Positions 1 to 64,000 of a DNA stretch of 64,000 bases are shown one piece after another. The notes beneath the pieces are model-generated. The model was given only the letters and a program-made list of their open reading frames with translations, had not been told where the DNA came from and ran no database searches. The position numbers and the translations under genes were made by a program. This stretch comes from Pedomonas mirosovicensis (GTDB lineage Bacteria > Pseudomonadota > Alphaproteobacteria > Sphingomonadales > Sphingomonadaceae): positions 1,441,001-1,505,000 of the forward strand of contig NZ_JAKFIA010000001.1 in assembly GCF_022569295.1 (NCBI RefSeq). Reading direction: 5' to 3'. Numbering within the stretch: the first letter of the stretch is position 1; the number at the start of each line of letters is the position of its first letter.

Positions 1-2
1 CC

Positions 3-608
3 GACGCCATGGTGCGCGCCGGTCAGGCCAAGGTGGCGCTGGTGATCGGCGCGGAGACCTTCAGCCGCATTCTCGATTGGCAGGACCGCACCACCTGCGT
101 GCTGTTTGGCGACGGCGCGGGCGCAGTCGTCCTGAAGGCGGCGCCGGCCGAGGACATCCACACCGACCGGGGCGTGCTGGCCAGCCGCCTTCACTCGGAC
201 GGGCGCTATCGCGACATGCTGTATGTGGATGGCGGTCCGTCCTCCACCCGCACCACCGGCTATCTTCGCATGAAGGGGCGGGAGGTGTTCCGCCACGCCG
301 TCGAGAATCTGGCCTCGGTGGTGGGCGAGGTGCTGGACGAGGCCGGCTTCGAGCCGCAAGACATCGATTGGGTGGTGCCGCACCAGGCCAACCGCCGCAT
401 TCTCGAGAGCACGGCCAAGAAGCTGGGCCTCTCCATGGACCAGGTGGTGGTGACGGTCGACCAGCACGCCAACACTTCGGCGGCCTCGGTGCCGCTGGCG
501 TTGGACGCGGCGGTGAGCGACGGGCGGATCAAGCCGGGCGATCTGCTGCTGCTGGAGGCAATGGGCGGTGGATTCACCTGGGGCGGCGCGCTGGTGCGTT
601 GGGGATAA
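3..608 (+). CDS. fabH: 3-oxoacyl-ACP synthase III (FabH), 5' end outside window
   Basis: FabH condenses acetyl-CoA with malonyl-ACP to start fatty-acid synthesis in the cytoplasm. Only the C-terminal two thirds are present; the reading frame is open to the window edge, so the nucleophile Cys lies upstream. Two of the three catalytic residues are visible: His in PHQAN (about residue 125 counted from the first Met here) and Asn in HANTSAAS (about 155). The glycine-rich end [14 protein letters not shown] is typical of the family. It is followed after 113 bases by ihfA and then a MerR gene, an order common in alphaproteobacteria, where plsX usually precedes fabH. Confidence 0.95.
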
Positions 609-721
609 AGGGTTTTTCGGCCCAGCCATTGGCACCGGAACATTCGGCCGGCGTTGTTATTCACAGTCCAGTCATGTAGGATTCACTACTTCGGTGGTGA
701 CAGAAGGGCAAAGGCGACGTC

Positions 722-1033
722 ATGTCCAGCAATACAGTCACGCGCGCCGACTTGAGCGAGGCCGTCTATCAGGAAATCGGTCTGTCGAGGGCTGAGTCCG
801 CTGCGCTCGTCGAGCAGGTGCTCGCTCTGATCTCCGATACGCTGGTGTCGGGTCAGAATGTGAAGCTTTCTTCCTTCGGCAGCTTCGTCCTGCGCCAGAA
901 GGGCGGGCGCGTCGGTCGCAATCCCAAGACCGGCGAGGAAGTGCCGATCGATCCGCGCCGGGTGCTGACCTTCAAGGCCAGCCAGGTGATGCGCGACCGC
1001 ATCAACAGCGGCAGCGGCGGGGCAAGCGACTGA
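722..1033 (+). CDS. ihfA: Integration host factor alpha subunit
   Basis: DNA-bending nucleoid protein that works as a heterodimer with IhfB. It is 103 residues, the usual IHF-alpha length, and belongs to the HU/IHF fold. The beta-arm motif GRNPKTGE (residues 65-72) holds the Pro that intercalates into DNA. The N-terminal dimerisation helices and the C-terminal FKAS segment are also present. The start ATG is preceded by an AAGGCGA-like ribosome-binding site. It lies between fabH and a MerR regulator on the same strand and is probably cotranscribed with them. Confidence 0.95.
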
Positions 1034-1038
1034 GCAGT

Positions 1039-1064
1039 GGCCTGGGGCCCATGGGGCCCCGGCC
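1039..1064 (+). terminator. GC-rich hairpin after ihfA
   Basis: A stem of about 11 bp (GGCC then GGGGCCC, with one bulged T) lies a few bases after the ihfA stop. No T-run follows, so it could be a partial terminator or an mRNA 3'-protecting hairpin rather than a full intrinsic terminator. Confidence 0.4.
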
Positions 1065-1169
1065 ATCTGGACATTGCCGGCGCTTCAACCCGATCCTTTA
1101 GGATTTTCCTGACCGCGGCCTGATTGCAGGCTGCCGGATAACGGTTACAGCGTGAGGACCATTGCGGGA

Positions 1170-1955
1170 ATGAGTGAGGGAAAGTCAGCCAAAGCCTATC
1201 GCACCATCAGCGAGGTGGCCGAAAGCCTTGGCGTGCCCCAGCATGTCCTGCGGTTCTGGGAGACCAAGTTTCCCGCCGTCAAGCCGCTGAAGCGGGGTGG
1301 CAACCGGCGTTACTATCGTCCGGAAGATATCGAACTCCTCCAGGTCATTCATCGCCTGCTGCACGTGGAAGGCTATACCATCAAGGGCGCGCAGAAGCTG
1401 CTGAAGGAGCAGGGCGCGCGGCCGCTGGTGGAAGCGCTGATGGGCAGCGAAGGGCCGGTGCCGTTGGCCCTGGCCGCTGTTGCCACGGATGGCGCGGCGG
1501 ATGACAACGTGTCGGCGCAGGCCGCGCCTAGAGCCGAGCCGGAAGCCCAAGGCGAAGCGGTTGCCGAGGCCGGTCGTGATGCGGATGCCGAGAGTGCACC
1601 CGCAGACGTGGCCTCCGCTGCCTCGGCTGCCGGGGAAACGCCCGCCGTGGACGCGGCGGCGCTGTCCGCCGAACTGGCGCAGGCGAGCGCCCCGGCGTTT
1701 GCCGGACCAGCCAGCGATGATAATGCCGGCACCGCGCCCAAGGATATTGCAGCCGCCGTGGCTGTGATGCCGGTCGAGATGGCCGAAGCCACGCTGGAGC
1801 GCGCCGTGGAGAGTGCCGCTCCTAAACGCTCGGCAGAGTTTGCTGAAGCTGCGCCCGCCGCACGACAGCGGAGCGGCGCCTTGGTGGCCGAACTCAAGGC
1901 CATCCGCGCCCAGTTGGCCGAGGCGCTGGCCGCAACAACGCCTGCGGCCCGCTGA
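1170..1955 (+). CDS. MerR family transcriptional regulator
   Basis: The N-terminal 80 residues form a MerR winged helix: [20 protein letters not shown], then the [12 protein letters not shown] wing, then the [15 protein letters not shown] helix. The rest (about 180 residues) is low-complexity Ala/Glu/Pro-rich sequence with no cysteine cluster, so no metal sensing is evident. I chose the ATG at 1170 over the GTG at 1152 because family members start just before the YRTISEV segment. The position after ihfA is typical of alphaproteobacteria; the target genes are unknown. The long acidic tail is variable and probably disordered. Confidence 0.85.
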
Positions 1956-2113
1956 ACCCAGACGGAGTGGCGCTGCCTGCCATTCCTTGCTGACCCCGCT
2001 CTTTCCCGCAAGGCCCTGCCATGCCCCCCCACGGCGTGGGCCTTCGTTGCGATCTGCCCTCATCGCATCCACTTGGCTGGCGCCTGAAGCAAGCAGGCAG
2101 CAGGTGCCTTCCG

Positions 2114-2160
2114 TATGTTGACACTGTACACAATTGGGCTATGTATACGGTGTCAACATA
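2114..2160. promoter_or_regulatory. Large inverted repeat upstream of the DoxX gene
   Basis: Two 18-base arms match at 16 of 18 positions: TATGTTGACACTGTACAC at 2114-2131, and the reverse complement of 2143-2160, TATGTTGACACCGTATAC. They are separated by 11 bases. Each arm contains TTGACA, so both strands have a candidate -35 box. The repeat sits 40 bases before the ATG of the DoxX gene and looks like a dimeric repressor operator overlapping a promoter. Confidence 0.6.
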
Positions 2161-2199
2161 AGGTCCGCACGGACCGCTTGGGCTGGAGGGAGGGACGCA

Positions 2200-2688
2200 A
2201 TGCTGTTCTTTGGGTTTCTTGTGGTTGGTGCGCTCGTTGCTGCTCTTGTGGGGCGGCTGTTTGGAATACGCGCCCTTATGGAGCAGGCGGCATGTATGCG
2301 CTGGGGAATGAGCGCCGCGCTGTTGTTCTTCGGGGTCGACCATCTGTTGGTGCCGGAGCGGTACATCCCCATGGTGCCCGAGGTGCTGGCTCGGCCTGAC
2401 CTGATCGTGCTGTTCACTGGCCTGTGCGAAATCGCAGGGGCGATCGGGCTGCTGCTGCCCCGGACGCGGCGACTCGCCGGGGCTCTGCTGGCGGTCTACT
2501 TCGTGTGCGTCTTCCCTGCGAATATCCGCAACGCCGTGGAGGGGTTGTCGGTCAGCGGCCTGCCGGGGGCAAGCTGGTATTACTGGGTGCGGCTTGCCTT
2601 CCAGCCGGTTGCCGTGTGGTGGGCGCTGCGGGCCTCCGGCATTCTGCCGGGCAGGCGGCGGCGGGAACAGCAGGCTCCAGCTTCGTGA
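2200..2688 (+). CDS. DoxX-like small membrane protein
   Basis: A 162-residue protein with four hydrophobic segments: near residues 2-20, 35-55, 66-85 and 92-112, plus a weaker one near 125-145. Segments such as FFGVDHLLVPERYIPMVP and LTG/CEIAGAIGLLLP-like turns resemble the DoxX/DUF4267-type family of four-helix membrane proteins. Start 2200 is preceded by a strong GGAGGGAGGG ribosome-binding site; an upstream in-frame start at 2134 lies inside the operator-like inverted repeat and is unlikely. DoxX proteins have been tied to thiol/oxidant responses in some bacteria, but the role here is unknown. It converges with the ABC exporter, with only 16 bases between the stops. Confidence 0.75.
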   Translation: MLFFGFLVVGALVAALVGRLFGIRALMEQAACMRWGMSAALLFFGVDHLLVPERYIPMVPEVLARPDLIVLFTGLCEIAGAIGLLLPRTRRLAGALLAVYFVCVFPANIRNAVEGLSVSGLPGASWYYWVRLAFQPVAVWWALRASGILPGRRRREQQAPAS

Positions 2689-2704
2689 TGGATCGGGCGA
2701 AAGA

Positions 2705-4501
2705 TCAGCTCACCGCCTCGGCAGCCGTATCGAACTGGAGGTTGGCGAGGCGGGCGTAAAGGCCGCCTTCGGCCAGCAGCTGCTGGTGAGTGCCGGAGGC
2801 CACGATGCGCCCCTTGTCGAGCACGATGATGCGGTCGGCGCGAACGACCGTCGCCAGCCGGTGGGCGATGACGAGGGTGGTGCGCTTTTCCATCAGCCGC
2901 TCCAGCGCCTTCTGCACCAGCCGTTCGGACTCGGCGTCGAGCGCGGAGGTGGCTTCATCCAGCAGCAGGATAGGCGCATCGCGCAGGATGGCCCGCGCAA
3001 TGGCGAGGCGCTGGCGCTGGCCACCGGAGAGGCGCACGCCGGACTCGCCAAGGTAAGTGTGGATGCCCTGCGGCAGGGCGCGCAGGAACTCGGCGGCGTT
3101 GGCGGCCTCGGCGGCTGCCCAGACTTCCGCCTCGGTGGCGTCGGGGCGGCCATAGAGGATATTCTCATAGGCGGTGGCGGCGAAGATCACCGTTTCCTGC
3201 GGCACCACGGCCAGCCGCAAGCGCAACTCCTGCGGGTCCGCCTGCGGGAGCGGCACGCCATCGATGCGGATTTCGCCCTTCTGCGGATCGTAGAAGCGCT
3301 GGATCAGCTGGAACAGGGTGGACTTGCCCGCGCCCGAGGGGCCGACGACCGCCACGGTCTCGCCCGGCCGGATGGAGAGGTGCAGGTCGTGCAGGGCCGG
3401 GGCGTCGGTGGTGGTGGGATAGGCGAAGCTCACATGGTCGAACTCGACCTCGCCGCGCGGGGGGCACGGGCAGGGCGACCGGCTGGGCGGGGGCGGTGAT
3501 GATGGGATCGGCCCGCAGCAGCTCCGACAGGCGGCCGGCCGCGCCGGCAGCGCGCATCACGTCACCGAACACTTCGGTCAGCGAGCCGATGGCGCCGGCA
3601 ACGAGCGCCGCCCACAGCACGAAGGCGGTGATGGCCCCGCCCGAGAGGTTGCCGGCAATCACGTCCCGCGCGCCTTCCCACAGCACGAAGGTGATGGCGG
3701 AGAAGATCAGCAGGATGACCAGCGCCGTGAGAGCTGCGCGGGCGGTGAAGCGGCGGCGGGCAGCGGCAAACGCGCCCTCGACGATGGTGCTGAACCGCTG
3801 GGACTCGCGCTTCTCCTGCGTGAAGGCCTGGACGACGCGGATGGCTCCCAGCGCCTCGTCGGCCAGCGTTGCCACTTCCGCCACCGCATCCTGGCTGGAG
3901 CGGGAGAGCGTCCGCACCTTGCGGCCCAGAATGATGATGGGGATGACCGTCGCGGGGATGACCAGCATCAGCAGCGCCGCGTGCTTGGGGCTGGTGATGA
4001 ACAGGAGGATGACGCCGCCCACGCAGGTAATAAGGTTCCGCAGCGCCATGGAAACCGAGGTGCCGACCACCTGCTCGATGATGGTGGTGTCCGCCGTGAG
4101 GCGCGAGGCGATCTCGGACGGGCGGTTCACCTCGAAGAACTGGGGCGAGAGCGTCAGGAGGTGCCGGTGCACGGCGGCCCGAAGGTCGGCGATGACCCGC
4201 TCTCCCAGCCAGGTGACGCAGTAGAAGCGCAGCGCCGTTGCCACCGCCAGCACCCCGACGATGCCGAGGAGCCCAAGGAAGTAGGGAGTAATGGCGTTGG
4301 GGTCCTTCGCGCCGAAGCCGTGGTCCACCACGTAGCGGAAGCCCTGCGGAATGGCGAGGGTCGCGCCCGAGGCCGCCAGCAACGCGATGATGGCAACGGT
4401 CAGGTGGCCCGGATAACGCTGAACAAAACGCCACACGGTCTGCAACTGCGACAGGCGGCGACCGAGGGGAGCGGGAGGGGAGCGGAGGGTTGGTCGGTCA
4501 T
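2705..4501 (-). pseudogene. ABC exporter of MsbA type (fused permease and ATPase), frameshifted as read
   Basis: A half-size ABC exporter of about 595 residues. The N-terminal six-helix permease is read in one frame (down to about 3465), and the nucleotide-binding domain in another. The NBD is intact: Walker [10 protein letters not shown], signature LSGGQRQR, Walker [13 protein letters not shown] and the switch His in VIAHRL. The frame changes at a run of six G (plus strand 3459-3464); removing one base joins LPVPP to RGEVEF smoothly. A second one-base shift is needed near 4460-4470 if translation begins at the ATG at 4501, which has a good AAGGG site; otherwise a TTG at 4445 would serve. MsbA-like proteins export lipids or drugs across the inner membrane. 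It is divergent from rpmE, a common alphaproteobacterial arrangement. Confidence 0.85.
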
Positions 4502-4778
4502 GCGCGCACCCTTATCAGCCTCGCTACAGGAGCACAATCACGCTGGAAACACCCGGGCCGATGCGTCGCAGCAGGTTGCGTGCGTATAGCCAAGCACGCA
4601 GAATCGCGCCAGATTCGCTTTTGCCGCAGAACGGCCGGCGGATGGCGGGGAAGGCGTTTGCCTTTTCATAGAAACTTCCCTGCATTGCGCCGCCCCCTTG
4701 CGTCGCCCTGCCGCTTCTTGTAGAAGCCCGCTTTCTTTCAGACGGACTGGTCGGCAACCAGCCGAAGCGAGGCACGCC

Positions 4779-5006
4779 ATGAAGCAGAACATTCACCCGG
4801 ATTACCACACCATCACCGTCCAGATGACCGATGGCACCACCTACCAGACCCGCTCCACCTGGGGTAAGGAAGGCGACACGATGGTCCTCGAGATCGATCC
4901 GAAGTCGCACCCGGCCTGGACCGGCGGCAACCAGCGCGTCATGGATCATGGCGGCATGATCTCCCGCTTCAACAAGCGCTTCGGCAACTTCAAGCTGGGC
5001 AAGTAA
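4779..5006 (+). CDS. rpmE: 50S ribosomal protein L31
   Basis: A 75-residue protein beginning [19 protein letters not shown] and ending [14 protein letters not shown], diagnostic for bacterial L31. There are no cysteines, so it is the zinc-free form. The ATG at 4779 gives the standard N-terminus; the longer upstream reading frame is not needed. It is divergent from the ABC exporter and followed by a strong intrinsic terminator. Confidence 0.96.
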
Positions 5007-5070
5007 GCCCCGGCGTCTCCGCCTGGAGACAGGGCGCGGGAAGCGCCCGGAAGTTGAAACGAATACAGGG

Positions 5071-5106
5071 ACGGGCTGGCCCCATGCGGGCCGGCCCGTT
5101 TCCGTT
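5071..5106 (+). terminator. Intrinsic terminator of rpmE
   Basis: A 12-bp stem (ACGGGCTGGCCC with GGGCCGGCCCGT, one G-T pair) around a CATGC loop is followed by a T-rich tail (TTTCCGTTT). It starts 65 bases after the rpmE stop. Confidence 0.8.
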
Positions 5107-5167
5107 TGCGGGCCAGTGATGCTGGGTCGCCAATGGAACGAGGCCGGGTCGCCACCGTTCTAAAGGC

Positions 5168-7291
5168 GTGAGCAACGCAGTCCCATGGCGACGGATCGGC
5201 AAGGGGATCGCCATCGCTCTGGCGAGCCTGGCGGGCCTGATATTGCTGTTGTTTGTGGTGCTCTACATCACCAAGGGCAGCTTTCTCAAAGAACCGGCCA
5301 CGTCGCTGGCCAGCCGGATGACCGGCCGCACCGTGATGGTGGGCGGGGACTTCCAGCTTTACCTCGACCCCCACGTGCGGCTGCGGGCCGAGAACCTCTC
5401 CATCAGCAATCCGCCGTGGGTCGGCAAGCAGGCGCAGGGCAAGAACGCCCTGTTCCGCGCCGAGCGGCTGGATGCTTCCATTCGCGTGCTGCCGCTGTTC
5501 GTGGGCGACGTGAAGTTCCGGAGCCTCGATCTGGTGCGGGGCAATGCCAATCTGGTGCGGGACAGGACCGGCCGGGCCTCGTGGGATCTGGGCCGGGAGG
5601 AGACGGACAAGCCGTTCGAGATGCCCGAGATCGCGGCGGCGCGGGTGGTGGACAGCCGCGTGCGCTATGACGACCGCAAGGCGGACATGGCATTGGACAT
5701 GCGGATCGGCGACGTGGACGTAACCGACAACGCGCTCGATCAGCCGCTGCGGGCGCGAGGCACCGGGCGCTCCCACGGCCTGCCGTTCAAGATCGACGCC
5801 ACATGGCGCAGCCAGACGGGCGAATTGACCGGGGGCGGGCGGCAGAAGATGACGCTGGAGGTGGATGTGGCGGGCTCCCACGTCACGGTGGCGGGCGAGG
5901 TGCCGGGCACCACCACGCTCGACGGGGTGGAGTTCAGGGTGGCCTCGCGCGGGCGCACGCTGGCCGCGCCGTTCTCGCTCATCGGCGTCGTGGTGCCGGA
6001 TACCCGCAGCTATGACGTCGCGGGCATTGCCCGCAAGGACGGCGATGTGTGGCGGGTGCGAAACCTCAAAGGGCGGTTCGGCGACAGCGACATCGCGGGC
6101 ACGCTGTCCGTCCGCACCGGGGAGCGGCTGAAGCTGGAGGCGGATCTTACAAGCCGCAAGCTGGACATCATCGATGTGGGGCCGTGGATCGGCTATGATC
6201 CCCAGCGGCTCGACAAGCAGGGCGGCAAGGGCGCAATCACGGTGGAGGGCGGGCGGCCCTGGCTTCTGCCCAACGCCACGCTGGCCACGGAATCCCTCGG
6301 CACCTTCGACGCCGAGGTGCGTTACCGCGCCGATAGCGTGGATACGGGCAACGTGCCCATCAACCAGCTCGACCTCACCCTGTCGCTCAACCACAGGCTG
6401 CTGCGGCTGGACCCCGTGGCGATCGATCTGGCGGGAGGGCGGCTGACCGCCTACGTGAACATCGATGCGCGCCAGGAGCAGGTGGTAACCGACTACGACC
6501 TGCGCCTGTCCCCGGTCCGGCTGTCGCGCCTGCTTGAGCCCTTCGGGGCGCTGGCGGACGGCACCACCGGCACCCTGCGCGGGCGGCTGCAACTGCGCGG
6601 GTTTGGCGACACGGTGCGGAAGTCGCTGGGCTCATCGAACGGGCGCATCGTGCTGATCCTGCCGCAGGGCACGCTGTGGGTGCGGAATAATGAGCTGGTG
6701 GAATTGGACATCGGCGGCTTCCTTGAAGCGGCAATTTCCGATGACCTGAAGGAACCGGCGGAGATCCGCTGCGGCCTCATCGGCTTCACGGTGAAGGACG
6801 GGCAGGCCGTGGCCGACCCCATCCTCATCGATACGGAGCGCGCGGTAATCCGCGGCCGGGGCGGCTTTGCCTTCCGCGACGAGCGGCTGGGGCTGGAAAT
6901 CGAGGCGGATTCGAAAAAGCCGAGCCTGTTCTCCGCCCAATCGCCCATTGGCCTGCAAGGCTATTTCGCCCAGCCCGCCATCAACCCCATCTCGGGCGAG
7001 CTGCTGGCGCGGGGCGGCGCAGGCGCGGCGCTGGGTGTGGCGGCGACGCCCTTTGCCGCCATCCTCGCCTTCCTCGATATCGGCGAGGAGGAGGACACCA
7101 ACTGCACGCCGGTGCTGGCGGGCGCTCACAGCGCCGAGGTGAAAGCCGCCGACAAGGCCGCCGAAGCCGACAGCGCCAAAGAGCAGCGCAAGGCTGCCAA
7201 GGAGGCCCGCGAAGACGCCCGCAAGGAAGCCCAGGAAGCGCAGGAAAAGCTGGACGAACAGCGCCGCGAGGAGAAGGGGGATAAGAAATGA
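5168..7291 (+). CDS. AsmA family protein
   Basis: A 707-residue protein with one N-terminal membrane anchor (about residues 12-34) and a long periplasmic beta-rich body of AsmA/TamB type. The N-terminal AsmA signature region (anchor, then SLASRMTGRTVMVGGDF, then LRAENLSISNPPW) is clear. AsmA-like proteins are thought to carry phospholipids between membranes and affect outer-membrane assembly. The last 50 residues are highly charged (Lys/Glu/Ala repeats), likely a coiled-coil tail. Start 5168 is a GTG shortly after the rpmE terminator; the nearby ATG starts belong to another frame. Confidence 0.85.
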   Translation: MSNAVPWRRIGKGIAIALASLAGLILLLFVVLYITKGSFLKEPATSLASRMTGRTVMVGGDFQLYLDPHVRLRAENLSISNPPWVGKQAQGKNALFRAERLDASIRVLPLFVGDVKFRSLDLVRGNANLVRDRTGRASWDLGREETDKPFEMPEIAAARVVDSRVRYDDRKADMALDMRIGDVDVTDNALDQPLRARGTGRSHGLPFKIDATWRSQTGELTGGGRQKMTLEVDVAGSHVTVAGEVPGTTTLDGVEFRVASRGRTLAAPFSLIGVVVPDTRSYDVAGIARKDGDVWRVRNLKGRFGDSDIAGTLSVRTGERLKLEADLTSRKLDIIDVGPWIGYDPQRLDKQGGKGAITVEGGRPWLLPNATLATESLGTFDAEVRYRADSVDTGNVPINQLDLTLSLNHRLLRLDPVAIDLAGGRLTAYVNIDARQEQVVTDYDLRLSPVRLSRLLEPFGALADGTTGTLRGRLQLRGFGDTVRKSLGSSNGRIVLILPQGTLWVRNNELVELDIGGFLEAAISDDLKEPAEIRCGLIGFTVKDGQAVADPILIDTERAVIRGRGGFAFRDERLGLEIEADSKKPSLFSAQSPIGLQGYFAQPAINPISGELLARGGAGAALGVAATPFAAILAFLDIGEEEDTNCTPVLAGAHSAEVKAADKAAEADSAKEQRKAAKEAREDARKEAQEAQEKLDEQRREEKGDKK

Positions 7292-7302
7292 AAGTTAGGA
7301 AT

Positions 7303-7475
7303 GGAAGGGGACGCGGTCCCCCTTCAGATCCCCCATTTGTTTTTATAGGGCCGCGCCTTGGATGAACGGGGGCGCGTTCCAATAATCCGTAATCCAGAAG
7401 GTGCGCCCTTCATGCCGCGCACGGCCCGATAAACGAAAGGGAGGTGCAGGAGGGACAAGTCCCTCCTGCAAAAAA
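7303..7475. repeat. Two-ended extragenic hairpin element, copy 1
   Basis: Lies between convergent genes (AsmA and ArgP). The left hairpin GAAGGGGAC/GTCCCCCTTC (7304-7325) is followed inward by CCCCATTTGTTTTTATAGGG and a CCGCGCC tract. The right end mirrors it: CGGCCC, AAACGAAAGGGAG, then a perfect 12-bp hairpin TGCAGGAGGGAC/GTCCCTCCTGCA and A-run. Read from either strand it gives a hairpin plus T-rich tail, so it should stop transcription in both directions. Confidence 0.75.
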
Positions 7476-7505
7476 TCATAAAATACAAATGACTAACATG
7501 AAAAC

Positions 7506-8387
7506 CTACTGCGCCAGATGGCGGCTGGCGGCGGTGAGGACGGCGGTGGTCATGGGGGCGAGGGCGTCCTCGATGGCGCGGGACCACTGCCAGAACAGGG
7601 GCACGTCGAGCGCGGTGCCGGGCTGGAGTTCGACCAGGCGCCCGGCGGTGAGGTGGGGGCGGGCGAGCGGTTCCGGGTTCATGCCCCAGCCGAGGCCGGC
7701 GAGAGCGGCATCCACGAAGGCGTGGCTGGAGGGCAGCCAGTGGGTGGGCGGCGCGATGGTTTGGCCGGTCGCGCTGGCGATCCAGCGGGCCTGGAGCGCG
7801 TCCTTGGCGTTGAAGCAGAGGCAGGGGGCCTGCGCGAGTGCGGTGTCGTCGATGCCGTTTGCAAACCAGCGCTGCATGAAGGCCGGGCTGGCGGTCGCCA
7901 GGAAGCGCATGGCCCCGAGCGGGCGGCTGCTGCACCCTTGCACCGCCTCGGCGTGGGCGGTGACGGCGGCGCTGACCTCGCCGCGGCGCAGCCAGTCCGC
8001 GCTGTGGTCCTGATCGTCCAGCACCAGATCGAACAGCAGGCCATCGGTTGCGGCCATGGCGTCGATGAACCAGGTGGCGAGGCTGTCTGCATTGACGGCG
8101 ATCCGCAGCGTCGCCGGGCGGCGGCCGGGCAGCAGGCCGCCAAGGTCCGCCTGAAGGCCGTGCTCAAGAAGGCCGACGCTTTCCACGTGGCGGCAGAGGC
8201 GGGTGCCGAGGGGCGTGGCGGTGCAGGGCTGGCCGCGCACGATGACGACGGCCCCCAGCCGCTCCTCCAGCAGCTTCACCCGCTGGGAGACGGCGGAGGG
8301 GGTGATGCCGAGCTGGCGGGCGGCTTTTTCGAAGCTGCCCGTCTGCACCACGGCGGCCACGGCTTCCAGGCTGGCATAGTCGAGCAT
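7506..8387 (-). CDS. argP: LysR family regulator, ArgP/LysG type
   Basis: A 293-residue LysR-type regulator. The winged HTH lies in residues 5-65 (LEAVAAVVQTGSFEKAARQL, then TPSAVSQRVKLLEERLG), followed by an effector domain. The HTH and the start MLDYASLEAVAAVV match ArgP/IciA/LysG proteins, which sense Lys or Arg and switch on a divergently encoded exporter. That is exactly the arrangement here, with a LysE/ArgO exporter starting 86 bases away. The effector is inferred from family and context. Confidence 0.85.
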   Translation of the reverse strand: MLDYASLEAVAAVVQTGSFEKAARQLGITPSAVSQRVKLLEERLGAVVIVRGQPCTATPLGTRLCRHVESVGLLEHGLQADLGGLLPGRRPATLRIAVNADSLATWFIDAMAATDGLLFDLVLDDQDHSADWLRRGEVSAAVTAHAEAVQGCSSRPLGAMRFLATASPAFMQRWFANGIDDTALAQAPCLCFNAKDALQARWIASATGQTIAPPTHWLPSSHAFVDAALAGLGWGMNPEPLARPHLTAGRLVELQPGTALDVPLFWQWSRAIEDALAPMTTAVLTAASRHLAQ

Positions 8388-8473
8388 GGATTAGTTTTGC
8401 TTAATCAAGCTTAGAAACTTTAGTTTTCCTAAGAAGCGTAACCCGGCTAGTCAATCCGCGAAAGGAGAGGCGG

Positions 8474-9091
8474 ATGACGAGCGGTGAGAACCTTGGGGCC
8501 TATGGCGCGGGCCTGATGCTGGGGCTGGGGCTGATCGTGGCGATTGGCGCGCAGAACGCCTTCGTGTTGCGCCAAGGCCTGCGGCGGGAGCATGTGCTGC
8601 CGGTGTGCCTTGTCTGCGCCCTATCCGACGCGGCGCTCATCAGCGTGGGCGTTGCCGGGTTCGGCGCGATCATCGCCGGGTTGCCATGGCTGGAGCCGGT
8701 GATGCGCTACGGCGGCGCGGCGTTCCTGCTGTTCTACGCTGCGCGGAGCCTCCTTTCGGCCCTGCGGAGCGGCGGCAGCCTCAACCCGGCGGAGGAGGCC
8801 GGGCTGGGGCTCGGCGCAACCCTGCTGACGTGCCTTGCCTTCACCTGGCTCAACCCGCACGTCTACCTCGACACCGTGGTGCTGCTGGGCTCGATCTCCA
8901 CCCAGTACGACGGCCACAAGGTCAATTTCGCCCTCGGGGCGATGTCCGCTTCGTTCCTGTTCTTCTTCGCGCTTGGCTACGGCGCGCGACTGCTGCGGCC
9001 GCTGTTCGCCAAACCTGCCGCATGGCGCGTGCTGGACGGCCTCATTGCCGTGATGATGACGCTGATCGCGCTCGATCTGGTGGTGGGGTGA
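8474..9091 (+). CDS. LysE/ArgO family basic amino acid exporter
   Basis: A 205-residue inner-membrane protein with five to six hydrophobic helices and the family signature GLIVAIGAQNAFVLRQGLRR near residues 20-40, including the conserved IGAQNAFVLRQG. It exports Lys and/or Arg when intracellular levels rise. The divergent argP-type regulator supports this. The intergenic stretch 8388-8473 is AT-rich with several TTAG/CTAA segments suited to LysR binding. The GGAGAGG ribosome-binding site precedes the ATG. Confidence 0.88.
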   Translation: MTSGENLGAYGAGLMLGLGLIVAIGAQNAFVLRQGLRREHVLPVCLVCALSDAALISVGVAGFGAIIAGLPWLEPVMRYGGAAFLLFYAARSLLSALRSGGSLNPAEEAGLGLGATLLTCLAFTWLNPHVYLDTVVLLGSISTQYDGHKVNFALGAMSASFLFFFALGYGARLLRPLFAKPAAWRVLDGLIAVMMTLIALDLVVG

Positions 9092-9113
9092 TGGAAGGTA
9101 CACAAACTAAAGA

Positions 9114-9304
9114 TGGAAGGGGGACGCGGTCCCCCTTCCGATCCCCCATTCGTTTTAAAGGGACGCGCCTTGGATGGGCGGGGGAGCAAGACGGCTGATG
9201 AAGGGCGCGTTCCAGAACCCTGAAATCTCAGCAAGCGCGCCGTTCATGCAGGGCGCGGCCCGACAAAGTGAAGGGAGTGCAGAGGGGTAAGCCCCTCTGC
9301 AAAA
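9114..9304. repeat. Two-ended extragenic hairpin element, copy 2
   Basis: Lies between convergent lysE-type and DUF815 genes. The left hairpin is a perfect 11-bp stem, GGAAGGGGGAC/GTCCCCCTTCC (9114-9138, loop GCG), followed by CCCCCATTCGTTTT and GGGACGCGCC. The right side has GGCGCGGCCC, AGTGAAGGGAG and a perfect 10-bp hairpin TGCAGAGGGG/CCCCTCTGCA (9277-9300) ending in five A. Confidence 0.8.
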
Positions 9305-9323
9305 ACAATAACTCACTCCAAAC

Positions 9324-10175
9324 TCACGCGAGCCGCACGCCGAGGCTGCCTGCCAGGTCCTGAATGAACTGGGCGGCGACGCGGCCGTTGCGGGAGCCGC
9401 GGGTGGCGGCCCATTCGATGGCCTTGGGGCGGGCGTCTTCCATGCTGATCGGCAGCTTGTAGTAGGCGATGTAGCTTTCGATCATGGCGAGGAAGTTGTC
9501 CTGATCGCAGGAGTGGAAGCCGATCCACAGGCCGAAGCGGTCGGAGAGGGAGACCTTGTCCTCCACCACGTCGCGGGGATTGATGGCGTCCCGCTTCTCA
9601 TTCTCCATGATGTCGCGCGGGATGAGGTGGCGGCGGTTGGAGGTGGCGTAGAACAGGCAATTGGTTGGCCGGCCCTCAAGCCCGCCTTCCAGCACGGCCT
9701 TCAGCGCCTTGTAGCGGCTGTCGCCCGCATCGAAGGACAGATCGTCGCAGTAGAGCAGGAACAGGCGTTGCGCCTGGCCGAGGCGGCGCATGAGCTGGGG
9801 CAGGGTTTCGATGTCGTCCCGGTGGATCTCGACGAGGGCAAAGTCCAGCCCTTCCTCGGTGAGGAGGTGGCCCTGGACGGCCTTGACCAGCGAGCTTTTC
9901 CCCATGCCGCGCGCGCCCCACAGCAGCGCGTTGTTGGCGGGCAGGCCTTGCGCGAAGCGGCGGGTGTTCTCCAGCAGCAGCTGCTTCTGCGTGTCCACGC
10001 CCTTCAGGATGTCCAGCGGCACGCGGGAGATGGCGGTCACCGGCTGGAAGGTTTGGTGCGCCCCGTCCCACACGTAGGCGGGATAGGCGGTCAGGTCGAC
10101 CTCCGGCGCAGGCGGCGGCGCGAGCCGGTCGAGCGCATCGGCAATGCGGGCGAGAAGGGGGAGGATTTCGGTCAT
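9324..10175 (-). CDS. ATP-binding protein, DUF815 family
   Basis: A 283-residue AAA-type ATPase. Walker A is GARGMGKSS (residues 87-95) and a Walker B-like LLYCDDLSFD lies near 142-151. The segment around LLWGARGMGKSSLVKA and the KRDAINPRDVVEDKVSLSDRFG stretch mark the DUF815 family. Its biological role is not established. The start at 10175 was chosen because the 27 residues upstream look non-coding. In alphaproteobacteria this gene often sits next to yajC, as here, where it is divergent from it. Confidence 0.85.
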   Translation of the reverse strand: MTEILPLLARIADALDRLAPPPAPEVDLTAYPAYVWDGAHQTFQPVTAISRVPLDILKGVDTQKQLLLENTRRFAQGLPANNALLWGARGMGKSSLVKAVQGHLLTEEGLDFALVEIHRDDIETLPQLMRRLGQAQRLFLLYCDDLSFDAGDSRYKALKAVLEGGLEGRPTNCLFYATSNRRHLIPRDIMENEKRDAINPRDVVEDKVSLSDRFGLWIGFHSCDQDNFLAMIESYIAYYKLPISMEDARPKAIEWAATRGSRNGRVAAQFIQDLAGSLGVRLA

Positions 10176-10343
10176 TGGCACTTGCTCGTCACTTGGTCCA
10201 TCCCCATTTGCCAGGCTTGCCCCGCAACGGGTGAACCGGCGGCAAAGGCCCCTCATGGAGCCGCGCCGTCGTCAAACATTGCGAAATGGGGTGTCGTCTG
10301 TATAGTCGCCGCCACATCTCTGACCAATTGGAAACCGTGGACG

Positions 10344-10688
10344 ATGTTCATTTCTACTGCATACGCCCAAACCGCGACCGGGGCCGCTGCTGGCGGCGCC
10401 AACCCCTTCATGCAGCTTTTGCCGCTGATCGCGATCTTCGTCATCTTCTACTTCTTCCTCATTCGCCCGCAGCAGAAGCGGATGAAGCAGCATCGCGAGA
10501 TGGTGAACAACGTGAAGCGCGGCGATAAGGTCGTGACCTCCGGCGGTCTCGTCGGCAAGGTGACCCGCGTTGACGAGACGGAAGTGCAGGTGGAAATCGC
10601 CGAAGGCGTCCGCGTGCAGGTTGTGAAGTCGACGCTGGCTGAGGTGCGCGCCAAGGGCGAGCCGGCCAACGACGACGTCAAGAAATAA
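10344..10688 (+). CDS. yajC: Preprotein translocase subunit YajC
   Basis: A 114-residue single-span membrane protein. The hydrophobic helix LLPLIAIFVIFYFFLIRPQQKR (about residues 24-45) with the RPQQKRMKQH signature is diagnostic. YajC associates with SecDF and SecYEG and also with AcrB. The ATG at 10344 starts just before the short Ala/Gly periplasmic segment. secD starts 20 bases downstream. Confidence 0.95.
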   Translation: MFISTAYAQTATGAAAGGANPFMQLLPLIAIFVIFYFFLIRPQQKRMKQHREMVNNVKRGDKVVTSGGLVGKVTRVDETEVQVEIAEGVRVQVVKSTLAEVRAKGEPANDDVKK

Positions 10689-10708
10689 TCAGGCCATCGG
10701 CCCCGACC

Positions 10709-12319
<1,611 letters not shown>

Positions 12320-12334
12320 GGGGAGGGATGATCC

Positions 12335-13687
12335 ATGCTTCTCAAGCTCATCCCCGACAACACCAACATCAACTTCCTCAAGTGGAAGTATGTGGCCACG
12401 GCCCTTTCGGTGCTGCTCATCATCGCGTCCATCGCGCTGGTGGCGGTGCGGGGCCTCAACTTCGGCATCGACTTCAAGGGCGGCATCCTCATGGAGGTGG
12501 GCTTCACCCAGGCCCCCGACCTTGACGACATGCGCGGCGACCTGAACCGGCTGGATCTGGGCGACGTGAGCCTGCAGGAATTTGGCAGCGACCGGCAGAT
12601 CGCCATTCGCCTGCCCCAGCAGGAAGGCGGCGAGAAGGGCCAGCAGGCGGCCGTCGCCAAGGTGAAGGAGGCGCTGACCGCTGATTACGGCGACGGCGTC
12701 AGCTTCCGCCGCGTGGAATCCGTGGGCGGCAAGGTGTCGGGCGAGTTGCTCACCGACGCGTCGCTGGCCATCGGCCTCGCCATGCTGGCGGTGGCCATCT
12801 ACATCTGGTTCCGCTTCGAATGGCAGTTTGGCGTCGGCGCGCTGCTCAGCCTCGTGCACGACGTTGCCATCACCTTCGGCTTCCTGGCGTTGACCCAGAT
12901 GGAGTTCGACCTCAACATGGTGGCGGCGCTGCTGACCACGGTCGGCTACTCGCTCAACGATACCGTCGTCGTTTACGACCGCGTTCGCGAGAACCTGCGG
13001 AAGTATCGCAAGATGGACATGGAGCCGCTGCTCAACCTCACGGTCAACGAGACGCTGTCGCGCACCATCATGACCTCGCTCTCCACGGGGCTTGCGCTGC
13101 TGGCGCTGCTGATCTTCGGTGGCGAGGTGGTTCGCGGCTTCACCGCCGCCATGCTGCTGGGCGTTGTCATCGGTACCTTCTCGTCCATCTACGTGGCCGC
13201 GCCGCTGCTGATCTGGATGAAGGTCGGCCCGCACACCTTCCTCGCCAATGAGGAAGGCAAGGGCGACAGCAAGGTTGAAAAAGACCGGCAAGGCGGCGCT
13301 CTGATGGCGAAGCTGGAAGCCACGCCGCCGCGTCAGGGAGCCCTGTCGATCCAGGGTTACACGGCCGGCGGCTACCGGGTGGGCGGCATCGCCCATCAGG
13401 GCGGCGTGATCGTGACGCCAGAACGGGTGGAAACCTGGCCGGTCACGAACCTCGCCGACGCCCGGGTGGAGGACTTCCAGCTGGTGACGAGCGAGCAGCC
13501 GCCCATCGAGGTGCTGCTCATCGGCACCGGGCCGACCATGGCCCGCCCGCCCGCAAGCCTGCTGGACGCACTGCGGGCCACCGGCCTGGCGGTGGATTTC
13601 ATGGACAGCCGCGCCGCTGCCCGCACCTATAACGTGCTGGTGGCCGAAAACCGGCGTATCGCGGCGGCCCTGCTGCCAATCGGCTGA
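12335..13687 (+). CDS. secF: Protein translocase subunit SecF fused in frame to an Mth938-like domain
   Basis: The first 310 or so residues are SecF: an N-terminal helix, the GIDFKGG motif, the SLNDTVVVYDRVREN stretch with the conserved Asp, and terminal helices. SecF normally ends here, but the frame continues into a complete 127-residue Mth938/DUF498 domain (from about residue 324). The joint looks like a fused pair of genes: at 13302-13306 a TGATG, the classic stop/start overlap, lies one frame off. Removing one A from the run at 13278-13282 would end SecF as VEKTGKAAL followed by TGA. So this is either a true fusion or a one-base insertion or sequencing error. Confidence 0.88.
   Translation: MLLKLIPDNTNINFLKWKYVATALSVLLIIASIALVAVRGLNFGIDFKGGILMEVGFTQAPDLDDMRGDLNRLDLGDVSLQEFGSDRQIAIRLPQQEGGEKGQQAAVAKVKEALTADYGDGVSFRRVESVGGKVSGELLTDASLAIGLAMLAVAIYIWFRFEWQFGVGALLSLVHDVAITFGFLALTQMEFDLNMVAALLTTVGYSLNDTVVVYDRVRENLRKYRKMDMEPLLNLTVNETLSRTIMTSLSTGLALLALLIFGGEVVRGFTAAMLLGVVIGTFSSIYVAAPLLIWMKVGPHTFLANEEGKGDSKVEKDRQGGALMAKLEATPPRQGALSIQGYTAGGYRVGGIAHQGGVIVTPERVETWPVTNLADARVEDFQLVTSEQPPIEVLLIGTGPTMARPPASLLDALRATGLAVDFMDSRAAARTYNVLVAENRRIAAALLPIG
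13304..13687 (+). CDS. Mth938-like (DUF498) domain, likely ancestral separate gene
   Basis: A 127-residue domain starting at the ATG at 13304 (MAKLEATPPRQGALSIQG). It is normally a free-standing gene next to secF in alphaproteobacteria; the human relative NDUFAF3 assists respiratory complex I assembly. The IEVLLIGTG and DSRAAARTYNVL segments match the family. As read it is continuous with secF, but it could also be translated from this internal start. A strong terminator follows 34 bases later. Confidence 0.7.
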   Translation: MAKLEATPPRQGALSIQGYTAGGYRVGGIAHQGGVIVTPERVETWPVTNLADARVEDFQLVTSEQPPIEVLLIGTGPTMARPPASLLDALRATGLAVDFMDSRAAARTYNVLVAENRRIAAALLPIG

Positions 13688-13721
13688 GCGGTTCGGGCTT
13701 TCCGCTCCGGCAAGAACGGAT

Positions 13722-13755
13722 AAGCGCGGTCCTTCGGGGCCGCGCTTTTCTTTTG
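13722..13755 (+). terminator. Intrinsic terminator of the yajC-secDF operon
   Basis: An 11-bp stem, AAGCGCGGTCC with GGGCCGCGCTT, closed by a stable TTCG tetraloop and followed by TTCTTTT. Confidence 0.88.
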
Positions 13756-13769
13756 GTTTGAATTACAGG

Positions 13770-13976
13770 CTCATAGGAGGGTCGCGGACCCGCCTGGCAA
13801 CCTCCCGGCATTTTCAGGCCGCGCCCGGTCCCGGCCGTCGTGCGGGCTGGAGAGGAGATGAAGACGCTCCCTAAAATCATTCAATGTGAGTGGCGGATGG
13901 CTCGGGAGCTGGTGACAGGCGCGGCCCGAAAAATGAACAGGGGGTGCAGGAGATTATAGATCCCTCTGCATAATCT
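13770..13976. repeat. Two-ended extragenic hairpin element, copy 3 (degenerate)
   Basis: Lies between the convergent sec operon and ampR, after the sec terminator. The left end has GGAGGGTCGCGGACCCGCC, then CCTCCCGGCATTTT and CAGGCCGCGCC. The right end has GGCGCGGCCCG, AATGAACAGGGGG and a decayed TGCAGGAGAT/ATCCCTCTGCA hairpin ending in TAATC. The inner tracts are better kept than the hairpins. Confidence 0.55.
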
Positions 13977-14019
13977 CTACTTGTGCGCCTCCGCGCACGA
14001 GGGAAGCGGCGATCCCGCT

Positions 14020-14883
14020 TCAGACCGTATCCTTCAACCACTGGCGGAAGGCGGCCATGGCGGGGGTGTCCTGCCGGGACATGAGGCGGGTGAGCCAGTA
14101 GCTGCCGCAGTGGATTTCGATGGGAAAGGGGCGCACGAGACGCTCGGTTCGCAGGTCTTGCTCGAACATGGCGGGCGGCGCCAGCGCAACGCCGCGCCCA
14201 AGGGTGGCCGAGGCGACCATGAGGGCAGAGCTGTCGAACACCGCGCCCTTGAGCGGTGGGCAGCGCATGCCTGCGGCTTCGAACCAGCGCGGCCACTCGT
14301 CAGCGCGGTAGGAGCGCAGCAGGGTCTCGCGGGCGAGGTCCTCCGGATGGGTGAGGCGGGCGGCGAGGGACGAGGCGCATAGGGGCGTCAGCGGCGCGTC
14401 CATGAGGTGGTCGGCGTGGGTGCCGTGCCAGGCACCGTCGCCGAAGCGGATGGCGAGGTCCAGCCCTTCGCCCGCCAGGTCGACGCGGTTGTTGTTGGTG
14501 AGAAGCCGCAGGTCGATGTGCGGGTGGAGGCGGGAGAAGTCGTCGATGCGCGCCAGAAGCCAGCCGACGGCGAAGGTGCCGACGACGCCGAGGGTGAGCA
14601 CCTCGCGCAGGTGACCGCCGGCAAAGCGGTCGAGCGTACCGCCGATCCGGTCGAAGGCGTCGGCGACAACGGGGACAAGCGCCTGTCCCTCGTCAGTGAG
14701 GGCAAGGCCGCGCGGCAGGCGGCGGAACAGGGGCGTGCCGAGGCGGCGTTCCAGTTGGGCGACCTGATGGCTCACCGCCCCCTGGCTGACGCACAGCTCA
14801 GCCGCTGCGCGGGTGAAGCTGAGGTGGCGGGCAGCGGCCTCGAAGGCGCGCAGCGCATTGAGGGGAAGTTGGGCGCGGTCCAT
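14020..14883 (-). CDS. ampR: LysR family regulator, AmpR type
   Basis: A 287-residue LysR regulator very close to AmpR throughout. The N-terminus LPLNALRAFEAAARHLSFTR, the effector-domain start LTLGVVGTFAVGWLL, and the RFGDGAWHGT segment are AmpR hallmarks. AmpR senses peptidoglycan fragments and controls a divergently transcribed beta-lactamase. Here the divergent gene, 114 bases away, is a subclass B3 metallo-beta-lactamase instead of the more usual AmpC, so inducible resistance is a sensible inference. A perfect palindrome lies just before its ATG. Confidence 0.9.
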   Translation of the reverse strand: MDRAQLPLNALRAFEAAARHLSFTRAAAELCVSQGAVSHQVAQLERRLGTPLFRRLPRGLALTDEGQALVPVVADAFDRIGGTLDRFAGGHLREVLTLGVVGTFAVGWLLARIDDFSRLHPHIDLRLLTNNNRVDLAGEGLDLAIRFGDGAWHGTHADHLMDAPLTPLCASSLAARLTHPEDLARETLLRSYRADEWPRWFEAAGMRCPPLKGAVFDSSALMVASATLGRGVALAPPAMFEQDLRTERLVRPFPIEIHCGSYWLTRLMSRQDTPAMAAFRQWLKDTV

Positions 14884-14891
14884 CTATAAAA

Positions 14892-14908
14892 CATGAAATA
14901 ATTTCATG
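14892..14908. promoter_or_regulatory. Perfect palindrome in the ampR-bla intergenic region
   Basis: CATGAAATAATTTCATG, an 8-bp perfect inverted repeat around one A, lies 9 bases before the ampR start and about 90 bases before the beta-lactamase gene. It fits the T-N11-A pattern of LysR sites and is a candidate AmpR operator. Confidence 0.6.
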
Positions 14909-14997
14909 GCTCTGTCGAGAAATGATGCTTTGTCGCGCGCCGCTCCGTTCGGCACTGTGCAGGCATCAGCCGAACAGAGAGGATTTGGAGACGCTCG

Positions 14998-15915
14998 ATG
15001 CGATTAGCCATGAGCTTGATTGGGATAATGGTGGCCGCCATCCTGCCGGCGCAGGCCGGTGACGATCCGCTTTTGCGCCCGATCGCGCCTGACTTTGCAA
15101 GCAGGTGGCTGACGCCCAAAACGCCGGAGCGCCTTTTTGGCAGCACCTACTTCGTCGGCTTCGGCGGCCTCAGCGTGGCGCTGATCGACACCAAGGACGG
15201 GCTTATCCTCATCGATGGCGCGGTGCCGCAGGCGGTGCCGATGATCGAGGAGAATATCCGCCAGCTCGGCTTCTCGCTTCGCGACATCAAGCTGATCCTC
15301 AGCACCGAGCCGCACTACGACCATGCCGGTGGGCTGGCGGCGCTGGCGCGGGATACGGGCGCAACCGTGGTTGCGAGCCCGGAGGGGGCCAAGGTGCTGG
15401 AAGCGGGGTGGAGCGGGCCGGATGATCCCCAGTTCTCCTGGCTGCCGCCGTTTCCGGCCGTGCGCGGGGTGCGCGTCGTTCAGGACGGGGACACGATAAC
15501 GCTTGGCGATACCACGGTAACGGCCGTGGCGACGCCGGGCCACACGGCGGGCTCGATGAGCTGGGCGTGGCAAAGCTGCGAGGGGAAGCGCTGCGCCAAT
15601 GTGGTATTCGCCTCCAGCCTCAATCCGGTTGCGCCGGACGACTATCGCTTTTCCGATTCCGCGCATCAGGAAATCGTGGAGGCTTATGGCCGCAGTTTCG
15701 CGCGGATGCGCGCCGTGCCATGCGATATCCTGATTACGGCCCATCCGGACCAGCCGGCCTGGGATGCCAAGCTTGCCCGGCTGGGCGAACAGCCGGAGAC
15801 AAACCCCTTCATCGACCCCAAGGCGTGCGCGGCCTATGCGGAAGCTTCGGCGCAGCGCCTTGCCGATCGCCTGAAGCAGGAGGGCGGGGCTGGCGAGGAA
15901 CAGGGCGGCAAATAG
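14998..15915 (+). CDS. bla: Subclass B3 metallo-beta-lactamase with a Glu in the zinc site
   Basis: A 305-residue secreted hydrolase with a signal peptide (residues 1-20, cleaved after AQA). The B3-type zinc motif usually written HxHxDH reads E104-P-H106-Y-D108-H109 here. The other ligands are present: H182 in GHTAGSMSW and H249 in ITAHPDQ. Glu at the first position matches active-site variants of B3 enzymes known as B3-E. Substrates probably include carbapenems, but that is inferred. The ATG has a GGAG site 8 bases upstream; a strong bidirectional terminator follows. Confidence 0.88.
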   Translation: MRLAMSLIGIMVAAILPAQAGDDPLLRPIAPDFASRWLTPKTPERLFGSTYFVGFGGLSVALIDTKDGLILIDGAVPQAVPMIEENIRQLGFSLRDIKLILSTEPHYDHAGGLAALARDTGATVVASPEGAKVLEAGWSGPDDPQFSWLPPFPAVRGVRVVQDGDTITLGDTTVTAVATPGHTAGSMSWAWQSCEGKRCANVVFASSLNPVAPDDYRFSDSAHQEIVEAYGRSFARMRAVPCDILITAHPDQPAWDAKLARLGEQPETNPFIDPKACAAYAEASAQRLADRLKQEGGAGEEQGGK

Positions 15916-15932
15916 AAGGTGCCCCAAACAGA

Positions 15933-15965
15933 AACGGCCGCCCAGGCAGTGCCTGGGCGGCCGTT
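15933..15965. terminator. Strong bidirectional terminator between bla and the OMP gene
   Basis: A perfect 15-bp stem (AACGGCCGCCCAGGC / GCCTGGGCGGCCGTT) with an AGT loop. It lies between convergent genes; T-rich sequence is short on both sides. Part of the stem, ACGGCCGCCC, is repeated in the terminator after the second OMP gene. Confidence 0.75.
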
Positions 15966-16018
15966 CCTCCGGCGTGCCTGATCCCTACGGGGGGCCGGGA
16001 CAGGCAGGCCTGACCGGA

Positions 16019-16558
16019 CTAGAAGTGGAAAGCCACGCCGGTCTTCACCTGATGGCGGCGGTAGCCTTCCTCGCCATTGGTGTAGTCGTAGCCCACGCGC
16101 ACGGTGGCCTGCGGGGTGATGGCGTACTCGACGCCGCCGCCCAGAACCAGGGCGTCGGTGTTGAAGCCGTCCTTATCGTCCGCGTACTTCACCTTGGTGC
16201 GGATGTTGTCATAACCGATCTTGCCGTAGACCATGGTGTTCTCAAGCGGCAGCACGCCGACGCGGGCGGCGATGCCGAACGTACGGCCAGCCTCGACCTC
16301 GGCCTCATCGGCGCCGGCGCCGAAGGTCTCGTCGGCGGTCGACAGGGCAGCATTGCCCTCAACGCCCAGCACCAGGCGGTCGGCAACCTTCTTGTTGTAG
16401 CCGGCGATCACGCCATAGGTGAGGCCCTGGCCAATTGCACCGTGGGTGTCTTCCCAGCCCAGTTCAACGCCGCCGTAAGCGCCGTTGAAAGCCTCGGCGT
16501 GGGCGAGAGCGGGGGTCATGCTAAGAGCGGCAGCGGCCGCGAGAAGATAGGTCTTCAT
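16019..16558 (-). CDS. Outer membrane beta-barrel protein, copy A
   Basis: A 179-residue exported protein. Its signal peptide ends near residue 22 (ALAHA). The mature part is a small eight-stranded-barrel type OMP with alternating strands, glycine/aromatic repeats, and a terminal Phe (GVAFHF) typical of substrates of the BAM complex. It resembles the Opa/OmpA-like OMP_b-brl family. It is a tandem duplicate of the next gene, with the GGGVEYAI, RVGYDYTNGE and RRHQ segments shared. Start 16558 gives the signal peptide; the reading frame extends upstream without support. Function is unknown. Confidence 0.8.
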   Translation of the reverse strand: MKTYLLAAAAALSMTPALAHAEAFNGAYGGVELGWEDTHGAIGQGLTYGVIAGYNKKVADRLVLGVEGNAALSTADETFGAGADEAEVEAGRTFGIAARVGVLPLENTMVYGKIGYDNIRTKVKYADDKDGFNTDALVLGGGVEYAITPQATVRVGYDYTNGEEGYRRHQVKTGVAFHF

Positions 16559-16920
16559 AATGATACTCCTCATGGACTTCCGGAAGGAGGGGGCCTCCCG
16601 TGCATCCGAGATCGGAGCCGATTGTGGCGGCAAATGGCCGGAATGAAGCCGTTTTTGCCTCATTTCGGGTCCATGGCGGCGAAACGTTTTGACGAAGCGA
16701 CGGGCTGACATGGAAGTGTAACAATCTGCCTAGGCGGAAGTATGAAGCATTTGATTTAAAAGCGCTTTTCCGTTCATTTTCGGTTCAGATAAGGAGGGCT
16801 TTTGACCGCCGAAGCGCTTCCAGGCAGAGTCGAGACGGCCGCCCGGGCGGGAAACCGGGGCGGCCGTGGGGAGGGGACGCGGAACAGAAGACGGGCCGTC
16901 AGAAAAGACGGGATAATCGC
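16559..16920 (-). promoter_or_regulatory. Upstream region of OMP copy A
   Basis: About 360 bases between the two OMP genes. It holds the promoter region and ribosome-binding site of copy A (AGGAG on the minus strand near 16567-16571), AT-rich stretches near 16720-16790, and the terminator of copy B. No gene was seen. Confidence 0.45.
16835..16867 (-). terminator. Terminator-like hairpin after OMP copy B
   Basis: Ten-base arms ACGGCCGCCC (16835-16844) and GGGCGGCCGT (16858-16867) form a GC-rich stem. It lies downstream of the OMP B stop on the minus strand. The arm sequence is the same as the core of the terminator at 15933. Confidence 0.55.
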
Positions 16921-17490
16921 CTAGAAGTGGAAGGCTATGCCCGACTTGATCTGATGGCGGCGGAAGCCATCCTCGCCGTTGGTATAGTCGTAGCCAACGC
17001 GCAAGGTGGCCGAGGGCATGATGGCATATTCAACGCCGCCGCCGAGGACGATGGCGTCGTTATTGAAGCCGTTGTCGAGCCCCAGCGGATCGGGGTTGTA
17101 CTCCAGGCGGGTGCGGACGTTCTCATAGCCCACCTTGCCGAAGAACAGGGTGGTGGGGGCGGCCAGATAGCCAACCCGGCCGGCAATGCCGAACGAGCGG
17201 CCCGCCCGGATTTCGTCATCCGGGCCGATGTCGCCGTCGGCGGTGGACAGCGCCGCCTTGGCCTCGACGCCCGCGACGATCTGGGGCGCAACCTGGGCGT
17301 TGTAACCACCAAAGACACCGTAGTTGAAACCGTTGCCCAAATCGCCACGGTTGTCTTCCCAGCCGATCTCGGCGCCGGCATAAGGGCCGTTGAACAGCTC
17401 GGGCTGGGCAGACTGGGCGTTGGCGAGCGAGGGGGCAAGCGCAGGGGTGAGGGCGAGGCCTGTTGCGGCGATAAGAAGATAGGGCTTCAT
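16921..17490 (-). CDS. Outer membrane beta-barrel protein, copy B
   Basis: A 189-residue paralogue of the OMP at 16019-16558, with the same architecture: signal peptide to about residue 25 (ANA), glycine-rich strands, GGGVEYAIMP, RVGYDYTNGE, then a C-terminal Phe. The two copies differ mainly in loop regions, as expected after tandem duplication followed by surface-loop divergence. A GGAGAG ribosome-binding site lies before the ATG. Function is unknown; roles in structure, adhesion or transport are possible. Confidence 0.8.
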   Translation of the reverse strand: MKPYLLIAATGLALTPALAPSLANAQSAQPELFNGPYAGAEIGWEDNRGDLGNGFNYGVFGGYNAQVAPQIVAGVEAKAALSTADGDIGPDDEIRAGRSFGIAGRVGYLAAPTTLFFGKVGYENVRTRLEYNPDPLGLDNGFNNDAIVLGGGVEYAIMPSATLRVGYDYTNGEDGFRRHQIKSGIAFHF

Positions 17491-17656
17491 CGTTCACTCT
17501 CCTCTGAGTGAGTCAGGGATTGGAAACGGCTGATCTTCTGCTCACCTTTCAGAGAGCCCCGCGAATGTGGCAGCAGCAGGCCGGAATTGCCCCATTCCTG
17601 CCCACAAGCGGCAAGGCGTTGTTGCATGTCGGCGGTCAGGCGTTTAGGTGCGACGA

Positions 17657-18505
17657 ATGCAGAAAGCAGATGCCCATTGCGCGGAGCTTGTCCGCGAGCA
17701 GGATCACGACCGGTATCTCACGGCGCTTTATGCGGCTGAGTCCGCGCGGCCGGCGCTGTTTGCGCTTTATGCCTTCAATGTGGAGCTTGCACGGGTGCGC
17801 GAGCAGGTCTCCCAGCCCATGCTGGGTGATATCCGCCTCACCTGGTGGCGCGAGGGGGTGGAGACCGCCTACGCCGGCGCGCCCCGGCCGCATCCGGTGC
17901 TGGAGGCCATCAGCGCCCATGTGGTGATGGCGGGCGTGCCGCGCGCGTTGCTGGAGAGCTGCATCGAGGCGCGGCTGACCGATGTCTATGGCGAGCAGCC
18001 CTCCAGCGTGCAGGAGCTGTGCGCCTATGCGGACCTCAGTGGCGGCGCGCTGGCCGAGGCGGCGCTGTGGGTATGCCTGGGCCATGCGCCCGATCCGCTG
18101 CTCACCAAGGCGGTGCGCTGGGTGGGGCAGGCGTGGACGCTGACCGGCATCATCCGCGCTATCGGCTTTCACGCCGCCATGCAGCGGGTGATGCTGCCCG
18201 CCGACGAACTGGTGAAGGTGGGCCTCCAGCCCGAGAGCCTCTATCAGGGCGAAATCGGCGCGGAGGTGGTGGACGCTGTGCGGGCGGTCCACGCCGCGGC
18301 GGCCGAGGCGCTGGAAGCCGCCCGGCCGGTGCTGCGGCGGGCCTCGGCGCGGTCGCGCCCGGCCTGGCTGCTGGCCCCGCTGGTGCGGGACTATCTCGCC
18401 CGCATCAAGGCGGCAGGCTTCGACATTCGCTCGGCCGATCTGGAGCGGGGCGCGCTTCGCCGCCAGATCAGCCTGTTCTGGGCCGGCTCCACCGGCCGTT
18501 ACTGA
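17657..18505 (+). CDS. Squalene/phytoene synthase-like protein (NDUFAF6-like)
   Basis: About 282 residues of the squalene/phytoene synthase fold. The segment LFALYAFNVELARVREQVS followed by GDIRLTWWRE is typical. It lacks the paired Asp-rich DxxxD motifs expected of a true terpenoid synthase: the first region reads NVELARV and the second YQGEIGA. That fits the NDUFAF6-like branch, linked to complex I assembly, rather than carotenoid or hopanoid synthesis. ATG 17657 is used; a GTG lies nine bases upstream. It is divergent from the OMP pair. Confidence 0.7.
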   Translation: MQKADAHCAELVREQDHDRYLTALYAAESARPALFALYAFNVELARVREQVSQPMLGDIRLTWWREGVETAYAGAPRPHPVLEAISAHVVMAGVPRALLESCIEARLTDVYGEQPSSVQELCAYADLSGGALAEAALWVCLGHAPDPLLTKAVRWVGQAWTLTGIIRAIGFHAAMQRVMLPADELVKVGLQPESLYQGEIGAEVVDAVRAVHAAAAEALEAARPVLRRASARSRPAWLLAPLVRDYLARIKAAGFDIRSADLERGALRRQISLFWAGSTGRY

Positions 18506-18659
18506 CGCGCGGCGGCCTGCGGGCTCGTCTTCTTCTACGACTCTTGCCTCGCTGACGGCACGGCGACAATGGGCTAAGCTGCTCTCCCAAGGCGTCTGCT
18601 GGTTGAACCCCGCGGCGAACCGGCAGGCCGCCTGAGACATCCCTCATGCGGAGCTGGCC

Positions 18660-19199
18660 ATGACAGGGAGTACGGTCCAGATGCGGGCCGCCATCGCCGG
18701 GCGCGTGACCCGCTGGCTGCTGCCCGGCGCAGGGGTGGCGCTGTTGCTGGCGGGCGGTTTCCTTTGGCTGGCCACGCCTCGGGAGGAGCCTCCGCCTCCG
18801 CCTGCGCCCTTCCGGCCCGCACCTGCTTTACCTGCGCCTGCCGCGCCCTTGCCATCGGCCGCGCCCTTGCCATCGGCCGCGCCCTTGCCGTCTGCTGCAT
18901 CCTTGCCGTCCGCCGCGCCGCAGAGCGCCCGGTCGCGTCCATCGCTGAACGCCGAGGCGCGGGAAGCGCGGCGCTTCAACCGCTACGATCGGGACAAGGA
19001 TGGCGCCGTGAGCCGGGAGGAGTTTTTGGCGCTGCGCCGCAAGAGCTTCAACCGGCTGGACAAGGATGGCGACGGCCAGCTGAACTTTGAGGAATATGCG
19101 GTCGCCACGGCTACCCGCTTCAGCACGGCGGACAAGGATGCGGACCGACGGCTCAGCCGCGCCGAGTTTGCCGCAACGGCAACGCGCCGCTCCAGCTGA
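18660..19199 (+). CDS. Membrane-anchored EF-hand protein with a Pro/Ala repeat linker
   Basis: A 179-residue protein. One N-terminal helix (about residues 18-38) acts as anchor or uncleaved signal. A Pro-rich linker then carries four PLPSAA-type repeats (about residues 63-86). The C-terminal half has EF-hand loops DRDKDGAVSREEF and DKDGDGQLNFEEY, which look calcium-competent, and a third, DKDADRRLSRAEF, that lacks the loop glycine. It is probably a periplasmic calcium-binding protein. Function and partners are unknown. Confidence 0.75.
   Translation: MTGSTVQMRAAIAGRVTRWLLPGAGVALLLAGGFLWLATPREEPPPPPAPFRPAPALPAPAAPLPSAAPLPSAAPLPSAASLPSAAPQSARSRPSLNAEAREARRFNRYDRDKDGAVSREEFLALRRKSFNRLDKDGDGQLNFEEYAVATATRFSTADKDADRRLSRAEFAATATRRSS
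18846..18917 (+). repeat. 18-bp tandem repeat inside the EF-hand gene
   Basis: Four in-frame 18-base units encode PLPSAA, PLPSAA, PLPSAA, SLPSAA. The first two units are identical and the later two have third-position changes. A recent in-frame expansion of the linker is likely. Confidence 0.8.
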
Positions 19200-19351
19200 T
19201 CATTAGACTATAGGGCTGCTTGTTGCTGTTCGCTAAATGTTCTAGTCTGATCGTGGCTTTGATGAATTGAAGTTCATGCTCCGGGATACGGGGGCATTGA
19301 AGAGCAGGCCTGGCATGCACGGGCCAGAGCATGGATATGGGGAGGAACGAT

Positions 19352-19882
19352 ATGACTCTGCACTCAGTCGATGGCGGCCACGCCAATGCAGCACAGGCGA
19401 ACACGGCACAGATAAACGCAGCGCAGGCTGGGGAACGGGTTGATCCGCGCGCGCCTCAGATGCCCTGGCTGTCCATCTACCTCACGGTGAAGGATGCCGA
19501 TGCAAGCCTCGACTTCTACAGCCGCGCCTTCGGGTTCGCTCCTGGCATGGTGGTGCGGGACGAGCAGGGCGCGCCGCAGTATGTGGAAATGCAGTATCGC
19601 GGCGAAACGCCGGTGATGTTCTCGCCCGAGGGGGCGCAGGGCTGCGCCGCGCAGAGCCCGGCGACGCTCGGCGTTACCATGCCTGTCACCTTCTACCTGT
19701 ATCACGACGACGTGGATGCGCTCTGCGCCCAGGCCAGGGCCGCCGGGGCCAGGGTTGAGGCGGAACCGCAGGACATGTTCTGGGGCGATCGCATGGCCGC
19801 GCTTGTCTGCCCGAATGGCTACCGCTGGAGCTTCGCCACCCATACGGGCCAGACCGATGGCCCCTTGCCGGGGGCAGCCTGA
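19352..19882 (+). CDS. VOC family (glyoxalase-like) protein
   Basis: About 176 residues. The VOC/PhnB-like core begins near residue 37: WLSIYLTVKDADASLDFYSR, FAPGMVVRDEQG, then a second half with MFWGDRMAALVCPNGYRWSF. The N-terminal 35 residues are a variable Asn/Ala/Gln-rich tail. VOC members include glyoxalases, dioxygenases and resistance proteins; the substrate is not predictable. I chose ATG 19352 because a GGGGAGGA site precedes it. The cupin-like gene follows directly. Confidence 0.72.
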   Translation: MTLHSVDGGHANAAQANTAQINAAQAGERVDPRAPQMPWLSIYLTVKDADASLDFYSRAFGFAPGMVVRDEQGAPQYVEMQYRGETPVMFSPEGAQGCAAQSPATLGVTMPVTFYLYHDDVDALCAQARAAGARVEAEPQDMFWGDRMAALVCPNGYRWSFATHTGQTDGPLPGAA

Positions 19883-20001
19883 GCAAGGACCGGCCGGGCG
19901 GCGCGTCGGGTCAGGGCCGGGCAGGGGGAGGCCAGTCCACCCTCAATCTGGACCTGACGGAAACCTATGTCTTTCTGGGCGCCCATGGGCGGGCCACGGC
20001 G

Positions 20002-20379
20002 GTGCCGCTCACCGAGGCGTTCTGGGAAGAGCTGGCGGATTCCTCTTCCACGCCAGAGAGACGCGCGGCGGTTTCCCGCCCGGCTGCATCCCACCTGGCG
20101 CAGGAGGACAATGGCTGGTTCGTTTCCGCCTACTGGCTGGAGGCGGACATGGCGACATGGGAACGCCATTCCAGGGGTGACCGGCTGGTTATTGCCGAAA
20201 CCGGATCGTTTACCCTGGTGCTCGATCACCAGAATGGCGGGCGACGTCGGCGTCTGCCGCTGGATGCGGTCGGCTCCGTGCTTGTGCCATGCGGCTGCTG
20301 GCACCGGCTCACCGTCAACACGCCCGGCCTGGTGCTGTTCATTTCCCCCGCGCATGGCATGGAACACCGGCCGGTATAA
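20002..20379 (+). CDS. Cupin-like protein, start uncertain
   Basis: A 125-residue product with beta-rich, cupin-like sequence (RLVIAETGSFTLVLDH, then VLVPCGCWHRLTVNTPG). The coding frame is open upstream to about 19849 and the residues just before 20002 (TETYVFLGAHGRATAV) look like part of the protein, yet there is no ATG, GTG or TTG there. The real start may be a CTG at 19879, overlapping the VOC stop, or a base may be missing. It is probably an operon partner of the VOC gene. Function is unknown. Confidence 0.6.
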   Translation: MPLTEAFWEELADSSSTPERRAAVSRPAASHLAQEDNGWFVSAYWLEADMATWERHSRGDRLVIAETGSFTLVLDHQNGGRRRRLPLDAVGSVLVPCGCWHRLTVNTPGLVLFISPAHGMEHRPV

Positions 20380-20404
20380 TGGGCGCAATGCCTGGAACGT
20401 ATTG

Positions 20405-20583
20405 TTTTGCAGGGGGGCGCTCAGCCAGTGGCTTCGCTCCTTTGCGCTCCTTTTCATTTTATCGGGCCGCGGCCTTTATCGCCCTATGCGCTTGCAGGAC
20501 TTCGCGTGGCTGCACATTGGCTTTGACCGGGTGCGGCCTCTGAGAACGAATGGGGTGGAAGGGGGGAGGTCCCCTGGCGAACC
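20405..20583. repeat. Two-ended extragenic hairpin element, copy 4 (degenerate)
   Basis: Lies between the convergent cupin and GST genes. The left end has TTTTGCAGGGGGG, then CTCCTTTTCATTTTATCGGGCCGC. The right end has GTGCGGCCTCTGAGAACG, AATGGGGTGGAAGGGGGG and GTCCCC. The conserved tracts are clear, but both terminal hairpins have decayed. Confidence 0.55.
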
Positions 20584-20593
20584 GAGGCCTTCT

Positions 20594-21214
20594 CTAGCCG
20601 AAGTGCCGGATGAGCACGCCCTCAAGGCGTGGGTCGGCCTTGATGCGCCGGACAATGGCATCAAGCCGGGGGCAGTTCTTGCTGACCCAGTCAAGGCGAG
20701 GCTTCCAGTGGCTCATCGTGGCAATGTAAAGATCCAGCGCCGTGAAACGATCTCCCAGGAAAAAGGGCGCGCCTGCCTCGTCATCCAGCTGGCGAAGCAT
20801 GGCCTTGCGAGCCGCGCCGACGCGTTCGCGCAGTTCTGTCCGGCAGTCCTCGCCCGATACCCAACGCTCAGGATGATCGTCGAAGCGGAAGGTGGCGTAA
20901 ATGCTGGCGGTCACGAAGAACAGCCAGCGCAAGAAGGCGGGGCGCAGCGGGTCTTCCAGCGCGGGGACGACGCCCGCCTCCGGGTGGCGTTCGCCCAGCA
21001 GCAGCACCATCGCGCCGCTTTCGGTCATCACCGTTCCGTCCGGCAGGATGAGTACCGGCACTTGACCCAGTGGATTGACTTGGCGCAGTTTCTCCAGGTG
21101 CGGCCCGTCTTCCCATGGCGGGGCATCGATGATGCGGACTGGCGCATTGGCCAGCGTCAGGATCGCTTCGATGATCGCGCCGCCCGAGCCGCGCGCCGAC
21201 CAAAGTTCATACAT
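20594..21214 (-). CDS. Glutathione S-transferase family protein
   Basis: A 206-residue GST-fold protein. The N-terminal thioredoxin-like domain has MYELWSARGSGGAIIEA, then NPLGQVPVLILPDGTVMTES with the cis-Pro and the ES pair that contacts glutathione. A helical C-terminal domain follows. The catalytic residue would be Ser in SARGSGG. The substrate is unknown. It is convergent with the cupin-like gene and separated from it by repeat copy 4. Confidence 0.85.
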   Translation of the reverse strand: MYELWSARGSGGAIIEAILTLANAPVRIIDAPPWEDGPHLEKLRQVNPLGQVPVLILPDGTVMTESGAMVLLLGERHPEAGVVPALEDPLRPAFLRWLFFVTASIYATFRFDDHPERWVSGEDCRTELRERVGAARKAMLRQLDDEAGAPFFLGDRFTALDLYIATMSHWKPRLDWVSKNCPRLDAIVRRIKADPRLEGVLIRHFG

Positions 21215-21380
21215 GGGCCGGTTCTCCTCATTCCCAGTAAGCCCCGGCCGTCATCATAGCGATCAGGCGCCGCATCGGGAAGGCGGGCATGACCAAGCCC
21301 CGGCGCGTGGTTTCATGGTTCGGCAGGCCGAAGGGCAATCTGCCGCTCCTGGAAAATTTCCAAACCGCTTCAGAGAAGGA

Positions 21381-21956
21381 ATGGATGTGGGTGATAATCA
21401 TTGCGATCGCCTGTTCGTCATCACCGGCGGGCCGGGGTCGGGCAAGACCAGCCTTGTCGAGGCCCTGTCTGCCCGTGGGTTGACCTGCGCGCCGGAGGCG
21501 GGGCGGGCGATTATCCAGGATCAGGTGGCTATCGATGGCCAGGCCTTGCCGTGGGCAGATCGGCGCGCGTTTGCCGAACTCATGCTGGGTTGGGAACTGC
21601 GTTCACACCGCATGGCGCAGAACACGCAAGGCCCGGTAATTTTCGACCGGGGTGTGCCCGATGTGGCGGGATATTTGCGCCTGTGCGGCTTGCCCGTTCC
21701 ATCCCATGTGGACCGGGCAGCGCAGCTGTTCCGCTATAGCCGTCAAGTGTTCTTTGCCCCACCGTGGCGGGAGATCTTCCGGCAGGACAGCGAGCGCAAG
21801 CAGACATGGAACGAGGCGGTTCGCACCTATGAGGCGATGGTGGAAACTTACATCGCCTATGGCTACGAGCCGGTGTCGCTGCCCTGCGTATCGCTTGCCG
21901 AGCGGGTGGCCTTCGTGCAGGCAAGGCTAAGCCAGCTCGGCCTGGCTCCAGCGTGA
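21381..21956 (+). CDS. AAA family ATPase / P-loop kinase-like protein
   Basis: A 191-residue protein with a Walker A motif GGPGSGKT (residues 16-23) near the N-terminus and FDRGVPDVAGYLRL as a kinase-like second motif. This resembles the AAA_28 group of predicted nucleotide or small-molecule kinases. ATG 21381 has an AGAAGGA site. No operon partner is evident; the role is unknown. Confidence 0.75.
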   Translation: MDVGDNHCDRLFVITGGPGSGKTSLVEALSARGLTCAPEAGRAIIQDQVAIDGQALPWADRRAFAELMLGWELRSHRMAQNTQGPVIFDRGVPDVAGYLRLCGLPVPSHVDRAAQLFRYSRQVFFAPPWREIFRQDSERKQTWNEAVRTYEAMVETYIAYGYEPVSLPCVSLAERVAFVQARLSQLGLAPA

Positions 21957-22013
21957 GGTGTGGAGAAGGAGTATCCCGAAGCCGGGGTGCTCTCTTGCCG
22001 TCTGCGCGCGAAA

Positions 22014-22436
22014 TCAGGCGGCCTTGCGGTGCCGTCCGGCCGCGATGAAAATAGCCCCCAAGCCCAGCGGGCCCAGGGCCGCCGGCTCCGGCACCGTCGT
22101 GCTGTTCTCGTTGAAGATCAGATGATCCATCACAATTTGCGTGCCTTCCCCTATATCTGCCGGGTTCTCGATGCCGGGGATGAGGCTGACAAGGCGAAGG
22201 GTAACATGGTCTTCCCAGTTTGCCGAAAAATATGTTGACGCATACATGTCGAGGGTCAGGTTGACCATATAGTCGGCCACGCCATCTCCTGCCTTGTAGC
22301 CTTCAATCGCAATCGTCAATCCATCCTGCCATGCGGCGGTGAAATAGCCGCTGGTGAAATCGAAGGTGTCGTTATCCTGGCGGAAAATCGTTGCTTCTCC
22401 GCACCGGATGCCGGCGCAGTGTAAAATTCGCCGACG
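22014..22436 (-). pseudogene. PEP-CTERM protein remnant (N-terminus missing)
   Basis: The C-terminus carries a PEP-CTERM sorting signal: VPEPAALGPLGLGAIF, a hydrophobic stretch, then a basic RHRK tail. Upstream the frame is open back to 22436 and encodes FRQDNDTFDFTSGYF, typical of the exported body of such proteins. A stop at 22437 and the neighbouring mobA leave no room for a start codon or signal peptide. It is most likely a truncated relic. No exosortase gene is in the window. Confidence 0.65.
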
Positions 22437-22469
22437 TTAATCAAAGGGCATCGAACCTGAAGCGCGGGC

Positions 22470-23087
22470 TTAGCCCATGGTCCGCGTCAGTGCCGCCAGA
22501 TCCTCCGGCGTGTTGATGTTGGCGATGGAGCCATCCGGCAGGTTGACGGCAACCGCGCCAACGCTTGCCGCCCAGCGGCGGATGGCGCGCTCACGCGGGG
22601 GGCGATCGATGGCGAGCCAGGCATCGAGCACGGGAGCCAGCGCCACGGACCACAGGCCGAAGGTGGGGTGGTCCCGCTCATCGCTGCGCGCGTAGGCGGC
22701 CGGGGCGCATCCAAGCCCGTCCGCCAGCCGCGCGGCAAGGTCAGCGGGAAAGCAGGCGGCATCGCAGGGGACGCTCAGCACCCAGGGCAGGCCCCGGCGC
22801 TGCGCTTCATGAAGGGCGGCATTGAGACCGCCCAGCGGGCCAAGGCCAGGGGCAGGACGGTCGGGCACGGTGTCGTGGCCCTGGCGCGGCGGGCTGCCGA
22901 TGACCACCAGGCTGCCCGCCTGCGGGCCAAGCTGCTCTGCCACATGGTCGATAAGCCGCTTGCCCGCCAGCAAAGCCTCTGCCTTGTCGCGCCCGAATCG
23001 GCTGGATTGGCCACCCGCCAGAATCGCGCCGAGTCGCCGGGCGAGAACCGGAAAATCAGGGTGGGGCAAGCCGTCGCTGCGGGTCAT
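22470..23087 (-). CDS. mobA: Molybdenum cofactor guanylyltransferase
   Basis: MobA adds GMP to molybdopterin to make the guanine dinucleotide form of molybdenum cofactor. The 205-residue protein has the nucleotidyltransferase motif LAGGQSSRFGRDK (residues 23-35) and the GPLGGLNAAL and SVPCDAACFP segments with the metal-binding Asp. Start 23087 gives a normal length. Confidence 0.9.
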   Translation of the reverse strand: MTRSDGLPHPDFPVLARRLGAILAGGQSSRFGRDKAEALLAGKRLIDHVAEQLGPQAGSLVVIGSPPRQGHDTVPDRPAPGLGPLGGLNAALHEAQRRGLPWVLSVPCDAACFPADLAARLADGLGCAPAAYARSDERDHPTFGLWSVALAPVLDAWLAIDRPPRERAIRRWAASVGAVAVNLPDGSIANINTPEDLAALTRTMG

Positions 23088-23268
23088 GGATCGCAAGCCT
23101 CGTCCGTTACCGCAGGGGTAGGGCAAACGATGCGGCGCGATCAATGGCCCTTGGTGGCCGGGCCGCAAAAAAATTTGTGGAAACATGCAGGTTGCCGTCC
23201 TTGCAGCCCTTCACGGCGGCTGGTTTTCCATTAAATTTGGTTAACAACCCTGCTCCACAGGAACGGAA

Positions 23269-23838
23269 ATGGCGATGACTGCCCGGATGCGCTGGCCCTT
23301 GGCTCTTGGGACGGCGGCTCTGCTGGGAGCCTGCACGCACGGCAGGCAAGAGATGCAACCCCAGCCTCGGCTGGAGGCGCTGGATGACCTGCTGGTTTTC
23401 GCCAATCCGGCGGAGTGCGAGCCGGGCGAGCCGCTGAAGCAACTCTATGACACCATGGCATCCTATGACCAGCGGGATGAGCCCCATCCACGCCAGCCGG
23501 TGGTGCCGCCCCGCTTCGCGAACGCAATCGGCGCGCCGATGGTCATTAGCCGCGCGGCCGACCATGCCACCATCAGCATGGCGCTGCGAGGGCGTTGGCT
23601 GGGTCTGCCGGTGCGGGCGGTGGAAGGCGTCTATGGCATCGAGAGCGATTATTTCGGCATGGCCATCGTGTTCGATGCTCCGGTGTCCCGCACCCAACCG
23701 GTTCTGGAAAGCCACGGCTTTCACCCCAAGCCGGCGGAGGCGCTGATCTCCGTGCCGCCGGAGGAAACCCCGTTCGGCCGGGTGGAGATTACGGGGGACG
23801 AGCAAACCTCTCGCCTGGTATGCGACTGGGGGCTGTAG
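23269..23838 (+). CDS. Predicted lipoprotein of unknown function
   Basis: A 189-residue protein with a lipobox LLGAC at residues 19-23, so Cys23 should be lipidated. No family was recognised. The mature part has mixed composition and contains RGRWLGLPVRAVEGVYGIES and PPEETPFGRVEI. It precedes the trpS leader region but is probably not linked to it. Confidence 0.6.
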   Translation: MAMTARMRWPLALGTAALLGACTHGRQEMQPQPRLEALDDLLVFANPAECEPGEPLKQLYDTMASYDQRDEPHPRQPVVPPRFANAIGAPMVISRAADHATISMALRGRWLGLPVRAVEGVYGIESDYFGMAIVFDAPVSRTQPVLESHGFHPKPAEALISVPPEETPFGRVEITGDEQTSRLVCDWGL

Positions 23839-23908
23839 CCTAAATTCACAGGCCATCGCCCGTCGCGGCGCTTGCATTGCGGCCCGCCGGTGTGGCAAGA
23901 AATTGAGC

Positions 23909-23959
23909 ATGACGACTTTCGCTCACACCGTTGCCCTGCGCTGGTGGCGCTCCTTCTAG
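23909..23959 (+). CDS. Predicted leader peptide with tandem Trp codons upstream of trpS
   Basis: A 16-codon reading frame, MTTFAHTVALRWWRSF, ends in TAG. Two adjacent Trp codons lie four to five codons before the stop, as in trp operon leader peptides. It precedes trpS by 123 bases. Stalling at these codons when charged tRNA-Trp is scarce would change folding of the downstream RNA. It is too short for ordinary gene finders. No strong ribosome-binding site is visible. Confidence 0.6.
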   Translation: MTTFAHTVALRWWRSF

Positions 23960-23986
23960 GGAGCGGCGCGTCGTCTTTTTCTTTTT
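23938..23986 (+). promoter_or_regulatory. Candidate Trp attenuator
   Basis: Two mutually exclusive hairpins overlap. GCGC-TGGTG-GCGC (23938-23950) spans the Trp codons, and CGCTCC-TTCTAG-GGAGCG (23948-23965) spans the leader stop. A T-rich stretch (TTTTTCTTTTTT, 23975-23987) follows. The segment GTCGTC (23970-23975) can also pair with GACGAC near the leader start. The layout fits ribosome-mediated attenuation of trpS. Confidence 0.5.
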
Positions 23987-24082
23987 TCAAACGACCATCG
24001 CCGCCGGGGTGAGGCTGGCATGGTTCGTTGATTTTTTCTCCCGCGCATCCTCCCACGGCGGCTCCATACCAGGAGAAACGCC

Positions 24083-25114
24083 ATGCTTACGGGACATCCG
24101 CAAAATCCGGCCGATCGCCGCCCGATCATCCTGACCGGCGATCGCACCACTGGTCCGCTGCATTTGGGCCATTATGTGGGTTCGCTGAAAAATCGCGTCG
24201 CCCTGCAGGAAAGCCGTGAGCAGTTCCTGCTGCTGGCGGACGCGCAGGCGCTCACCGACAATGCTCATGATCCGGAAAAAGTGCGCCGCAACGTACTGGA
24301 GGTGGCGCTGGATTATCTGGCGGTGGGGATCGATCCGCAAAAATCCGCCATCTGCGTGCAATCGCTGCTGCCTGCGCTATCGGAGTTGACCCTGCTTTAT
24401 CTCAACTTCGTCACCGTGGCGCGGTTGGAGCGCAACCCCACGGTGAAGGAGGAAATCCGCCTGCGCGGGTTCGAGCGGGATATTCCGGCCGGTTTTCTCT
24501 GCTACCCGGTCGCGCAGGCGGCGGACATCACCGCGTTCAAGGCGACGCTGGTGCCGGTGGGGGAAGACCAGGCGCCGATGATCGAGCAGAGCAACGAGAT
24601 CGTGCGTCGCATCAACCGGCAGGCGGGGCACGAGGTGCTGCCCGAGTGCAGGGCGCTCATTCCGAACATGGGCCGTCTGCCAGGCGTTGATGGCAAGGCG
24701 AAGATGAGCAAGAGCCAGGGCAATGCCATTGCGCTCTCCGCCGCGCCGGAGGAAATCAGTGCTGCCGTGCGGCAGATGTACACCGACCCCGATCATCTGC
24801 GCGCCAGCGACCCCGGCATGGTGGAGGGCAATGTGGTTTTCGCTTATCTCGACGCGTTCGACGAGGACCGGAGCGGGCTGGAGGACCTGAAGGCGCACTA
24901 TCGCCGGGGCGGCCTTGGCGACATGGTGGTGAAACGGCGGCTGGAGGATATTCTGCAAAACCTGCTTCGCCCCATTCGCGAACGACGCGCGCAGCTGGCG
25001 AAGGACCCCGGCTATGTGCTGTCGATTCTCAAGGCGGGCACGGAAAAGGCCCGCGCCCGCACGGAGACAACACTGGCGGAGGTGCGCGCGGCGTTGGGGC
25101 TGTTCCAGTTTTGA
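24083..25114 (+). CDS. trpS: Tryptophanyl-tRNA synthetase (auxiliary type)
   Basis: Attaches Trp to its tRNA. The 343-residue protein has the class I motifs LHLGH (residues 26-30, as HIGH) and KMSKS (207-211). The sequence [20 protein letters not shown] and the [13 protein letters not shown] stretch resemble the TrpRS type common in Firmicutes and found as a second copy in some proteobacteria, so it may be an extra enzyme. The leader with two Trp codons upstream supports regulation by Trp supply. Confidence 0.9.
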
Positions 25115-25169
25115 GCAAGACAGTGGCGGGCGGCTTTCGCGCGGATCGACTGCCGCGTTGACAACAGTT

Positions 25170-25649
25170 TCATCCGCTCGCGGGCGGAGAAAACCCCGGC
25201 TCTAGATAACGCGGGCCGGGGCCGCTCTGCCCAGCTCTGTCGTCCGGATTCCGCAAGGGGCAGCTGCTCACCGACAGGCAGCCGCAGCCGATGCAGCCAT
25301 CCAGCCGGTCGCGCAGCAGGGTGAGGCGATTGATGCGATCATTCAGTTCATCACGCCAGGCGGCGGAGAGACGGGCCCAGTCTTCGGCGGTCGGTTTTTC
25401 CTGCGGCAGGGCGCTGAGCGCCTGCTGGATGTCGTTGAGCGGTATGCCGATCCTCTGCGCGGCCTTGATGACGCCGATGCGGCGCAGTACGGCGCGGGAA
25501 TAACGGCGCTGGTTGCCCGCGCTGCGCTCGCTGCGGATCAGCCCCTTGGCTTCATAAAAATGAAGGGTGGAGACGGAAACGCCGCTGCGGGCCGCAACCT
25601 CGCCCACGGAAAGCGATGATTTGTGTTTGGCTCCGTCGATGAGTGTCAT
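25170..25649 (-). CDS. soxR: Redox-sensitive activator SoxR
   Basis: A MerR-family regulator of 159 residues. The HTH is [20 protein letters not shown], and a [2Fe-2S] cluster motif Cx2CxCx5C is intact (C119, C122, C124, C130 in [12 protein letters not shown]). SoxR is activated by redox-cycling drugs. It is divergent from a flavin reductase and an MFS efflux gene. The start at 25649 is preferred over 25664 or 25673, since family members begin close to LSVGEVA. Confidence 0.93.
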
Positions 25650-25663
25650 CGAAATAATTCCCA

Positions 25664-25694
25664 TTGACCTCAACTATGGTTGAGGTTTTATCAG
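25664..25694 (+). promoter_or_regulatory. SoxR box within a MerR-type promoter
   Basis: CCTCAACTATGGTTGAGG (25668-25685) matches the SoxR box ends CCTCAA/TTGAGG. It lies within TTGACC (25664-25669), a 19-base spacer, and TATCAG (25689-25694). The overlong 19-bp spacer is the hallmark of promoters activated by MerR-type twisting. It drives the flavin reductase and MFS genes. Confidence 0.88.
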
Positions 25695-25729
25695 AAGTGC
25701 TCCTGAAACAAAAGACGAGGGAGCATCTC

Positions 25730-26308
25730 ATGGAAGAGACGATCAATCTGGCGCTGATTTACGGCAGCGCGCGGGAGGGGCGTTTCGCTGATACCATTGT
25801 CGACTGGGCCATGGAGCAGATTACGGCGGACAGCCGGTTCGAGGTACAGTTGATCGACCCGGCAACGATGGCGCCGCCTGCCTGGCACGTTCGCGAGGAT
25901 ACGCCCGAGCGTCGGGAGTTGGCGGAGCGGATCGGCAAGGCCGATGCCTTCCTGGTGGTGACGCCTGAGTATAACCGCGGCTACCCTGCGCCGCTGAAGC
26001 ACCTCATCGATGCCGTTTACAGCGAATGGCAGGCCAAGCCGGTGGCGTTCATTTCCTATGGCGGCATATCGGGCGGGCTGCGGGCGGTGGAACAGCTGCG
26101 GCAGGTCTTCGCCGAATTGCATGCGGTCACCATTCGCGATTCCGTGGCGCTGCCGAATGCCTGGACGCTGTTCGACGACGCAGGTCAGATGAAGGAGCCC
26201 GAGGGGCCGGGCAAGACCCTGGCTTTCGTGCTGAACCGACTGCACTGGTGGGCAGCGGCCCTGCATCGCGGGCGACAGGCAATGTCTTATGGGGAGAAGG
26301 CGGCGTGA
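25730..26308 (+). CDS. NAD(P)H-dependent flavin/quinone reductase
   Basis: A 192-residue flavodoxin-like reductase: LIYGSAREGRFADTIVDW binds FMN phosphate, and TPEYNRGYPAPLKHLIDA is the family's PEYN motif. Such enzymes reduce quinones, azo dyes or flavins. The gene is the first in a SoxR-controlled operon and shares a GTGA overlap with the following MFS gene. ATG 25730 follows a GAGGGA site. Confidence 0.88.
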   Translation: MEETINLALIYGSAREGRFADTIVDWAMEQITADSRFEVQLIDPATMAPPAWHVREDTPERRELAERIGKADAFLVVTPEYNRGYPAPLKHLIDAVYSEWQAKPVAFISYGGISGGLRAVEQLRQVFAELHAVTIRDSVALPNAWTLFDDAGQMKEPEGPGKTLAFVLNRLHWWAAALHRGRQAMSYGEKAA

Positions 26309-27567
26309 GGGCGGAGCTGGAATTCAGGCTGCCGCCGCTTGCCCCTGGCCGGGCGCTGGTGCCGATAAACAATGGCATGCCGCCGCCCGTGCGCGAGGGT
26401 GAGAAATGGCGGGGGCTGGTGCTGTTGCTGGCGAGTAGCCTCACCATCATGGCCGGGGCGACCATCGCCCCCTCGCTGCCGGCGCTGGAGGCACGGTTTG
26501 CGGGACAGGGACATGCGGCGCTGCTCACCCGGCTGGTGCTGACCATGCCCGCGCTGTTCATTGCCCTGTGCGCGCCGCTGGCCGGGTTGGTGGCAGACCG
26601 CTGGGGCCGGCGCCCGCTGCTGCTCAGCGCCGTGGCGCTTTATGGGGTCGCAGGCCTGTCCGGCCTGGTGCTTGATACCTTGCCGAGCCTGCTCGTGGGC
26701 CGGGCGCTGCTGGGCGTGGCGGTGGCGGGCGTCATGACGGCAACCACGGCGCTGGTGGGCGATTATTTCCTGGGTGCCGCGCGCAGCCGGTTCATGGGGT
26801 TGCAGGCGGGTTTCACCAGCCTTGGCGGCATTGTGTTTCTAACCGTTGGCGGTGTTCTGGCGGAAAGCCACTGGCGGGCGCCGTTTGCCATCTATGGCCT
26901 CTCCCTGATCTTGCTTCCTGCCATCGCGCTTTTTCTGGCCGAGCCGCCCGCCGCCACGCGCCGGGGCGAGGCGGGCCCGTCTGACGAGACATCCGGCGCG
27001 GCGCTATGGGTGGGGCTGGCAGGCGTATTTTTTGCGGCGATCGCCAACAGCGTTGCCTTCTACGCCATGCCGACCCAGCTGCCGTTCTTCCTGCATACGT
27101 TGGGCGTTCCCGAACCCAGCCGGGCCGGCCTTGCCATCGGCATGGTCAATGTGGTGTCGGCCATTATGGCGTTCGCTTACACCCGCGTGCGCGCACGGTT
27201 GGGGCTGACCCTGGTATTTGCCTTCGGCTTTGCGTTGCTGGCGACGGGGCTTTTGCTGACCGCCCGTGCCGGCGGCTTCGGCGATGCGCTGGGGGCAATG
27301 GCAATGGTGGGCGCAGGGCTGGGGCTTATCATGCCCAATCTGGCCTCCGCCGCATTGCAGAAAGCTCCGGCAAGGGTGCGAGGCCGTGTCTCCGGCGGGC
27401 TGACGGCCAGTATTTTCATTGGCCAGTTCATCTCGCCTATTATCACCCAGCCCGCAATCGCAACGGTGGGATATGCCGCCACCTACGCCTGGTTGGGCGG
27501 CATGGTGGGGCTGGTGGCGTTCGCGGCCCTTTGCATCTTTATCGGGCAGCGGTTTCGCACCGAGTGA
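26305..27567 (+). CDS. MFS family efflux transporter
   Basis: About 420 residues with twelve hydrophobic segments and the MFS loop motif GLVADRWGRRPLLL (motif A). The GTG start overlaps the stop of the reductase by four bases (GTGA), so they are translationally coupled. The ATG at 26374 is an alternative start without a clear ribosome-binding site. SoxR control suggests export of redox-active compounds or drugs. Confidence 0.85.
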   Translation: MRAELEFRLPPLAPGRALVPINNGMPPPVREGEKWRGLVLLLASSLTIMAGATIAPSLPALEARFAGQGHAALLTRLVLTMPALFIALCAPLAGLVADRWGRRPLLLSAVALYGVAGLSGLVLDTLPSLLVGRALLGVAVAGVMTATTALVGDYFLGAARSRFMGLQAGFTSLGGIVFLTVGGVLAESHWRAPFAIYGLSLILLPAIALFLAEPPAATRRGEAGPSDETSGAALWVGLAGVFFAAIANSVAFYAMPTQLPFFLHTLGVPEPSRAGLAIGMVNVVSAIMAFAYTRVRARLGLTLVFAFGFALLATGLLLTARAGGFGDALGAMAMVGAGLGLIMPNLASAALQKAPARVRGRVSGGLTASIFIGQFISPIITQPAIATVGYAATYAWLGGMVGLVAFAALCIFIGQRFRTE

Positions 27568-27583
27568 CGAGAAAATCAGGCAT

Positions 27584-27613
27584 AAAAAAAGAGGCCGGGG
27601 AGAACCCGGCCTC
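27584..27613 (-). terminator. Intrinsic terminator of the liu operon
   Basis: A 9-bp stem GAGGCCGGG/CCCGGCCTC (27591-27613) is preceded on the plus strand by seven A. Read on the minus strand it is a hairpin plus T-run. It is placed 60 bases after the ivd stop. Confidence 0.9.
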
Positions 27614-27673
27614 AAGGCCTTTGTTGGACAGACAGGTTGCTGACAAAAAATCGATAATCGGGAGGAGAGGCGC

Positions 27674-28837
27674 TTACGCCGTCTCCTCGAACAGTTCGCG
27701 GCCGATGAGATAGCGGCGGATTTCAGACGTGCCCGCGCCGATCTCGTAGAGTTTCGCATCGCGCAGCAGGCGGCCGGTCGGGTAATCGTTGATGTAACCG
27801 TTGCCGCCCAGGCACTGGATGGCGTCGAGCGCCACCTGCGTGGCTTTTTCGGCGGCGTAGAGAATGCATCCGGCGGCGTCCTTACGGGTGGTCTCGCCCC
27901 GGTCGCACGCCTGCGCCACGGCATAAACATAAGCGCGGCAGGCGTTCAGCGTCGTGTACATGTCCGCCAGCTTGCCCTGCATCAGCTGGAAGGTGCCGAT
28001 GGGCTGGCCGAACTGCTGGCGCTCGTGCACGTAAGGCACCACCACGTCCATCGCCGCCTGCATGATGCCAAGCGGGCCGCCCGCCAGCACCACCCGCTCA
28101 TAATCGAGGCCGGACATCAGAACGGCCGCGCCCTTGCCCTCCTCGCCGAGAATATTCTCGTAAGGCACCTCGCAGTCCTCAAACACCAGCTCGCAGGTGT
28201 CAGAGCCGCGCATGCCCAGCTTGTCCAGCTTCTGCGCGGTGGAAAAGCCCTTGAAGGACTTTTCAATGAGGAACGCCGTGATGCCGCGTGGGCCGGCGTT
28301 CACGTCCGTCTTGGCGTAGACCACCAGCGTCTCGGCAATCGGACCATTGGTGATCCACATTTTATTGCCGTTGAGCACGAAGCGATCGTTGCGCTTTTCA
28401 GCGCGCAGCTTCATCGACACCACGTCAGATCCCGCGCCGGGTTCGGACATGGCAAGCGCGCCTACATGCTCGCCGGAAATAAGCTTGGGGAGATATTTCT
28501 CCTTCTGCTCCTTCGTGCCCCAGCGGTTGATCTGGTTGATGCACAGGTTCGAGTGCGCGCCGTAGGAAAGCCCGATGCTGGCGCTGGCCCGGCTGATCTC
28601 CTCCATCGCCACGCAATGCGCCAGATACCCAAGACCCGAGCCGCCGCTTTCCTCCGGCACCGTGATGCCGTGCAGGCCGAGCGCGCCCAGCTTCGGCCAC
28701 AAATCCCGCGCGAACGTGTTGGTGCGATCAATCTCCTCCGCACGCGGCGCAATCTCATCGCGCGCAAAGGCGGCCACCGTCTCGCGCAGCATGTCGATGG
28801 TCTCGCCGTGGTCAAAACGCAGGCTGTTCATGGTCAT
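27674..28837 (-). CDS. ivd: Isovaleryl-CoA dehydrogenase
   Basis: A 387-residue flavoprotein that oxidises isovaleryl-CoA to methylcrotonyl-CoA in leucine breakdown. Acyl-CoA dehydrogenase signatures are present: [20 protein letters not shown] and [28 protein letters not shown] holds the Glu used as base in the isovaleryl-CoA branch. It is the last gene of a liu operon together with both methylcrotonyl-CoA carboxylase subunits and an enoyl-CoA hydratase. A lone half of the hairpin element separates it from mccA. Confidence 0.92.
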
Positions 28838-28876
28838 TTTTTTCGTCCCCCCAGATCGGGTTATTTCCGTTTGTCC

Positions 28877-28934
28877 TTTTTCGCAGGAGGGCTATCCCCC
28901 TGCGCCTCCCATTCATTTTTATCGGGCCGTGCCC
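28877..28934. repeat. One-sided extragenic hairpin element, copy 5
   Basis: TTTTTCGCAGGAGGGCTATC, CCCCTGCGCCTCCCATTCATTT and TTATCGGGCCGTGCC match the left half of the two-ended elements. There is no right half. It lies between mccA and ivd in the liu operon, unlike other copies, so it might attenuate ivd expression. Confidence 0.65.
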
Positions 28935-28935
28935 T

Positions 28936-30936
28936 TCATGCCGATGCCTGCTCCACATCCAGTTCGATGAGCAGGCGGCCTTCGGGTACCTGATCGTTTT
29001 CCCCGATATGCACGGCCTTGACGGTGCCTGCGGCAGGCGCGGTGAGGCGGTGTTCCATTTTCATCGCCTCCAGCACCAGCAGGCGGTCGCCCGCCTCGAC
29101 GCTCTGGCCGGGCTTGACGAAAATGCCGAGCACCTTGCCGGGCATGGGGGCCATGAGCTTGCCGTCGCGCGGCAGCGCGCCCTTATCGCCTTCCGCATTG
29201 TCGCGCAGGCCGAAGTGGAAGGTGAGACCGCCCACGCGCACTTCCAGCGAATGTTCGTGCGCGAGCACGGTGGCGCGGGCCAGGCTGCCGGAGAAGTCCA
29301 CCTCGAAGCGGTAGTCGTCGCGCCAGGCGGGGCTGGCAAGCAGTGGTTCATCCAATCCGCCGACGGAAATCATGCCTTCCGCCGTGCGGGTGAGGGTGAC
29401 GGTGCGCTTGGTATTGTCTGGCAGGAACAGATCGACGCTCTGCCGGTAGGGCAGGTTCAGCCGCCAGGAGCGCAGCGCGGTCCACGGCGAGGACATGTCC
29501 GGCGCGGCGCGCGGCGTGGCGGCGGCGAGCGCGGCGAGCGCCAGCAGCCGATCCGGCACGTTGATGATGGGCGCGAGCTCGCCCATGTGGCGCTCGATAA
29601 ATCCGGTGTCGATTTCCTCGGCGCGGAAGGCCGGGTGGCCGATAAGGCGGGCGAGGAACCCCCGGTTGGTCTTGGGGCCGACGGCGATGGTGGCGTCCAG
29701 CGCGTTGACAAGCCGGTCGATGGCGACCGTGCGGTCCGTGCCGTGGGCGATGAGCTTGGCGATCATCGGGTCGTAGTGAACCGTGATTTCCTGGCCTTCC
29801 TCAACGCCGCTGTCCACGCGCACGCCGGCCTGGTTGGCGGGCAGATGCAGCCGCTCCAGCCGGCCGGTGGAGGGAAGGAACCCGCCCTCGGCGTCCTCCG
29901 CATAAAGGCGCACCTCGACCGCGTGGCCGTGGATCCTGATGTCCTTCTGCTTGGCGGGCAGCGCCTCGCCCCGTGCGACGCGGATCTGCCACTCCACCAG
30001 ATCATAGCCGGTGATAAATTCGGTGACCGGGTGCTCCACCTGCAGGCGGGTGTTCATTTCCATGAAATAGAAGGGCGCTTTTTCGATGCCCTCCGACACG
30101 TCGAGAATAAATTCGACCGTGCCCGCGCCGACGTAATTGATCGCCTTGGCGGCCTTCACCGCCGCCTCGCCCATGGCCTTGCGGATGCTCTCCGGCAGGC
30201 CGGGGGCGGGGGCTTCCTCCACCACCTTCTGGTGACGGCGCTGGAGGGAGCAGTCGCGCTCGAACAGGTGAACGACGTTGCCGTGGGTGTCGGCGAACAC
30301 CTGCACTTCCACGTGGCGCGGCTGGGTGAGGTATTTTTCGATGAGCACGCTGTCGTTGCCGAAGGCGCGGGCCGCCTCGCGCTTGGCGGCCAGCAGGGCG
30401 TCGGCGAAGCTGTCCGCATCATCGACGCGGCGCATGCCCTTGCCGCCGCCGCCCGCCACCGCCTTGATGAGAATGGGGTAGCCGATGGCGTTGGCGGAGC
30501 GCTGGAGCCGGTCGAGGCTCTGGTCATCGCCCTGATAGCCGGGGACGATCGGCACGCCCGCCTGCCGCATCAGGCGCTTGGCCCCGTCCTTGAGGCCCAT
30601 GGCGCGGATGGCGTCTGCGCCGGGGCCGATAAAAATGAGCCCGGCCCCAAGGCAGGCGTCGGCAAAGGCGGCGTTCTCGGAGAGAAAGCCATAGCCGGGG
30701 TGGATGGCGTCGCTGCCGGTTTTCAGCGCGGCTTCAATGATTTTATCGGCGCGCAGGTAGCTTTCGGTTGCGGGCGCGGGGCCGATGTGAACGGCGAGCG
30801 TTGCCTCGCGAACGTGCGGCGCGTTGGCGTCCGCATCCGAATAGACGGCGACGGTTTCAATGCCCATCAGGCGGGCGGTGCGGATGATCCGGCGGGCGAT
30901 CTCGCCCCGGTTGGCGATCAGGATTCGACGCATCAA
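28936..30936 (-). CDS. Methylcrotonyl-CoA carboxylase biotin-carrying subunit
   Basis: A 666-residue fused biotin carboxylase and biotin carrier. The N-terminal ILIANRGEIARRIIRTA and the ATP-grasp loop KAVAGGGGKGMR are clear. The biotin site VLEAMKMEHRL lies near the C-terminus. It carboxylates 3-methylcrotonyl-CoA with the beta subunit encoded at 31741-33345. The start overlaps the liuC stop by four bases (ATGA). Confidence 0.93.
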   Translation of the reverse strand: MMRRILIANRGEIARRIIRTARLMGIETVAVYSDADANAPHVREATLAVHIGPAPATESYLRADKIIEAALKTGSDAIHPGYGFLSENAAFADACLGAGLIFIGPGADAIRAMGLKDGAKRLMRQAGVPIVPGYQGDDQSLDRLQRSANAIGYPILIKAVAGGGGKGMRRVDDADSFADALLAAKREAARAFGNDSVLIEKYLTQPRHVEVQVFADTHGNVVHLFERDCSLQRRHQKVVEEAPAPGLPESIRKAMGEAAVKAAKAINYVGAGTVEFILDVSEGIEKAPFYFMEMNTRLQVEHPVTEFITGYDLVEWQIRVARGEALPAKQKDIRIHGHAVEVRLYAEDAEGGFLPSTGRLERLHLPANQAGVRVDSGVEEGQEITVHYDPMIAKLIAHGTDRTVAIDRLVNALDATIAVGPKTNRGFLARLIGHPAFRAEEIDTGFIERHMGELAPIINVPDRLLALAALAAATPRAAPDMSSPWTALRSWRLNLPYRQSVDLFLPDNTKRTVTLTRTAEGMISVGGLDEPLLASPAWRDDYRFEVDFSGSLARATVLAHEHSLEVRVGGLTFHFGLRDNAEGDKGALPRDGKLMAPMPGKVLGIFVKPGQSVEAGDRLLVLEAMKMEHRLTAPAAGTVKAVHIGENDQVPEGRLLIELDVEQASA

Positions 30937-31718
30937 TGGACCCAGTTCGGACGGCGCTTTTCAAGAAATGCGGCAATGCCTTCCTGCCCCTCCTGCGAGG
31001 TGCGAAGCGAGGCGATGCGGCGGGCGGTCTCCGAGCGAAGCTCGGGCGTGATTGGCCGTTCGGCGAAATCGTGCACCAGCGCCTTGGCGGCGGAGACAGC
31101 CCCCGGCGCGTTGCCGAGCAAGAGGCCGATGGTGATTTCCACCTGATCGTGCAGGCTTGTCTCATCCGCCACCACCTGATGGACAAGGCCGATATCCTTG
31201 GCGCAGGCGGCTGAAATCGGCTCGGCGGTGAGGAAGTAGCGCCGCGCCTGGCGCGGGCCGATGGCCTTCAGCACGAAGGGCGAAATGGCCGCCGGAATAA
31301 GGCCTAGCCGCACCTCGGTCAAAGCGAAGCGGGCCTTTTCCACCGCGATGGCGATGTCGGCGCAGGCGATGAGGCCAACGCCGCCGCCGTAGGCATTGCC
31401 ATGCACCTTGGCGATGATCGGCTTGGGGCAGCTGTCCATGAGGTACAGCATGTCCGAGAGGCGCTGGGCGTCTTCCAGATTTTTCAGCTCGTCATAGTGG
31501 GCGGCGCGGCGCATCCAGTCCAGGTCCGCGCCCGCCGAGAACGACGCGCCGTTGCCCTGCAGCACCACCGCGCGCACCCGGTCGTGGGAGGCGAGGTCGG
31601 TAAAGGCGTCGCTCAGCTCCGCGATCAGCTCCTCGTTGAAGGCGTTGTGCAGGTCCGGGCGATCCAGCGTCAGGTACGCCACGCCGCGCTCATCGATCTG
31701 GTAAAGAAGGGCCGTCAT
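30933..31718 (-). CDS. Enoyl-CoA hydratase, methylglutaconyl-CoA hydratase type
   Basis: A 261-residue crotonase-fold protein with the N-terminal GVAYLTLDRPDLHNAFNEEL and the oxyanion-hole region NGASFSAGADLDWMRRAA. Context between the two MCC subunits shows that it hydrates 3-methylglutaconyl-CoA to HMG-CoA. The gene symbol liuC would fit. Confidence 0.9.
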   Translation of the reverse strand: MTALLYQIDERGVAYLTLDRPDLHNAFNEELIAELSDAFTDLASHDRVRAVVLQGNGASFSAGADLDWMRRAAHYDELKNLEDAQRLSDMLYLMDSCPKPIIAKVHGNAYGGGVGLIACADIAIAVEKARFALTEVRLGLIPAAISPFVLKAIGPRQARRYFLTAEPISAACAKDIGLVHQVVADETSLHDQVEITIGLLLGNAPGAVSAAKALVHDFAERPITPELRSETARRIASLRTSQEGQEGIAAFLEKRRPNWVH

Positions 31719-31740
31719 TTTAGGGGTCTCCTAAACGCCG

Positions 31741-33345
31741 TTACATACGGAACACACCGAACCGTGTCGCCGGAACCGGCGCGTTCAGCGCGGCGGAGAG
31801 CGACAGGCCGACGACGTTGCGGGTCTCGGCGGGATCGATCACGCCGTCATCCCACAAACGCGCGCTGGCGTAATAGGGATGACCCTGCCGTTCATATTGC
31901 TCACGGATGGGCGCCTTGAAGGCTTCCTCCTCGCTTTGCGGCCAGCGCTTGCCCTTGGCTTCCAGGTTGTCGCGGCGGACGGTGGCGAGCACGTTGGCCG
32001 CCTGCTCGCCGCCCATCACCGAGATGCGAGCGTTGGGCCACATGTAGAGGAAGCGGGGGCTGTAGGCCCGGCCGCACATGCCGTAATTGCCCGCGCCGAA
32101 CGAGCCGCCGATGATGACGGTGATCTTGGGCACCTGCGTGCAGGCGACGGCCGTGACCAGCTTGGCCCCATCCTTGGCGATGCCGGCGTTCTCGTAACGT
32201 TGCCCCACCATGAAGCCGGTGATGTTCTGGAGGAACAGCAGCGGAATTTTCCGCTGGCAGCACAGCTCGACGAAGTGCGCGCCTTTCAGCGCGCTCTCCG
32301 AGAACAGGATGCCGTTGTTGGCGATGATGCCGACCGGCATGCCCCAGATGTGGGCAAAGCCCGTCACCAGCGTGGTACCGTAGAGCGGCTTGAACTCGTC
32401 CAGTACCGAGCCGTCCGTAACCCTCGCGATCACGTCCCGCACATCATAGGGCGTGCGGCTGTCGGCGGGGATGATGTCGTAGAGGCTCTCCGGGCTGAAC
32501 TTGGGCTCGACGGGCTGGCGCACCGCCACGTCCGGCACGCGCGGGGCGGGCAGGGTGTTCACGATCTTGCGGGCGATATCGAGCGCGTGGGCGTCGTTGC
32601 GGGCCAAATGATCGGCCACGCCCGACTGGCGGGCATGCACGTCGCCGCCGCCAAGGTCTTCCGCGCTCACCACCTCGCCGGTCGCCGCCTTCACCAGCGG
32701 CGGGCCGCCAAGAAAGATGGTGCCCTGGTTCTGCACGATCACGGCTTCGTCCGACATGGCGGGCACATAGGCCCCGCCCGCCGTGCAGGAGCCCATCACC
32801 ACCGCGATCTGCGGAATGCCCGCGGCGGACATGTTCGCCTGGTTGTAGAAGATGCGGCCGAAGTGGTCCCGGTCGGGGAAGACCTCGTCCTGGTTGGGCA
32901 GGTTCGCCCCGCCGGAGTCGACAAGGTAGATGCAGGGGAGGTGGTTCTCCCGTGCGATCTCCTGCGCCCGCAGGTGCTTCTTGACCGTGAGCGGGTAGTA
33001 GGTGCCGCCCTTCACGGTCGCGTCGTTGCACACGATCACGCACAGGCGGCCCGCGATCTGCCCGATGCCGGTGATGATGCCGGCCGCCGGGATCACGTCG
33101 TCGTAGACCTCATAGGCCGCAAGCTGGGAGAACTCGAGGAACGGCGTGCCGGGGTCCAGCAGCCGCTCCACCCGTTCCCTGGGCAGCAGCTTGCCGCGCT
33201 TGATGTGTTTCTCCCGCGCTTCCGGCGAGCCGCCCTCGGCGATGGCCGCAATCTTTTCCTTCAGGTCGGCCACCAGTTCGCGCATCACGTCGCTGTTGCT
33301 GCGCGCTTCGGAAACAGGGGATAACGCCCGCTTACTCTTTGCCAT
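31741..33345 (-). CDS. Methylcrotonyl-CoA carboxylase carboxyltransferase subunit
   Basis: A 534-residue carboxyltransferase with the N-terminal [20 protein letters not shown] region and [20 protein letters not shown] near the active site. It moves the carboxyl group from biotin to methylcrotonyl-CoA. First gene of the four-gene liu operon. A tandem repeat lies in its 5' region and a LysR gene is divergent. Confidence 0.93.
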
Positions 33346-33355
33346 GCACCTCGTT

Positions 33356-33414
33356 CCTCAGTTCCCTGGCCTCAGTTCCCTGGCCTCAGTTCCCCGGCCT
33401 CAGTTTCCCCGGCC
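33356..33414. repeat. 14-15 bp direct tandem repeat upstream of mccB
   Basis: Four units of about CCTCAGTTCCCTGG are repeated head to tail, with small changes (CCCGG, one extra T in the last). They lie 11-70 bases upstream of the mccB start, in its 5' untranslated or promoter region. Confidence 0.75.
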
Positions 33415-33587
33415 TTGCTTGCTCGCCCAGATAGTCCGGAGCCACTTCCTTGCAGCCCCGATATAGGTCGCGGCGCGCCAAAAGCGGCAGGAACAGCCTC
33501 CCGAGCGTCGATCCGTTGCGGAATGATCGGCTTCCAAGGTTTAGGGGCGGCGCTTTCATAGGTAAAATTGATATTCTTAGCGTTCTG

Positions 33588-33606
33588 CCATAGATGTCAT
33601 CTATGG
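33588..33606. promoter_or_regulatory. Perfect 19-bp palindrome over the LysR start
   Basis: CCATAGATGTCATCTATGG, two 9-base arms around one T. It covers the possible LysR start codons at 33594 and 33603. It is a candidate autoregulatory operator and could also act on the liu operon across the 250-base intergenic region. Confidence 0.6.
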
Positions 33607-34488
33607 TTGAAATCTACCTGATTCGGTACTTCATCGCAGTGATCGAGGCGGGCGGCTTCACCAAGGCCGCCGCCAGCCTCAACATCACCCAGCCCACCCT
33701 GTCAGCGGGCATCCGCAAGCTGGAGGAGGGGCTGGGCGTCACCCTGTTTGAGCGCTCCGGCCGCCGCGTGTTCCTCACCCCCGCAGGCACCCGGTTTCTG
33801 GTCAGGGCGCGCGAGATCATGCAGCTGTGCAACGTGGCGGCGCGGGAGGTGGCTGAGACCGAACAGGCGACCGTTGCCCGGCTCGGCGTGCTGGTGACCA
33901 TCCCCGCGAGCCTGATGGCGGCGCTGGTGGCGGAGTGCCGTCGCTCCCCCACAGCCCTGCCGCTCGATCTGGTGGAGGGCACCGAGCATGAGCTGGCCAA
34001 CCGCCTCAAGGACGGCAGCCTGGACTTCGCCCTGACGCTGGATCGGGGCGAGAACCCCGGCGTGGCCGTAAGCCCGGTGTTCGAGGAGGGCTATGCCCTG
34101 GCGCTGTCCGCATCCCACCCGCTGGCGGATCGGCCGGTGCTCAGCGCCGAAGACGTGATGCACGAACCCATGATTGTGCGCCAGCGCTGCGAAGTGCTCT
34201 CCGAAACCAGCCGCCATTTCACCGATCGCAACGTGCGCCCGCGTTTCACCTTCCGCTCCGTCAGCGACGAGCGGGTGCTGGCGCTGGTGGGGGGCGGGGC
34301 TGGGCATCACCGTGATGCCCGAAAGCTATGCCCACCCGGAGGTCGTCCGCATACCGCTCGCGGGCTTCAACCAGCGCCGCCGCCTCGTGCTGCTGCGCTC
34401 CCCCGCCACGGCCGGACTGTCTGCCGAAGATCACGTCCGCCCGCTGGTGGAGGCGGTCTCCGCAGTGTTTGGGCAGGCTGTCAGGTAA
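33603..34488 (+). pseudogene. LysR family regulator next to the liu operon, frameshifted as read
   Basis: LysR-type protein with a clear N-terminal HTH (YLIRYFIAVIEAGGFTKAAA, then TQPTLSAGIRKLEEGLG). The frame breaks after DERVLALVG at a run of six G (34289-34294). With one G less, it continues AGLGITVMPESYAHPEVVRI to a stop at 34488. As read, the product continues in a wrong frame to 34550. It is probably the regulator of leucine degradation, by position. Start 33603 is chosen over 33594 since family members begin near VEIYLIRYF. Confidence 0.8.
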
Positions 34489-34580
34489 TTTGTCTGCAGG
34501 GAGGTCTCGGACCCTCGCGGTTATTTGGAGAATCTCCGAAACAAAAATAACCAAACAGGCAAATCGCCGATAATGGGGTT

Positions 34581-34672
34581 TAAACGCCCGTACAGAGGTT
34601 TTTGCCTATTCCGGCTAGGGTGGTAGCGGGCGGGTTGGTTTTGGCGCTGTAAGGGGCCTCTGTGGGCGTTTA
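34581..34672. repeat. Inverted repeat between LysR and cobS
   Basis: Arms TAAACGCCCGTACAGAGG (34581-34598) and CCTCTGTGGGCGTTTA (34657-34672) are inverted copies apart from a two-base insert. The 58 bases between are T/G-rich. Just upstream a nested hairpin with GGTTATT/AATAACC arms (34517-34552) is also seen. The site is between convergent genes and probably a decayed terminator-like element. Confidence 0.45.
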
Positions 34673-34717
34673 CGGGGTATTCCGGGGTGATGTCTCGCCC
34701 CGTTTGGCGGCGCGGCG

Positions 34718-35457
34718 CTATTCCATGCCCAACGGCGAGAGCATGCCGCGCATGATGACGGCGGCGAGCGCCACGCCTTCCACCACGGCGATGCCGGCCA
34801 GCACGCCGGTGACGGAGATGCCGGTGCGGCTGCGGCGCAGCCAGGCCTGCCATCCCATGACGGTGATGGGCGCGGCCAGCAGGGACCAATCTACGGCCAA
34901 GCTGGCGGCAAACAGTACGACGGCCCAGCGGGCGGTCATGGCGCGGTCGGCGGGCCACAGGCGGGCGGCATCGCCCGCGCGCAGCCGGGTGGCGGTGTTC
35001 ACCCACACCAGCGGCGCAAAGCGCGCCCAGCCCAGCGCCAACGCCAGGGTGGCCCACTCGGCATAATCCATCCGCACGGTCAGCAGCATGAGCAGGACGA
35101 GCTGGGTGAGGAGCAGCAGCGCAACGGCGATGGTCGCCATCGGCATCCCGATGGGGGACGGGCGGGCATACTGGCTGACCTCGGTCCGGTCGTCCTCGTC
35201 GGGGGCGCTGGCATAGGCGGCCAGCCCGGCGAGCGGACGGGCGCGGGTAATCAGCGTCCAGACGACGACGCCAGCCAGCGCCGCGAACCAGATGTCGACA
35301 ACGGAGGCGATGCGAAGCACGACCCAACGCCTGCTCCAAGGGCGAGCCCTACGGCCGGAAACCAGACGGAGGTGCCGTCCGGCAGGGGGCGGGACTCCTC
35401 GGCCGTGGCGGGCATACGCGTCAGATAGTGGGCCGCAAAAAAGAACCGTTCGGCCAT
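34718..35457 (-). pseudogene. cobS: CobS-like (adenosylcobinamide-GDP ribazoletransferase), frameshifted as read
   Basis: The N-terminal piece (RFFFAAHYLTRMPA, then VWFPAVGLALGAGVG) and the rest (RIASVVDIWFAALAGVVVWT, RFAPLVWVNTATRLRAGD) are in different frames. Inserting one base at the CCC/GGG site near 35323-35325 rejoins them. The polytopic membrane protein of about 246 residues resembles CobS, which joins the cobalamin lower ligand. Similarity is moderate and the usual GGxTGD end motif is not apparent, so CobS is a tentative call. No other cob genes are nearby. Confidence 0.55.
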
Positions 35458-35594
35458 AATTCCCTGCGTGAACTTCGGGTTGCGCTGCGCGAATTTCCGC
35501 CCACCCTTCGCCGATGACGGGCACCGGGTCAAGCCGCGTAACAAGAGGGGATGAAGTCAGCAGCCAAGGGTGTCAGGAACGCAACGCTGATCGC

Positions 35595-35723
35595 TCAAAA
35601 GGCGCTGGCAGCAACGGATTGGTTGGGCTTGTCGGTGATGGGGTCGGGCAGGGGCTGGGGCGTGGGGTCCTGCCGGCAGGCGGACAGGACAGCCACAGCC
35701 AGCAGCAAGGGGGCGAGCGCCAC
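35595..35723 (-). CDS. Possible small lipoprotein
   Basis: A GTG-initiated frame of 42 residues has a hydrophobic stretch (LAPLLLAVAVLS) followed by a lipobox-like LSAC and a short Pro-rich tail (RQDPTPQPLPDPITDKP). A longer frame exists upstream but its ATG starts are one frame off. Weak evidence only. Confidence 0.3.
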   Translation of the reverse strand: MALAPLLLAVAVLSACRQDPTPQPLPDPITDKPNQSVAASAF

Positions 35724-35884
35724 GGCAAACCGCGCCGCCGCCAAGGCCGGCCCGGCTGCGCGCCATGGCGGCGCGGGAGGAGAAAGGCTTTCGCATTCCG
35801 GACCTTGGGCTTTGCACGACGTGTCCCAAACTGCTGTTGTGACAGTCGAACGCGTGGCCCGGCCTGCGGGTTTCCTTGGATCGT

Positions 35885-36700
35885 TTAACGGGCGGTCCAG
35901 CCGCCGTCGACCGACACCGGAACGCCGGTGATGGATGCGCCCGCGGGCGAGCACAGGAACAGGGCCATGGCGGCGATCTCCTCCGGCTCGACGAACCGCT
36001 TGGAGGGCTGGGAGGCGAGAATCACCTCCCGCACCACCTTCTCCTCCGGCATGCCGTGGACCTTGGCCTGATCGCGAATCTGGCCTTGGACCAGCGGCGT
36101 GTTGACGAAGCCGGGGCAAATGGCGGTGCAGGTGATGCCGGTCTCGGCGCATTCCAGCGCCACGGTCTTGGTGAGACCCATGATGCCGTGCTTGGCCGCC
36201 ACGTAGGCCGACTTGAAGGGGGAGGCGACCAGCCCGTGGGCCGAGGCGATGTTGATGATGCGGCCCCAGCCGCGCGCCTTCATGCCCGGCAGCGCTGCCT
36301 TGGTGGCATAGAAGGCGGAGGAGAGGTTGAGGGCGAGGATCAGCTCCCACTTGTCGTCGGGGAACTCCTCCACCGCAGAGACGAACTGGACGCCCGCGTT
36401 GTTCACCAGAATATCAATGCTGCCGAAGGCGGCGATGGCATCCTCGATGTAGGCCTTCACCTCGGCGGGCTTGGAGAGATCGCCGCTGTTGAGGGTGACG
36501 CGCACGCCATACTGCTGCTCCAGCCGGGCGCGCAGGGCCTCGTTGGCCGCGGCATCGCCAAGGCCGCTCAGCGCCACGTTGCAGCCGGCCCCGGCGAATG
36601 CCTCGGCCACCGCCAGCCCGATGCCGCTGGTGCTGCCGGTGACGGCGGCGGTTTTTCCCTTCAGCGAGTCGAGGGATATCAGGTTCGCGGCATTGGCCAT
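35885..36700 (-). CDS. bdhA: 3-hydroxybutyrate dehydrogenase
   Basis: A short-chain dehydrogenase of 271 residues: the GSTSGIGLAVAEAFAGAG nucleotide-binding motif, NNAGVQFVSAVEEF, and the active site S..Y..K in SAHGLVASPFKSAYVAAKH. The substrate-binding pattern is of D-3-hydroxybutyrate dehydrogenase. Start 36700 gives the normal N-terminus. It is divergent from a PHB depolymerase, so the two genes together turn stored polyhydroxybutyrate into acetoacetate. Confidence 0.9.
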   Translation of the reverse strand: MANAANLISLDSLKGKTAAVTGSTSGIGLAVAEAFAGAGCNVALSGLGDAAANEALRARLEQQYGVRVTLNSGDLSKPAEVKAYIEDAIAAFGSIDILVNNAGVQFVSAVEEFPDDKWELILALNLSSAFYATKAALPGMKARGWGRIINIASAHGLVASPFKSAYVAAKHGIMGLTKTVALECAETGITCTAICPGFVNTPLVQGQIRDQAKVHGMPEEKVVREVILASQPSKRFVEPEEIAAMALFLCSPAGASITGVPVSVDGGWTAR

Positions 36701-36798
36701 GGCGGGGTCCTCTTTCCTGTCTTGCACGAAAGCTGCCCCTATTCTTGGCGGCTTCCGGGCTGGAATTGCAAGTTGAATCATTATTCATGTTTGGAGCT

Positions 36799-36814
36799 TG
36801 TGAGCATTTGCACA
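36799..36814. promoter_or_regulatory. CRP-like site between bdhA and phaZ
   Basis: TGTGAGCATTTGCACA resembles a CRP/FNR-type TGTGA-N6-TCACA site with one mismatch. It is placed between the two divergent genes, 66 bases before the phaZ ATG. Suggestive only. Confidence 0.35.
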
Positions 36815-36879
36815 ATTTATGCTGCAAGTGCGAAAAGAATGGGCCATAAGAGTTTGGGATGGAGCGGGACGGTTGGCCG

Positions 36880-38103
36880 ATGCTGTACGAGTGGTATGAG
36901 TTCCAGAAACAGGCGCTGGCCCAGGCGAGCGCCCTGGCCAAGGTGGGCTCAAGCCTGTGGCAGAACCCGCTCAACCCCATGGCCTACACCAACGCGGGCA
37001 ACATGGTTGCCGCCGCGCTCGACGTGTTCGCCCACTCCACCCAGCCTTACGGCAAGCCGAAGTTCGGGCTTCATGAGACCGTTATCGATGGCCGGCCGGT
37101 CATGGTGCATGAGGAAATCGTGCTGCGCCTGCCGTTCGGCCAGCTGAAGCGTTTTCGCCGCGACACTGACCGACAGGATCCCAAGGTATTGGTGGTCGCG
37201 CCCATGTCCGGCCACTTCGCCACGCTCCTGCGCGGCACGGTCGCCGAGATGCTGCCGGACCACGATGTCACCATCACCGACTGGCGGGACGCCAAATGCG
37301 TGCCGCTCTCCGACGGCCGGTTCGATCTGGATGATTACATCGACTATGTAATCCGCTTCCTCGAAGAGATCGGGGAGGGCGCGCATGTGATCGCCGTGTG
37401 CCAGCCTTCGGTGCCGGTGTTCGCCGCCGTGGCGCTGATGTCTGAAGGCGGCCACCCGGCGACGCCCCGCAGCCTCACCATGATGGGCGGGCCGATCGAT
37501 ACCCGCCAGAACCCGACCGCCGTCAACGACCTCGCCGTCAATCGCCCGCTCGCCTGGTTCGAGCAGAACGTCATCGCCACCGTGCCCGCCCACCATCCGG
37601 GCGCGGGGCGGCGGGTCTACCCCGGTTTCCTGCAACTGGCCGGGTTCATGTCGATGAACCTCGGCGATCACCTGATGAGCCACTGGGAGATGTTCAATCA
37701 CCTGGTGGACGGGGACGGCGAAAGCGCCGAGGCGAAAAAGAAGTTTTACGAGGAATACCGCGCCGTTGCCGACATGACGGCGGAGTTCTACCTCCAAACG
37801 GTGGAGGCCGTGTTCCAGGACCACCTGCTGCCTAAGGGCGAACTCCACTATCGTGGCGAGCGGCTGGTCGACCCCGCCAAAATCAAGAAAACCGCGCTTC
37901 TCGCGGTGGAAGGCGAGCGGGACGATATCTCCGGCCTCGGCCAGACCAAGGCCGCGCTGACGCTCGCCACCGGCCTCGCCAAGGCCCGCAAGAAATACTT
38001 CATGGCCGAAGGCGTTGGCCACTACGGTATCTTCAACGGCCGCACCTGGCGCGACCGCATCGCCCCGGTGGTGAAGGACTGGATCGCCAGGCACAACGGC
38101 TGA
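36880..38103 (+). CDS. phaZ: Intracellular polyhydroxyalkanoate depolymerase
   Basis: A 407-residue alpha/beta hydrolase. The lipase-box-like CQPS (residues 174-177) has the nucleophile Cys characteristic of intracellular PHB depolymerases, as in Ralstonia PhaZ1. The N-terminal LYEWYEFQKQALAQASALA and the GVGHYGIFNGRTWR end with the catalytic His are typical. ATG 36880 was chosen; 36859 is seven codons upstream. Confidence 0.9.
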   Translation: MLYEWYEFQKQALAQASALAKVGSSLWQNPLNPMAYTNAGNMVAAALDVFAHSTQPYGKPKFGLHETVIDGRPVMVHEEIVLRLPFGQLKRFRRDTDRQDPKVLVVAPMSGHFATLLRGTVAEMLPDHDVTITDWRDAKCVPLSDGRFDLDDYIDYVIRFLEEIGEGAHVIAVCQPSVPVFAAVALMSEGGHPATPRSLTMMGGPIDTRQNPTAVNDLAVNRPLAWFEQNVIATVPAHHPGAGRRVYPGFLQLAGFMSMNLGDHLMSHWEMFNHLVDGDGESAEAKKKFYEEYRAVADMTAEFYLQTVEAVFQDHLLPKGELHYRGERLVDPAKIKKTALLAVEGERDDISGLGQTKAALTLATGLAKARKKYFMAEGVGHYGIFNGRTWRDRIAPVVKDWIARHNG

Positions 38104-38110
38104 GGTTTGG

Positions 38111-38276
38111 TTTTTTGCAGGGGTCTCGGTCCCCTGCGCCCCGTTCGTTTTCAGGCTGTGCCGGTGGGAAGGGGCGTGGCCGTATTCTGCATGGAATTTT
38201 AATGGGCCGAGCGCGGTATTAAGGGCGCGGCCCTAAATGAATGGGAGTGCAGAGGGGCAAGCCCCTCTGCAAAAAA
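38111..38276. repeat. Two-ended extragenic hairpin element, copy 6
   Basis: Located between phaZ and yaaA, which are on the same strand. The left hairpin is GCAGGGG/CCCCTGC (38117-38137), followed by GCCCCGTTCGTTTT and CAGGCTGTGCC. The right side has GGGCGCGGCCC, AATGAATGGGAG and a perfect 11-bp TGCAGAGGGGC/GCCCCTCTGCA hairpin (38248-38271), then an A-run. Confidence 0.8.
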
Positions 38277-38368
38277 TCTTGCCTCCCTGATGGAAGGCCA
38301 CCGGTTGCGGTCCGCACGGGCGCGCTTTACAAGCCGGGGGAGTTTTTGTTCCCGGTGGACCCTGCCAG

Positions 38369-39133
38369 ATGCTGACGCTGCTTTCTCCCGCCAAGTCCCT
38401 CGATTTCGAGACGCCGCTGCCCTTGGTGGAGCCGACGCAGCCGCAGTTGCTGGCGCGGGCGACTGAGCTGGTGGGCCATGCGCGCAAGCTGTCGGCGGAG
38501 GATCTGAAAGCCTTGATGGGCATTTCGGATGCGCTGGCCGAGCTGAACGTGGCGCGATTTGCGAATTTCACGACGCCATTTACGCCGGAAAATGCCCGGC
38601 CTGCGATTTATGCGTTCAACGGCGATGTCTACACCGGCTTTGACGTGAAGACGCTGGATGCGGAGACGGTCGATTTCACACAAGGCCATGTGCGGATTCT
38701 CTCCGGCCTTTATGGCGTGCTGCGCCCGCTCGACCTGATGCAGGCTTATCGCCTTGAAATGGGCATTGCCTTCCGCACGCCGCAGGCCAAGACGCTCTAC
38801 GGCTACTGGGGCGAGACCATCACGCAGCTGCTGAATGACCATCTGTCGGGGCACGACAACAGGGCTGTCGTCAACCTCGCCAGTCAGGAATACTTCGGCG
38901 CGGTGCAGCCAAAAAAGCTGGCGGCCCCGGTCATCACTCCGCTGTTCAAGGAGCGGCGAGGCAATCAGCTGAAAGTGATTTCCTTCTCCGCCAAGAAGGC
39001 GCGCGGCCAGATGGCCCGCTACATTTGCGCGAACCGCATCGACCGCCCCGAAGCGCTCAAAGACTTCGCCGAGGACAATTACCGGTTCGATCCGCACCTG
39101 TCGGATGAAAGCACCTGGCTGTTCGTGCGGTAG
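38369..39133 (+). CDS. yaaA: Peroxide stress protein YaaA
   Basis: A 254-residue member of the YaaA/DUF328 family, with the diagnostic start LTLLSPAKSLDFETPLPL and FSAKKARGQMARYICANR. YaaA helps limit free iron during hydrogen peroxide stress in E. coli and has a DNA-binding fold. It has its own repeat element on each side and no close partner. Confidence 0.95.
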   Translation: MLTLLSPAKSLDFETPLPLVEPTQPQLLARATELVGHARKLSAEDLKALMGISDALAELNVARFANFTTPFTPENARPAIYAFNGDVYTGFDVKTLDAETVDFTQGHVRILSGLYGVLRPLDLMQAYRLEMGIAFRTPQAKTLYGYWGETITQLLNDHLSGHDNRAVVNLASQEYFGAVQPKKLAAPVITPLFKERRGNQLKVISFSAKKARGQMARYICANRIDRPEALKDFAEDNYRFDPHLSDESTWLFVR

Positions 39134-39154
39134 GGTTTCTGGTTTCAGGAAGTT

Positions 39155-39378
39155 TGTTTTTGCAGGAGGGGCTTGCCCTCCTGCACCTCCCATTCATTTT
39201 CGGGACGCGCGATCATCCAGCGCCGTGCACTCTGGATTGTGAGAGATTGGGCCGCGCCAATCCTGCCGAGCTTTCGCGCCGGAACCACGGCCCTGTAGAA
39301 CCTCATCCAGTAAACGCGGGAAACGCGGCCCTTTCAAACGAAAGGGAGTGCAGAGGGTCCAAGACCCTCTGCAATAAA
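39155..39378. repeat. Two-ended extragenic hairpin element, copy 7
   Basis: Lies between convergent yaaA and DUF2239. The left hairpin is a perfect 10-bp TGCAGGAGGG/CCCTCCTGCA (39161-39185), followed by CCTCCCATTCATTTTCGGGA and CGCG. The right end is CGCGGCCC, AAACGAAAGGGAG and a perfect 11-bp TGCAGAGGGTC/GACCCTCTGCA (39349-39373), then AATAAA. The centre is longer than in other copies. Confidence 0.8.
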
Positions 39379-39397
39379 TACACTTTCAAAGAACCAA

Positions 39398-40015
39398 TCA
39401 CTGCACCCAGTAATCCGCCTCGGAAGCCTCGATGAGCCAGAGCACGTGCGCGCGGATGTCGGCGGGCCAGTCGGCGGTGGCGGCCTCGAAGCGCAGCTGG
39501 TCCTTGGCGTAGAAGGCGCGCGTTGCCTCTTCGTAGTGCGGCAGGTTGCCCGCCATGGCGAGGAGGAAGCGGTCCACCGCTTCCTGAAGCGCGCGGCGGC
39601 GGTCGGTGGCTTCGTGGCGGCGGCGGGCTTCGTCCACCAGCTTGCGGAGGGCAACCGATGCGCCGCCGGGCTGGCTGTTCAGCCACTCCCACTGGCGGGG
39701 CAGGAGGGTGACTTCCCGCGCGACGACGCCGAGTTTGGGGCGGCCGGGGCCGCGCGGCGCATCAGGTGCGGGAGCGGCGGTATCACGGGCTGGGACGGGT
39801 TCCTCGGCGGGGAGGCGGGCGAGCACGTCTTCTTCAGTGCCGCGAAAATCCACCTCGGCCTGCCGGCTGGTGGCGTTGTGGAAGATGAGGATGGGCGCGT
39901 GCTCATCCCGTGCCAGCGCCTGTTTGGCGGCGCGGGCGGCCTCAAACAGCGAGCCGGTGGCAAGGCGGCGGTGGCCCTCGAAGGCGGTGTAGCTGGCGGC
40001 GAGCGCATCAATCAT
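39398..40015 (-). CDS. DUF2239 family protein
   Basis: A 205-residue cytoplasmic protein beginning SYTAFEGHRRLATGSLFEAA with FHNATSRQAEVDFRGTEEDV, the N-terminal pattern of DUF2239. The C-terminal half is helical and rich in charged residues. A GRPKLGVVAREVTLLPRQWE stretch resembles a DNA-binding tail. The function is unknown. A large perfect inverted repeat lies just upstream of its start. Confidence 0.75.
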   Translation of the reverse strand: MIDALAASYTAFEGHRRLATGSLFEAARAAKQALARDEHAPILIFHNATSRQAEVDFRGTEEDVLARLPAEEPVPARDTAAPAPDAPRGPGRPKLGVVAREVTLLPRQWEWLNSQPGGASVALRKLVDEARRRHEATDRRRALQEAVDRFLLAMAGNLPHYEEATRAFYAKDQLRFEAATADWPADIRAHVLWLIEASEADYWVQ

Positions 40016-40045
40016 GGCGGTATCCCTTTGTGGTGTGCAAAGGGG

Positions 40046-40089
40046 TTTTACCCGGATATAATACGCCCGTCAATTATATCCGGGTAAAA
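40046..40089. promoter_or_regulatory. Perfect 17-bp inverted repeat upstream of the DUF2239 gene
   Basis: TTTTACCCGGATATAAT (40046-40062) and ATTATATCCGGGTAAAA (40073-40089) around the 10-base ACGCCCGTCA. It starts right after the uup stop on the minus strand and 31 bases before the DUF2239 start. Each arm contains TATAAT in one orientation. No T-run follows on either strand, so it looks like an operator rather than a terminator. Confidence 0.65.
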
Positions 40090-40090
40090 A

Positions 40091-41893
40091 TCAGCTAGAG
40101 AGGCTTTCGGCCAGTTCTTCCAGCTCCAGCCAGCGTTCCTCCCGCTCGGCCAGCTTGTTGCGCGTGGCTTCCAGATCGGCCGAGAACTTGGCGAACTTGT
40201 CGGGGTTCTTGGTGTAAAGCTCGGGGTCGGCGAGCGTGGCTTCCAGCTCCTGAATCTTCGTGCCCAGCTGCTCGATTTCAGCGGGCAGGTTGTCCAGCTC
40301 GCGCTGGTCCTTGTAGGAAAGCTTGGTCTGCTTCTTGGGCGCGGCCGGGGCAGGGGCGGCGGACTTCTTCGCGTCGCTGATGGAGCGGACGTTGGAGGCC
40401 TCCGGCTGGCGCTTGGCTTCCCAGTCCGAATAGCCGCCGACCACGATGTCCGCCTTGCCCGAGCCATCGAGGCCGATGACCATGGTGACGGTGCGGTCAA
40501 GGAAGTCGCGATCGTGGCTGACCAGCAGCACCGTGCCCTGATATTCCGAAATGATTTCCTGCAGGAGATCCAGCGTCTCGAGGTCAAGATCGTTGGTCGG
40601 CTCGTCGAGCACCAGCAGGTTGGAGGGGCGGGCAAATTCGCGCGCGAGGAGAATGCGGGATTGCTCGCCGCCCGAGAGGGTTTCGATTTTCGCATCCACG
40701 AGGCCGGGGTCGAACAGGAACTCCTTCAGATACCCGGCCACGTGTTTTTTGCTGCCGTTCACTTCGATCCAGTCGCCGCCGTCGGCCAGAATGTCGCGCA
40801 CGGACTTGCCGGGCTCGAGCAGGCGGCGCGCTTGGTCGACCACAACCCGGTCGAGCGTCTTGGCGATGCGGATTTCGCCTTCGGTCGGCTCCAGCTCGCC
40901 GGTGAGGAGCTTGAGCAGCGTCGTCTTGCCAACGCCATTGGGGCCGACGATGCCGATGCGGTCGCCCTTCTGGATCTTGAGGTTGAGGTTTTTCAGGATC
41001 GTCCGCTCGCCGAAGGCGATGGTGACGTTCTGCGCGTCGATGACGGTTTTGGACTTCTGCTCGGATTCATTCAGCGACAGGTTGGCGACGCCCTGCGGCC
41101 CGGTCATGGCGCGGCGTTGCGCGCGCATTTCCTGAAGCTTGCGGAGGCGGCCCTGGTTGCGGCGGCGCCGGGCGGTGACGCCACGCTGGAGCCAGTGCAA
41201 CTCCAGCTTGAGTTTCGCGTCCAGCCGCTCGGCAGCCTTGGCTTCCTCTTCCTCCGCCTTTTCCTGCCAGGCCTCGAAGCCGCCGAAGCCCACGTCCGCC
41301 CGGCGCACCATGCCCCGGTCGAGCCACAGGGTGGAACGGGTGAGGCGGGAGAGGAACATGCGGTCGTGGCTGATGACGACGAAGGCGCCGGAGAACTGGC
41401 GCAGCCGCCCTTCCAGCCAGGCGATGGCGGCAAGGTCGAGATGGTTGGTGGGCTCGTCCAGCAGCAGGATGTCGGGGTCGAGCGCGAGCGCGCGGGCGAT
41501 GGCGGCGCGGCGCTTCTCGCCGCCGGACGCGGTTGCGGCGGGCCGGTCGAGATCAACGCCCAGTTCCTCGGCGACTTTCGCCACCTCGTGCGGCTCCGGC
41601 GGCTGGGGCTGGTCGCCCTGGCTCAGCGCGAAGTCCCGCAGGGTGGGGAATCGCTCCACCGGCGGATCCTGCTCCAGCAGCACGACGCGGGCGCGCGGAC
41701 GCACCACGCGGCGGCCTTCATCCAGCTCCAGTTGGCCGGCGATCACGCTGAGCAGGGTCGACTTGCCCGCGCCGTTGCGACCCACGAGGGCGAGACGGTC
41801 CCTTTCTCCGATGAACAGATCCAGCGAACGGAAAAGCCACCCTTCGCCGCGCTGTACACCGATGGACTCAAGAGAAAGAATAGGGGCAGACAT
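40091..41893 (-). CDS. uup: ABC-F family ATPase, Uup-like
   Basis: A 600-residue soluble protein with two ABC domains, no transmembrane helices, Walker A GRNGAGKST and GPNGVGKTT, a linker region between the domains, and a C-terminal coiled-coil segment (KLAEREERWLELEELAESLSS). This matches Uup, an ABC-F protein that acts on the ribosome or on branched DNA. The stop is directly followed by a large inverted repeat. Confidence 0.92.
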   Translation of the reverse strand: MSAPILSLESIGVQRGEGWLFRSLDLFIGERDRLALVGRNGAGKSTLLSVIAGQLELDEGRRVVRPRARVVLLEQDPPVERFPTLRDFALSQGDQPQPPEPHEVAKVAEELGVDLDRPAATASGGEKRRAAIARALALDPDILLLDEPTNHLDLAAIAWLEGRLRQFSGAFVVISHDRMFLSRLTRSTLWLDRGMVRRADVGFGGFEAWQEKAEEEEAKAAERLDAKLKLELHWLQRGVTARRRRNQGRLRKLQEMRAQRRAMTGPQGVANLSLNESEQKSKTVIDAQNVTIAFGERTILKNLNLKIQKGDRIGIVGPNGVGKTTLLKLLTGELEPTEGEIRIAKTLDRVVVDQARRLLEPGKSVRDILADGGDWIEVNGSKKHVAGYLKEFLFDPGLVDAKIETLSGGEQSRILLAREFARPSNLLVLDEPTNDLDLETLDLLQEIISEYQGTVLLVSHDRDFLDRTVTMVIGLDGSGKADIVVGGYSDWEAKRQPEASNVRSISDAKKSAAPAPAAPKKQTKLSYKDQRELDNLPAEIEQLGTKIQELEATLADPELYTKNPDKFAKFSADLEATRNKLAEREERWLELEELAESLSS

Positions 41894-41992
41894 GTTGCGA
41901 ACCTGTCGTAGGCAAGGCTAAGAAGCAATTGACCGATGGGGCTGGATATGTTCATGGGCGGTTCACTGGCGCAAGGGTAGTTTTCAAGGAAC

Positions 41993-42337
41993 ATGAAAAA
42001 CCGCCGACTTCTTCCCTTCTGCATGATTGCTCCGGCCATGTGCCTGGCGGCGTTCACGCCTCTGCCCGGCACCTATAGCCGGGTCATGGTTCGCACGGCG
42101 GAGCAGGATGCCGCCTATCGGGGGGTCAGCTCAGGTCAGATGCTCTCGCTCGACCAGGTGCGTGCGATCGTCGCGCGCAAGATCAAGGGCGAGTACATGG
42201 GCGTGGAGATTGACGATGGCGCTTTGCAAGAAGGCGCCTATGTCTATCGTCTGACCTATCGCCGGCCGAACGGAGCGATTGTCCGGGTGGACGTGGATGC
42301 CCAGAACGGGCGCATCCTCGGCATTCACGGCCGCTAA
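41993..42337 (+). CDS. PepSY domain protein
   Basis: A 114-residue exported protein with an N-terminal hydrophobic signal (residues 5-22). The C-terminal PepSY domain has YVYRLTYRRPNGAIVRVDVD and AQNGRILGIHGR. It is encoded just before a response regulator and a histidine kinase, an arrangement common for sensor systems with a periplasmic PepSY accessory protein. Confidence 0.8.
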   Translation: MKNRRLLPFCMIAPAMCLAAFTPLPGTYSRVMVRTAEQDAAYRGVSSGQMLSLDQVRAIVARKIKGEYMGVEIDDGALQEGAYVYRLTYRRPNGAIVRVDVDAQNGRILGIHGR

Positions 42338-42367
42338 GCGTTCTGCAAGACAAGAGCAGGGGGTTTC

Positions 42368-43036
42368 ATGCGTATTCTGGTGGTGGAAGACGAGCCGACG
42401 CTGCAGCGCCAGCTGAAGGGCGCGCTTGAGACGGCAGGCTATGCTGTCGATGCCGCCAGCGACGGCGAGGACGGGCACTTCCTCGGCTCCACCGAATCCT
42501 ACGACGCCATCGTGCTCGACCTCGGCCTGCCCAAGATGGACGGGCTTGCCGTGCTGGACTCCTGGCGGCGGGAAGGCCTTGCCATGCCGGTTCTGGTGCT
42601 GACCGCCCGCGACAGCTGGTCCGACAAGGTGGCAGGATTGGATGCGGGGGCGGACGACTACCTGGCCAAGCCATTCCAGATCGAGGAGCTGCTGGCCCGC
42701 CTGCGCGCGCTGATCCGTCGTACCAGCGGCCATGCCACCTCGGAGATCGAGGTGGGGCCCATGCTGCTGGACACTCGTTCCAGCCGCGTGACGGTGAACG
42801 GCGAGCCGGTGCGGCTGACGGCGCAGGAATACAAGCTGCTGGCCTATCTGGTGCACCACAAGGGCAAGGTGGTCTCCCGCACCGAGCTGACCGAGCACAT
42901 CTACGACCAGGATTTCGACCGGGATTCGAACACCATCGAGGTGTTCGTCACCCGCATCCGCAAGAAGCTGGGCGTTGATCTGATCCGGACCGTCCGGGGG
43001 CTGGGCTATTGCCTTGAAGACCCCGGCTCGGCCTGA
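42368..43036 (+). CDS. OmpR/PhoB family response regulator
   Basis: A 222-residue two-domain regulator: receiver with phosphorylated D51 in VLDLGLPKMDG, then a winged helix with HIYDQDFDRDSNTIEVFVTR. Resembles PhoP/QseB-type regulators. Operon with PepSY protein and kinase; the next gene starts 13 bases after its stop. Confidence 0.92.
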   Translation: MRILVVEDEPTLQRQLKGALETAGYAVDAASDGEDGHFLGSTESYDAIVLDLGLPKMDGLAVLDSWRREGLAMPVLVLTARDSWSDKVAGLDAGADDYLAKPFQIEELLARLRALIRRTSGHATSEIEVGPMLLDTRSSRVTVNGEPVRLTAQEYKLLAYLVHHKGKVVSRTELTEHIYDQDFDRDSNTIEVFVTRIRKKLGVDLIRTVRGLGYCLEDPGSA

Positions 43037-43049
43037 GCAGGCGTCTCGT

Positions 43050-44453
43050 GTGATCGGCCAGAAGCACCAGCTCCATTTTCTGCTGTTTCAGCCTGGGTCG
43101 CTGTCGCGGCGACTGGTTCTCATGGCGGCGGCGTGGATCATCCCCATGCTGATGGCGGGCGGCTTCGCGCTTGACCGGGTGCTGGCGGACAACCTCACCC
43201 AAGGCTTCGATACCCAGCTGCGCCAGTTCCTGCGCTCGTCCATCGCGGCGGCGGAGATCGATCCCACCGGCGAGGTTCGCAGTACGCGCCCGCTGGGGGA
43301 CCAGCGCTTCTTCGAACCCTATTCGGGCCTCTACTGGCAGGTCTCCGCGCCGGGGAAAACGCCGTTCCGCTCCCGCTCGCTGTGGGACCGGGCCTTGCCC
43401 TACAACCCGAACGTGCCCGCCAAGGATGGAACGATCCGCACCATCACCGTCTTCGGTGGGGAGGAGCTGCGGATCGCCGAGCGCGACGCCGTGCTGCCGG
43501 GCTCGAACACGGTGTTCCGCTTCGCCGTCGCCATCCGGGTCAACGAGCTGCACGCGCAAATCGCCGCCTACCGGCGGGTGCTCATCTGGTCGCTGTCCAT
43601 CCTGGCGCTGGGCTTGCTCACCATGGGCGCGCTGCTTGCCACCTATGGCCTCAGCCCGCTCAGGCAGGTGCGAAAGGCGCTGGCGCAGATCCGCTCGGGC
43701 GCGGCGACGCGCATCGACGGGGCCCGGTTTCCGCCCGAGATTCTGCCGCTGGTGGAGGAGATGAACGCGCTGCTCGACCACACCGAGGCGCAGGCGGAGC
43801 ACGCCCGCACCCACGCCGGCAATCTGGCCCATGCGCTGAAGACGCCCATGAGCGTGCTGATGAACGAGGCGCAGGACGGCAACAGCGCGGCCCTGCGCGA
43901 GACGGTGCTGTCGCAGGTGGCCCTGATGCGCCGCCACGTGGATCACCACCTGGCGCGCGCGCGCGTCCTCGGCCGCCGGGCTGATATTCGCGCCCGCACG
44001 CCCGTGTGGCCATCGCTCCTCAGCCTCAAGCGGGCGCTGGAGCGGATTTACGTGGAGAAGGATTTCCAGGTGGAGATCGAGGGCGATTCCACGCTGGAAT
44101 TTCGCGGCGAGCGGCAGGACTTGGAGGAGATGCTGGGCAATCTCCTCGACAATGCGGCCAAATATGGCCGGGGCCACGCCCGGGTGACGGTAAAGCCGGA
44201 TACGGACGAAGGACAGCAGCGTTTCCTGCGTATTGTCATTGAGGACAATGGCCCCGGCATCCCGGTGGAATCGTGGAGCCTGCTGTTCGAACGCGGCGTG
44301 CGGCTCGACCAGAGCTCCAAGGGCACCGGCATCGGCCTGGCCATTGTGCGGGACATTGCGGACATCATGGGCGGCAAGGTCTGGCTCGATCAGTCCGAAG
44401 ACCTGGGCGGTCTTGCCGTGGTGCTGGTGCTGCCCCGCGCGGCCAGCGCCTGA
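43050..44453 (+). CDS. Sensor histidine kinase
   Basis: A membrane kinase of about 467 residues. The first helix is near residues 22-40, a periplasmic domain follows, a second helix is near 175-195, then HAMP. The H-box NLAHALKTPMSVL has the phospho-His. N-box GNLLDNAAKYG, G1 DNGPGIP and G2 KGTGIGLAIV are all intact. It pairs with the upstream regulator. The GTG at 43050 is chosen over a TTG at 43014. Confidence 0.92.
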   Translation: MIGQKHQLHFLLFQPGSLSRRLVLMAAAWIIPMLMAGGFALDRVLADNLTQGFDTQLRQFLRSSIAAAEIDPTGEVRSTRPLGDQRFFEPYSGLYWQVSAPGKTPFRSRSLWDRALPYNPNVPAKDGTIRTITVFGGEELRIAERDAVLPGSNTVFRFAVAIRVNELHAQIAAYRRVLIWSLSILALGLLTMGALLATYGLSPLRQVRKALAQIRSGAATRIDGARFPPEILPLVEEMNALLDHTEAQAEHARTHAGNLAHALKTPMSVLMNEAQDGNSAALRETVLSQVALMRRHVDHHLARARVLGRRADIRARTPVWPSLLSLKRALERIYVEKDFQVEIEGDSTLEFRGERQDLEEMLGNLLDNAAKYGRGHARVTVKPDTDEGQQRFLRIVIEDNGPGIPVESWSLLFERGVRLDQSSKGTGIGLAIVRDIADIMGGKVWLDQSEDLGGLAVVLVLPRAASA

Positions 44454-44554
44454 CGCCCTGAGATCCGCGCCTTGGTATGTTCAGCCGCAGTTCAGTCGGC
44501 CGGGCCTATCGTGGCGATAGTGAACCAAATTGGCGTTTGAATGGAGACGGTTTT

Positions 44555-45046
44555 ATGCAGTTTCGGGGGTCTTCGCGTTGGGCGCTGGTGCCGCTGGTCG
44601 CCTTGGCTCTGCCGTTGTCGGCATGCGAGGAATACGGCACGAAGGAAGGCATCGGCACGCTGGCGGGTGCAGGCCTTGGCGCCTGGGCCGGTTCGGCCAT
44701 CGATAATGACGGTTCGGGCGGCGTGATCGCCATTGCGGCCGGCACGCTGATCGGCGGTTTCCTCGGCAATCAGGTCGGCCGCGGGCTCGACAAGGCCGAC
44801 CGGCTGGAGGCCGAGCGCGCCCAGTATCAAGCGCTGGAATACGGCCGCTCGGGCACCCGCACCGAATGGCAGAACCCGGACAGCGGCCACAGCGGCTGGG
44901 TTGAAGCCAAGCCGGCCTACCAGAACGACAACGGCCAGAACTGCCGCGAATATACCCATACGGTGAACATCGGCGGCAAGCAGGAACAGGCCTACGGCAC
45001 TGCCTGCCGCCAGGCCGATGGCACCTGGAAGGTGGTCAACGGCTAA
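44555..45046 (+). CDS. Glycine-zipper surface lipoprotein (17 kDa antigen-like)
   Basis: A 163-residue lipoprotein with lipobox LPLSAC, a glycine-zipper 2TM domain (GIGTLAGAGLGAWAGSAIDN, GGFLGNQVGRGLD), and a C-terminal part with CREYTHTVNIGGKQEQAYGT. It is related to the 17 kDa surface antigen of rickettsias and to the RT0821/Lpp0805 group. Probably an outer-membrane structural lipoprotein. ATG 44555 was chosen since it starts just before the signal peptide. Confidence 0.85.
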   Translation: MQFRGSSRWALVPLVALALPLSACEEYGTKEGIGTLAGAGLGAWAGSAIDNDGSGGVIAIAAGTLIGGFLGNQVGRGLDKADRLEAERAQYQALEYGRSGTRTEWQNPDSGHSGWVEAKPAYQNDNGQNCREYTHTVNIGGKQEQAYGTACRQADGTWKVVNG

Positions 45047-45080
45047 AACCCGACGGGGTTAAGATCCGACGGGTTGCTTT

Positions 45081-45140
45081 CTTTTGCAGGGGAGGCGTGG
45101 CCTCTCCTGCACCTTCCTTTGCTTGAATGGGCCGTGGCGC
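45081..45140. repeat. One-sided extragenic hairpin element, copy 8
   Basis: TTTTGCAGGGGAGGC/GCCTCTCCTGCACC (45084-45112), then TTCCTTTGCTTGAATGGGCC. It is the left half of the element; the right half is missing and replaced by the chemoreceptor terminator. Confidence 0.6.
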
Positions 45141-45176
45141 GCGCTGGGGATCCGGCGAGGACGGTTCGACAAAAAC

Positions 45177-45209
45177 AAAGGGCCGGATGCAAGGCGCATC
45201 CAGCCCTTT
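45177..45209. terminator. Bidirectional terminator of the chemoreceptor and lipoprotein genes
   Basis: A 14-bp stem (AAAGGGCCGGATGC / GCATCCAGCCCTTT, one mismatch) with an AAGGC loop. A-rich before and T-rich after, so it should work from both strands. Confidence 0.85.
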
Positions 45210-45233
45210 TCGTTCGCGCGGTTGCTCGTCCGC

Positions 45234-47018
45234 TTACGCGGCGCGCAGGGCGCTGAGGAACTCGTGGATTTGCTGGCGCAGCACCTGGGCCTCGCGCGAG
45301 ACGCCGCGTGAGGCCTCCAGCATCTGCTGCGCGTCGGTCGCGTTTTCCGCCACCGCGCTCTCGACCGAGGTGATGTTGCTGACCACCTGCACGGTGCCGG
45401 TGGCCACATCCTGCACCGTGCGGCTGATCTCCTGCGTCGCGGCGCTCTGCTGCTCCACCGCCGAGGCCACGGTCGCCGACATCTCGCTCACCGTGTTCAC
45501 GATGGTGCCGATGTCGTTGATGACCGTCACGGTGGTGTCGGTCGCCGCCTGAATGGCGCTGATCTGCGTGGTGATCTCGTCGGTGGCCTGGGCCGTCTGG
45601 TTGGCCAGGGTCTTCACCTCGCTTGCCACGACCGCGAAGCCGCGGCCGGCATCGCCTGCGCGGGCGGCCTCGATGGTGGCGTTCAGCGCCAGGAGGTTGG
45701 TCTGCTCGGCGATCTGGTTGATGAGGGTGACCACCTCGCCGATGCGCTGGCTGGCTTCCGCCAGGTGCTGAACCTGCCCGTTGGCGCGGTCCGCCTGGGT
45801 TTTGGCCTTGATGGCCATGTCCGAGGTCTCGCTGATGCGGCGGGTGATCTCCGAGATGGAGCTGGTCAACTCCTCCGTGGCGGCCGCCACGGCGTTGATG
45901 CCGCCGCGCGTGTTCTCGGTGACGCTGGTGGCGGTTTGCGCCTGCTCCCGCGAGTTGGTGGAGGACTCCGCCATACGCGTGGCTGAGTCCTCAAGGCCGC
46001 TGGCGGCTTCGGTCAGCCGCTCGGCAATGCCGGCAACCGACATCTCGAGTTCAGCCGCCATGTCCAACAGGGCAGCGCGCTGGCGCTCGCCAGCCGCGCG
46101 GCGCTCGGCCTCGGCCTGTTCCATCAGCTTCAGGTTTTCCGCATTCACTTCATTGATGCGCTGCTCCATCAGCTTCTGGGCCTCAAGGCGCTCGTTCTCC
46201 ACCTGGGCCTGAAGCTCGGCATTGCGCTGGGATTGCTCCCGGAACACCTCAAGCGCGCGGGCGATGTCGCCCACTTCGTCGCGGCGCTCGCTGCCGTCGA
46301 TAACGACGTTGAGATTGCCACGGGTCAGGCCCTTCACCGCCTCGGCCAGCTGAACCAGCGGACGGCCGATCAGCCTTTGGCCCAGGACGAGCGAGGCGAG
46401 GACGGCAATGCCAACGCCAGCGATGGCGACGGTGAGCATGAGACGCAGGCTGCGGGCATGGAAGGCCTGCAGCTCCGCGCGGGTCTGCACGATATCGGCC
46501 GCCTGCACCTTGGCGAAGGCCTCGACGCGCGTATTCAGCGCCTGCCGGCTGCTGCGGTTCGCGTCGTTGTCGCCAAGCACGCGGGCCGCCTCATTTCCTT
46601 GCTCCCGCCCGACGCGCGCCATGTCGGTCCGATATCGGGCGAACGTCCTGGCCTCGCGCTCGAGCGCTGCGAATTCCTGCCGGCGCTCATCGCTGATGAG
46701 CTTGCTCCAGTCGTTCAGAACCTGATTGAACTGGGCGATGCCCTTGTCCATGCCCGCTGCGAACTTCTCAAGCTTCTGGGGATCGGAGGACATGTAGACG
46801 CCGCGGGAGTCCATCACGATGGAGAGGATCAGGCTGTTCAGCTTCTCCCCCTGGATGGCGCGCTGCGCGGCAAGGTCGATATCCACGACGTGTTCGCGAT
46901 AAACCTTGATGGCGTTGGCGCCGATCAGCGCGATGGCCAGGGCAGTTATGCCAAGAACGCCCACTATGATGCCGAGCTTTGACCGAATACGCAGGTCCGT
47001 AAAAAAACTCTTAAGCAT
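45234..47018 (-). CDS. Methyl-accepting chemotaxis protein
   Basis: A 594-residue chemoreceptor. The first helix is at about residues 15-38, a small periplasmic four-helix sensor follows, the second helix is near 190-212, and then a HAMP domain. The signalling hairpin contains [20 protein letters not shown] and [17 protein letters not shown]. Start 47018 rather than 47033 by the AAGGTG site. The ligand is unknown. No other chemotaxis genes are in the window. Confidence 0.92.
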
Positions 47019-47214
47019 AAACACCTTAGCCACTCCCTACGATGGATAAACTTAATCCATCTGCGCCATGTCTCGCTCAGGGAGTTTTTGAAATTCAGTT
47101 AATGACGCAATCGTAACTGATAAGAGTATAGGCTTAATGGCTTAATTTAAAAAATTCCCAAGAAGATTCATGGACCTGACTGCTGATGTAGTAATAAAGT
47201 TACTTTTCTTTTCG

Positions 47215-47237
47215 GTGATGTGATTCTATATCATTAC
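47215..47237. promoter_or_regulatory. Zur-like palindrome before the CobW-type gene
   Basis: Arms GTGATGTGAT and ATATCATTAC around TCT match at seven of ten positions and resemble zinc-repressor (Zur) sites that begin GTAATG. The last base is one position before the start codon and there is no clear ribosome-binding site. Suggests metal control, low certainty. Confidence 0.35.
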
Positions 47238-47238
47238 C

Positions 47239-48300
47239 ATGATGATCCCCGTCACCATTCTCACCGGCTTTCTCGGCGCCGGCAAAACCACGCTGCTGAA
47301 GCGCCTGCTGGCCGATCCGCGCTTTTCGGACACGGCCGTCGTCATCAACGAGTTCGGCGAAGTGGGGCTTGACCACATGCTGGTCGAGGCCGCGCCGGAA
47401 GCCGTGGTGGAGATGACTTCCGGCTGCCTGTGCTGCACGGTGCGCGGCGACGTGCGCCGCACGCTGCTGATGCTGATGGAGCGCTCGGAGCGGGGCGAGA
47501 TTCCACTGTTCTCCCGCCTTGTCATCGAGACGACCGGGCTGGCCGACCCCGCGCCGGTCATCCACACGCTGCTGGTCGACCCGCGTCTTGCGCGTCGTTA
47601 CCGGCTGGCGCAGGTGGTGACGGTCATCGACGCGGTGAACGGCCCGGACACGCTGGACAGGCAGCCAGAGGCGATGAAGCAGGCAGCGGTCGCCGACCGG
47701 CTGCTGGTGACGAAAACCGACCTGCTGAAACCGGGCGAGGGGGCGGGCCTGTTCGACCGGCTGCGGGTGCTGAACCCGAGCGCGGTGATTGTCGACACGG
47801 CCTCGCCCGATTTCGACCTGCGCTCCATCGTCGATGACACGCTCACCTTCCGCCCGGACATGAAGCCGGAGCATGTGCGCGACTGGCTGGCCGCCGAGGC
47901 GGTGGAAGCGGGGCACGGGCACCATCATGGCCACCATCACCACGATCATGACCACCATCATGACGTAACCCGCCATTCGGAGGATATCCGCTCCTTCTCG
48001 CTGGTGATTGATCAGCCGATCAGCCGCTTCGCCTTCGCCATGGCCATGCAGCTGCTCACCGCCAATCAGGGCGCGGATTTGCTGCGCGTCAAAGGCATCG
48101 TGAAGCTGGAGGAGCATCCGGAGCGCCCCGTCGCCATCCACGGCGTGCAGCACATCCTCCACGACCCCGTCTATCTCGACCGCTGGCCGGACGACGACCA
48201 CCGCACGAAGCTGGTCTTCATCACCCGCAATATTCCCAGAGAAACCATCGAGGGCTTCTTCAAGGCATGGGCGCAGGCCAGCGTGCCGGGTGCGGTGTAG
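47239..48300 (+). CDS. CobW/ZNG1 family metal-chaperone GTPase, copy A
   Basis: A 353-residue G3E GTPase. Walker A GFLGAGKTT is near residue 10; the metal motif CLCC in SGCLCCTVRGD, the [12 protein letters not shown] segment and TKTD complete the GTPase core. A His-rich loop near residue 230 ([16 protein letters not shown]) binds metals. ZNG1-type proteins move zinc to client enzymes under zinc starvation. A second copy with a WD40 partner lies 4 kb away. Start ATG 47239 or 47242. Confidence 0.88.
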   Translation: MMIPVTILTGFLGAGKTTLLKRLLADPRFSDTAVVINEFGEVGLDHMLVEAAPEAVVEMTSGCLCCTVRGDVRRTLLMLMERSERGEIPLFSRLVIETTGLADPAPVIHTLLVDPRLARRYRLAQVVTVIDAVNGPDTLDRQPEAMKQAAVADRLLVTKTDLLKPGEGAGLFDRLRVLNPSAVIVDTASPDFDLRSIVDDTLTFRPDMKPEHVRDWLAAEAVEAGHGHHHGHHHHDHDHHHDVTRHSEDIRSFSLVIDQPISRFAFAMAMQLLTANQGADLLRVKGIVKLEEHPERPVAIHGVQHILHDPVYLDRWPDDDHRTKLVFITRNIPRETIEGFFKAWAQASVPGAV

Positions 48301-48310
48301 GGTTTAAGGG

Positions 48311-48482
48311 ATTTTATGTAGGGGGACTTGTCCCCTCTGACCCCCATTCGTTTTTGCGCCGTGCGAGCGGGCAGGGGCGCGGCCCTGTGAAATTCCAGAT
48401 CAGAACAGGGCCGTGACCTTGATGACAGGCGTGCCCGAAAAACGAATGGGAGTGCAGAGGGTCCGAGACCCTCTGCAAAAAC
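48311..48482. repeat. Two-ended extragenic hairpin element, copy 9
   Basis: Between convergent CobW-A and the MacB permease. The left hairpin GGGGAC/GTCCCC (48322-48335) is followed by CCCCCATTCGTTTTTGCGCC. The right side has GCCCG, AAACGAATGGGAG and a perfect 11-bp TGCAGAGGGTC/GACCCTCTGCA (48453-48477), then an A-run. Confidence 0.8.
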
Positions 48483-48501
48483 AAAACTCAAAAGCCGGAA
48501 A

Positions 48502-49728
48502 TCAGTCGTACCGCAGGGCTTCGATCGGGTTGAGGCGGGAGGCCTTGCGGGCCGGGTAGTAGCCGAAGACGATGCCCACGAGCCCGGCGAAGAACAGGCT
48601 GACGAGCACGATCTGCATGTTCAGCGTCACATCGAACGCGCCGAGCATGCTGATGCCGAACACCAGCAGGAGCGAGATGGCGACGCCGATGAGGCCGCCG
48701 ACCAGCGAGAGCAGGGCGCTTTCGGTGAGGAACTGGCTGAGGATGTCCTCGGGCCGCGCGCCGACCGCCATGCGTAGGCCGATCTCGCGCGTGCGCTCGG
48801 TGACGGAGACCAGCATGATATTCATGATGCCGATGCCGCCGACGACCAGCGCCACGGAGGCGATGGCGCCCAGCAGCGCGGTCATGGTGCGGGTGGTCTG
48901 GGTGCGGAGCGCCATCATTTCGGTGAGGTTGCCCACGCGCACGGGCGCATCTGCACCGGCGGGCGTGCGCTTGAGTTCGCGCATCAGGCTTTCGATTTCG
49001 GCCTGAACGCGGGTCATGATTTCCTGGCTGGAGGTCTTGACGAAGATGGCGTGGATTTCGCCGGCGATGCGGTCGCCGCTGCCCATCAGGCGGGACTGGG
49101 CGGTCTTCAGCGGCACGATGGTGACGTTGTCCTCGTCGCGCTGGCCGCTGCCGCTGCCCTTGGGCGCGAGAATGCCAACCACCTTCATGGGCACGCGGTT
49201 GATGCGGATGGTGGCCCCGATTGCCCCGCCCTTGGGAAATAGCTCCTTGCGAACGGACTCGCCGATCAACACCACCTTGGAGGCGCTGCGCTCTTCGAGC
49301 GGGCGGAAATCGCGCCCTTCGGCGACGGCCCAGTTGCGGGCGATGAGAAAATCGTTGTTGGTGCCCAGCAAGGTCGCTTCCCAGTTGCTGCCGCCCACGA
49401 CGATCTGGCCCTGGCCAAACCGCACCGGGGCGGCGGCCACCACGCCGGAGATGCGGCGCTTCATGGCCTCGGCATCCTTCTCCACCATCGGAATGGTGCT
49501 GCTCTCGCTGCGGACCGGACCGCGCCCGCCGGAGGGAAAAATAATCATCAGGTTGGTGCCCATGGCGCGGATTTCCGCATCGATCTTGTCGCGCGCGCCC
49601 TGGCCGATGGAGACCATGGTGATGACCGACGCCACGCCGATGATGATGCCGAGCATCGTCAGCGCGCTCCGCAGCTTGTGGGCCTTGAGCGACAGGGTGG
49701 CGAGACGGAGGGAGGGGATCAGTTTCAT
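48502..49728 (-). CDS. MacB-type ABC transporter permease
   Basis: A 408-residue permease with an N-terminal helix (about 20-45), the large periplasmic MacB core domain, and three C-terminal helices. Conserved segments are LTMLGIIIGVASVITMVSIG and GIMNIMLVSVTERTREIGLR, typical of MacB/FtsX-type proteins. The ATPase is a separate gene 11 bases upstream. With MacA it forms a tripartite exporter or mechanotransmission pump; no TolC gene is adjacent. Confidence 0.9.
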   Translation of the reverse strand: MKLIPSLRLATLSLKAHKLRSALTMLGIIIGVASVITMVSIGQGARDKIDAEIRAMGTNLMIIFPSGGRGPVRSESSTIPMVEKDAEAMKRRISGVVAAAPVRFGQGQIVVGGSNWEATLLGTNNDFLIARNWAVAEGRDFRPLEERSASKVVLIGESVRKELFPKGGAIGATIRINRVPMKVVGILAPKGSGSGQRDEDNVTIVPLKTAQSRLMGSGDRIAGEIHAIFVKTSSQEIMTRVQAEIESLMRELKRTPAGADAPVRVGNLTEMMALRTQTTRTMTALLGAIASVALVVGGIGIMNIMLVSVTERTREIGLRMAVGARPEDILSQFLTESALLSLVGGLIGVAISLLLVFGISMLGAFDVTLNMQIVLVSLFFAGLVGIVFGYYPARKASRLNPIEALRYD

Positions 49729-49739
49729 GGGATCAGCTC

Positions 49740-50498
49740 TCAGGCGTTCACCAGCGGACGCCAGATGTCGGCGTTGGCCTCGTCTGCTTCCACCCGGCCG
49801 TCGCGCATGCGGATGATGCGGTTGCCCGCATGGGCCACGCGCTCGTCGTGCGTCACCAGAACGACGGTGAGGCCGCCCGCGTTCAGCTCTTGAAACAGGG
49901 TGATGATCTCGGCGCCGGTGCGGCTGTCGAGCGCGCCGGTGGGCTCGTCCGCCAGGAGAAGCAGGGGGTCGTTCACCAGTGCGCGGGCGATGGCGACGCG
50001 CTGCTGCTGCCCGCCCGACATTTCGGAGGGCAGGTGGCCCATGCGGTTGGCCAGGTGCACCCGCTCCAGGCAGCGGCGGGCGCGCTCCGCGCCGTCCGTC
50101 ACCGGATCGCGCCGGTAGATGAGCGGCATGGCGACGTTCTCCGCCGCCGTCATGCGCGGCAGCAGGTGAAACTGCTGGAACACGAAGCCGATGGTGCGCC
50201 CGCGCAGCTCGGCAAGCTCTCCCTGGCTCGCCTTGCGAAGCACGGTATCGCCGATGGTGATGGAGCCTTCGGTGGGCGTGTCGAGCGCGCCGATGAGGTT
50301 CATCAGCGTGGACTTGCCCGAGCCCGACGGCCCCATGATGGCGACGAACTCGCCGCGCCGGATGGTGAGCGAGACGTTCTCGAGCGCGTGGACCGTCTCA
50401 TCGCCCATGCGGAAACGCTTGGTGAGGTTTTCACAGAGGATGATCGGCTCGCCCGGCGTCGCGGCGCGGACGGCGGCCATGGCGTTCGCCGTCGTCAT
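49740..50498 (-). CDS. MacB-type ABC transporter ATPase
   Basis: A 252-residue ABC ATPase. Walker [11 protein letters not shown]-loop, signature MSGGQQQR, Walker [14 protein letters not shown] and a final His in LVTHDERVA are all present. It is the LolD/MacB ATPase type. It overlaps the MacA-like gene by four bases (ATGA). Confidence 0.9.
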
Positions 50499-51769
50499 GA
50501 AGCGGCTCCAGGGGCGCTCTCGCCGATAATGACATGCTCGCCCGGCTGAAGCTTGCCGCCCACGATGGCAACTTCCTCGTCGGTGCGAACGCCGGTGAAC
50601 ACGGGTCGGCGCTCAGGCTCGCCGTTCTGCGCCAGCACCCACACCGTGCCCGGCTGGCCCTTGGCGCCTGCGGGCTTGCCCTCCTCGGGGTGCGGGCCGT
50701 TGGCCTTGCGATTGCCGCCTGGGGGCGGGCCCATCGGGCCACCCTGCGGGCCGAAGCCTCCGGTCGCGCGGCTGGCGGCCTCGGCGGCGATGGCGGTTGG
50801 CTCATAGCTGAGGGCCATGATCGGCAGCTTCAGCACGTCCTTCACCTCGCCGAGGTAGATGGTGGCATTGGCGGTCATGTTGGGCAGCAGCTTGCCCTGC
50901 TTGTTGGGCGCGGTGATGATGACGGTGTAGGTGACGACGCCGGTGGAGGTGGTCTGCTCCTGCTCGGTGTCGCCGCTGGCGAGGCGCACTTCCTTCACCT
51001 CCCCGTGGAAGACCTGATCGGGGTAGGCGTCCACGGTGAACTCGGCCCGCTGGCCGGGCGCGACCGAGCCGATATCGGCCTCATCCACCTCGGCCTCCAC
51101 CTGCATCTCCGCAAGATCCTCGGCGATGGTGAAAAGGGTGGGGGTCTGGAAGCTGGCGGCGACCGTCTGGCCCACGTTGATGGCGCGGCTGATGACGACG
51201 CCATCCACCGGCGCGCGGATGTAAGTGCGGGAGAGGTCGATACGGGCTTGGTTCAGGTTCGCCTTGGCCTGCAGAAGGCTGGCTTCGGCCAGCTTGACCG
51301 CGGCGCGGGCCTTCTCCAGCGTCGCCTCGGCGGTTTCGGTGCCGCGCGCCGAATACCAGCCGCTGGTGGAGAGCTTGCGCTTGGTCTCATAGTCGCGCTC
51401 CGCCTCCTTCAGATCCGCCTTTGCCTGGTCCAACTGGGCCTGGGCGGTGGCCTGCTGGGCCTCGCCCTGAAGCACGCGGGCCTCGAAGGTGCTCGGGTCG
51501 ATGCGGGCCAGAACCTGCCCCTTCTTCACGGGCGTGTTGAAGTCGGCATACAGCTCCTTGATGAGGCCGGAGACCTCCGAGCCCACCTCCACCGTGCCGA
51601 CGGCCTGAAGACTGCCAGAGGCGGTGATGTGGGTGGTGATGTCGCCGCGCTCCGCCGCAACGGTCTGGTAGACCGGGGCGTCGGAGGAGCGGAAGGACCA
51701 TGCGGCATAGCCGATGGCAGCAAGAACAAGAAAGGCGCCGATGATGGCGAGGCGTCGCCGCGATGTCAT
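50495..51769 (-). CDS. MacA-like periplasmic adaptor protein
   Basis: About 424 residues of the HlyD/RND adaptor family: N-terminal anchor (residues 5-24), barrel/lipoyl parts with GSEVSGLIKELYADFNTPVK, a long coiled-coil hairpin, and beta barrel. A Gly/Pro-rich low-complexity segment (about residues 325-350) interrupts the C-terminal domain. First gene of the macAB operon. ATG 51769. Confidence 0.88.
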   Translation of the reverse strand: MTSRRRLAIIGAFLVLAAIGYAAWSFRSSDAPVYQTVAAERGDITTHITASGSLQAVGTVEVGSEVSGLIKELYADFNTPVKKGQVLARIDPSTFEARVLQGEAQQATAQAQLDQAKADLKEAERDYETKRKLSTSGWYSARGTETAEATLEKARAAVKLAEASLLQAKANLNQARIDLSRTYIRAPVDGVVISRAINVGQTVAASFQTPTLFTIAEDLAEMQVEAEVDEADIGSVAPGQRAEFTVDAYPDQVFHGEVKEVRLASGDTEQEQTTSTGVVTYTVIITAPNKQGKLLPNMTANATIYLGEVKDVLKLPIMALSYEPTAIAAEAASRATGGFGPQGGPMGPPPGGNRKANGPHPEEGKPAGAKGQPGTVWVLAQNGEPERRPVFTGVRTDEEVAIVGGKLQPGEHVIIGESAPGAAS

Positions 51770-52050
51770 GAATCTTCCCGAATACAGATAAAACCGAGTG
51801 GACGAAGTATCTTCTGGCTTTCGACAAACAGGCCGCATTGCCCGTAGTTACGCCGGGGGGAGGATACTTCCTTCGCACTCCGGGCGGAATGTTCATACAT
51901 TAGAATTACACAGCCCCGCTGCCCACCCTATATAGGAGGGGCGCGGCCAGGCGGCAGGGAAATGCCGCCGGATCGACGCTCCCCCTAGACGAAGCGGCTT
52001 CGGGTCGCCAATTACCGGGGGAAACTGACGTAACAAAGGTGAACAGACGC

Positions 52051-53115
52051 ATGGCGCAGATCCCTGTGACCGTTTTGACCGGCTATCTGGGGGCCGGCAA
52101 GACCACGCTCCTCAACCGCATCCTCACCGAGCCGCACGGCAAGAAGTATGCCGTGATCGTGAACGAGTTCGGCGAAATCGGCATCGACAACGATCTGGTG
52201 GTCGATACCGACGAGGAAGTGTTCGAGATGAACAACGGGTGCATCTGCTGCACCGTGCGCGGCGACCTCATCCGCATCATCTCCACCCTGCTGAAGCGGC
52301 CCGGCCGGTTCGACGGCATCATCGTCGAGACCACGGGCCTGGCGGACCCGGCCCCGGTCGCGCAGACCTTCTTCGTTGACGAGGACGTGCGCGCCAAGAC
52401 GCAGCTGGACGCGGTCATCACCGTGGTCGATGCCAAGCACCTGCTGCTGCGCCTTGCGGATTCCAAGGAAGCGCAGGAGCAGATCGGCTTTGCCGACATT
52501 ATCCTCATCAACAAGATCGACCTGGTGACGCCTGATGAGCTGCGCCAAGTGGAAGCGGCCGTGAAGCGGATCAACCCCTATGCGGTCATCCACTTCACCG
52601 AGAAGGCGCAGATCGGGGTGGACAAGCTGCTCGATCGCGGCGCGTTCGACCTGGAGCGCATTCTGGAAGCCAACCCTGGCTTCCTGGCCGAGGAAGACCA
52701 TCACCACCACGACCATCATCATCACCACCATCACGACCATGACCACGCGTGCGACGAGCACTGCGATCACGACCACCATCACCACGAGGAGCATGCGGCT
52801 CCAAACGTCATTCACGACAAGGGCGTGACCAGCGTTTCCCTGCGGTCGGAAAAGCCGTTGCTGGGCGAGCTGTTCACCCGCTGGATCGGCGACCTGACTC
52901 AGGAAAAGGGGCCGGATATTCTGCGCCTCAAGGGCATTCTCGCTTTTGAGGGCGAGGAGCAGCGCTTCGTGGTGCAGGGCGTGCACATGATCCTCGATGG
53001 CGATCTGCAAAAGCCCTGGGGCAAGGACGAAGCACGGGTGTCGCGCCTCGTGCTCATCGGCCGCAATCTGGACCCGAAGGAACTGAACGAGCAGTTCCAG
53101 GCATGCGTGGCCTAA
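52051..53115 (+). CDS. CobW family metal-chaperone GTPase, copy B
   Basis: A 354-residue G3E GTPase with Walker [10 protein letters not shown], the metal motif CICC in [23 protein letters not shown] and NKID. The His/Asp-rich loop near residues 215-255 is longer than in copy A. ATG 52051 follows a GTG at 52039 and is preferred. The WD40 gene starts four bases after its stop, so the pair is probably one unit; such CobW-WD40 pairs are known in alphaproteobacteria. Confidence 0.9.
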
Positions 53116-53119
53116 CCCC

Positions 53120-54106
53120 ATGCCGCTGATGGACGACAACGGGCAGGCGCTGAACCTTGGCGCTTTTGTCGAAGCGGTGGTGCCGGTGGCGGGCGGGCTC
53201 GCCTTCGCCACGACCGAAGGGCAGGTGGCGTTCGGTGCCAATCCGCCGCGCCAGATTCACGACGGCGGCATTCTGTGCGCCAGCGCCTATGACGGCGGCA
53301 TCGCCACCGGCGGAGACGACGGCTGCGTGAAGCTGACGCGCGCCGACGGCACGGTCATTGACGTGGCCGAGCTGCCGGGCAAGTGGATCGAGAAAATGGC
53401 GGCGAGCGAGGGCAGCGGCATTGCCTTCGCCGCCGGCAGGACGGTGCATGTGGCCAAGCCCGTGAAGGGCATTTTCCGCACCATCACGCACGACCACACG
53501 GTGCAGGCGTTGGCGTTCGACCCCAAGGGCAAGCGGCTGGCGTGCGCCCACTACAATGGCGTTTCGCTGTGGTGGGTGAACTCGGATGCGCCCAAGCCGC
53601 TGGTGCTGGGTTGGAAGGGCGCTCACACGCTCGTCACCTGGAGCCCGGACGGCAGGTTCGTGATGACCGCCATGCAGGAGAACAGCCTGCATGGCTGGCG
53701 GCTCGCCGACCTTACGGACATGCGGATGGGCGGCTACCCGTCCAAAACCAAATCCATGGCCTGGGCGGACAAGGGCAAGTACCTCGCCACCTCCGGCGCG
53801 GAAGCGGTGATCCTGTGGCCGTTCACCGACAAGAACGGGCCGATGGGCAAGGCGGGCCTCCAGCGCTTCGGCCTGGGCGCGCTGTGCACGGTTGTTGCCG
53901 CGCACCCCAGGCAGGGCATCCTTGCCGCGGGCTTTGCCGATGGGGCGGTGCTGCTTTTCCGCACGGACAACGAGCAGGAAGTCCTGGTCGCCGGACGGAC
54001 GGACGAGGCGTCGCCGGTCTCCGCCATTGCCTTTTCCCGCGATGGCAAGCAGCTCGGCTTCGGCCGGGAGGACGGCACCGGCGGGCTCGTCACTCTGCCC
54101 GCCTGA
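53120..54106 (+). CDS. WD40 repeat protein paired with CobW
   Basis: A 328-residue beta-propeller protein with several WD40-like repeats, such as VQALAFDPKGKRLACAHYNG, TLVTWSPDGRFVMTAMQENS and SAIAFSRDGKQLGFGRED. No signal peptide is visible, so it is probably cytoplasmic. The 4-base gap to the CobW gene implies a shared role, perhaps handling a metal-protein client. An intrinsic terminator follows. Confidence 0.82.
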   Translation: MPLMDDNGQALNLGAFVEAVVPVAGGLAFATTEGQVAFGANPPRQIHDGGILCASAYDGGIATGGDDGCVKLTRADGTVIDVAELPGKWIEKMAASEGSGIAFAAGRTVHVAKPVKGIFRTITHDHTVQALAFDPKGKRLACAHYNGVSLWWVNSDAPKPLVLGWKGAHTLVTWSPDGRFVMTAMQENSLHGWRLADLTDMRMGGYPSKTKSMAWADKGKYLATSGAEAVILWPFTDKNGPMGKAGLQRFGLGALCTVVAAHPRQGILAAGFADGAVLLFRTDNEQEVLVAGRTDEASPVSAIAFSRDGKQLGFGREDGTGGLVTLPA

Positions 54107-54133
54107 GCGCTGCAAGGGCGTTGGGTCATCAGG

Positions 54134-54162
54134 AAAGCCGGGTCATGTGCCCGGCTTTTCTT
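54134..54162 (+). terminator. Intrinsic terminator of the CobW-WD40 operon
   Basis: A 9-bp stem AAAGCCGGG/CCCGGCTTT with a TCATGTG loop, followed by TCTTTT. Located 28 bases after the WD40 stop. Confidence 0.9.
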
Positions 54163-54233
54163 TTGGGTGGTCGCCTCCCTCTTCCTTATTGCGAGGGGTG
54201 GCCCTCCGTCATCCGGTAAGGCCCAGATGCAAT

Positions 54234-54262
54234 GAAGCCGCCGTTGCGAGGACGGCGGCTTC
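54234..54262 (-). terminator. Hairpin downstream of the histone-like gene
   Basis: A perfect 11-bp stem GAAGCCGCCGT/ACGGCGGCTTC with a 7-base loop. On the minus strand it lies 28 bases after the stop of the histone-like gene; the tail is not T-rich, so it may be a weaker terminator. Confidence 0.6.
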
Positions 54263-54289
54263 AGCGAATTGGGTCTGTTCTGAGAAAAA

Positions 54290-54772
54290 TCAGAGCGGGT
54301 TCTTGCGCGGACGGCCACGCTTGCGCGGCGCGGCGGCGGCAATAACCGCAGCCGGCGGCGTCTGCGCGGGCGCCTTGGGGGCGCTGGCCTTGGCGCTCTT
54401 GGCCGCGCCGTTGGCCTTTTTCACCGTGGACTTCTTTGCGGCGGACTTTTTGGCCGTCGTCTTTTTCGCGGCACCGTTGGCTGCGCCATTAGCCTTCGCC
54501 GCAACCTTGTCGGCCTTCGTCGCCTTCTTGGCTACCGGCTCGGCGGATGCCGCACCGTTCTTCTTCGCCGCTTTCTCGAGAACCTTGACGGTCTTGGAAA
54601 GCTCAGAGACCTTTGCCTTCTGCTCGGCGATGGTCTTCTCCGCTTTTTCAAGACGCTTGGCGAGGCGATCCAGAAGTTTTTCGGTGGCCGACGGCTTGGC
54701 CGCCTGCTTGTCTGCGGATTTGGGTTGAGCTTTGGATGCAGCCTTGGCACGCACGGTGGTGGCTTTGGCCAT
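54290..54772 (-). CDS. Histone H1-like Lys/Ala-rich protein with an AT-hook
   Basis: A 160-residue basic protein. Residues 28-72 are a coiled coil (LDRLAKRLEKAEKTIAEQKA). The rest is Lys/Ala-rich, with PAKKAT-type repeats, ending in an AT-hook RKRGRPRKN. This pattern resembles histone H1-like nucleoid proteins and PhaF-like phasins with a basic tail. Because the window holds PHB genes, a granule link is possible but unproven. Confidence 0.75.
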   Translation of the reverse strand: MAKATTVRAKAASKAQPKSADKQAAKPSATEKLLDRLAKRLEKAEKTIAEQKAKVSELSKTVKVLEKAAKKNGAASAEPVAKKATKADKVAAKANGAANGAAKKTTAKKSAAKKSTVKKANGAAKSAKASAPKAPAQTPPAAVIAAAAPRKRGRPRKNPL

Positions 54773-54951
54773 AGGATTCCCCCTTTGGTTCCCGAGTGCT
54801 GCGAAAAACAGTCACAAATAATTTTTCATTACGCAAGAGGCGTTTTTTGCTCTCCCCTGGAGTTATCCAGACGCCGATGCTTCAAATTGAGGGCCGCTTG
54901 GCTTTGAAATGGCCTGAAAGCGATTATGGCATCGCCTCCTGAATTGGGGGA

Positions 54952-55608
54952 TCAGCGGGCCAGGCGCACGATCATGCCCCGCGCTTTCCATGCCCGGACA
55001 CGAAGCTGGCGCCGCCAGAGCGGACGCCTGATCGCGGCGGGCTTTCGCCCGCTTCTCGACACGGCAATGGCGCTCAGATTTTCGACGCTCTGGCGCAGGG
55101 CGGGCATTTCAGAGGCCAGCTTCGTCAGCTCATCAATATCGTAGACATAAACCTCCGCTTCGTCGGGCTGGAGGAAGCCGTTGTTAAACAGTTGGAGGGG
55201 CTGCCTGAGAAGATCCTGCGTTCCTTGCTTCGGCGGCCTGGCCTCCAGCGTGGCCAAGGTGAAGTACAGCTGATAGTCGCCCAGAGCATCCCTGTTCCAT
55301 TGCGGCTCGCCATGGCAAATCGCGTTGCGGCATTTTACAGCCTTCCGCAGTTTCCCGACTGTCCTTTGCAGTTCCGCCGCTCTTTTTCCGATGAGGTGCG
55401 GGGTGAGGCTGCGGCTCCATTGGCTTATCTGTTCCGGGGCGTGAAGCCCGAACGGATCGGAGACTCTTGGAACGGTGACGCCAAGAGCCTTCAGGCAAAC
55501 CCGCAACCGCAGGCTGATGCGTGACCATTCCCGAATAATGCATGCGCTAATGAGGTTGAGCTTGGCTTCATCAAACTCATTGGAGAGGGGACGGTCCTTT
55601 GTGTGCAT
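54952..55608 (-). CDS. HEPN-like orphan protein
   Basis: A 218-residue protein of unknown function. The helical middle part contains R94-N-A-I-C-H99 (in VKCRNAICHGEPQW), matching the Rx4-6H motif of HEPN ribonuclease domains. The start at ATG 55608 is a guess; the frame reaches 55644. Lower GC-codon bias than its neighbours and a position next to an 830-base gene-poor region hint at an accessory gene. Not recognised as any named family. Confidence 0.5.
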   Translation of the reverse strand: MHTKDRPLSNEFDEAKLNLISACIIREWSRISLRLRVCLKALGVTVPRVSDPFGLHAPEQISQWSRSLTPHLIGKRAAELQRTVGKLRKAVKCRNAICHGEPQWNRDALGDYQLYFTLATLEARPPKQGTQDLLRQPLQLFNNGFLQPDEAEVYVYDIDELTKLASEMPALRQSVENLSAIAVSRSGRKPAAIRRPLWRRQLRVRAWKARGMIVRLAR

Positions 55609-55644
55609 GTTGGTCGTACTCTTCCCCTGCCGAACAAGCATCAC

Positions 55645-56477
55645 TCCCAGGCTGCGTCATGGCGGTTGTTCCTGAGGGCGTGGGGCGCCTGAGCAGCTGT
55701 CCGGCGGAAAGGCTAAGGGGGGAAGGTTTAATTATTGCCTAACAGCAACATTATATTTCCCGCGGAAAATCAAAAGGATCGTCGGATAATATATTGTTTA
55801 CCATGGTCTTCGGAGGATCTGGCTGCCCGGTTGTGGTGAAGGCCAATCGTGGGGCGCCGAGGCCGTTGGCGACTGCTGCCGGCCCTCCGTTCGGCCGGGT
55901 GGCCGGCAGACAGAATCGGGCGGCGCGGTGGCCAGCCAAAAATAATTATCTGAGAATACAGCCGCTTAAGCCCCATTGATGGTCATGTCATTGCGGATGC
56001 GGGGGCGGGCAGGCGCGCTGATTCGGCGGCCTGATGGCCGTGCCCATGTCCTGTGAGCGCCCCGAAGTCGGGTCGTGGGGCCGCCGGGATTGATTGTGAC
56101 GGAACGACCTCGTTTACGTTACGCATCGTAAAATATTAACAATTGAAATTTGATCGACGGAGTGAATTTAAGGAATTTCCGGCGAATAAATGAAGTGAAA
56201 CGAAGCTTAGCCATTAAATATATTAACTATTGGGACGTAAAACTGCTTTCAGCTACGCCATTAGCTTGACAATATTGAAGAAATTTTCATCGGTTCCATG
56301 ATTTTTTTCTTTAAAACGCGCCGCCGTCATGTATAAGCGCGCTTGTCCGAAGGCGAGCGGGTTCTGCGAATGAATAAAGGCAGATAGGCTCGGCAACCTT
56401 GAGCGGTTGACCGCGGACACACTCCCCCAACCAACCGGTCGCCAGGAAGAGGCGGCTTTTTGAAGGATCAGTAGCAA
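55645..56477. other. Gene-poor, partly AT-rich region before the fimbrial operon
   Basis: About 830 bases with no convincing gene. 55720-55800 and 56100-56300 are AT-rich, unlike the surrounding sequence. A hairpin CTGCCGGCC/GGCCGGCAG (55876-55909) sits in the GC-rich middle. The AT-rich 56100-56340 stretch probably holds the promoter of the fimbrial operon, and a long leader is possible. Confidence 0.5.
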
Positions 56478-57011
56478 ATGCGTGACGCACGTAAGTTTGC
56501 TTATAGCAATAAAGCTCTGGTTGCCCTGTGTGGCGCGGCGTTGATGCTCGGCGTTGCCGGCAGCGCCAATGCTGCGACCGGCACGAACAACCTGACGGTC
56601 AATGCGACGGTCGCCTCGACCTGCACCGTTTCGGCTGGCACGATTGACTTCGGCAGCTTCGACGTGACCGACGCCACCGCTGAAGAGGCCACCGGCACCG
56701 TCAACGTGAAGTGCACCAACGGCACGCCCTGGACCCTCTATGCCAATGCCGGCGCCGGCCAGACGGCGACCGTGGATGCCCGCCGCATGACCGGTGGCGC
56801 GGCTGGTACGGATACCTTGCAGTACCAGCTGTACACCGACACCTACACCACCGCCTGGGGTGATGGCGTCAGCTCGACCGTGACGGGTGCTTTCACCGGC
56901 ACCGGCACCGGCGTCGACCAGACCCAGACGATCTACGGCCGCATTCCGGCGGGCCAGACCGCCAGCGGCGGCGGCTACACCGACACGGTGGTGATGACCG
57001 TCTCCTACTAA
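56478..57011 (+). CDS. Spore coat U domain pilin (archaic chaperone-usher fimbria)
   Basis: A 177-residue exported protein. The signal peptide ends near residue 32 (SANA). The spore coat U domain has LTVNATVASTCTVSAGTIDF and NVKCTNGTPWTLYANAGAGQ; the ending TDTVVMTVSY is the strand that joins pilins. It is the major subunit candidate of the operon pilin-chaperone-usher-tip. Confidence 0.9.
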   Translation: MRDARKFAYSNKALVALCGAALMLGVAGSANAATGTNNLTVNATVASTCTVSAGTIDFGSFDVTDATAEEATGTVNVKCTNGTPWTLYANAGAGQTATVDARRMTGGAAGTDTLQYQLYTDTYTTAWGDGVSSTVTGAFTGTGTGVDQTQTIYGRIPAGQTASGGGYTDTVVMTVSY

Positions 57012-57049
57012 GGCCGGTCTTTCTCCTCAAAAAAACTGAAGAGCAGAGA

Positions 57050-57796
57050 ATGGCTCGAATGACTGCGATGCGCGGCTGCCTTCTGGCAACTGCAGTAATC
57101 GCCGGCTCCCTTGCGGCCTTGCTTCCGGGCAAGGCCGCCCTTGCCGGCTCTTTCCAGGTCAATCCTGTGAATATCAACCTGCCGGCCGACAAGGCGACGG
57201 CAGCCCTGACGATCAGGAACGAGGACGACGCTCCGCTCTCAGTGCGGATTTCAGCCTTTGCCTGGACGCAGGAAAACGGCGCGGACGTGTACACGCCAAC
57301 GAAGGATGTACTGGCAACGCCGCCCATCGTGACCATTCCCGCCAAGGGATCGCAGACGGTTCGCGTCGGCCTCCGCAAGCGCGATACGAGCGCGGAGCGT
57401 ACCTACCGCGTCATCGTCGAGGAAATTCCGCAGCAGATCGAAGGCAAGACTGCCGTTCAGATGGTGCTGCGTCTCAACCTGCCCCTGTATGCCCTGCCCA
57501 AAACCGAGGGCAAGTCGGAGCTGAGCTGGTCAGCCTGGCGCGATACCGACGGCAACATGGTGGTGGAAGGCCGCAACAGCGGTTCGCTGCACGAGCAGGT
57601 TCTGGAACTGAACGCCAAGACCGCTTCGGGCAAGAGCATCAACCTGAGCAAGACCATGGGCGTCGTGCTGCCCGGCAGCGCCCGGCAATGGAAAATCGGC
57701 AAGCCCGAAGGGCTGACCCCCGGTGCCTCTTTTCAGCTGGTGACGAAAACCGCCCATGGCGAAAACCAGGAATCCCTCACTCTCGAGAAGCGCTAG
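57050..57796 (+). CDS. Fimbrial periplasmic chaperone, PapD-like
   Basis: A 248-residue protein with a signal peptide (cleaved near ALAGS), then an N-terminal Ig-like domain with VNPVNINLPADKATAALTIR and the TIPAKGSQTVRVGLR strand. Such chaperones donate a strand to hold pilins before usher assembly. It overlaps the usher gene by 41 bases. Confidence 0.9.
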   Translation: MARMTAMRGCLLATAVIAGSLAALLPGKAALAGSFQVNPVNINLPADKATAALTIRNEDDAPLSVRISAFAWTQENGADVYTPTKDVLATPPIVTIPAKGSQTVRVGLRKRDTSAERTYRVIVEEIPQQIEGKTAVQMVLRLNLPLYALPKTEGKSELSWSAWRDTDGNMVVEGRNSGSLHEQVLELNAKTASGKSINLSKTMGVVLPGSARQWKIGKPEGLTPGASFQLVTKTAHGENQESLTLEKR

Positions 57797-60089
57797 CCAT
57801 GCCGTTCTTGCGCTCGCCGTTGCCGCTGCTCTGGGTGCGCCCAGCGCATGGGCCAACGGCGACGCGCAGGACCTGCAGGCGGCCCTGCTTGAGGTGCGCC
57901 TGAACGGCCAGCCCCAGGGCGAGGCCGCCCTGTTCGCCCGCGATGACGCCGGCGTTGTCTATGCGTCCAAGGCCAGTCTTGAAGCATGGCGGATGCGGGC
58001 CATTTCGTCCCGCACCGTCGTCCTCGATGGCGAGACCTACTATGCCCTCGATGGCGTTGATGGCCTGAAGGCCACGGTGGACGAGACGACCCAGAGCCTG
58101 AACATCTCGGCGGCCGCTACTCTTTTCAACGCAAACAACGCCAAGCTCGATGGCCGGGAAACCGGCCCGATGACAAAATCGGCCTGGGGCGGCTTCCTCA
58201 ATTACGACATCTACGCCCAGCACGGCGAGGGCGAGACCGACGTCAGCGGCTTTTTCGAAGCCGGGCTCTACTCGCCCCATGGCTATGGCACCAGCCGGTT
58301 CCTGATGCCTGGCAACCGGGGCGAGGCTGGTCTCGTGCGTCTGGAAACCAACTGGTCGATCGATGATCCGGAGCGGATGCGTTCGCTGCGGATTGGCGAT
58401 GGCATTACGCGCGGTGGCATCGGCGGCGCGCCGCTGCGGTTTTCCGGCGTGCAGTTCGCGCGGAATTTCGCGGTGCAGCCCGGCTTCATCACCTTGCCGA
58501 TGCCAACCATCGGCGGCTCGGCGGCGCTGCCCTCGACGGTCGACGTGTATGTGAACAATGCCCTGCGCGGCAGCCAGGATGTGCCGGCGGGTCCGTTCCA
58601 GATTACCGATGTGCCGGTGATGACTGGCACGGGCGACGTGCGCCTGGTGGTGCGCGATGCCCTGGGGCGCGAGACCGTCACTACCCAGTCCTACTACGCT
58701 TCAACGAAGATCCTGCGCGAGGGCTTGCACGACTACTCCTATGAGGTCGGGTTCCTGCGTGAGGATTATGCGCGCCGCAGCAACAGCTATGGCGACTTTG
58801 TCGTATCGGGCACCCATCGCTACGGCTTTACCGACTGGCTGACCGGCGAGGCTCACCTGGAGGCGACGGCGGACCAGCGCATGGCAAGCCTTTCGGCCGG
58901 CACGCTGTGGCCGGGCGTTGGCGTGTTCACGGTTTCCGCCGCGGCCAGCCAGGGCGACAAGGGCACTGGCGGCATGGTGGGGCTGGGCTTCGAGAGCTTG
59001 TGGCGCGATGTAAGCTTCGGCGCGCGCACGGAACTGACCACGCGCAACTACGATTATGTCGGCCTTGCATCCGACCGCCATGCCGTGGCGCAGACGACCC
59101 AGGTTTATGCGGGCGTGCCGACCAGCTTTGGCTCGGTCAACCTCAACTACCTCTACCGCGACAGCCGTGATGACAGCGACGTGCAGATGGCCGGCGCGAG
59201 CGCCATGTTCCGCATCGGGGATGTCGGCTCGCTTAACCTGACGGCCCAGAAATCGCTCAGCGGCCAGAAGAACACCATGCTCGGCGCTTATTTTAGCATT
59301 CCGCTGGGCCCGCGCCGCACGGCGTCGACCCGCGTTCAGCACACCGGCGGCAAGACGACCCTGGGTGCCTCCTTCCAGCAGAACCTGCCGGAAGGCGAGG
59401 GCGTGGGCTATCGCGCTGAAGTCGACAGGGGAGCGGATGAGCGGCTCTACGGCCAGTTCAGCTACCAGACCGATTTCGGCCGCTACGATGTGGAGGCCAC
59501 CCGCGCCAACGGCAAAGCCGCCGTGCGCGCCACCGTTTCCGGTTCGGTCGGGCTGATCGAGGGCGAGGTGTTCACCGCCCGCCGGCTGGAGCAGAGCTTC
59601 GCCGCCGTCAAGGTGGGCGAGGTGAAGAACGTGCGAGTCTATGCCGAGAACCAGCCCGTGGCCAAGACCAACAGCAAGGGCGTGGCGATTATTCCCCGCC
59701 TGCGCCCCTATGAGAAAAACACCTTGCGGATCGAGCAGGCCGATTTGCCGCTCGATCTTGCCTCCGGCGCGTTTGAGAAGACGGTGCGGCCATACAATCG
59801 CAGCGGCGTGATTGTGAAGTTTACGGCCAAGCAGTCGCACGGCGCGATGATGACCGTGCTGCAGGCAGACGGCACGCCGCTGCCGGCGGGCGCGAAGGTG
59901 CGCGTGGCGGATGGCCGCGAGGAATTTGCGGTGGCGCCCGGCGGCATCACCTACGTGACCGGCCTTGGCAAGAACACGCCGCTTCAGGCGACCTGGGGCG
60001 AGCAGAGCTGCACCTTCACCGTCTCGCTGCCGGAAACCGATGACCCGCAGCCCGACCTGGGAGAAGTTCAATGCAAAATGATCGGCTGA
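57756..60089 (+). CDS. Fimbrial outer membrane usher protein
   Basis: A 777-residue usher. A signal peptide covers residues 1-34 (SAWANG), then an N-terminal domain, a 24-strand barrel with a plug, and C-terminal domains with a VNNALRGSQDVPAGPFQITD signature typical of FimD/PapC-type ushers. It is the shorter archaic type. The start at 57756 lies inside the chaperone gene, implying translational coupling. Confidence 0.92.
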   Translation: MAKTRNPSLSRSASHAVLALAVAAALGAPSAWANGDAQDLQAALLEVRLNGQPQGEAALFARDDAGVVYASKASLEAWRMRAISSRTVVLDGETYYALDGVDGLKATVDETTQSLNISAAATLFNANNAKLDGRETGPMTKSAWGGFLNYDIYAQHGEGETDVSGFFEAGLYSPHGYGTSRFLMPGNRGEAGLVRLETNWSIDDPERMRSLRIGDGITRGGIGGAPLRFSGVQFARNFAVQPGFITLPMPTIGGSAALPSTVDVYVNNALRGSQDVPAGPFQITDVPVMTGTGDVRLVVRDALGRETVTTQSYYASTKILREGLHDYSYEVGFLREDYARRSNSYGDFVVSGTHRYGFTDWLTGEAHLEATADQRMASLSAGTLWPGVGVFTVSAAASQGDKGTGGMVGLGFESLWRDVSFGARTELTTRNYDYVGLASDRHAVAQTTQVYAGVPTSFGSVNLNYLYRDSRDDSDVQMAGASAMFRIGDVGSLNLTAQKSLSGQKNTMLGAYFSIPLGPRRTASTRVQHTGGKTTLGASFQQNLPEGEGVGYRAEVDRGADERLYGQFSYQTDFGRYDVEATRANGKAAVRATVSGSVGLIEGEVFTARRLEQSFAAVKVGEVKNVRVYAENQPVAKTNSKGVAIIPRLRPYEKNTLRIEQADLPLDLASGAFEKTVRPYNRSGVIVKFTAKQSHGAMMTVLQADGTPLPAGAKVRVADGREEFAVAPGGITYVTGLGKNTPLQATWGEQSCTFTVSLPETDDPQPDLGEVQCKMIG

Positions 60090-60544
60090 TGTTCGGGCGG
60101 CTGGCGCGGCGCGGCGCGGTTGCGGCGGTTACGCTCCTGCTGCTTGGGTGCGGCTGGTCGGCCTGCGCCGCTGCGGCTACCTGCTCGGTCAGCTCGCCGG
60201 GCGTGGCATTCGGGGGATATGATCCGCTGGCCTCCGCGCCGACCGACGGTGTGGGCAATATTGCCGTGTCGTGCGATGGCGTTGCCAGCTACACCATCGC
60301 CCTGGGGCCGGGGGGCGGAGATTTTACCTCCCGCGCCATGACCAATGGCAGCAGCGCGCTGCAATATAATCTTTACACCAGTCCGTTGCGGACCACGGTG
60401 TGGGGCGATGGCTCGGGCAACACTGGCACGGTTTCCGATACGGCGACGGGCGGCAACTACGCCGTTTACGGCCGGATCAACGAGCGCCAGAATGTGACGG
60501 CGGGGACGTACAGCGATACGTTGACCATCACCATCACCTACTGA
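60071..60544 (+). CDS. Second spore coat U domain protein, likely fimbrial tip
   Basis: A 157-residue exported protein. A signal peptide (residues 1-36) ends in an ACAAA stretch; the spore coat U domain includes TCSVSSPGVAFGGYDPL and ends YSDTLTITITY. It overlaps the usher gene by 19 bases. In archaic operons such as csu the last gene encodes the tip adhesin; here it is only one domain long, so tip function is inferred from position. Confidence 0.8.
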   Translation: MQNDRLMFGRLARRGAVAAVTLLLLGCGWSACAAAATCSVSSPGVAFGGYDPLASAPTDGVGNIAVSCDGVASYTIALGPGGGDFTSRAMTNGSSALQYNLYTSPLRTTVWGDGSGNTGTVSDTATGGNYAVYGRINERQNVTAGTYSDTLTITITY

Positions 60545-60561
60545 GCCGGAATTCCGGAAAC

Positions 60562-60728
60562 AAGGAAGGGGAGCCTGGCGTGGGCCATGGCTCCCCTTCA
60601 TTTTATCAAGCTGTGCCTGGTCTTCTTCTCAGCACGCGGGGCGGAAAGGGGAACACCATTCCTGAAGCGTGCGGCCTGAGAAAATGAAAGGGAATGCGGG
60701 GGAGATCGGTGATCCCCCCCGCATAAAA
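60562..60728. repeat. Two-ended extragenic hairpin element, copy 10
   Basis: Lies between the convergent fimbrial operon and M28 peptidase gene. Left hairpin GAAGGGGAGCC/GGCTCCCCTTC (60565-60599) extends inward by TGGC/GCCA, followed by ATTTTATC. The right end has TGCGGCCTG, AAAATGAAAGGGAA and a 13-bp TGCGGGGGAGATC/GATCCCCCCCGCA (60695-60723) hairpin with one mismatch, then TAAAA. Confidence 0.7.
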
Positions 60729-60734
60729 GGCAGC

Positions 60735-62405
60735 CTATTTCTTCCCAAGGCTTTCGGCGCGGATCGGGCCGAACTCGGAGCCCGGCTTCCATTCCGGCCA
60801 GCGGTTCGACTGGGCGAGATCGCGCCCGATCGTATAGGCGAGCGAAACGTCGTCCGCCGCGCCGCGGAAGTCCAGCTCGGGCGTCCAGCGGTCGCAGGTC
60901 TGGTGATAGCAGGCCATGTAGTCCTTCAGCCATTTTTCACCGGCGGCGCGTCCTCCCTCCACCAGGTCCGGCGCGCCGCTGATCGCCATGAACAGCAGCG
61001 TCGGCACGCCGCGCCGCGCCAGCGACAGGTGATCGGCGCGGTAGAACAGGCCGCGCTCGGGCAGGGCCTCGGGCGTCACCGTGCGGCCTTGCGCGGCGGC
61101 GGCGCGAGCGAGGCCGTCCTCCAGCTCGTTCTGGCCGTTGCCCACCAGCAGCACGTCGCGGGCAGGGCCGCCGGTGTTGAGAATATCGAGCGTGATGTTG
61201 GCGACGGTCTTGCTGGCCGGAATCACCGGGTTCACCGCATAGGCCTCGGAGCCGAGGAGGCCGCGCTCCTCGGCGGTCCAGAAGCCGAAGGCGACGGTGC
61301 GCTCAGGCGCTGGGCCAGCCTTGAAGGCGCGGGCGATTTCGAGAAGACCGGCAACGCCCAGCGCGTCGTCGTTCGCCCCGGCGCGGACGGTGCTGCCATC
61401 GGCGGCAGGCGCGCCGATGCCATAGGCATCCCAGTGCGTGCCGTAGAGAATCGCTTCATCCGGGCGCTTGGTGCCGGGGATCTTGGCCAGAACATTGTGG
61501 CTCATCACCCGCGTCTGGTCGATGGCGAGGTCGGCGGAGAAGGTCACGCCGGCCAGCGGCACCGGCCGGAAGTCCTTCTGGCGGGCCTTGGCGCGCAGCG
61601 CCTTCAGGTCCTGGCCGACGCTGGCGAACAGGCGTTCGGCTGCCGCGCCTTCCAGCCAGCCTTGCAGCAGCACGCGCGAGGTTGGGTCAGCGCGCACGAT
61701 GTCATAATTCTCGCCGGCCGGGGCCGCCACCGTCTCCCAGCCGTAACCCGCGCCCGGCGTGTCGTGCACGATCAAGGCGGCGATGGCTCCGCGCCGCGCG
61801 GCTTCCTCATATTTGTAGGTCCAGCGGCCGTAGTAGGTCATGCGGCGGCCGCCGAACTTGCCGGTGGCATCGGCATCGGCGGGGGCCTCGAAGTCCGGGT
61901 CGTTGACCAGGAACACGGCGACCTTGCCCTTCAGGTCCATGCCCTTGAAGTCGTCCCAGCCCCGTTCGGGGGCGGTGACGCCGTAACCGACGAACACCAT
62001 CGGCGCATTGTCGATCTTCACCTGGTCGGTGGGGCGCACGGTGCTGACGTAAATCTCGCGGCCCTGCGCCAGCGGCGTGACTGCGCCATTGAGGCTGGCC
62101 TGCATGGTGCCGGACTTCACCTGCGTCTTCACCAGCGGGACCTGCTGGGTCCAGCTGCCCTTAGGACCGGCGGGGGCGAGGCCGATGGCCTTCAGCTGCC
62201 CGACCAGCCAGTCGATGGTGATTTTCTCGCCCGCCGTGCCCGGCGCGCGGCCCTGAAACGCATCGGAGGCGAGGGTCTTCGTGTCCTGCGACAGACGCTC
62301 GGGGCTGATGGGAGCCGGGTTGTTGGCAGCTTGGGCATGAGCCGTGGCGGAGAGGGCCGTGCCCGCGAGCAAGAGCAGGGCGGCGGAGAGGTTCTTCATC
62401 ATCAT
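60735..62405 (-). CDS. M28 family zinc aminopeptidase
   Basis: A 556-residue exported peptidase with a signal peptide (residues 1-26, cleaved after AHA), a PA insert domain, and the M28 core: YGTHWDAYG (first zinc His/Asp), AGANDDALGVAGLLEI, TAEERGLLGS (catalytic Glu), and RADHLSLARRGVP (late His). Probably cleaves N-terminal residues from peptides in the periplasm or outside. Confidence 0.9.
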   Translation of the reverse strand: MMMKNLSAALLLLAGTALSATAHAQAANNPAPISPERLSQDTKTLASDAFQGRAPGTAGEKITIDWLVGQLKAIGLAPAGPKGSWTQQVPLVKTQVKSGTMQASLNGAVTPLAQGREIYVSTVRPTDQVKIDNAPMVFVGYGVTAPERGWDDFKGMDLKGKVAVFLVNDPDFEAPADADATGKFGGRRMTYYGRWTYKYEEAARRGAIAALIVHDTPGAGYGWETVAAPAGENYDIVRADPTSRVLLQGWLEGAAAERLFASVGQDLKALRAKARQKDFRPVPLAGVTFSADLAIDQTRVMSHNVLAKIPGTKRPDEAILYGTHWDAYGIGAPAADGSTVRAGANDDALGVAGLLEIARAFKAGPAPERTVAFGFWTAEERGLLGSEAYAVNPVIPASKTVANITLDILNTGGPARDVLLVGNGQNELEDGLARAAAAQGRTVTPEALPERGLFYRADHLSLARRGVPTLLFMAISGAPDLVEGGRAAGEKWLKDYMACYHQTCDRWTPELDFRGAADDVSLAYTIGRDLAQSNRWPEWKPGSEFGPIRAESLGKK

Positions 62406-62507
62406 CGAACTCCTGAACTGTTGCCCCAGGTGTGCAACAAACGGAGAGGATGATCCAGAGGGTTTGGCTGGAGAGCAGCGCGTATCCAGTGGAGGATGGC
62501 GGACCGA

Positions 62508-62871
62508 TTATCTGTGGTGCGGCTTGATATCGTATAGTTTGCCGTCAACGCACATTTTCCATCGCCGTCCGTTGTCGAAGACATAGGCCTCAGGCTGGTG
62601 AGCATTGCCATAGCTGGTTTCGGTGCAGGCAACGACCGTGTCGTCACTGAAAATAATCGTCCTTCCCGAACGGCACCCTTTGAAATCGTTCTTAATGCCT
62701 TTGGCGTTGTCATCGAGGTAACCCTCGATGGTCTTCCTTTCCGTGGATGGTCTTCCTTTCCGTGAGAGTGTAGCCCACGAGGTCATCAAGATCGCACGCG
62801 CTGGCCTGTGCCGAGATGGCCGTTAACGCTGCACAGGCGACAGCTAAAACCGAATATGCTGTTTTCCTCAT
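62508..62871 (-). pseudogene. Small exported protein broken by a 19-bp tandem duplication
   Basis: From ATG 62871 the reading frame has a signal peptide (VLAVACAALTAISAQAS) and then CDLDDLVGYTLTERKTI. A second copy of 19 bases (62727-62764) then shifts the frame. Removing one copy restores TERKTIEGYLDDNAKG and continues to the stop at 62508 (ending MCVDGKLYDIKPHHR). The intact protein would be about 114 residues with four Cys. Family unknown. Confidence 0.65.
62727..62764 (-). repeat. 19-bp perfect tandem duplication
   Basis: GATGGTCTTCCTTTCCGTG is present twice in a row (plus strand, 62727-62745 and 62746-62764). Since 19 is not a multiple of three, it shifts the frame of the small exported protein. 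Confidence 0.9.
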
Positions 62872-62994
62872 GCTCTCGATCCTGCGTCGTTCTGGAAGCA
62901 GACTCTAGTTTCACAGGGAAAATGAAGGGTCAATGCTTCGCGGCAGGCGTTAAGGCAAGGAATGGCTCGCGCAGTTGTAACGGCTTGAAAGGGA

Positions 62995-63071
62995 TGGCGC
63001 GCCCTGCAGGATTCGAACCTGCGACCCACAGCTTAGAAGGCTGTTGCTCTATCCTGCTGAGCTAAGGGCGC
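62995..63071 (-). tRNA. tRNA-Arg (anticodon TCT)
   Basis: On the minus strand the sequence folds as a cloverleaf: acceptor GCGCCCT/AGGGCGC, D arm with GCTCAGCAGGATAGAGC, anticodon arm with CTTCTAAG, and T arm GCAGGTTCGAATCCTGC. The anticodon TCT reads AGA/AGG. The CCA end is encoded. Coordinates are read from the fold. Confidence 0.96.
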
Positions 63072-63236
63072 TCGCCACTCACATCTGCCGCGATACGAAC
63101 AGGAGCTGTCCGGAACGGTATGCTCGGGCAGCCAGCGCGGCGCGCCTGCCGGTGCGGCAGGGCGTTAAGGTGTTTCGCCATAACTGGCCCCTGGGTGTCA
63201 ACTGACAAAACAAGGAGGGCGGGGCAAGGAGCCCTG

Positions 63237-63845
63237 TCAGTCCTCTCCGGTTCCGCCCCCCATTTCCGGTCCGGCCTCCTCCATATCCTCAGTCTCTCCG
63301 GCCAGCCAGCCGTTGTCCCCCAGCGGATAGCGCTCGAGGATCGTGTAGTTGGCCCCTTCGTGGGTGAGGCGGCTCTCGTAAAGGCAGAAGTCCTTCACCG
63401 TGAAGGGCGGGCTGGTGAGGCCGCCGGACTCCTCCAGAAAGCCGCTCAGCGCCCCGATGCGCGCGCCCAGTCGCGCAATGGTGATGTGCGGCTTGAACTG
63501 CCGCTTCTCCGGCACCAACCCGACACGGGCCAGGCTCTGATCCACCTTGTTGTGGAGCACCTTGACCGGTTCTTCCGGCGTCACGCCCACCCATAGGGTG
63601 TCGGGCCGGCCGGACTTGCCGAACACGTCCGTGCCTTGCAGGGAAATGGTGATCTCCGGGTGGTGCACGCCGGAGAGGGCGGCGGCCACATCCGCCGCCA
63701 TGTGGCGGTCCACCTCGCCGATGAAGCGGAGGGTGAGGTGCAGCTGGTCGTCCCGCTGCCAGCGAGCCCCGGAGATGCCGCCCATGGCGGACAGCAGCAG
63801 GACCTTGATGGGGTCGGGCGGGTCGATGCCAACGAACAGGCGCAT
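63237..63845 (-). CDS. thpR: RNA 2',3'-cyclic phosphodiesterase
   Basis: A 202-residue member of the 2H phosphoesterase family: two HxTx motifs, HLTLRF (residues 36-41) and HITIAR near residue 118. It opens RNA cyclic phosphates and was once described as a ligase. Start 63845 was chosen because MRLFVGID is the family N-terminus. Confidence 0.92.
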   Translation of the reverse strand: MRLFVGIDPPDPIKVLLLSAMGGISGARWQRDDQLHLTLRFIGEVDRHMAADVAAALSGVHHPEITISLQGTDVFGKSGRPDTLWVGVTPEEPVKVLHNKVDQSLARVGLVPEKRQFKPHITIARLGARIGALSGFLEESGGLTSPPFTVKDFCLYESRLTHEGANYTILERYPLGDNGWLAGETEDMEEAGPEMGGGTGED

Positions 63846-64000
63846 GGGAAGACCTCCCGGCGTTGAGGCGAGCAGGGCAGGTAGCCCCCTCCAGATATCT
63901 ATGCCTTCATCACGCAAAGGCGATGGCCGGAAGTCAACCCTTCTCGTCGAGGGTCTCTTCTGATGGCCTTTTGCCTGTCCGGCGCTACCGCGCGACGCGG
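63846..64000. other. Window end, no gene recognised
   Basis: The last 155 bases hold no feature I could support. A gene may begin just outside the window. Confidence 0.4.

Follow-up and report, generated by a model that had tools for sequence, protein, structure and literature searches.

In the 64,000-nt stretch of Pedomonas mirosovicensis DNA analyzed here (the window), a gene for an auxiliary tryptophanyl-tRNA synthetase (TrpRS) is preceded by a short leader ORF with tandem Trp codons, and it is highly probable that this gene is governed by ribosome-mediated attenuation of transcription, of the kind seen in trp leaders. The leader very probably turns on the spare TrpRS solely upon failure of tryptophan charging. 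Comparison of sequences established the leader, the Trp codons, the type of the gene, the second trpS copy, four covarying helices, and the spacing of the promoter.

Organization of the locus and the two TrpRSs

The leader ORF encoding MTTFAHTVALRWWRSF is located on the plus strand at 23909–23959, with its ATG at 23909 and its TAG stop codon at 23957–23959. The tandem Trp codons, TGG TGG, were read from the sequence at 23942–23947 and were met again in relatives. The auxiliary trpS (24083–25114, plus strand) encodes a protein of 343 amino acid residues that scored 237.9 bits against TIGR00233, above the cut-off. Its Shine-Dalgarno sequence, AGGAGA, is located at 24071–24076 (plus strand), and CGGCGGCTCC lies 5′ of it at 24056–24065 on the same strand. 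The short frame with two Trp codons that the initial annotation had placed 5′ of trpS was borne out, and the observation of a Trp-codon leader before the auxiliary gene is confirmed as real. A SoxR gene (25170–25673, minus strand; 215 bits, above its cut-off) is found immediately 3′ of trpS.

The initial annotation had also assigned the TrpRS to the type found as an extra copy and had proposed a search for a second trpS. A second gene of the ordinary, main type was found in the same genome (C1:354961–355950), in agreement with this assignment. The two TrpRSs share 33% identity across 335 aligned positions. The closest solved chains to the auxiliary TrpRS were 1yi8 and 2a4m, both from Deinococcus radiodurans; 2a4m bears the name "Tryptophanyl-tRNA synthetase II". 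In the alignment of both TrpRSs, the auxiliary enzyme has Gln (ADAQALT) where the main enzyme has His (VDLHAIT), and this His is presumably the residue that matters for indolmycin.

In the family sample (199 genomes), no match other than the window's gene exceeded 38% identity among the matches listed, and in the order sample (246 genomes), only the window's genome had a match beyond 1e-80. In the class sample (385 genomes), 33 genomes had a match at 1e-90: the window's, six others with 70–74% identity, and 26 with 50–60% identity, the last in small genomes. As far as these samples go, the auxiliary trpS was therefore imported into this lineage. The genome of Bradyrhizobium valentinum (G220, locus L071) contained four trpS-family matches, three of which were above the family cut-off.

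Recurrence of the leader in relatives

GTDB contigs were scanned for relatives of the auxiliary trpS, and the best 80 of 589, which were 65–78% identical and belonged to alpha-, beta-, and gammaproteobacteria, were retained. A WW leader was defined by a fixed rule: TGGTGG in frame, an ATG 8–16 codons earlier, a stop codon within 14 codons, and a distance of at most 420 nt from the match. By this rule, 33 of the 80 GTDB loci had the leader at its fixed place, as did, in the alphaproteobacterial class sample, 5 of 6 further auxiliary copies. A WW leader was also read before 11 of 13 plasmid copies (see below). The initial annotation had suggested looking for conservation of the leader and its Trp codons; TGGTGG being itself the criterion, these counts are no measure of how often both codons are kept. 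No WW leader was found before 30 main-type trpS genes or before the trpS genes of 23 alphaproteobacterial relatives with a sole copy.

The leaders share their build and not their sequence. The ATG lies 9–12 codons ahead of WW in nearly all of them, and the peptides then end in WWRSF, WWRS, WWRST, WWLAS, WWRA, or WWRR, followed by the stop codon. Leaders with a single Trp codon were present too (L052, L079, L112, and L152 among others). The motif TGGTGGCGCTCCN{2,7}GGAGCGGC, covering the leader and the stop hairpin, was met in 4 class genomes out of 372, with a single occurrence per genome that always lay directly before the auxiliary trpS; the motif was derived from such loci, and this search is thus a test of specificity, not a discovery.

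If the WW ORF were a chance ORF and the structures were G+C noise, hits in random sequence and unremarkable folding would be expected, and indeed 22 of 4071 random windows from the same loci satisfied the WW criterion and the folding scores of the window alone are modest (see below). We regard this explanation as very improbable in view of the recurrence of the leader at the auxiliary trpS, its absence at the main trpS, and covariation with null controls. Judged from the sequence counts (33/80, vs 0/30 for main-type genes and 22/4071 for random windows), the leader is no chance ORF. Promoter spacing and strand pairing were compared in a set of 50 leader loci, 20 of which are dissimilar representatives.

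The protein search also found relatives on 90 records of a plasmid collection, "plasmid" being the label of the collection, in which some records are chromosome-sized. Forty of these records were listed, and the 13 that were read were picked for variety. Two Escherichia coli plasmids and one Klebsiella plasmid had leaders with WWLPA or WWLPS, and a Deinococcus plasmid had one with WWPGS. The copies without a WW leader had either no leader (L151) or one with a single Trp codon (L152). Three enterobacterial plasmid records (L147, L148, and L149) carried the auxiliary trpS with its leader, and in two of them IS26 and IS1, or IS3000 and a predicted fosfomycin gene, were located nearby.

RNA structure and covariation

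Predicted folds and covariation gave the following plus-strand elements. Segment 1′ (GACGAC, 23911–23916) is the start-codon-proximal strand of a helix whose other strand, segment 2′ (GTCGTC, 23970–23975), can pair with it or, alternatively, with 23991–23995. Hairpin 1:2 (23948–23965; CGCTCCT/GGGAGCG) spans the stop codon of the leader. Antiterminator 2:3 (23963–24004) combines GCGGCG and GTCGT with ACGAC and CGCCGC, its predicted strands being 23963–23974 and 23991–24004, around a T-rich loop at 23976–23987. The likely terminator, 3:4 (23990–24037), has a stem ending at 24029 and a T run at 24032–24037 (GATTTTTT). Both hairpins proposed in the initial annotation were predicted (23926–23946, including the Trp codons, and 23948–23965, spanning the stop codon), but they are adjacent and not overlapping. 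The T-rich run noted there is present at 23976–23987, but it is probably the loop of the antiterminator, with the likely terminator situated farther downstream.

In the window alone, the leader RNA was modestly stabler than shuffled sequences (z = −1.92; 10 of 200 as stable), the antiterminator was only slightly so (z = −1.37; 17/200), and the terminator was not (z = −0.52; 53/200). Seven T's in eight nucleotides follow the terminator hairpin. A consensus scan of the window reported no promoter and no terminator. RNA exposed from 23955, as a model of a stall at the Trp codons with an assumed ribosome footprint, and ending at 24009 formed the antiterminator at −16.1 kcal/mol; segments 3 and 4 alone folded at −20.0 kcal/mol.

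To avoid relying on the energy of one sequence, the pairing of each locus's own strands was compared with that of strands permuted among loci, using the 20 representatives, any two of which are less than 60% identical in both segments. Helix 1′:2′, formed by leader nucleotides 1–24 and the segment behind the stop hairpin, scored −10.04 with its own strands vs −6.48 with permuted ones (z = −6.9; 0/5000), and control segments upstream and downstream gave z values of −0.5 and 0.4, respectively. Hairpin 1:2, terminator 3:4, and antiterminator 2:3 gave z values of −5.0 (0/5000), −5.1 (0/5000), and −2.9 (13/5000), respectively, for the same representatives. In the terminator flanks, 0.604 of the positions paired vs 0.435 after permutation (0/2000; 49 of the 50 loci, L150 left out). 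Across all 50 loci, the helix at the start-codon end had a median of 9 pairs; it touched the AUG in 36 loci and included the whole AUG in 13. In the window, the G is the sole AUG nucleotide that takes part. In L096, L097, and L105, its strands paired no better than with permuted partners.

The antiterminator and the terminator both covary and are mutually exclusive by sharing segment 3. In full-length equilibrium folding of the stalled state, 2:3 exceeded 3:4 in just 11 of 39 loci, the terminator being ahead in the other 28, and in the window 2:3 had 0.0 pairs vs 15.5 for 3:4. Because equilibrium folding favors the terminator even under a stall, the model needs an order of folding; equilibrium folding failed to yield a switch and was rejected as proof of one.

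The initial annotation implied another place for termination, namely that the early structure at 23911–23975 together with TTTTTCTTTTTT (23976–23987) is itself the terminator. The helix 23911–23916/23970–23975 does run straight into 11 T's in 12 nt. However, the long T run is confined to the window, the relatives in alignment A1 being mixed at that place; a closing helix of 6 bp around a long, branched loop is not what an intrinsic terminator looks like; and readthrough would still encounter the conserved 3:4 hairpin. We consider this reading quite improbable, and the T run at 23976–23987 was rejected as the main terminator on the grounds that it is not conserved in relatives.

The leader could also act on translation, with constitutive readthrough and an alternative pairing, of segment 3 with CGGCGGC (24056–24062) and of CTCC with the Shine-Dalgarno sequence, that gates the ribosome site of trpS. 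The GGCGGC(T) element is complementary to segment 3, with CTCC opposite the Shine-Dalgarno sequence, and 13 rows of alignment A1, which has 15, keep GGCGG 24–30 nt ahead of the start codon; several Rhizobiales-type rows also have weak T runs (3–6 T's in 8). Against this, the predicted opening of the ribosome site was inconsistent between the states (0.50 vs 0.36 in the window; either direction in others), and the window has its run of T's after the terminator, which takes a clear, textbook form in the Rhodobacteraceae, beta, and enterobacterial rows. Translational control is therefore unlikely, and a role of CGGCGGCTCC in it was rejected, the predicted opening of the ribosome site showing no consistent change. 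GGCGGC(T) was observed 24–30 nt before the trpS start in the window and in L032, L034–L036, L040, L041, L071, L072, L075, L103, L113, and L117. The rule for locating the trpS start found none for L043, L091, L100, L109, L110, and L111 and was doubtful for L108.

Many synthetase genes of Firmicutes are under T-boxes, but a T-box or another leader that binds tRNA or Trp is extremely improbable here. Neither the window leader nor any of 11 leader loci matched an Rfam family at the gathering score, which removed known RNA families as candidates, and the only gathering-score match in the window was a tRNA. Rfam RF00513 (Trp_leader) scored 15 bits in the window leader against a cut-off of 41. This match spans the right stretch, but six other sites of the genome score higher, and it was discarded as support. 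Among Trp_leader matches below the cut-off of 41, the highest in the genome, at G000:C1:2643192-2643350 and 865462-865570, scored 24–27.6 bits.

Start of the leader transcript

A −35-like TTGCAT is located at 23872–23877 (plus strand), and most of the 50 loci have TTG(A/C) roughly 36 nt ahead of their leader ATG, with T at −36 in 28 and at −35 in 35. The −10-like CAAGAA of the window (23896–23901, plus strand) is a weak match at the position of a conserved A-rich −10 region, in which A was found at −12 in 30 loci and at −11 in 28, and TAnnnT in only 12. The Burkholderiales rows have a TATACT-type −10; the hexamer of the window itself matches poorly. C was found at −1 in 38 of the 50 loci and a Shine-Dalgarno-like motif before the leader ATG in 5. 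The fixed distance of the −35 and −10 elements to the ATG, the C at −1, and the scarcity of Shine-Dalgarno-like motifs point to a leaderless leader, the ORF probably forming the extreme 5′ end of its transcript. Given the conserved spacing, the leader ATG or a position close to it is the expected start of transcription, and a transcript beginning upstream of 23909 would be unexpected.

Proposed mechanism

The ribosome-mediated attenuation proposed in the initial annotation gains support from the second trpS, the recurring Trp codons, and the covarying stop hairpin, antiterminator, and terminator. The distances between the elements also fit the classical scheme. RNA polymerase would start at the leader ATG or next to it. 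With ample Trp-tRNA, the ribosome would reach the stop codon at 23957 and mask segment 2 (23959–23969), whereas if the ribosome has gone or never loaded, hairpin 1:2 and helix 1′:2′ would hold segment 2 closed. Segment 3 would then be free for segment 4, and transcription would stop at 24032–24037. When Trp-tRNA is scarce, a ribosome stalled at 23942–23947 would, with the footprint sizes used in the model, cover 23948–23954 and separate 1 and 1′ from 2, so that segment 2 could capture segment 3 before segment 4 exists and the polymerase could enter trpS. The spare enzyme would thus be produced when the main TrpRS cannot charge tRNA-Trp, through starvation or an inhibitor. Besides shutting segment 2, helix 1′:2′ may, as a second role, keep ribosomes that arrive later from reaching the 5′ end. 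We infer the order of folding during transcription, the termination, the induction, and the resistance to a TrpRS inhibitor.

Leader, trpS copy number, and possible horizontal spread

The count of trpS copies covered 47 of the 80 GTDB genomes and the 33 class genomes, with the upstream region read in 30 of the latter. A WW leader was present in 36 of 42 genomes with two trpS genes (window excluded) and in 1 of 34 with a single trpS of the auxiliary type. This lone exception was Janthinobacterium sp. FW305-129 (L091), for which the single-copy count could be due to an assembly gap. The strict WW leader was missing in 5 of 36 two-copy GTDB genomes (L033, L052, L074, L079, and L080), and one Trp codon was retained in L052 and L079. 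On the tree, sole copies of Cupriavidus that lack the leader nest next to two-copy C. basilensis, which has it. In about five independent pairs on starred branches, the two traits were concordant in 4.4 on average and opposite in 0.1. A sign test on these pairs gave a median p of 0.125 and cannot reach significance with about five pairs, and the claim of significance on the tree was dropped for this reason. The association of the leader with auxiliary status is strong by count; the history is only suggestive.

Three Undibacterium loci (L077, L083, and L092) have a terminator-like GCCGCC hairpin and a T run before trpS, with no WW leader found. The trpS of L077 is a sole copy, and L092 retains an ORF with one Trp codon. 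These upstream regions look like decay of the attenuator.

A joint reading, which we offer tentatively and rate as less likely than not, is that the leader and the auxiliary trpS move horizontally together as a self-contained unit, present in alpha-, beta-, and gammaproteobacteria and in Deinococcus, and that this unit responds when the resident TrpRS fails. In its leaderless RNA, the covarying helix would lock the start-codon end once the sequence following the stop hairpin has been transcribed; the decision would then fall only to an instantly loading ribosome (a one-shot attenuator), and the attenuator would be lost when the auxiliary gene becomes the sole trpS (Cupriavidus, Acinetobacter).

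Spare, possibly inhibitor-proof synthetases are relevant to the survival of bacteria exposed to natural TrpRS inhibitors. Should the leader function as proposed, its presence would flag an emergency trpS copy in environmental and clinical genomes and plasmids, and the 50 leaders (20 dissimilar) provide a testable model of attenuation from leaderless mRNA, including the helix at the start-codon end.

Comparison with known systems

To our knowledge, the textbook trp scheme has no helix at the start-codon end. In the open-access literature, we found no report of a covarying helix between the start-codon end of a leader and the sequence that follows its stop hairpin, or of an auxiliary-trpS attenuator in Proteobacteria or Deinococcus, the latter being weak evidence of absence, with subscription papers largely outside this literature.

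The leader peptide of E. coli trpL likewise ends in WWR-. The window shares tandem Trp codons and the 1:2, 2:3, and 3:4 scheme with trp operon leaders (E. coli trpL, RF00513), but a synthetase would be governed instead of biosynthesis, and the score is under the RF00513 cut-off. The pheST attenuator serves a main enzyme and uses Phe codons; unlike pheST, the gene of the window is an auxiliary synthetase, and the amino acid is Trp and not Phe. The pheST attenuator (pheM) of enterobacteria is named in PMC1262725. The two are alike in that codons for the synthetase's own amino acid attenuate its operon, as predicted for the window's gene.

Inhibitor-proof spare synthetases, namely the indolmycin TrpRS of Streptomyces and the AgnB2 LeuRS, are described in PMC6804068 and PMC7916415. 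The auxiliary TrpRS resembles them as a second synthetase beside the main one, with Gln where the main TrpRS has His, and its resistance is putative. A leaderless leader is reported for Sinorhizobium meliloti trpL (PMC7298713) and Streptomyces lividans trpL2 (PMC8079986). The trpL2 leader encodes MMTRTCTQLWRAA, whose end resembles WWR(S/A), and its transcript begins at the leader ATG, as inferred here for the window.

The closest counterpart is the auxiliary trpS of Streptomyces (trpRS1/trpS2), for which Seliverstov et al. (2005; PMC1262725) predicted an attenuator; besides this prediction, an attenuator before trpS in Streptomyces was observed by RNA-seq. A paper by Vecchione and Sello (J Bacteriol, 2010) reportedly bears, by its title, on this attenuator. 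In both cases, a second trpS follows a short Trp-codon leader with ribosome-mediated transcription attenuation, predicted here. The leader of the window has two Trp codons and a T run; trpL2 of Streptomyces lividans, an actinobacterium, contains a single Trp codon and lacks a U-rich tail. Attenuation of an auxiliary trpS is thus already known from Streptomyces, and the leaders compared here add a wider spread and a putative extra helix.
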